IMG/VR virus record: IMGVR_UViG_3300005916_000012
Location: 1 to 28,500 of that record
Source of the DNA: a virus
Reading direction: 5' to 3' (one strand)
DNA: 28,500 nt
Part shown: positions 1-28,500 of the stretch, piece after piece
Position numbering within the stretch: the stretch's first letter is position 1
Layout of the letters: each line of letters opens with the position of its first letter
Translations under genes and position numbers: made by a program
The notes under the pieces: model-generated
Told to the model about the DNA's origin: nothing
What the model saw: only the letters and a program-made list of their open reading frames with translations
Databases searched by the model: none

Positions 1-2017
1 ACTATACTTACAGGGAAAACTAACATCTAACTCAGAAAGAGGATTATATCTACAGGGAAAACTGACTACAAACTCCGAGAGAGGATTGTATATTGAAGGT
101 TCAATAGACAGCGATTCCGAGAGAGGGTTATATATAAAGGGTTATATAGATACTAATTCAGAGCGAGGGTTATACATTTCAGGTAGTGGGTTAGTAAGTA
201 GTGAGAGATTGTTATATTTAGAAGGTTCTATTGATAGCAACTCAGAAAGGGGATTATACATAGAGGGTTATATTGATACTGATTCCGAGAGAGGATTGTA
301 CATTTCAGGTGGTGGTGTAGTTAGTAGTGAAAGATTGTTATACATAGCAGGAAAGAACACCTCAAGTTCAGAAAGGAATTTGTATATCTGGGGAATTGAT
401 ACTTCGGACTCAGAAAGGAATTTATATTTACAAGGGAAACTAACCTCAAGTTCAGAGAGGGATTTGTATTTAGAAGGAAGGGTTTTAGATTCTTCTGAGA
501 GAGGGTTATACATTTGGGGGATTGATACAACCTATTCAGAAAGAACACTTTATCTACAAGGTTCAATTTCTGAGAGTTCAGAAAGAGGGTTGTATATATC
601 TGGGGGAGGAGTAGTTGGAAGTGAGAGAGAGTTATATATTGAAGGCAAACTAACATCTAGTTCAGAGAGGGTATTGTATTTAGAGGGTGTTGATACTGAC
701 AGTTCAGAAAGGGGTATTTACCTTGAAGGTAGGGTTGTATCCAATTCTGAAAGAGGTCTGTATTTAGATGGTGTTCAGATATTATCAACTGATTACTTCA
801 ACATTGGATTCGGAGATGCTTCAGTAGGTAATGAAAGAGGGTTATACATTCAAGGTTCTATTGGTTCTAATACAGAAAGAGGATTATATATTGAAGGTAT
901 TGATGTCAGTTCTTCAGAAAGAGGTTTGTATTTGGTTGGTTCGGTAGAGAGTTCTTCTGAAAGAAGTTTATACATCTCTGGAAAGACATCTGGAAATAGT
1001 GAGAGGACTTTATATATAAAGGGGAAAGTTTCAACAGAATCGGAAAAGCATCTTTATATAGAGGGGGCTGATACTTCTAATAGTGAGAGGAACTTATGGA
1101 TACGAGGTACTGATGACAGTTCATCCGAGAGGGGATTATATATCTCAGGTATTCCATCTACTAGTGAGAGAGGGTTATATATTGAAGGAAGAATGTCCTC
1201 AGAGAGAAGAATATACCTTCAGGGAGCAGGTGGGGATTACTCAGATAGAGGAATATACCTTAGGGGAATAAGCACATCTAATTCTGAAAGAACCCTATAC
1301 CTAGAAGGGAAAGTAGAAGTTACTAGCGAAAGAGGGCTATACCTAGCAGGAGTTGTATATGAAGCACAGGAAAGATATATTTATATTCAAGGTAAAATAA
1401 CTTCAAGTAGTGAAAGGGGTCTATGGATATATGGTAAAACCACAAGTGATAGTGAAAGAGTATTGTACTTGCAGGGGAGTAAGGATACCGAGAGTGAGAT
1501 AGGATTATACATAGAGGGTAAACCTTCAAACTCCGAGAGAGGGTTATATATTAAAGGAAAGGAATATGATAACTCCGAAAGGTCTATATATATACAGGGG
1601 AAGATATTAGATGGCTCGGAAAGAGGGCTGTACCTACAAGGCAGAATATATACCAGTAGCGAGAGAGGATTGTATATAGACGGAAAGGTTGTCAATTATT
1701 CAGAAAGAAATCTATATCTAGAAGGAAGGGTGTTAGATACTTCAGAGAGGAGTTTATATGTAGAAGGTATTGATACCTCCGAATCTGAGAGAGGGTTATA
1801 TATTGAGGGTACTGTTATTAGTTCTAGTGAGAGAGGATTGTTCATAATAGGTGCTAGATGCCCTTGGAGTTCTGATGATACACCAAGTTGGAAAACGAGG
1901 AATAGGCAAAGTTGGAAGACAAAAGACACCCCTTCATGGAAATCAACGAATAAAGGAAAATGGTATAATGAAGAAGAGAAAGATTACGAGGTAACTGTTA
2001 AAAGGGCAAAATGTTAA
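1..2017 (+). CDS. Ser-rich 14-residue tandem-repeat protein, 5' partial (putative virion surface or fibre protein)
   Basis: The reading frame is open from the first base, so the true start is upstream; the TTG at 86 lies inside a repeat. Nearly the whole visible protein is about 43 copies of a 14-residue unit, LYIxGxxxxSSERG: hydrophobic-Tyr-hydrophobic, an invariant Gly, a variable Ser/Thr/Asp-rich stretch, then Ser-Glu-Arg. One unit is double length (nt about 770-850) and a few are 12-13 residues. Such regularity suits a beta-solenoid or other elongated fold. The last ~50 residues differ: three Ser-Trp-Lys motifs (SWKT, SWKT, SWKS) and a basic end, KRAKC. It lies 17 bp before the head-tail connector gene, so a structural role such as head fibre, decoration or whisker is likely. 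That role is inferred; I do not recognise the family. Confidence 0.8.
   Translation, partial: LYLQGKLTSNSERGLYLQGKLTTNSERGLYIEGSIDSDSERGLYIKGYIDTNSERGLYISGSGLVSSERLLYLEGSIDSNSERGLYIEGYIDTDSERGLYISGGGVVSSERLLYIAGKNTSSSERNLYIWGIDTSDSERNLYLQGKLTSSSERDLYLEGRVLDSSERGLYIWGIDTTYSERTLYLQGSISESSERGLYISGGGVVGSERELYIEGKLTSSSERVLYLEGVDTDSSERGIYLEGRVVSNSERGLYLDGVQILSTDYFNIGFGDASVGNERGLYIQGSIGSNTERGLYIEGIDVSSSERGLYLVGSVESSSERSLYISGKTSGNSERTLYIKGKVSTESEKHLYIEGADTSNSERNLWIRGTDDSSSERGLYISGIPSTSERGLYIEGRMSSERRIYLQGAGGDYSDRGIYLRGISTSNSERTLYLEGKVEVTSERGLYLAGVVYEAQERYIYIQGKITSSSERGLWIYGKTTSDSERVLYLQGSKDTESEIGLYIEGKPSNSERGLYIKGKEYDNSERSIYIQGKILDGSERGLYLQGRIYTSSERGLYIDGKVVNYSERNLYLEGRVLDTSERSLYVEGIDTSESERGLYIEGTVISSSERGLFIIGARCPWSSDDTPSWKTRNRQSWKTKDTPSWKSTNKGKWYNEEEKDYEVTVKRAKC
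2..1854 (+). repeat. In-frame tandem repeat, 42-nt unit, about 43 copies
   Basis: The DNA repeats with a 42-nt period matching the 14-codon unit of the overlapping gene. Core words such as gaaagagg and ttatatatt recur, while codon choice varies between copies. The variation is largely at third positions and in the Ser/Asp stretch. This suggests an old expansion kept by selection on the protein, not a recent slippage product. Confidence 0.85.
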
Positions 2018-2034
2018 TTTGATTTTCAAATAAT

Positions 2035-2703
2035 ATGGGAATAGAAACTAAAAGGGGTTATATCACCAAAGCAGAGTTATCATCCTATGCAGATATAGCA
2101 ATTACGGATGATGATGAGGCAATAGAGAGAATGAATATTGCAGAGGAACTAATAGATCGTTATGTAGGATTCCAAAATTCATTTATGAGATACGATATAG
2201 TGGGTACTGCTTCAGCAGGAACTACATTAACATTAACAGATACCAATTCAGGTTCTCAAATAAATAGTACGACAGAGAATAGGTTCTCTTATTGTATGCT
2301 TGAAATAATCGGAGGTACAAATGCAGGACAATCAAGGACTATAATTAGTAATACCACAACAGGAGTTCTAACAGTAGAGAGTGCATTCTCAAGTGCTATT
2401 GATAACACTTCGGTATACAGGATCTATCAGTTAGCAAAGTTCCCTAGAAGTCAGGACTACAAATTAGTCAATTCTATTTATTACAAGTTCATTCCAGAAG
2501 CAGTAAAGCATGCCACCTTGGCACAGGTAGAATATATGATTGAGATGGGAGATGACTTCTTCATAAGTGGGGTTGATAAGAAAGATGAGAACATTGATGG
2601 GTATAGTTACAATATACCTAAGAATGTTAAGAGAATGATTGCACCTAAGTCAAGAATGTATTTGAAAGGAATTTTCAACAGAAAAGGGAAACTTCTAATT
2701 TAG
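2035..2703 (+). CDS. Head-tail connector (adaptor) protein with inserted beta domain
   Basis: 222 residues. The first ~50 are helical and acidic and contain the pattern EAIERMNIAEELIDRYVG, typical of gp6/gp15-like adaptor proteins that dock under the portal. Residues ~55-135 form a Gly/Thr-rich beta segment containing GGTNAGQSRTI and VLTVESAF. Such modules are often inserted in phage connectors. The C-terminal part returns to helices (EAVKHATLAQVEYMIEMGDD) and ends in a basic tail. It sits first in the connector series, just before the head-closure and neck genes, where the adaptor is expected. Start ATG with no clear Shine-Dalgarno. The assignment rests on fold-like pattern and gene order; sequence identity to known adaptors is probably low. 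Confidence 0.65.
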   Translation: MGIETKRGYITKAELSSYADIAITDDDEAIERMNIAEELIDRYVGFQNSFMRYDIVGTASAGTTLTLTDTNSGSQINSTTENRFSYCMLEIIGGTNAGQSRTIISNTTTGVLTVESAFSSAIDNTSVYRIYQLAKFPRSQDYKLVNSIYYKFIPEAVKHATLAQVEYMIEMGDDFFISGVDKKDENIDGYSYNIPKNVKRMIAPKSRMYLKGIFNRKGKLLI

Positions 2704-2715
2704 ACATAAAGGATT

Positions 2716-3030
2716 ATGAACTTTAATTCAGCCGTTACAATTTATGGTGTTGATGATAGGAATGCTTATGGAGAGAAGGGTTGGACAGCAGGCGTTGTTT
2801 CAAAGGCAAGGGTAGTACAAGAATCAGTTGAGGTTTTAGATAAGAGAGGGGAAAGAACCAATAGTGATTTGACTATACATTTACCTTTGGAAGAATACGA
2901 TATAGAGATAGGACAGAAGATTGAATATGATGATAGAGATTATCTAGTATTAAAAGTATCCAAGCCAAAGAATGAGGTAGGGCATTATAGAGATGTTAAA
3001 TTGATTTGCAAGTTATATGGCGAAAGTTAG
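2716..3030 (+). CDS. Head closure (stopper) protein
   Basis: 104 residues, predicted mostly beta: VTIYGVDDRNAYGEKGW, then EKxDxRGERTNSDLTIHLP-like strands, then IEIGQKIEYDDRDYLVLKV. This resembles SPP1 gp16/HK97-type head-closure proteins (Phage_H_T_join-like), where a GDxIxxxDxxYxV motif is common; here it reads IGQKIEYDDRDYLV. Its length is usual for the family. AAAGGA lies upstream of the ATG, and the gene overlaps the next by 14 bp, suggesting translational coupling. The position between adaptor and gp10-like protein supports the call. Confidence 0.65.
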   Translation: MNFNSAVTIYGVDDRNAYGEKGWTAGVVSKARVVQESVEVLDKRGERTNSDLTIHLPLEEYDIEIGQKIEYDDRDYLVLKVSKPKNEVGHYRDVKLICKLYGES

Positions 3031-3382
3031 CATTGAGTGGAGTAGTGATATACCACAAAAAGTAAAAGGGTTAATCCAGAAGACAGTAGAGGGGTTGTGG
3101 GAGGCATCTAGGGTTGGGGTGGATATAATAGGAAACGAATCAGAAAAGGAATGTCCTTTAGATATTAGTACATTGAAAGATAGTTGGAGGGTAACTCCAT
3201 TGGGGAATGAAATAGGTTTTGAGTTTGGATATTATACTCCGTATGCTTCAAGATTACATGAGCATCCAGAGTATCATTTTCAGAATGGAAGGAAGGCAAA
3301 ATATTTAGAAGATCCTATTGAACAAAACAAAGGGGATTGGCAAGGGCAGACAGTAAATAAATTGAAACAGATATTATTCTAA
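3017..3382 (+). CDS. HK97 gp10-like neck / tail-completion protein
   Basis: 121 residues. It has the family pattern: an N-terminal helix (IQKTVEGLWEASRVG), then ECPLDISTLKDSWRV equivalent to the common P-x-D-T-G-x-L-x-x-S block, a beta section ending in YYTPYASRLHEHPEYHF (the Y-A-xx-x-H/E-x-G-like block), and a final KAKYLEDPI similar to the family's P-K-F-L-x-x-A end. gp10-like proteins bridge the head-closure ring and the tail terminator. It overlaps the genes on both sides (14 bp upstream, 1 bp downstream), a tightly coupled operon layout. Confidence 0.75.
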   Translation: MAKVSIEWSSDIPQKVKGLIQKTVEGLWEASRVGVDIIGNESEKECPLDISTLKDSWRVTPLGNEIGFEFGYYTPYASRLHEHPEYHFQNGRKAKYLEDPIEQNKGDWQGQTVNKLKQILF

Positions 3383-3771
3383 TGAAGCAAGTAGCACTAG
3401 AAGTAGCAAACCATATTGAAGATGAAGGTCATGCAACACTTGGAACTGATCTGTTTGTGGATTCACTTCCAGATGTAAGAACTGATGTCATTGCTGTATT
3501 TACGACAGGGGGGCAATCTCCTGACATTGACTTGCCTATTCCATACCCTAGTTTTGAGATCTTAATTAGAGGAGAAAGTGCCAGTACAGTATTTGCAAAG
3601 ATAGAAAGTATAGTAAGTGGACTGCATCAAACATTCAATGAAAATCTTGTAGTTGGTGGAAACTACTACTATTCAATATTATTAAATGGAGAGATAAGTA
3701 ACCTTGGTAGAGATGATAAAAACAGGATTGAATATAGTGCAAATTTTAGATGTAAGGTAAGAGGGAGGTAA
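3382..3771 (+). CDS. Tail terminator (minor capsid-like) protein
   Basis: 129 residues, alpha/beta: an opening helix (VALEVANHIEDEG), a loop, the strand block PYPSFEILIRGESASTVFAK, a helix (IESIVSGLHQTF), and a closing strand pair (YYYSILLNGEISNLGRD, YSANFRCKVRGR). The layout matches the tail-terminator family that includes PF12691-type minor capsid proteins: a helix after the RG strand, then a beta hairpin reporting 'gei..lG+D..gR'. The start ATG shares its first base with the stop of the neck gene. Tail terminators cap the tube and join it to the head, consistent with the tube gene two genes downstream. Confidence 0.65.
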   Translation: MKQVALEVANHIEDEGHATLGTDLFVDSLPDVRTDVIAVFTTGGQSPDIDLPIPYPSFEILIRGESASTVFAKIESIVSGLHQTFNENLVVGGNYYYSILLNGEISNLGRDDKNRIEYSANFRCKVRGR

Positions 3772-3773
3772 AT

Positions 3774-3935
3774 ATGTTAAAATATAAGGGTGAAGCATTT
3801 AGAGAATTAAGGTGTCCTAATTGTCATGCTTTGCTATTGGAGGAGTATTTATACTCTGGAAGATTGAGGATTAAATGTCCTAGATGTAAGGAAATAATCA
3901 CCATGACATTCCAAACTCCATTAAAGGGTAGTTAA
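3774..3935 (+). CDS. Com-like zinc ribbon protein
   Basis: 53 residues with two CxxC pairs: RCPNCHALLLEE and KCPRCKEIIT. The pattern RCPxCxxLL-E-x(7)-G-x-L-x-I-KCPRCK is that of the Mu Com family, small zinc-binding proteins; Mu Com binds mom mRNA and activates its translation. A strong Shine-Dalgarno, AGGGAGG (3762-3768), lies 5 nt before the ATG, stronger than for the neighbouring tail genes. No mom-like modification gene is visible in the window, so the target is unknown. It could instead be a small structural or regulatory zinc protein of the tail operon. Confidence 0.75.
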   Translation: MLKYKGEAFRELRCPNCHALLLEEYLYSGRLRIKCPRCKEIITMTFQTPLKGS

Positions 3936-3952
3936 ATTTAGTTTTTAATAAC

Positions 3953-4459
3953 ATGGCAGATATTGCAAATGTTAAACTCGGTGTTTGTACAGTAACATTC
4001 AATGATGTGGACTTAGGTCATACGAAAGGTGGAGTTGTTGTAACATACGAACCAATATATCATGATGTAACAGTAGATATGTATGGGGAAACCATAGTAG
4101 ACAAGAGATTGTTAGGCGAGAAGTTTTCAGCAAAAGTACCTCTAGCAGAGGCAACTGCTTCTAACCTCGTAGTAGCAATACCAGAAGGATCAACCACAGG
4201 TGGAAAATTAACAGTCGGTTCAACAGTTGGAGATTCACTCTTAGATGATGCTAAGGAATTAGTATTACACCCATCAGAGAATGCAGTCGCAACTCTTGAT
4301 GATGATGTTGTTATTCACTTAGCAGTTGTTGCAAGTACAATAGAGTTACCTTTCACTAATGATGGTGAAAAGATAGTAGAGGTTGTGTTTGAAGCCCTAT
4401 TAGATGATACCAAAGATGATGGAAATTATCTCGGTTTCATAGGTGATTCTACAGCATAA
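3953..4459 (+). CDS. Major tail (tube) protein
   Basis: 168 residues, beta-rich and free of long helices. The opening (IANVKLGVCTVTFNDVDLG), the central VTVDMYGETIVDKRLLGEKF, and the late block FTNDGEKIVEVVFEALLD are typical of siphophage tube subunits: a strand, 'G-T-x-x-x-K-x-x-G', then a domain closed by a final strand after an 'a.p.n..g....v.f.a..' block. Gene order, directly upstream of the frameshifting chaperones and tape measure, is the standard location. The start has no clear Shine-Dalgarno, unusual for one of the most highly made virion proteins. Confidence 0.75.
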   Translation: MADIANVKLGVCTVTFNDVDLGHTKGGVVVTYEPIYHDVTVDMYGETIVDKRLLGEKFSAKVPLAEATASNLVVAIPEGSTTGGKLTVGSTVGDSLLDDAKELVLHPSENAVATLDDDVVIHLAVVASTIELPFTNDGEKIVEVVFEALLDDTKDDGNYLGFIGDSTA

Positions 4460-4499
4460 ATAATTTTAGCAATAGAACTCTTAAAGAGTCGCAAATTAT

Positions 4500-4859
4500 A
4501 TGAAAAAGTTAAAGATACAAATAAATGAGAAGGACTATGAGGTAAAGTCTTCCCCTCTAGTTAAGTTACTAGATGCCTTAAAGATACTGAAAGAGTATCC
4601 AGACAAGATTGGTAACATAGATTTGGAAGATAAAGAAAAGAATGTAGCAGTTATGATTGATTTAATATCCACCTCAAGTGGGGATATTTTTGGAATACTG
4701 TTTAATCTCTCAGGGATACCAGTAGCAGAAATTGAAGTATTAGATCTGGCTGACACATTGGCTCTTATAAATGCAATATTGAAGGTCAATGACATTGAGA
4801 GAGTAAAAAAAGAATTTGGCGAAATAGCAGGAATGTTCAAACAGAAGTCCAAGAAGTAA
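4500..4859 (+). CDS. Tail assembly chaperone, short form (gpG-like)
   Basis: 119 residues, mostly helical and acidic (LEDKEKNVAVMIDLIST, VLDLADTLALINAILKV). It lies between tube and tape-measure genes, the constant position of gpG-like chaperones, which coat the tape measure before tube assembly. Near its 3' end is the heptamer A AAA AAA (4805-4811), in the correct phase for a -1 slip into the following open frame. A short perfect hairpin (ACTCT-TAA-AGAGT, 4477-4489) lies just before the ATG; its function is unknown. No Shine-Dalgarno is evident. Confidence 0.75.
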   Translation: MKKLKIQINEKDYEVKSSPLVKLLDALKILKEYPDKIGNIDLEDKEKNVAVMIDLISTSSGDIFGILFNLSGIPVAEIEVLDLADTLALINAILKVNDIERVKKEFGEIAGMFKQKSKK

Positions 4860-5179
4860 AGAGTGAAGGGGATTGGATTTATGGATTAACTGATATTTTG
4901 TCTTCAGAGTATGGGTGGACATTGCACTATATACTCAATGAGATTTATATAGATGAACTATTAGGTCTTTTAGAGAGTATAGAAAACAGAAAAAGGAGAG
5001 ATGCCTTGTTGTTGTTAATGATAACACACAACCCCCATGTTGAAGACCCAAACAGATTGTTTAGGGAACTGAGTAATAGTGGCTTTGATACAAGAGGAGA
5101 TAAGATTGACCGAGAGGGATTGAAGAAACTAAAAGGTGAACTAAGCAAAAAGTCTAAGTTAATAAAAATTAAGAAATGA
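4500..5179 (+). CDS. Tail assembly chaperone, -1 frameshift fusion (gpG-T-like)
   Basis: Predicted fusion of ~226 residues: 104 codons of the upstream frame to 4811, then 122 codons in the -1 frame from 4811. The -1 frame is closed by TGA at 4796-4798 and opens only at 4799, so any shift must occur between there and the zero-frame stop at 4857-4859; A AAA AAA G falls inside that 60-nt gap. The downstream part (GWTLHYILNEIYIDELLGLLE and KRRDALLLLMITHNPHVEDP) has no convincing start of its own: the first in-frame candidate is a TTG at 4898 without Shine-Dalgarno. Lambda G/GT-type -1 slips are known at this locus in many siphophages. Confidence 0.8.
4805..4811 (+). promoter_or_regulatory. Programmed -1 ribosomal frameshift slippery site (A AAA AAA G)
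   Basis: In the zero frame the codons are gtA AAA AAA Gaa, so both tRNA-Lys can re-pair after a one-base backward slip. Shifted translation avoids the TAA at 4857-4859 and runs to the TGA at 5177-5179. I did not identify an obvious stimulatory hairpin directly downstream. Confidence 0.75.
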
Positions 5180-7287
5180 AACTTGGAGATATAACAGCAA
5201 AAGTAGTTGCCGATACAAAAGGTTTTGTCGCATCTATGAATGGTGTTACTAAAACAATTAGTGGTACTACATCAAAATCTGCAAAGGTTATAAAGGGAAT
5301 TGGTACTGCTTTTAGTAAAGTAGGTAAAGTTGCAGTCGGTGTAGGAAAGGTTGCTCTTGGAGCAATAACAACTATGTCTGTTGCAATCGGTGCTCTTGTG
5401 GCTACTTCATTAAAGAATGTTGCTGAATACGAACAACTTGCAGGAGGTGTAAAGAAGTTGTTTGAAGATTCTTCAGGAGAGGTTATGATGAATGCAGAGA
5501 GGGCATTCAAGACAGCAGGTTTGAGTGCAAATAAGTATATGGAAATAGTTACAGGGTTTTCTGCAAGTTTATTGCAATCACTAGGTGGAGATACAAAGGA
5601 GGCAACAGAACTCTCAGATATGGCAATCAAAGATATGTCAGACAATGCAAATACTTATGGAACAGATATAAGTATGATACAGAATGCATATCAAGGGTTT
5701 GCCAAACAGAATTTTATGATGTTAGACAACTTGAAACTTGGATATGGTGGAACAGCCACAGAGATGGCTAGGTTGATAAATGATACAGGAGTAATGGGAA
5801 AGAGTTTTACAGCCACAGCAGAGAATGTTAAAGGTATAGGGTTTGATAAGTATATAGAAGCAATCCATGCAGTTCAGGTAGAAACAAAGATTACAGGAAC
5901 AACAGCCAAGGAGGCATCTGAAACTATAACTGGTTCAGTAAATAGTGCTAAGGCGTCATGGAGTAACCTTCTTACTGCCTTTGCATCTGATGACCTTGAT
6001 ACTATGTCAAATGCTCTTGAGGGTTTTGCCAGTTCTATTGGAGATGTGTTTAAGAATGTTATGAAGGTTATACCTAATATATTAGTTGGAATAGGAGAGG
6101 TTGTAAAAGAAATATTTTCTAGTATTGATTTGTCAGAAATGATTTCTATGATAATGGATCAGATACCAATGATATTAGATTTAGCAGTCCAGATAATCCA
6201 AAGTCTAGTAAGTGGGTTACAAGATAATTTGCCAATGATAGTTGGTTCAGCGATTCTGATTATAGATACTCTTATAAATGCTCTTGTAGAATTAGTCCCA
6301 TTGATATTGAAAATGGGGTTAGACCTCTTAGTAGCACTAATAAAAGGGATTATAAAATCCATACCAGATTTAATTCCAGTTGTTCTTGATGCTGTAATGA
6401 CAATTATCAATACAGTTGTTGAAAATCTTCCAATGATTTTAGAAGCAGGTATAGAGATATTACTAGCAGTAATAGAAGGGATAACCGAGATAATACCTGA
6501 CTTGATACCTACAATAATAGATGCAGTTTTACTCATAGTTAAGACATTGATTGATAATCTTCCATTGATTTTTGAATCAGGGATAGAAATAATAATAGCA
6601 ATAATAGAGGGGCTAGTTGAAGCAATACCAGATTTGATTGACTACATCCCAACAATAATAGAATCTATTATTACTGCGATTATACCTTTAATGCCATTGA
6701 TTCTATATGCAGGAATAAGAATACTTATAGAATTGGCAAAAGGTTTGATAGTTGCCATTCCTAAATTAGTTGCTAAGATACCCCAAATTATTGATGCTAT
6801 CGGAAAGTCGCTTGGGGAAGGGGTAATCTCTATGAGAGAACAAGGCAGGGATTTAGTTGCAGGAATATGGGAAGGTATAAAAAATTCAGCAACTTGGATA
6901 AAAGACAAATTAAGGGGTTGGGTTGGAGAGGTTACAGCATCCGTGAAGAAGTTCTTTGGAATATCCTCACCATCAACAGTTATGGAAGACGAAGTTGGTA
7001 TGAATATTGGTGCAGGAATAGCAAACGGAATTAGGAATAGTGTAGGACTAGTTGAAGATGCTATGAGTGGTATTGATAGTGCAGTTACAACAGCAATCAG
7101 TCCAATGATAAGTCCTAATATAAATGCTTCTGCAATGGGTATGGGTGGTAGTGGTGGAGGAATCAATCTAAGTATCAATATGTCAGGTGCAAATATAAGT
7201 TCACCAGAAGTTGCTCAGGAATATGCAGAAAGTATTGGAGATGCGATAGTAGGTAAGTTGAGAACCAATAGAAGAAGTTATGTCTAG
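5176..7287 (+). CDS. Tape measure protein
   Basis: 703 residues. The N-terminal ~110 residues are Gly/Ala/Val-rich (GTAFSKVGKVAVGVGKVALG), followed by the conserved MuA/TMP-type region with EQLAGGVKKLF and NAYQGFAKQNFMMLDNLKLG, common in Firmicute-phage tape measures. Residues ~310-560 contain four to five degenerate hydrophobic repeats of ~38 residues, of the form 'IPDLIPxxxDAVxxI...NLPxIxEAGIEI', the membrane-active hydrophobic zone. The C-terminus has FGISSPSTVM, a widespread TMP motif, then Gly-rich and polar ends. By the usual ~1.5 Å per residue the tail would be near 105 nm. The ATG overlaps the preceding TGA (ATGA). Confidence 0.92.
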   Translation: MKLGDITAKVVADTKGFVASMNGVTKTISGTTSKSAKVIKGIGTAFSKVGKVAVGVGKVALGAITTMSVAIGALVATSLKNVAEYEQLAGGVKKLFEDSSGEVMMNAERAFKTAGLSANKYMEIVTGFSASLLQSLGGDTKEATELSDMAIKDMSDNANTYGTDISMIQNAYQGFAKQNFMMLDNLKLGYGGTATEMARLINDTGVMGKSFTATAENVKGIGFDKYIEAIHAVQVETKITGTTAKEASETITGSVNSAKASWSNLLTAFASDDLDTMSNALEGFASSIGDVFKNVMKVIPNILVGIGEVVKEIFSSIDLSEMISMIMDQIPMILDLAVQIIQSLVSGLQDNLPMIVGSAILIIDTLINALVELVPLILKMGLDLLVALIKGIIKSIPDLIPVVLDAVMTIINTVVENLPMILEAGIEILLAVIEGITEIIPDLIPTIIDAVLLIVKTLIDNLPLIFESGIEIIIAIIEGLVEAIPDLIDYIPTIIESIITAIIPLMPLILYAGIRILIELAKGLIVAIPKLVAKIPQIIDAIGKSLGEGVISMREQGRDLVAGIWEGIKNSATWIKDKLRGWVGEVTASVKKFFGISSPSTVMEDEVGMNIGAGIANGIRNSVGLVEDAMSGIDSAVTTAISPMISPNINASAMGMGGSGGGINLSINMSGANISSPEVAQEYAESIGDAIVGKLRTNRRSYV

Positions 7288-14038: not shown

Positions 14039-14284
14039 ATGGAAATATCTAAAGACATAGGAAAAGGGGTTAAAATAACAAGATACATTCCAGACAGTCC
14101 TTTACAAAGCATTCTTAATATAGGGAGGACAATAGAAACTAAAAGGAGGATAAAGAAAAAGTTAAACATCCCTCTGGATAAAGTAGGGAGAAGAAGAAAG
14201 AAGCAGTTAGTAGCAAAGTTTGAGAGAGATATGAATACATACTTAAATTCTAAGAAAAAGAAAAATGAATCTAAATATAGATGA
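14039..14284 (+). CDS. Small basic protein, unknown (81 aa)
   Basis: Starts one base after the Erf stop, so it is translationally coupled. It is highly basic in the middle and at the end (KRRIKKKLNIPLDKVGRRRK), with no Cys and no membrane segment. A nucleic-acid-binding accessory to recombination is possible from charge and position only. The 3' end overlaps the next small ORF (14265) by 20 bp. Confidence 0.6.
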   Translation: MEISKDIGKGVKITRYIPDSPLQSILNIGRTIETKRRIKKKLNIPLDKVGRRRKKQLVAKFERDMNTYLNSKKKKNESKYR

Positions 14285-14432
14285 TATGTTATACAAAGAT
14301 ATGTTGTGGTTATCAGAGAGGGCAGATTTAACAGTAGGACAGTTTGTAATATTAGCAAAGAGATTAGACCTAAGGGAATCAGATTGGGCTATGTTCTGGA
14401 AGATAATCAGAAAATACAGGGAGGAAAAATGA
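14265..14432 (+). CDS. Small helical protein, unknown (55 aa)
   Basis: A 55-codon frame overlapping the preceding gene by 20 bp and the following by 4 bp (ATGA). It contains two helix-like segments: DDMLYKDMLWLSERADL and TVGQFVILAKRLDL, then WAMFWKIIRKYREEK. The second segment resembles a helix-turn-helix-sized unit, but this is not conclusive. It makes better biological sense than the overlapping frame starting at 14306, because the downstream gene then has its own strong Shine-Dalgarno and ATG. Confidence 0.5.
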   Translation: MNLNIDDMLYKDMLWLSERADLTVGQFVILAKRLDLRESDWAMFWKIIRKYREEK

Positions 14433-14629
14433 AGCACATAAAGGCAATAAAGAGAAAGGAGAGGGAAAGGGCAGTCAAGGCAGGGATTCAATCCAAGAAC
14501 CTTAGAGAACCTTTGAATAAGAGTGGATCTAAATTCAGAGTGGTAAACCCTCTCCGAATGGTAGAGAGAAAAGCAGTTAGGGAATACAAGAAACTTAACT
14601 GGAAAGAAAAGACAAAAGCAAATAGTTAA
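14429..14629 (+). CDS. Small basic protein, unknown (66 aa)
   Basis: The start is ATG 14429, inside an ATGA overlap and preceded by AGGGAGG (about 14417-14423). A longer frame upstream is less likely because it would cover the 14265 gene and lacks a ribosome site. The protein is rich in Lys/Arg/Glu (KHIKAIKRKERERAVKAG) and ends NWKEKTKANS. No family recognised. Confidence 0.55.
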   Translation: MKHIKAIKRKERERAVKAGIQSKNLREPLNKSGSKFRVVNPLRMVERKAVREYKKLNWKEKTKANS

Positions 14630-14645
14630 ATTTATTTATATACCT

Positions 14646-14987
14646 ATGGATAAGAAAGAGAAAGAAGTAAAACAAAATATAAAAGAATACTTAAAGGGAC
14701 TTGTTAAGAAATGGGATTCATACGATGAATACGGAGGGAGAGATGCACTTTCTTTTATGAATGATATAGAAATGTTATTAGAGTATTGGGATTTAAGGAT
14801 AGAAGATAATAAGCAAGAGATAGACAGGGCTAGGGAAGAAGGATATACAAAAGGAGTGCAAGATGGGATGAAAGGAAAGGTGTTTGAGAAAATAGAGATA
14901 GATACGGAGGTAAGGTTTAGTGATTTGAAAGATGTAATTGATGGGAAAGAAGATGCAGGAGAGTTTTTATCTAATTTAACTAAGTAA
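14646..14987 (+). CDS. Acidic helical early protein of the EIDRA-cassette family (113 aa)
   Basis: Contains EYLKGLVKKWDSYDEYGG, then ALSFMNDIEMLLEYWD, then the linker QEIDRAREEGYTKGVQDGM that defines this local family, and an acidic C-terminal region. Related cassettes occur in the next three genes. No catalytic motif is visible. The gene starts after TTTATA-tacct-ATG without a Shine-Dalgarno. Confidence 0.6.
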   Translation: MDKKEKEVKQNIKEYLKGLVKKWDSYDEYGGRDALSFMNDIEMLLEYWDLRIEDNKQEIDRAREEGYTKGVQDGMKGKVFEKIEIDTEVRFSDLKDVIDGKEDAGEFLSNLTK

Positions 14988-14992
14988 TATAT

Positions 14993-15265
14993 ATGGAGAA
15001 GAAATACAAAAAGTTAAATTGGAGTAAGGAAAGGAAGGAGTTGTTTAACAGAATGAGCGATTGGCTTGAGGAAATAAGAAAAGGAGAGAAGACGGGATTT
15101 GTTTGGTCAATGGAACAGCTGCTAGTTTTTATTGAGCAAGAGATAGACAGGGCTTTTAATAGGGGATACGCAGAGTGTAAAAAGGATGTTGCAATAGGAG
15201 TAGGTTTTGCAGAAGACCCAGAGTTTAGCGAATTGGTTAGTAGGGTTGCTAAGAAATTAAATTAA
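14993..15265 (+). CDS. EIDRA-cassette family protein (90 aa)
   Basis: Two-part protein: a charged N-terminus (KKLNWSKERKELFNRMSDWL) and the family linker EQEIDRAFNRGYAECKKD, followed by a C-terminus unlike that of its neighbours (FAEDPEFSELVSRVAKKLN). The 25 nt ending at its ATG region (14976-15000) are identical to those before the next gene (15262-15286), indicating tandem duplication of initiation regions. Function unknown. Confidence 0.6.
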   Translation: MEKKYKKLNWSKERKELFNRMSDWLEEIRKGEKTGFVWSMEQLLVFIEQEIDRAFNRGYAECKKDVAIGVGFAEDPEFSELVSRVAKKLN

Positions 15266-15278
15266 CTAAGTAATATAT

Positions 15279-15617
15279 ATGGAGAATGAAGAACTTAAAA
15301 AGAGAATTGCTAAGTATATAAATAAAACTGTTAGTTATAGTTATGGAGATGGATTTGTCCAGATAGATTATACCTCCCCTGATGGAGTAGAACATATTTA
15401 TATAGAGGAAGATATTGATGATTTTACTTTTATAGATTTTCTAGAAGATTACACATTAGATATTTTACAGCAAGAGATAGACAGGGTTAGGGAAGAACAG
15501 AATAAGAAGATAGAAGATGTAATAAACGAGGAGTTAAAACAGGGAAACATAGTGATACTAAAAAAGAGTAAGTGGTTTAAGAAGTTATCTAAATTAAAAA
15601 ACAAAAGTAATGGATAA
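15279..15617 (+). CDS. EIDRA-cassette family protein (112 aa)
   Basis: The N-terminal ~65 residues are unique (SYGDGFVQIDYTSPDGVEHI, acidic). The C-terminal ~45 begin QQEIDRVREEQNKKIEDVIN and end near KKSKWFKKL, and are nearly identical to the next gene's C-terminus. The pattern is a fixed C-terminal cassette with a swapped N-terminal domain. It overlaps the next gene by 8 bp. Function unknown; the variable N-termini may bind different targets. Confidence 0.6.
   Translation: MENEELKKRIAKYINKTVSYSYGDGFVQIDYTSPDGVEHIYIEEDIDDFTFIDFLEDYTLDILQQEIDRVREEQNKKIEDVINEELKQGNIVILKKSKWFKKLSKLKNKSNG
15467..15588 (+). repeat. 122-bp direct repeat, copy A
   Basis: Encodes the shared C-terminal cassette of the 15279 gene. 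Copy B is at 15753-15874, the same length, with 10 mismatches counted by eye and no gaps. A shorter ~24-nt piece (caagagatagacagggct) also occurs near 14815 and 15137 in the two preceding genes. Confidence 0.85.
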
Positions 15618-15894
15618 GAAAGATTGGAGAGGACAATTAGATGACTTATTAACTGAATATCATAGCCGAGCATACTGCGAAGTTGAGGGATTTGTTTATG
15701 ACGATGACGATAGAAGTACAGATGAAATACAAAAAGAAATTACAAATCTTGTACAGCAAGAGATAGACAGGGCTAGGGAAGAACAGAATAAAAAGATAGA
15801 AGATGTAATAAACGAAGAATTAAAACAGGGGAATGTAGTGATACTTAAAAAGAGTGAATGGTTTAAGAAGTTATTAGATAAATTAACTATATAA
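15610..15894 (+). CDS. EIDRA-cassette family protein (94 aa)
   Basis: The N-terminal ~48 residues (KKDWRGQLDDLLTEYHSRAY, FVYDDDDRSTDEIQKE) differ from the previous gene, while the remainder (VQQEIDRAREEQNKKIEDVI to KKSEWFKKLLDKL) is a near-copy. DNA identity in the shared segment is 112 of 122 positions, showing recent duplication. The start overlaps the previous stop. Function unknown. Confidence 0.6.
   Translation: MDKKDWRGQLDDLLTEYHSRAYCEVEGFVYDDDDRSTDEIQKEITNLVQQEIDRAREEQNKKIEDVINEELKQGNVVILKKSEWFKKLLDKLTI
15753..15874 (+). repeat. 122-bp direct repeat, copy B
   Basis: Second copy of the cassette, within the 15610 gene. Several of the ten differences from copy A are synonymous, consistent with selection on the protein after duplication. 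Confidence 0.85.
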
Positions 15895-15898
15895 GGGA

Positions 15899-16057
15899 AT
15901 GAATTATAGAACAAGGGGAACAATAAGAGCTGGTAAATTTCTAGGAAGACAAATGAAAAAGGGGTGGACAGCCAAAGAGGAACTCACTCAAGTAGAGGGT
16001 TCATATGGTAGCAAGATTCATTATTATCTATTGTTATCGTTACAAAGAGTTCTTTGA
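15899..16057 (+). CDS. Small basic protein, possible HTH (52 aa)
   Basis: Starts 4 nt after the preceding stop with GGGA just upstream. N-terminus NYRTRGTIRAGKFLGRQMKK is basic; the rest, GWTAKEELTQVEGSYGSKIH, has the spacing of a helix-turn-helix-like segment. The end is hydrophobic (YYLLLSLQRVL). It precedes a folded intergenic region. Function unknown. Confidence 0.5.
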   Translation: MNYRTRGTIRAGKFLGRQMKKGWTAKEELTQVEGSYGSKIHYYLLLSLQRVL

Positions 16058-16081
16058 TAATTTAATATGTAGCGTGTATTC

Positions 16082-16206
16082 GGGGAGTTGTTATATTCTC
16101 GCTTACTGTGGCTAAATAGGTTTTGATAATTACAAATCTATGATGCCGTTAAATAACAGGAATCCGTTAATAACAATTAGTAGGTTGTGTTACTACACGA
16201 CTCCCC
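16082..16206 (+). ncRNA. Candidate structured RNA closed by a 10-bp stem
   Basis: GGGGAGTTGT (16082-16091) pairs with ACGACTCCCC (16197-16206) over 10 bp with one G-T wobble, enclosing 105 nt. Inside are AGGTTTTG/CAAATCT (near 16118-16139), two copies of a CCGTTAA-taaca motif (near 16146 and 16164), and GTAG/CTAC (near 16181-16196). It lacks a T-loop or usual tRNA spacing. No ORF fits. It could be a regulatory RNA or a 5' leader of the 16254 operon. Confidence 0.45.
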
Positions 16207-16253
16207 AAATATATGCTTTATATTCAGTTAAATAAATTAAAAGATAAAGAAGA

Positions 16254-16616
16254 ATGAAAGAAAGGAGGATAAGACATATAAATATTATATTTCCTGTATT
16301 AAAAAGTGAAGTAAGTGTTTGGATTAGAAGTAAGGAATACATACAGGAATATTTCCCTAGTGTTGATTTTTCTTCTTGTCTTGGGAGGACAATATCTATT
16401 TCTAAGGGTATAAATCCAGTAATTTGGTTAGACGAAAGTTTACCAAAAGAAGAATTAGTATCTATACTTGCACACGAAGCAGTACATTCGGTTGGTTATC
16501 TATTAGATAATAATGGAGTGGAAAGAGATGAGGAGTTAATGGCATATTCTGTTCAATATATAGTTGAGCAGAGTATCAAAAGGTTATCTAAATTAAATAT
16601 ACAGACGAATGAGTAA
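16254..16616 (+). CDS. HExxH zinc metallopeptidase-like protein
   Basis: 120 residues. The key motif is ILAHEAVHSVGYLLD (HEAVH, residues ~76-80), with a downstream acidic stretch (ERDEELMAYSVQYIVE) supplying a likely third ligand Glu, the gluzincin-like arrangement. The N-terminal half is beta-rich (HINIIFPVLKSEVSVWI; NPVIWLDESLP). Small HExxH proteins of this type are common in phages but uncharacterised. The Shine-Dalgarno-like AAAGAAGA before the ATG belongs to a leader shared with 16844 and 19978. Confidence 0.7.
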   Translation: MKERRIRHINIIFPVLKSEVSVWIRSKEYIQEYFPSVDFSSCLGRTISISKGINPVIWLDESLPKEELVSILAHEAVHSVGYLLDNNGVERDEELMAYSVQYIVEQSIKRLSKLNIQTNE

Positions 16617-16821
16617 AGTAACAGAGTTAAGAGTTAATGCAAATATAATTCGTAATAAGTTAGCACAAGCATACGAGATTATTGATAGTATCAAACTATA
16701 TGAAGGGATGAGTGATACTGCTTTTAAGGAGAGTTTACTAAGAATAAAGGAAGAGATTGCAGGTGCAAATAATGACTTCCTACTCTCCGATAGTTTCTGG
16801 GAGAAGAGAAGAAACGATTAG
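16609..16821 (+). CDS. Small helical protein, unknown (70 aa)
   Basis: Overlaps the metallopeptidase gene by 8 bp. Nearly all helical (VNANIIRNKLAQAYEIIDSI; AFKESLLRIKEEIAGANNDF), with no Cys and no membrane segment. Coupled translation suggests it works with the metallopeptidase, perhaps as a partner; this is inference only. Confidence 0.55.
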   Translation: MSKVTELRVNANIIRNKLAQAYEIIDSIKLYEGMSDTAFKESLLRIKEEIAGANNDFLLSDSFWEKRRND

Positions 16822-16843
16822 ATAATTTAAAAGATAAAGAAGA

Positions 16844-16936
16844 ATGAATACCACTGCTTTAATGGGTGTTGTTGTATTTGGAGGGTTTCTAGTGTATTTA
16901 ATAACTAATTTTGTGAGAGAGTATAGAAAGAGATGA
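16844..16936 (+). CDS. Single-span membrane micropeptide (30 aa)
   Basis: A short N-terminus, one membrane span (ALMGVVVFGGFLVYLITNFV) and a basic tail (REYRKR), giving a probable N-out/C-in orientation. It is preceded by the same leader as the 16254 gene (taaaagataaagaagaATGAA) and ends in an ATGA overlap with the next gene, so it is very likely translated. Function unknown. Confidence 0.55.
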   Translation: MNTTALMGVVVFGGFLVYLITNFVREYRKR

Positions 16937-17337
16937 AGATATATTTTTCAAAAAGTAAACCACCTATATACGAGAGATGTGCTGAACAGTTTGGAGTGAG
17001 ATGGAAGGATAAGGTTATATTTACATACGGAGATACTATCCATTGCAAGAACAAGGTAGGGAAACAGAAGATAGCCCACGAAACAACCCATGTGAATCAG
17101 CAGTTAGAGTATGGAGTAAAGGCATGGTGGGAGAGATACTTTATAGATGTTGATTTCAGGATAGAGCAAGAGGTTGAGGCATACAGGAACGAGATTGATT
17201 GGGTAAGAAGTAAGATTTGGGATATGAAGAACAGGAAGGCAAGGATAGATCACATTATAGAAGACCTCTGTTCACCTATGTATGGGAGTGTAGTTACCTA
17301 TGAAGAAGCAATTAAACTATTAGGATTAAACAAGTGA
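16933..17337 (+). CDS. Second HExxH metallopeptidase-like phage protein
   Basis: 134 residues. KQKIAHETTHVNQQLEYG contains HETTH (residues ~49-53). The third ligand is probably Glu in RIEQEVEAYRNEIDW. The beta strand before the motif ends in a GDTIHCKN loop. It is unlike the 16254 protein outside the HExxH block, so the two are separate families, not a duplication. The gene starts within the stop of the membrane micropeptide and overlaps the next gene (GTGA). Confidence 0.7.
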   Translation: MKIYFSKSKPPIYERCAEQFGVRWKDKVIFTYGDTIHCKNKVGKQKIAHETTHVNQQLEYGVKAWWERYFIDVDFRIEQEVEAYRNEIDWVRSKIWDMKNRKARIDHIIEDLCSPMYGSVVTYEEAIKLLGLNK

Positions 17338-17678
17338 AGAAAGAAAGGTGGGAAGAAATGTTTGGTGAAAGATTCACTAAATGGTTTTGTAAATGGCTAT
17401 TTATGATGCACACCCAGAAAGGAGGATACCCAGAAATGATGCTAACACTAGTTGCAAGGGACAACTGGAGATTGAGAGGGCTACTTCGTATGTATTATAT
17501 GGACATTGGAGAGGACAGAGAAACTGCGTCTGAAATAGTGAGCAGTATTGGAAAGGTAGGGTTGGGTTGTATAAAATACAAGATGTGGAGGAGTTTAAGG
17601 TCTTTCTTGATAGAAGATGGTAAAAGTAAGGAAAGTGCAGAGGAAACAATGAATGTGTGTATTAAAGTTTATAAATAA
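17334..17678 (+). CDS. Unknown early protein (114 aa)
   Basis: Starts at GTG inside the previous stop (GTGA), which supports coupling. It is helical, rich in Trp/Met/Arg (FTKWFCKWLFMMHTQKGG; NWRLRGLLRMYYMDIGED), with an acidic C-terminal segment (DGKSKESAEETMNVC). One moderately hydrophobic stretch near residues 16-26 is too short for a sure membrane span. No family recognised. Confidence 0.55.
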   Translation: MKKERWEEMFGERFTKWFCKWLFMMHTQKGGYPEMMLTLVARDNWRLRGLLRMYYMDIGEDRETASEIVSSIGKVGLGCIKYKMWRSLRSFLIEDGKSKESAEETMNVCIKVYK

Positions 17679-17696
17679 TTTAAGTAAAGAAAGCAA

Positions 17697-17927
17697 ATGA
17701 AGAAGAAAATATGTAGAAAGTGTGGGAGTGAGAATATTCGGATTGAGAATGAAATGAAGATTTCAACTAAAAGGAGAGGGTGTCTTGGGTGGTCAATATG
17801 GTTGTTACTCGCTGTATGTACCTTTGGCTTGATATTGATAATCCCCTTGATTACTAATAGCAAGGTTAAGAGTAAAAGTAAACTTGTAGCAATCTGCCAA
17901 GATTGTGGGCATAAGTGGAGAATTTAA
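17697..17927 (+). CDS. Zinc-ribbon membrane protein (76 aa)
   Basis: CRKCGS near the N-terminus and CQDCGHKW near the C-terminus form a four-Cys zinc ribbon, but they are separated by a membrane segment (~residues 31-51, WSIWLLLAVCTFGLILIIPL). Both CxxC knuckles could sit on the same side if the hydrophobic part is a re-entrant hairpin. Otherwise each is on a different side and could pair between subunits. Upstream is AAAGAAAGC. Function unknown; early membrane proteins of phages often act in exclusion or host takeover. Confidence 0.6.
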   Translation: MKKKICRKCGSENIRIENEMKISTKRRGCLGWSIWLLLAVCTFGLILIIPLITNSKVKSKSKLVAICQDCGHKWRI

Positions 17928-17944
17928 TTTAAGTATATAGACAA

Positions 17945-18334
17945 ATGAAAGTAATACAAGTTGAGTTAAAGAATTACAACCGAAGGGCAGACGATTCAGT
18001 CAGTTTCAAATGTGATTCACTAATAGAACTATCTAGTAAGGAGATTGGAGATATAGATAGTTACAGAGGATCGGTGGGTATCCTAGCCCTCACAGACACT
18101 ACAATAGGCAACGAGGTTAAGGTAGATATAGATGAGATTATAAAGAACCTACCTGAGAATGATGCAATAGATAATTATAAATCACCTAGCAAGAGGTTCA
18201 GGGATATCCTATGGAGATTGCAAGAACAGGAACTAGGAAGGAAGCCAACAACAGAAGAATTTGCAGATTATTATAAAATGGAATATAATAAAATAAGCGA
18301 ACACTATAAAAATAAGTTTGATGAGGATATTTAA
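17945..18334 (+). CDS. Unknown early protein (129 aa)
   Basis: N-terminal beta region (VIQVELKNYNRRADDSVSF; GSVGILALTDTTIGNEVKVD), C-terminal helical region (SKRFRDILWRLQEQELGRKP; TTEEFADYYKMEYNKISEHY). The pattern 'LGRKPTTEEFADYY' resembles the end of small phage proteins annotated only as hypothetical. Its stop overlaps the start of the HTH gene by one base. Confidence 0.6.
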   Translation: MKVIQVELKNYNRRADDSVSFKCDSLIELSSKEIGDIDSYRGSVGILALTDTTIGNEVKVDIDEIIKNLPENDAIDNYKSPSKRFRDILWRLQEQELGRKPTTEEFADYYKMEYNKISEHYKNKFDEDI

Positions 18335-18558
18335 TGGATTTAAGAGGGTATTATACAGCGACAGAACTTGCCCAGAAGTTTGAATTGAAGATTCAGACAG
18401 TATATTCAAGGTTCAAATCACCCTATGCAGAAAGCAGATGGGGGGTTGAGGTTAGAAAGAGGGTTGATGGTTCTATTGAAAAGAAGGTACACCAGAAGAA
18501 CTTGAGGAAGTGGAGAGTATTTACAAACAGTTATGTAGGAAGACCAACACGAGCATGA
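18334..18558 (+). CDS. HTH DNA-binding protein (74 aa)
   Basis: YYTATELAQKFELKIQTVYS forms a helix-turn-helix of the type found in phage excisionase-like and small regulator proteins, followed by a wing-like strand pair (SRWGVEVRKRVDGSIEKKV). It could regulate the early-to-late switch or assist a nuclease. Its TGA overlaps the ATG of the next gene (ATGA), a putative nuclease. Confidence 0.6.
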   Translation: MDLRGYYTATELAQKFELKIQTVYSRFKSPYAESRWGVEVRKRVDGSIEKKVHQKNLRKWRVFTNSYVGRPTRA

Positions 18559-19052
18559 AAGGAATACAAATAGATCTAACAGTTGAGGAACAGGAGAAGA
18601 TAAGGGACTATGCAGAGAGGATGTTTGATTTTAAGAGTGGGCAGGAAGATAAAAAACAGGGAGATGGTGATGGATTGATGTATGATAAGATGGGTTACAC
18701 AGCAGAATACATGGTACACAAGTTATTTGAAAGGGACTTTGGCTGGGATTTTGTAGAGGGGAAAATAGAAGGGGACATAACATTGAAGTGTGAGATGATA
18801 GATGTAGTATGTGATATAAAGGGTTCTTTTCAGGATAGATATTTAAGAGTTCCGAAATGGCAGATTGAGAACAAGGTAAGTATTTTAGATGCCTATATCT
18901 TCGTACACTTAAAGGAAGATTTTACAGGAGGAGAGATAGTAGGGTTAATATCAAGAAAGAGGTTTAAAGAGAAGGCAGAGCTAAAAACATATACAACAGA
19001 GTGCTACAGTTTAGATACCAAATACCTAAAATCAGTTGAATGTTTAAGATGA
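18555..19052 (+). CDS. Putative PD-(D/E)XK nuclease
   Basis: ATG 18555 is chosen because it overlaps the previous stop; a longer frame from 18510 would overlap the HTH gene. 165 residues. After an N-terminal helix (TVEEQEKIRDYAERMFDF) comes AEYMVHKLFERDF (a possible active-site Glu helix), then EGDITL, then VVCDIKGSF. The spacing GD...DIK fits the PD-(D/E)XK fold (acidic, then D-x-K). KWQIENKVSILDAYIFVHL follows. These nucleases cut or process DNA; with Erf upstream a recombination or DNA-processing role is reasonable. Sequence alone is suggestive, not proof. Confidence 0.5.
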   Translation: MKGIQIDLTVEEQEKIRDYAERMFDFKSGQEDKKQGDGDGLMYDKMGYTAEYMVHKLFERDFGWDFVEGKIEGDITLKCEMIDVVCDIKGSFQDRYLRVPKWQIENKVSILDAYIFVHLKEDFTGGEIVGLISRKRFKEKAELKTYTTECYSLDTKYLKSVECLR

Positions 19053-19426
19053 CCAGAAAGTACAGAAAGAGAACACCGAGGAAGAAACTAGAGGACAAGT
19101 TAGATAAGAAGTGGAGTGAGATTATATTGTCAAAGGGGAAGTGTGAGGTAAGTGGGAGTCAAGAATCTTTGAACCCTCATCACATAGTAGGGAGAAGGAA
19201 TAGAAGATTGAGATGGGATTTGAGGAATGGGTGTTGTTTGAACTCTGGGTATCATGTATTAAGAAGTCAATCAGCACATCAAGATTCTATCTGGTTCATG
19301 AAGTGGCTAGATGAGAACAGACCAAGAGATAAGGAGTATTTAGAGAGAGTAGAACATGAGATAGTTAAATGGACTATGGATTCATTACAAGCGAAGTATG
19401 AGCAATTATGTGCAATGACAGATTAA
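19049..19426 (+). CDS. HNH/NinG-like nuclease
   Basis: Starts at ATG 19049 in an ATGA overlap (an in-frame ATG at 19040 is an alternative). About 125 residues. A basic N-terminus (RKYRKRTPRKKLEDKL) precedes CEVSG, then LNPHHIVGRRNRRLRWDLRN, GCCLNSGYHVL and SAHQD. The order Cys ... HHI-x-GR ... L-R-W-D-x-x-N ... Cys ... H is the beta-beta-alpha metal nuclease pattern of NinG/Rap and related phage HNH proteins, which act on branched DNA. Zinc ligands are fewer than in classic HNH. The neighbours (putative nuclease, then terminase) suit recombination or packaging. Confidence 0.65.
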   Translation: MTRKYRKRTPRKKLEDKLDKKWSEIILSKGKCEVSGSQESLNPHHIVGRRNRRLRWDLRNGCCLNSGYHVLRSQSAHQDSIWFMKWLDENRPRDKEYLERVEHEIVKWTMDSLQAKYEQLCAMTD

Positions 19427-19511
19427 GTATTTGCACCTATTCTTTGGCGATACAAAGTGGCGAGAGAACAGGTTTAAGTATTTAATATATAATATAAGCA
19501 GAGAAAGAAGA

Positions 19512-19727
19512 ATGAAAGTAATAATAACTGAAAATATAGATATGCATCTAGTAGTAGAACCTAGTGTCTTTGAGTATATAATGGCTTGGGCATTTGGGAA
19601 GTCAGTTACTAATGTTTTTGAACAAAAGACTACAGGAGATATCTGGATCAATAGATGTAAATTGTGGAAGACATATTATTATTTAATGGAGCAGGAGATA
19701 ATTAAGTTTGAGAAAGGAGAGAGGTGA
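19512..19727 (+). CDS. Small protein, unknown (71 aa)
   Basis: ATG 19512 is preceded by AGAAAGAAG, a better start than an upstream TTG in the same frame. Contains VIITENIDMHLVVEPSVFEY and WINRCKLWKTYYYLMEQEII. The ORF sits after an 85-nt gap that contains TATAAT-like A+T-rich DNA without a convincing -35. It overlaps the next gene (GTGA). No family recognised. Confidence 0.5.
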   Translation: MKVIITENIDMHLVVEPSVFEYIMAWAFGKSVTNVFEQKTTGDIWINRCKLWKTYYYLMEQEIIKFEKGER

Positions 19728-19981
19728 ATAAGAAACAATTAGGAACATTTAAGGATTGGATAGAGAATCATAGTGAGGTCTTAGATGACATAGATACTTT
19801 CTGGTATATACAGAATGTTATAGGAAGTATTTTAGGGTGGAGTAAGGAATACATTGAGTATGTAACTCGTTTAGAATCTTCTATTAAAAGAGAACCTATT
19901 AGGATGGAGGATTTACCAACTGTTGAACAATTAAGAGAAGAGGGGTTAGTAGAGTTTAACTTAAAAGATAAGGAAGAATGA
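19724..19981 (+). CDS. Small acidic protein, unknown (85 aa)
   Basis: GTG start inside the preceding stop. Helical and acidic (FKDWIENHSEVLDDIDTFWY; MEDLPTVEQLREEGLVEFNL). It ends in an ATGA overlap with TerS, so it is probably co-translated with the packaging genes. No family recognised. Confidence 0.5.
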   Translation: MNKKQLGTFKDWIENHSEVLDDIDTFWYIQNVIGSILGWSKEYIEYVTRLESSIKREPIRMEDLPTVEQLREEGLVEFNLKDKEE

Positions 19982-20406
19982 AAAAAAGAGAACTGAATCC
20001 AGAGCAGGAATTGTTTTGTAAGTTGTTTGCAACTACCAAAGAGTTCTTCGGAAATGGCACTCAAGCATACATAGAGGCATACAATATTGATGTAAAGCAT
20101 AAAGGTGCTTATGCAGGGGCTAGAGCGAGTGCTAGTCAATTACTAACAAAGACTAACATCCTGAAGAAAATCAACGAATTATTAGAACTTGGAGGACTAA
20201 GTAATGAACGAGTAGACAAGGAGTTATTGTTTCTAATAACTCAAGATGCAGAATTTTCAGCAAAACTTGGTGCTATCAAAGAATACAATCAGTTGAAGAA
20301 CAGGATTCAAAAGAAGTTAGATATAGGACTGGACAATATAGAAGGGATCAAGATAGAAATAATCAACCCAAGGGAGGAAGATGTACCAGAAACTCCAACT
20401 GACTAA
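19978..20406 (+). CDS. terS: Terminase small subunit
   Basis: 142 residues of the Terminase_2 type (PF03592): LNPEQELFCKLFATTKEFFG, then NGTQAYIEAYNID, ARASASQLLTKTNILKKINEL, a helical oligomerisation section (NERVDKELLFLITQDAEFSA; AKLGAIKEYNQLKNRIQKKL) and an acidic tail. TerS binds the pac/cos site and feeds DNA to TerL. It is directly upstream of TerL and overlaps its start by 26 bp. The starting ATG has the purine-rich leader GATAAGGAAGA. Confidence 0.88.
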   Translation: MKKRELNPEQELFCKLFATTKEFFGNGTQAYIEAYNIDVKHKGAYAGARASASQLLTKTNILKKINELLELGGLSNERVDKELLFLITQDAEFSAKLGAIKEYNQLKNRIQKKLDIGLDNIEGIKIEIINPREEDVPETPTD

Positions 20407-20755
20407 TGTATATCAAAGGACTGTAAAGGTAGCAGATGACTACAGGATAATATGCCATGAGGGTGGTTCTAGATGTTTCTCTGGTGAACAAAAAGTAGTT
20501 ACAAAAACAGGTGGTAAGAAAATCTCTGATGTAAAGGTGGGTGATTATGTACTTTCTGGTGTTAATAAAGAGTATAAGAGAGTGAAAAACATCTTCAAAA
20601 TGGAGAATGATAAACCTTGCTTTGAGATAACATTGAAAGATGGAAACAAGATAAGGGCAACTCAAGACCACAAGTTTTGGTACGAAGGGGGTTGGCATTC
20701 TCTAAAACATATGGTAAAATGTTGGAATGAAAGAAACATGGAAAACAATACCTAA
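20381..20755 (+). CDS. terL-N: Terminase large subunit N-fragment fused to split-intein N-half
   Basis: 124 residues. Residues 1-31 are the TerL N-extein, ending in ICHEGGSR, the first half of the Walker A loop. Cys32 begins an intein: CFSGEQKVVTKTGGKKISD, then VKVGDYVLSG (block A), then DGNKIRATQDHKFWYEGGWH (block B, with the T-x-x-H pattern). The ORF then stops (20753-20755) before any block F/G. GGGAGG (20372-20377) lies 3 nt before the ATG. The missing C-terminal splicing blocks are at the start of the 21251 ORF, in the same frame phase but after an intervening gene. Trans-splicing would join Arg31 to Ser45 of that protein. Confidence 0.9.
   Translation: MYQKLQLTNVYQRTVKVADDYRIICHEGGSRCFSGEQKVVTKTGGKKISDVKVGDYVLSGVNKEYKRVKNIFKMENDKPCFEITLKDGNKIRATQDHKFWYEGGWHSLKHMVKCWNERNMENNT
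20474..20752 (+). mobile_element. Split intein, N-terminal half (93 residues)
   Basis: From catalytic Cys1 (codon 20474-20476) to the stop. Blocks A and B are complete. 93 residues is typical of naturally split intein N-halves. The last ~20 residues overlap the start of the homing endonuclease ORF in another frame. Confidence 0.9.
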
Positions 20756-21266
20756 TTTCTCAAGATATGAAGCATCTAGTCTTGGGAGGTTAAGGTCTTT
20801 GAATTATAAGAGGACAGGAAAAGTAAAGATACTTAAACCTGCCTGTTCATCTGGTGGGTATATGAAAACAGTATTGTTAAGAGATGACGGAAAGTATAAG
20901 AGTTGGACAGTACATCTATTTGTGATGATGGCTTTCGTAGGAGTGAAGCCAAGTGGGTTGGAAGTTAACCATAAGAATGGGATTAAAACTGACAATCGGG
21001 TTGGCAACCTAGAATATGTTACACATAAATACAATGTACAACACTCTTTTGACAATGGGTTTCAATTACCATTAAAAGGGGAGGATAATCCGACATCTAA
21101 ACTAACAGAAGAAAATGTTTTGGAAATCAGAAAGTATGTAAAAGGACAGAGGGAGAAAGGAAACAGATATTACGGTAGGAAAAAACTTGCCGAGAAGTAT
21201 GGAGTTAGTGATGGATACATAAAAGATATTGTTTCAAGAAGGAGGGGAATATGGAGTCATATATAA
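20727..21266 (+). CDS. NUMOD4/HNH homing endonuclease between terL fragments
   Basis: 179 residues. The N-terminus WKTIPNFSRYEASSLGRLRS is the NUMOD4 motif, followed by GGYMKTVLLRDDGKYKSWTV and the HNH_3 core VHLFVMMAFVG ... GLEVNHKNGIKTDNRVGNLE with YVTHKYNVQHSF. The C-terminal part (KLTEENVLEIRKYV; GRKKLAEKYGVSDGYIKDIV) is a DNA-binding HTH region, the usual build of free-standing HNH homing enzymes. It overlaps the N-fragment ORF by 29 bp and the C-fragment ORF by 16 bp, each in a different frame. Such enzymes cut intein- or intron-less alleles and spread the inserted DNA. Confidence 0.92.
   Translation: MKETWKTIPNFSRYEASSLGRLRSLNYKRTGKVKILKPACSSGGYMKTVLLRDDGKYKSWTVHLFVMMAFVGVKPSGLEVNHKNGIKTDNRVGNLEYVTHKYNVQHSFDNGFQLPLKGEDNPTSKLTEENVLEIRKYVKGQREKGNRYYGRKKLAEKYGVSDGYIKDIVSRRRGIWSHI
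21240..21245 (+). promoter_or_regulatory. Shine-Dalgarno AGGAGG for the terL C-fragment
   Basis: A perfect AGGAGG lies inside the endonuclease gene's 3' end, 5 nt before ATG 21251. It indicates that the C-fragment is translated independently and argues against the break being only a sequencing artefact. Confidence 0.85.
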
Positions 21267-21382
21267 CACTAGATGATATTGTTGGGGTAAAAGAGATTGC
21301 ACTTGATACTGTTTACGATATAGAGGTAGAAGATAACCATAATTACTATTTGGATTGTGGAAAACAGCTTCTAGTACACAAC
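21251..21382 (+). mobile_element. Split intein, C-terminal half (44 residues)
   Basis: Residues 1-44 of the C-fragment. Block F: VYDIEVEDNHNYYLD. Block G: LLVHN, with penultimate His43, terminal Asn44 and Ser45 as the +1 nucleophile. All class 1 splicing residues are present. 93+44 residues is the size of a mini-intein without endonuclease. Confidence 0.92.
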
Positions 21383-22504
21383 TCCTCTAAGACATGGAGC
21401 ATATTCTATTTCTGGTTATTAAAGGCACTAGCAGGTGAGAAGTTCACCCTGACTATAGCAAGAAGTAAAATGACATGGGTTAGAGATTCGTTAGTACCAG
21501 ACTTTGAGGAAATATGCGAAAGGAATGGATATCCTGTATCCCCTAATATAGATAAAAAGAGGAATGCTCAGGAGTATAAAATAAAGAATGCAACCTTCCA
21601 GTTTGTAGGATTAGATGATACTAAGAAAATTCACGGACAGAAAAGAGATCACCTCTGGCTTAATGAAACAATGGAGATTACCAAAAAGGATTTTGACCAG
21701 TTAGAAATGAGAACGAGTGGTTTAATTATTCTGGACTACAATCCTTATGATGATTCTCATTGGGTGTTTGATTTACAGAAAAGAAAAGATGTAAAGAAGA
21801 TACACTCTACAATGCTTGATAATCCTTATAATCCACCTGCTATCATTAACAAGATTAAAGGATACGAACCTACACCAGAGAACATAGAGCAAGGAACAGC
21901 AGATAACTATATGTGGGAAGTGTATGGACTAGGGAAGAAGGCAAGGTTGCAAGGTGCTATATATACCAACTGGGATGTTGTTGAGGAGATACCTACTGAC
22001 TGTAAACTGATTGGGTATGGGTTGGATTTCGGATATACCAACGACCCTACAGCCATTGTTGCACTCTATACAAAGGACAATGAGTTGTACTGGGATGAGT
22101 TACTGTATGAAACAGGATTACTGAATGAGGATATAGCAGAGAAGATGGGTTATTTAATGCCTGTGAGAGATATATACACCTATGCAGATAGTTCAGAACC
22201 AAAGAGTATTGAAACAATAAAAAGAAAGGGGTTCAACATTAAAGGTGCAACTAAGGGTGCAGACAGTATCAAGTTCGGTATTGACTTCTTGAAGGGTTAT
22301 AAAATGCACATAACCAAGAGGAGCATTAACCTAGAGAGCGAGTTGAGGAAATACAAATGGGCAGAGGATAGATCAGGCAAATCATTAAATGTTCCAATAG
22401 GGAAGAACGACCATGGTTGTGATGCCATGAGGTATGTTGCTACAATGTGTTTGCAGAAGAGAAAAGCAAGGTCATTTACGAGGAAGGCGAAAGTGTTTGT
22501 TTAA
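21251..22504 (+). CDS. terL-C: Terminase large subunit C-fragment with split-intein C-half
   Basis: 417 residues: 44 of intein, then 373 of TerL beginning SSKTWSIFYFW, the second half of Walker A. The ATPase part has a Walker B-like HLWLNETMEI. The C-terminal RNase H-like nuclease has acidic residues in GYGLDFGYTNDPTAI, YADSSEPKSIETI and KNDHGCDAMRYV. The spliced product would be 404 residues, normal for PBSX/SPP1-type TerL, which pumps and cuts DNA at the portal. Without splicing this fragment lacks a complete P-loop and should be inactive. Confidence 0.92.
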   Translation: MESYITLDDIVGVKEIALDTVYDIEVEDNHNYYLDCGKQLLVHNSSKTWSIFYFWLLKALAGEKFTLTIARSKMTWVRDSLVPDFEEICERNGYPVSPNIDKKRNAQEYKIKNATFQFVGLDDTKKIHGQKRDHLWLNETMEITKKDFDQLEMRTSGLIILDYNPYDDSHWVFDLQKRKDVKKIHSTMLDNPYNPPAIINKIKGYEPTPENIEQGTADNYMWEVYGLGKKARLQGAIYTNWDVVEEIPTDCKLIGYGLDFGYTNDPTAIVALYTKDNELYWDELLYETGLLNEDIAEKMGYLMPVRDIYTYADSSEPKSIETIKRKGFNIKGATKGADSIKFGIDFLKGYKMHITKRSINLESELRKYKWAEDRSGKSLNVPIGKNDHGCDAMRYVATMCLQKRKARSFTRKAKVFV

Positions 22505-22506
22505 TA

Positions 22507-22515
22507 TGGTAAAAT
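22507..22515 (+). promoter_or_regulatory. Candidate extended -10, TGgTAAAAT
   Basis: TAAAAT preceded by TGg just after the terL stop. It could start a transcript near 22522 with a ~20-nt leader before the portal ATG, which has no Shine-Dalgarno. No -35 is evident; this is weak evidence. Confidence 0.3.
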
Positions 22516-22542
22516 ATAGTAGATAATTTAGTCCAAAAAACT

Positions 22543-24081
22543 ATGCCAAAGAAGACAGTTAAAAAGATTGATAAGTTCCCCAAAGAAGATTCCATTTTAA
22601 GATTAAGACAATACGGTGTCTATGAGAGGTTGCTTGAAGGAGATCATTACTCTGCATATATGTCAGAGTTAGGTAGTAAGTTCTCAGATAGGTATAAATA
22701 CCTGAAGTATATGACCTGCAACTTTGCAGGGCTTTTATCTAAGGTAATAGCAGATGTACTATTCGGTGAGAAAGTAGTAATTGAATCCAAGGAAAAGAAT
22801 AAAAAGGAACAGGATTTTATAAATGCCATTGTGCAAGAGAACAACCTGAGCACCCAATTATACGAATCAGCATTGTTAAACTCTGCAAGGGGTGATGCAG
22901 TTCTAAGGGTTAGGGTAGAAGATAGCCAGATAAAAGTAGAGGATATAAACCCTGCAATGTACTTCCCAGAATTAACATCAAACTTCAGAGAAGACCCAGA
23001 TGTGAAAGTTCTAGCATGGAGAGAAGAGTTCCAGAAAGAGGGTGGTAAACTAGAATCATATTTGATTAAAGAGAAGTATACAAAGGGATTGATAGAAACA
23101 TCTGTATATCTAATGAAAGAAAAGAGTAGTCAGGAGGTATTGAAAAAGGTAGCAGTAAAAACATACAATGAGAAGACAGGTAAGAGTTATAAAGAAAGTG
23201 TAAAGACAGGGATTGAGGAGATACCTATTGTTCATATCCCTAACTTCAGGACTAGCAACAAGTATTTTGGAGCATCAGATTATCAGGATCTACAATCATT
23301 GTTCTTTGGTATAAACAACAGAATGACTAAGGTTGATAATATCCTTGATAAGCACAGCGACCCTATATTAGCAGTTCCAGAGGGTATTTTAGATGAAGAT
23401 AATAATGTTAAGAAAGAAGCACTCGGAATGGTTGAGAAAGGGGAAGATGGAGAGATACCAGAGTACATCGTATGGAATGCCAATTTAGAGGTAGCATTCA
23501 CCCAGATAGATGAGATGATTAAAATGATATTCCTATTCGGAGAGGTATCACCAGATGTAGTTGGAATGGATATGGGAAAAGGTGGAAAGGTAGTAGAGAG
23601 TGGCAGAGCATTGAAACTAAGAATGTTAAGAACCCTTGCCAAGAAGAACAGAAAAGCATTGTACTACGAATTAGGTATACAGAAGGCAATAGAGATTGCT
23701 TCATTGTTCGCTAAAAAAGGAAATAAGGCAGGCGAGGTTGGATATAAAGGAGAACCAATAATCCCTAATGTAATATTTGCTGATGGTGTTGTAGATGATA
23801 AGGTTGAGGAAATAACAAACGAATCAGTTAAGATTGATAGTGGTTTAACTTCAAGGAAGAGAGCAATCAAGGTTATAGAGGATATGGATGACGAAGAGGC
23901 AGATGCAGTATTGAAGGAGATTAAAGAAGAGAACAAAGAGAAAGCAGATATTTCAGATGAAGCATTTCATTTAAGAGCAAGAGTAGATGAACAACAAGGA
24001 GTTAAGAACGAGGGTCAAACTGTTCAGCTCAATAGTGGACAAGACAACAAAAAGAATAACAGCAAGAATACTAGCAAGTAA
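22543..24081 (+). CDS. Portal protein
   Basis: 512 residues of the SPP1 gp6-like portal type (PF05133/PF04860-like). It has an N-terminal region with RYKYLKYMTCNFAGLLSKVIADVL, a wing/crown region around RGDAVLRVRVEDSQIKVEDI and MYFPELTSNFREDPDVK, and the central TGIEEIPIVHIPNFRTSNKY followed by the stem block SDYQDLQSLFFGINNRMTKV. The C-terminus is acidic and low-complexity. Dodecameric portals form the DNA channel and dock TerL. The gene overlaps the MuF-like gene by 95 bp, a long overlap; a later MuF start is possible. Confidence 0.88.
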   Translation: MPKKTVKKIDKFPKEDSILRLRQYGVYERLLEGDHYSAYMSELGSKFSDRYKYLKYMTCNFAGLLSKVIADVLFGEKVVIESKEKNKKEQDFINAIVQENNLSTQLYESALLNSARGDAVLRVRVEDSQIKVEDINPAMYFPELTSNFREDPDVKVLAWREEFQKEGGKLESYLIKEKYTKGLIETSVYLMKEKSSQEVLKKVAVKTYNEKTGKSYKESVKTGIEEIPIVHIPNFRTSNKYFGASDYQDLQSLFFGINNRMTKVDNILDKHSDPILAVPEGILDEDNNVKKEALGMVEKGEDGEIPEYIVWNANLEVAFTQIDEMIKMIFLFGEVSPDVVGMDMGKGGKVVESGRALKLRMLRTLAKKNRKALYYELGIQKAIEIASLFAKKGNKAGEVGYKGEPIIPNVIFADGVVDDKVEEITNESVKIDSGLTSRKRAIKVIEDMDDEEADAVLKEIKEENKEKADISDEAFHLRARVDEQQGVKNEGQTVQLNSGQDNKKNNSKNTSK

Positions 24082-25861
24082 GTCGTACTCACTATTAGAG
24101 AAGCAGAGGATTCTTAAAGGGATAGATGGAGAACTAAGGAAGATGGTTAGTCAAACCGACCCTTGGTTTCTTTCTAACTTGAGGTATGCATACAAGAGTG
24201 GTATGTCAGATGACTTTGCATATTTCAAGAGATTAGGTGTTAAGAACATGAAATATACTGATTATGATTATGATTCTATTAAAAATCTAGCAGGCAATTC
24301 TAAGAAACTATTTGATGAGGCAGTAAGTGGAATAGGGAGATCCTCTAGTAGTATCCTATCAAAAGGAACTAAGGCGAAACTCCAAGCGATAATCTCAGAG
24401 GGGAGAGTTGAGAAGGGAACATTGAGAGGTATCAAAGGAATGATGTTAGATTATATGGATAAACAGGGAGTGTATTTGTTAGATTCAGCAGGAAGGAAAT
24501 GGGATGCAGTTAAATATTCAGAGATGTTTGCTAGAACCGAGATGATGAATACTTACAATCAGGGAGCAGTAAACGGAATGTTAGGAAGGGGAATGGACTT
24601 GGCAGAAATAACCAGCTACTCAGGTTGTCAATGTGATATATGTCTAGAATGGGAAGGTGAGATAGTTAGTTTAACAGGAAAGACAGAGGGGTATCGTACC
24701 CTAGATGATGCTTATAATGCAGGGGTATTTCATCCTAACTGTTTCAGTGATGATACAGAAGTTTACACGAATGAGGGTTGGAAATTGTTTAAGAACTTAC
24801 AGGGAGAGAAGATAATGTCCATAGACCCTGAAACTCAAGAAATGGAATGGGTTGATTATGTAGAACATATAGCATACGAGTATAAGGGCAAGGTGTTTTC
24901 GCTCAAGAGTAACTCATTTGATTTAATGGTTACACCAGACCACATGATGTATGTAGGAACTAATAGTCATGGGAAAGGTGGGAGAGGATATATAAAGTGG
25001 CAGTTAATGTCTACAAGTGAGGCGATAAAAAAGAATCATAAACAGTTAAGGACTGCTAACTGGGAAGGCAAGGAGGTTGAATCCCCATTAGAGGGTATAG
25101 ATATTAAACAGTATGCATTCTTGTTAGGTGCTTATCTAGCAGAGGGTCATATAGATAGGAATAAAGTGATTATCTCTCAAAGTGAGCCAAGAAAGAATAG
25201 GTACAGGAAAGAACTATTGGGAATGGGTTTCTATGAAAACAAGAACAGGTTTATTATCAGTAATAAACAATGGGCAAAACATTTTAAGAAGTTCGGCAAA
25301 AGTTATGAAAAATATATGCCAGAGTTTGTGTTGGAAGCGATACCAGAAATTCTTAAAGAATTATTAAGAGGTTATCATCTAGGAGATGGCTCTGTAAACA
25401 AAAGCAAGTATAAGGGATTTGAATCTAAATCTAAAACCTATTTTACCTCAAGCGAAAGGTTGGCAGGACAATTAGGGGAAGCAATATTTAAGGTCGGTAA
25501 GTATCCAAGTTTTAGGAAACCACCAAAGCCAAGGGCTGTGAAGTTTAGTAATGGGGAATATCTACCGAAGCACGCCTGTTGGGTAATAAGAGAGAATAAC
25601 TCTAAGAGGGCGTACTACAATCTAAGTCCAAGTATTGCTTATAGGGGAGTTCAATTAAAGAAAGTAGATTACAATGGGTATGTTTATGATGTAGAGTTGG
25701 AAAAGAATCATGTGTTGTTAGTAAGAAGAAACGGCAAGACAGCATGGAGTGGAAACTGTAAACATAGATTCAAACCATACTACAAACCATTGAAAGAAGA
25801 ATACGATTCAGGGAATCAAGTTTTTAGTAAAAGTGGCAGACTATTGCATTCTATCTTGTAG
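23987..25861 (+). CDS. MuF-like minor head protein with LAGLIDADG intein
   Basis: 624 codons. Extein residues 1-251 and 591-624 make a 285-residue SPP1 gp7/Mu F-like head morphogenesis protein. It has a helical N-terminus, ARTEMMNTYNQGAVNGML, SGCQCDICLEWEG, and the family's final HPNC motif. The intein (252-590) interrupts HPN^C. It starts CFSDDTEVYTNEGWKLF, has DLMVTPDHMMYV (block B), two DOD endonuclease motifs (LLGAYLAEG at 379-387; LLRGYHLGDG at 459-468) and YVYDVELEKNHVLLV (block F), and ends AWSGN before Cys591. The penultimate residue is Gly, not the usual His. The gene overlaps the portal gene by 95 bp; MuF proteins sit inside the head near the portal. Confidence 0.9.
   Translation: MNNKELRTRVKLFSSIVDKTTKRITARILASKSYSLLEKQRILKGIDGELRKMVSQTDPWFLSNLRYAYKSGMSDDFAYFKRLGVKNMKYTDYDYDSIKNLAGNSKKLFDEAVSGIGRSSSSILSKGTKAKLQAIISEGRVEKGTLRGIKGMMLDYMDKQGVYLLDSAGRKWDAVKYSEMFARTEMMNTYNQGAVNGMLGRGMDLAEITSYSGCQCDICLEWEGEIVSLTGKTEGYRTLDDAYNAGVFHPNCFSDDTEVYTNEGWKLFKNLQGEKIMSIDPETQEMEWVDYVEHIAYEYKGKVFSLKSNSFDLMVTPDHMMYVGTNSHGKGGRGYIKWQLMSTSEAIKKNHKQLRTANWEGKEVESPLEGIDIKQYAFLLGAYLAEGHIDRNKVIISQSEPRKNRYRKELLGMGFYENKNRFIISNKQWAKHFKKFGKSYEKYMPEFVLEAIPEILKELLRGYHLGDGSVNKSKYKGFESKSKTYFTSSERLAGQLGEAIFKVGKYPSFRKPPKPRAVKFSNGEYLPKHACWVIRENNSKRAYYNLSPSIAYRGVQLKKVDYNGYVYDVELEKNHVLLVRRNGKTAWSGNCKHRFKPYYKPLKEEYDSGNQVFSKSGRLLHSIL
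24740..25756 (+). mobile_element. Contiguous LAGLIDADG intein (339 residues) in the MuF-like gene
   Basis: From Cys252 to Asn590, with Cys591 as +1 nucleophile. Acidic residues Glu386 and Asp467 end the two LAGLIDADG helices in catalytic position, so the endonuclease may be active. The boundary restores HPNCKHRF. Confidence 0.9.
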
Positions 25862-25892
25862 GTGTGATATATTAGAGTGTTTAATATTATTT

Positions 25893-25932
25893 GCTGTAAA
25901 CGAGTATGAACTCGTAAAAAACGAATTACGGC
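25893..25932 (+). promoter_or_regulatory. Bulged stem-loop in the scaffold gene leader
   Basis: GCTGTAA (25893-25899)/TTACGGC (25926-25932) is continued without a break on the 5' side by ACGAGT (25900-25905)/ACTCGT (25910-25915), loop ATGA, with a 10-nt A-rich bulge on the 3' side. It is followed at once by AGAAAGGAAG and, 15 nt after the stem, the ATG. A capsid or scaffold-protein operator or ribosome-site switch is plausible. Confidence 0.5.
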
Positions 25933-25947
25933 AGAAAGGAAGTTATT

Positions 25948-26619
25948 ATGACAAAGCAATCCAAGAATGCTACTACTGAAGAAAATCAGAAGGTGGAAGC
26001 AACTCAAAAGGTAAAATCTGAGGAGATTAAAAAAACCGACAAACCTGCTGAGGAGTTAAAACTAACTGATGAGCAATGGACTGAGGTCTTCAAGCATCCG
26101 AGGTTTACTCAATTAAATGAGAAAGCCAAAGAAGCAGATAAATTGAAGGAAGCCACAGACCTAGAACTTCAGAAGAAGTTGAAAGAGGAGGGCAAGTTTA
26201 AGGAACTTCTTGAGGAAAGAGAGAAGGAAGTAGAAACATTAAAGTCTTCCCTATCGGAGAGCAGGTTGAATAGTGAGATAGTAAATATTGCTTCAAAACT
26301 AAAAGTAGTGGACACCGAAGCAGTAGTGAAACTCCTAGACAAATCTAAACTCATGACAGGAACAGATGGCAATTATCTCAACACGGAAGAAGTCGTGAGA
26401 GAACTTTTGACTCAAAAACCTTATCTAGCAGAGGTTAGTACTAATGATGGCTCAAATATTGGTTCTAAGGCAAATGCGACTACCAAAAGTCAAAGTGGAG
26501 AGTTTATAATCTCAAAGTCAGAATTGACTGAAAAACTAAAAGACCATAAGTGGTATTTAGAGAATAAAGAAGATATTGATACTTGGACTAAAGAAGGTAG
26601 GATAGACTACAGTAAATAA
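25948..26619 (+). CDS. Capsid scaffold protein
   Basis: 223 residues. Low-complexity charged N-terminus (TKQSKNATTEENQKVEATQK), LTDEQWTEVFKHPRFTQLNE, and a long coiled coil (~residues 50-110, LEEREKEVETLKSSLSESRL). Then comes the conserved scaffold end, INxAxKxxxVDxEAVxKLLDK in style (IASKLKVVDTEAVVKLLDKS). The position directly before the major capsid gene is canonical. The scaffold fills the procapsid and leaves or is degraded before packaging. AGAAAGGAAG is the ribosome site. Confidence 0.85.
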   Translation: MTKQSKNATTEENQKVEATQKVKSEEIKKTDKPAEELKLTDEQWTEVFKHPRFTQLNEKAKEADKLKEATDLELQKKLKEEGKFKELLEEREKEVETLKSSLSESRLNSEIVNIASKLKVVDTEAVVKLLDKSKLMTGTDGNYLNTEEVVRELLTQKPYLAEVSTNDGSNIGSKANATTKSQSGEFIISKSELTEKLKDHKWYLENKEDIDTWTKEGRIDYSK

Positions 26620-26636
26620 AATTAGAAAATAGAATA

Positions 26637-27557
26637 ATGACAGATTATAGTTCAATAAATGTAACTCAAGCAGATGCATTCATTCCAGAGATTTGGTTGA
26701 ATGAAGCCATCACGGCATTGAGATCATATCTTAACCTTGCCAAAACAGTAAGGAGAGATTTGGATTCTTCAGTAGCAAAGTTTGGTGATACAATCAATAT
26801 TCCTAAAACAGGAGCATTGAGTGTTAATGCCAAGGTAACTAACGAAAATGTTACACTTCAAGCACCTGCTGACGATGTTGTGCAAGTTACTCTTGACAAT
26901 CATAATGAGGTAACATTCCTCGTTGAAGATGTCGCAAGAGCAGAGGCAAATCAAGATGTTAGAGGTTTATATATCAAAGATGCAGTAATTGCTCTAGCTG
27001 AAGAGTTAGAAACAGATATTGCAGGTGAGTATACGGAGGCAGATAATGATATCACCTTCTCATATTCAAGTGATGCCGAAGTTGAAGCATCAATGCTTTT
27101 AATAAGAAAGGCATTTGTAGATGCAAAAGCACCTAAACTTGACCCTAAATTCCTTTATGCAAGTCCAACTGCAGTAAATCTTTTACTGGGAACAGACAAA
27201 TTCACAAAGTTGAATGAGTATGGTTCAAGAGCACCTATCGTAGAGGGTGTACTTGGTGATATGTTCGGAATAAATACTTTTGAATCTCAATTAGTAGTTT
27301 CTGCAGGTTCTCCTGCAACGGAGCATATGTTGGCTTATACCAAAGATGCTATCGCACTAGTAATGAGAGCATTACCAACTGATGGTAATGGTGAGGGTGT
27401 TTCTCAAACAGTTGTAACTGACCCAGATAGTGGAATATCAATGAGATTAACTGCTTCCTACAGCCCAAATGCTTTAGGTAAACAGGTAACTCTTGACCTT
27501 CTTTATGGAATAAAGACAGTTAGACCTGAGTTCTTATTTGATGTAAACATTACTTAA
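26637..27557 (+). CDS. Major capsid protein
   Basis: 306 residues, HK97-fold, of the type with P22-coat-like features. It begins SINVTQADAFIPEIWLNEAI and has LAKTVRRDLDSSVAKFGDTI (E-loop-like region), NHNEVTFLVEDVARAEANQD, an acidic/alpha spine and A-domain block (ALAEELETDIAGEYTEADND; LIRKAFVDAKAPKLDPKFLY), and a beta end (GKQVTLDLLYGIKTVRPEFL). No N-terminal delta domain is visible because the scaffold is separate. The downstream hairpin at 27589-27609 may end its transcript. Confidence 0.88.
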   Translation: MTDYSSINVTQADAFIPEIWLNEAITALRSYLNLAKTVRRDLDSSVAKFGDTINIPKTGALSVNAKVTNENVTLQAPADDVVQVTLDNHNEVTFLVEDVARAEANQDVRGLYIKDAVIALAEELETDIAGEYTEADNDITFSYSSDAEVEASMLLIRKAFVDAKAPKLDPKFLYASPTAVNLLLGTDKFTKLNEYGSRAPIVEGVLGDMFGINTFESQLVVSAGSPATEHMLAYTKDAIALVMRALPTDGNGEGVSQTVVTDPDSGISMRLTASYSPNALGKQVTLDLLYGIKTVRPEFLFDVNIT

Positions 27558-27588
27558 TCGGTAATAGTTTATAATTGTTAATGGCATG

Positions 27589-27617
27589 ATGGGGGCTTAC
27601 TGCCCCTATTGTGTTTT
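27589..27617 (+). terminator. Intrinsic terminator after the major capsid gene
   Basis: Stem ATGGGGGC region (27589-27596) with GCCCCTAT (27602-27609): 8 bp with one G-T wobble and a TTACT loop, followed by tgtgtttta. The T-run is interrupted, so termination may be partial. Confidence 0.65.
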
Positions 27618-27627
27618 ATGTAATTTA

Positions 27628-27636
27628 TGCTACAAT
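27628..27636 (+). promoter_or_regulatory. Candidate promoter with extended -10, TGcTACAAT
   Basis: TACAAT (27631-27636), preceded by TGc and, 16 nt upstream, TTGTGT as a possible -35. It ends 5 nt before the glycosyltransferase ATG, so the transcript would be leaderless or nearly so. It follows a terminator, supporting separate control of the glycosyltransferase. Confidence 0.5.
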
Positions 27637-27641
27637 AGATT

Positions 27642-28500
27642 ATGGCAATCCTAGTAAACAAAAGAGGCAGATTAGTAGAGGTGGACAAGCAGGAGAGGAT
27701 AGATTATCTTATAAAGAAAAGGGGTTACAGGTTTGCTAACAAGTTAGAGAAAAGAAAGTATTTCAGAGCGAGAAAAGTGTCAGAGCCAGTCAAGGATGGC
27801 AATGGTGTGTTCTTTAGGAAGAATAACAACAACCCTCATGGATATGGACAATCCACTACACCTCTCATAATGGCACTTGAAGATGCAGGAATCCCTGTTA
27901 CACATAACTACACAGGACAGAAAGTTGGAGTAGTTTATTCATACCCTCACCCACTAGAAAGTTTGCAGACAGAATTTAAGGTTCTGTTTTCAATGTTTGA
28001 ATCCACAAAGATAGACCCTGCATGGATACCATATTTAGAAATGGCTGATAAGATATTTGTACCGAGTAAGTTTTGCAGAGATGCCTTTGCGACCAGAGGC
28101 ATTTCTACAGAGGTTATTCCGTTGGGATATAATCCTGATAATTTCTACTACCAGAAGAAAGAAGATGATGGAGTATTTACATTCTCTATGTATAATGCTT
28201 TTGACCATAGGAAGGGTTGGGATATTCTCTTTGGGGCATTTGTAGAGGAGTTTGGGAAGCAAGCAGATGTGAAATTGATATTAAAGAGTGTTCATAGGAA
28301 GTTACCATTCCCTATATTGAAAAGTCAGTACCCTAATGTAGAGGTTAGATTGGGGAGTGTAGGACAAGATAAGTTAAGAGATCTATTATACGAAACCGAT
28401 TGTTTTGTATTCCCTAGTCGTGGAGAGGGCTTTGGTTTACCACCCCTTGAGGCACTTGCTTGTGGTACTACATCAATATTACCTAATGCTTCAGGAATGA
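27642..28500 (+). CDS. Glycosyltransferase (GT4/GT1-like), 3' partial
   Basis: 286 codons are visible, with no stop before the window end. The N-terminal ~30 residues (AILVNKRGRLVEVDKQERID, then LIKKRGYRFA) look like a separate small leader domain. The catalytic region then begins: NPHGYGQSTTPLIMALEDAG, VLFSMFESTKIDPAWIPYLE, ADKIFVPSKFCRDAF, TEVIPLGYNPDNFY, FDHRKGWDILFGAFVEEFGK, and the nucleotide-sugar motif EGFGLPPLEALACGT (E-x7-E type). It is GT-B fold, retaining, in style. It lies between the capsid and, by circular order, the Ser-rich repeat protein, so a virion protein could be the acceptor. Host-surface modification is the alternative. Confidence 0.88.
   Translation, partial: MAILVNKRGRLVEVDKQERIDYLIKKRGYRFANKLEKRKYFRARKVSEPVKDGNGVFFRKNNNNPHGYGQSTTPLIMALEDAGIPVTHNYTGQKVGVVYSYPHPLESLQTEFKVLFSMFESTKIDPAWIPYLEMADKIFVPSKFCRDAFATRGISTEVIPLGYNPDNFYYQKKEDDGVFTFSMYNAFDHRKGWDILFGAFVEEFGKQADVKLILKSVHRKLPFPILKSQYPNVEVRLGSVGQDKLRDLLYETDCFVFPSRGEGFGLPPLEALACGTTSILPNASGM

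What the first reader, a model, noticed from the sequence alone, without database searches (positions are those of the whole stretch)
20381..22504. Terminase large subunit built by trans-splicing: split intein with a homing endonuclease gene in the gap
The N-fragment ends with intein blocks A and B, and the C-fragment begins with blocks F and G. Joining Arg31 to Ser45 gives GGSRSSKT, a complete Walker A P-loop. All catalytic residues are present: Cys1, the block B His, penultimate His, terminal Asn, and Ser+1. A NUMOD4/HNH endonuclease ORF lies between and overlaps both fragments, with a perfect AGGAGG serving the C-fragment. Naturally split inteins broken by a homing endonuclease gene ('fractured genes', such as gp41-1 and NrdJ-1) are known from metagenomes, but few are documented in detail. 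Here a packaging motor would be inactive until two proteins meet. The intein could set packaging timing, and the arrangement may preserve an intermediate in the origin of split inteins. An alternative is a contiguous intein broken by two compensating indels.
Basis: partly seen in the sequence, partly recalled or inferred. Interest (0 to 1): 0.9.

Follow-up and report, generated by a model that had tools for sequence, protein, structure and literature searches.

The report
Split terminase intein around HNH gene
In this phage the DNA-packaging motor gene is broken in two by a homing nuclease gene, the two protein halves carry the matching halves of a self-splicing element (intein) that should rejoin them, and relatives show how such a split probably arises: the nuclease gene first hides in another reading frame of an intact intein, and the end of the nuclease gene then supplies the start signal for the second half.

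Summary
terL is encoded as an N-fragment (20381-20755) and a C-fragment (21251-22504) ending and starting in intein halves, with a NUMOD4-HNH gene between them in the +1 frame. A near-identical phage (L002, L003) has the empty site, an uninterrupted 404-aa TerL reading GGSRSSKT, so junction and 909-bp insertion are exact. It is not a frameshift error: an independent phage (L008) repeats the layout, over a dozen further contigs are split, and the intein frame holds 18 stops, as many as chance predicts. Split TerL inteins and nuclease genes between split-intein halves are known, so the window itself is a new member. The relatives add more. Over a dozen contiguous P-loop inteins carry the same HNH gene hidden out of frame (+1) with zero stops where 3-13 are expected. 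In 12 of 13 split loci the C-half's ATG is built on the HNH's conserved C-terminal Trp codon, with Arg codons giving the Shine-Dalgarno sequence; in 0 of 12 contiguous loci is it ATG. One HNH clade holds contiguous, split and free-standing forms. This supports a stepwise route from hidden out-of-frame nuclease to split intein. Splicing, and any role in packaging timing, is untested.

The parts
19978..20406 (+). terminase small subunit gene, overlapping the start of terL
   Evidence: Terminase_2 2.5e-6; phrog_51
20371..20377 (+). Shine-Dalgarno-like AGGGAGG for the TerL N-fragment
   Evidence: sequence
20381..20755 (+). TerL N-fragment ORF: N-extein (31 aa) plus IntN
20381..20473 (+). TerL N-extein, ends ..CHEGGSR
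   Evidence: collinear with uninterrupted TerL of L002/L003
20474..20752 (+). intein N-half, Cys1 to stop; blocks A and B
   Evidence: PF14890/Hint; Foldseek best match gp41-1 intein E=2e-4 on an AlphaFold model, mean pLDDT 64
20727..21266 (+). NUMOD4-HNH homing endonuclease gene, +1 frame relative to both terL fragments
   Evidence: purifying selection against L008 (codon-position differences 38/26/98)
21240..21245 (+). AGGAGG Shine-Dalgarno for the C-fragment, encoded by HNH Arg-Arg codons
21251..21254 (+). ATGG: start codon of the C-fragment built on the conserved HNH Trp176 codon (TGG, 21252-21254)
21251..22504 (+). TerL C-fragment ORF: IntC plus C-extein
21251..21382 (+). intein C-half (44 aa), blocks F and G, ends ..LLVHN
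   Evidence: dN/dS 0.10 against L008
21383..22501 (+). TerL C-extein: Ser+1, rest of ATPase and RNase H-like nuclease
   Evidence: Terminase_3 1.6e-14, Terminase_3C 3.9e-16
20474..21382 (+). whole 909-bp insertion absent from the empty-site alleles

Best explanation
The 909-bp element at 20474-21382 is a mobile split intein in the P-loop of a phage terminase large subunit. Two proteins are made: TerL(1-31)-IntN and IntC-TerL(32-404). The halves should associate into a Hint fold and ligate Arg31 to Ser, giving the 404-aa TerL (inferred; not measured). The HNH protein, made from the overlapping middle ORF, should cut intein-less terL and spread the element by homing (inferred from a co-conversion-like tract, an empty-site allele and patchy distribution). 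The C-half is translated from a start site embedded in the 3' end of the HNH gene: the conserved C-terminal Trp codon supplies the TG of ATG and the Arg codons supply the Shine-Dalgarno sequence. Such loci most likely descend from contiguous inteins that carried the HNH gene out of frame; once the C-half had its own start, stops in the intein frame were tolerated.
For: Empty site and exact junction in L002/L003. Flank differences cluster at the insertion: 10 and 18 per 100 bp on the two sides against about 0-2 in most other 100-bp bins. Independent split loci with the same order: L008, L145, L146, L147, L150, L171, L233, L235-L237, L241, L242, L244, and L190 in a DnaB-like helicase. Window intein frame: 18 stops against 19.8 expected under synonymous shuffling (p 0.29); contiguous relatives have 0 against 3-13 expected, p<=0.001 in nearly all. 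HNH frame under purifying selection. ATG on the HNH Trp codon in 12/13 split against 0/12 contiguous, Fisher 2.7e-6. Halves in the same frame with HNH at +1 in 8/15 split loci, 1/9 expected, p 7e-5. HNH clade (100/99) holding split, contiguous and free forms.
Against: No proteomic or biochemical evidence of splicing or cleavage. All loci are metagenomic contigs or MAG contigs. Significance values treat related loci as independent. A second patch of differences at +600 to +800 shows that recombination patches also occur away from the insertion. The direction contiguous-to-split is inferred; the intein tree has weak deep support. HNH start sites have only weak Shine-Dalgarno matches.
Confidence: 0.83

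Rival explanations
1. A single contiguous intein with an HNH domain, broken in the assembly by two compensating indels.
For: The N/HNH and HNH/C frames overlap, so two indels could in principle join them.
Against: The same split recurs in more than a dozen other contigs. In contiguous relatives the HNH is out of frame, not fused. The intein frame has 18 stops, and a strong SD plus ATG at the same place is conserved.
Confidence: 0.02
2. A homing endonuclease gene inserted between the genes of an already split intein, so that the present order says nothing about how the split arose.
For: Free-standing copies of the same HNH family sit just upstream of intact terL genes (L064, L065, L166, L167, L172, L240). 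Some split loci have other frame relations (L150, L235, L236, L237, L244, L190).
Against: Contiguous inteins in the same HNH clade carry the HNH inside (L232, L239). Eight of 15 split loci keep the frame arrangement of the contiguous form. No split P-loop intein without the HNH was seen, though the searches were keyed mostly on the HNH.
Confidence: 0.15
3. The locus is a decaying remnant: terL was killed by the insertion and the phage depends on another terminase.
For: The record is a 28.5-kb linear fragment, so a second terL cannot be excluded.
Against: All catalytic intein residues are intact. The RNase H and ATPase parts are intact, 97% identical to L004 and 90% to L002. IntC dN/dS is 0.10 and HNH changes are mostly third-position.
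Confidence: 0.03

Closest known systems
Fractured genes with split inteins and an intervening endonuclease gene (Dassa et al. 2009, cited in PMC11766414; the paper itself is not held)
   Same: Two gene fragments, each with half of an intein, and a free-standing homing endonuclease gene between them.
   Different: Here the nuclease is NUMOD4-HNH, overlaps both fragments and supplies the C-half's start codon. The nuclease family of the 2009 set is recalled from memory as Vsr-like and was not checked.
GOS-TerL and AceL-TerL split inteins (PMC11766414)
   Same: Naturally split inteins in terminase large subunits from metagenomes.
   Different: Those have atypical splits with IntN of 37 and 25 aa, and GOS-TerL uses Ser1/Cys+1. 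The window has a canonical split with IntN over 80 aa and Cys1/Ser+1.
gp41-1 split intein (PDB 6qaz)
   Same: Best sequence and fold match of the window IntN (phmmer 1.4e-7, Foldseek 2e-4); similar canonical split position.
   Different: Different host gene and only about a third identical.
ShiLan-type hidden out-of-frame HNH insertion in a phage methylase (PMC11855218, 2025)
   Same: HNH gene in an alternative frame of a host ORF that stays open; works like the contiguous relatives found here.
   Different: That element has no detectable intein domain; here the hidden HNH lies between intein blocks B and F.

Membership tests
naturally split intein (class 1) | IntN and IntC encoded by separate ORFs, each fused to an extein part | tested here: met
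   both halves together exceed the PF14890 cut-off
naturally split intein (class 1) | catalytic residues Cys1, block B T..H, penultimate His, terminal Asn, C/S/T at +1 | tested here: met
   sequence; alignments
naturally split intein (class 1) | exteins join to an intact host protein | tested here: met
   uninterrupted 404-aa TerL in L002/L003; 31+373=404
naturally split intein (class 1) | halves actually splice in trans | not testable with these tools
   needs expression or proteomics
fractured-gene arrangement | free-standing homing endonuclease gene between the two halves | tested here: met
   NUMOD4-HNH ORF 20727-21266
fractured-gene arrangement | endonuclease cleaves the intein-less allele | not testable with these tools
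   co-conversion-like tract is indirect support
GOS-TerL / AceL-TerL type atypical split intein | very short IntN (25-37 aa) | tested here: not met
   window IntN runs from codon 32 to 124; lengths from PMC11766414
hidden out-of-frame HNH element (ShiLan type) | host frame stays open across the HNH gene | tested here: not met
   window: 18 stops; met by the contiguous relatives
NUMOD4-HNH homing endonuclease | NUMOD4 and HNH_3 domains over the family cut-offs | tested here: met
   33.4 and 46.8 bits

The most novel reading that the evidence does not exclude
Contiguous P-loop inteins hosting an out-of-frame, overlapping HNH gene are a distinct kind of intein and the precursors of split inteins. 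The HNH gene's 3' end (R-R-R-x-x-W codons) is a portable Shine-Dalgarno plus start-codon module, so a single base change (NTG to ATG) lets the C-half be translated alone, after which stops in the intein frame accumulate and the intein becomes split.
Probability: 0.6. Interest if true: 0.82.

Novelty: new variant of a known kind. Interest (0 to 1): 0.68.

Why it matters
The usual statement is that endonucleases invaded contiguous inteins and fragmented them. These loci give a graded series in one gene position (free-standing HNH before terL, hidden HNH inside a contiguous intein, HNH between split halves) and a concrete step between stages that can be tested by changing one base. They also give a set of canonical, Cys1/Ser+1 split inteins from an essential phage motor, possibly useful as ligation tools, and show dual coding kept open across about 170 codons of a nuclease gene.

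Tried and rejected
Single-query search with the window HNH in viral contigs found no relatives; alignments were needed. The intein-halves tree is too short to resolve the number of split events. A first regex for intein blocks missed most inteins and was replaced by profile searches. dS between window and L008 is saturated except in IntC, so codon-position counts were used. No annotated phage matched the contiguous L082 intein with its shadow linker, and IntN searches of annotated phages gave only weak matches in other genes or distant TerL inteins. The Dassa 2009 paper is not held.

Full report
Observation. The three overlapping ORFs are present as described. The N-fragment is TerL 1-31 plus an intein N-half; the C-fragment is a 44-aa intein C-half plus the rest of TerL; the middle ORF is a NUMOD4-HNH endonuclease. 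The fragments share one reading frame with 18 stops between block B and block G; the HNH gene is in the +1 frame. Scored together, the halves pass the Pfam intein cut-off. The IntN model resembles gp41-1, MchDnaB and Npu DnaE inteins (mean pLDDT 64).

Junction and mobility. L002 and L003, 90% identical in TerL, lack the insertion and read GGSRSSKT; their TerL is 404 aa, the length predicted for the spliced window protein. Over several kb the window and L002 differ at about 0-2 positions in most 100-bp bins, but at 10 and 18 per 100 bp immediately 5' and 3' of the insertion, with further differences to -400. This fits co-conversion of flanks during homing. A second patch at +600 to +800 shows that other recombination also occurs. 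Between window and L008 the intein halves and HNH are more alike (68-75% aa) than the host TerL (55% in the C-extein), as expected for a mobile element.

Not an error. L008 has the same layout with the same overlaps and the same SD plus ATG. Profile searches of fetched contigs found further split loci: L145, L146, L147 (the same phage in three samples), L150, L171, L233, L235, L236, L237, L241, L242, L244, and L190 in a DnaB-like helicase. In L233 the IntN is itself frameshifted in the MAG contig.

Contiguous relatives with a hidden HNH. The same HNH family lies out of frame (+1) inside contiguous inteins at the same P-loop site of TerL: L014, L016 (partial), L025, L075, L076, L080, L082, L088, L170, L175, L176, L182, L232, L239; and inside inteins of other P-loop or related proteins: L179, L185/L188, L189. 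The intein frame is open through the HNH gene. Shuffling synonymous codons of the HNH predicts 3-13 stops there; observed is 0 in every case, p<=0.001 except L014 (0.012-0.029) and the partial L016 (0.038). In split loci with the HNH at +1 or +2 the counts are 9-28, near expectation; the window has 18 against 19.8 (p 0.29), while L145 (p 0.006) and L008 (p 0.03) are somewhat low. So the intein frame is kept open in the contiguous class and released in the split class. AlphaFold of the contiguous L082 intein gives two confident Hint parts around a region of very low confidence, residues 95-257, which is the shadow of the HNH gene; Foldseek matches are inteins.

Start site of the C-half. In 13 split loci with the C-terminal Trp, the C-half start codon is the last base of the codon before Trp plus TG of TGG: ATG in 12, TTG in L150. 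In 12 contiguous loci the same triplet is GTG, CTG or TTG, never ATG (Fisher 2.7e-6, relatedness ignored). The Arg codons upstream give AGGAGG or similar purine-rich sequence in most. Free-standing HNH genes upstream of intact terL appear to start terL at the same triplet (L065 and L166 ATG, L240 TTG). The 3' end of this HNH gene therefore looks like a portable translation-start module. This is an inference from sequence.

Order of events. In the HNH tree a clade with 100/99 support holds 13 split loci, contiguous L232 and L239 and, as an unlabelled row, L240 with a free-standing HNH; starred branches require at least three changes of the split label. Eight of 15 split loci keep the frame pattern of the contiguous class, against 1/9 by chance. 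Going from split to contiguous would require removing 9-28 stops, so contiguous to split is the easier direction. The intein tree is too short to settle how many times this happened.

Comparison with what is known. Naturally split TerL inteins (GOS-TerL, AceL-TerL) and endonuclease genes between split halves are known, so the window is a new member of a known kind. The two TerL inteins have atypical short IntN and are not the same type. An out-of-frame HNH hidden in an open host frame was described in 2025 for a phage methylase insertion that is not an intein. Paper searches found no report of it inside inteins; the library holds only open-licence papers.

Limits. No splicing, cleavage or expression was measured. 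A role in packaging timing has no evidence here.

Noticed in passing
window 24740-25756: A second intein, contiguous with an in-frame LAGLIDADG domain, interrupts the minor head protein gene (23987-25861), HPN|CFSD...SGN|CKHRF. The phage thus carries one split HNH intein and one ordinary LAGLIDADG intein.
   Followed up: partly
L012:1609-2202 and L058:4282-4920: TerL inteins at a different site (in L012 the RNase H motif GYGMDFGYS|C) carry a different HNH gene nested in the +2 frame with no stops in the intein frame (3.1 and 2.7 expected, p 0.005 and 0.011), so hidden nucleases occur in at least two unrelated settings.
   Followed up: partly
L047:2847-4072: A phage helicase-like gene split by an intein with what looks like a GIY-YIG nuclease ORF between the halves; L042 has a split intein with a nuclease-like domain fused to IntN.
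   Followed up: no
L185/L188 and L179: Hidden +1 HNH genes inside contiguous inteins at P-loops of other proteins (LPTG|SGKS, helicase-like; ARR|TGKS).
   Followed up: partly
window 86-2017: 643-aa protein made of dozens of SERGLYIEG-like repeats, probably a tail or surface protein.
   Followed up: no
window 21983-22182 against L002: A second cluster of about 30 differences at +600 to +800 from the insertion (RNase H domain), apparently unrelated to the intein.
   Followed up: no
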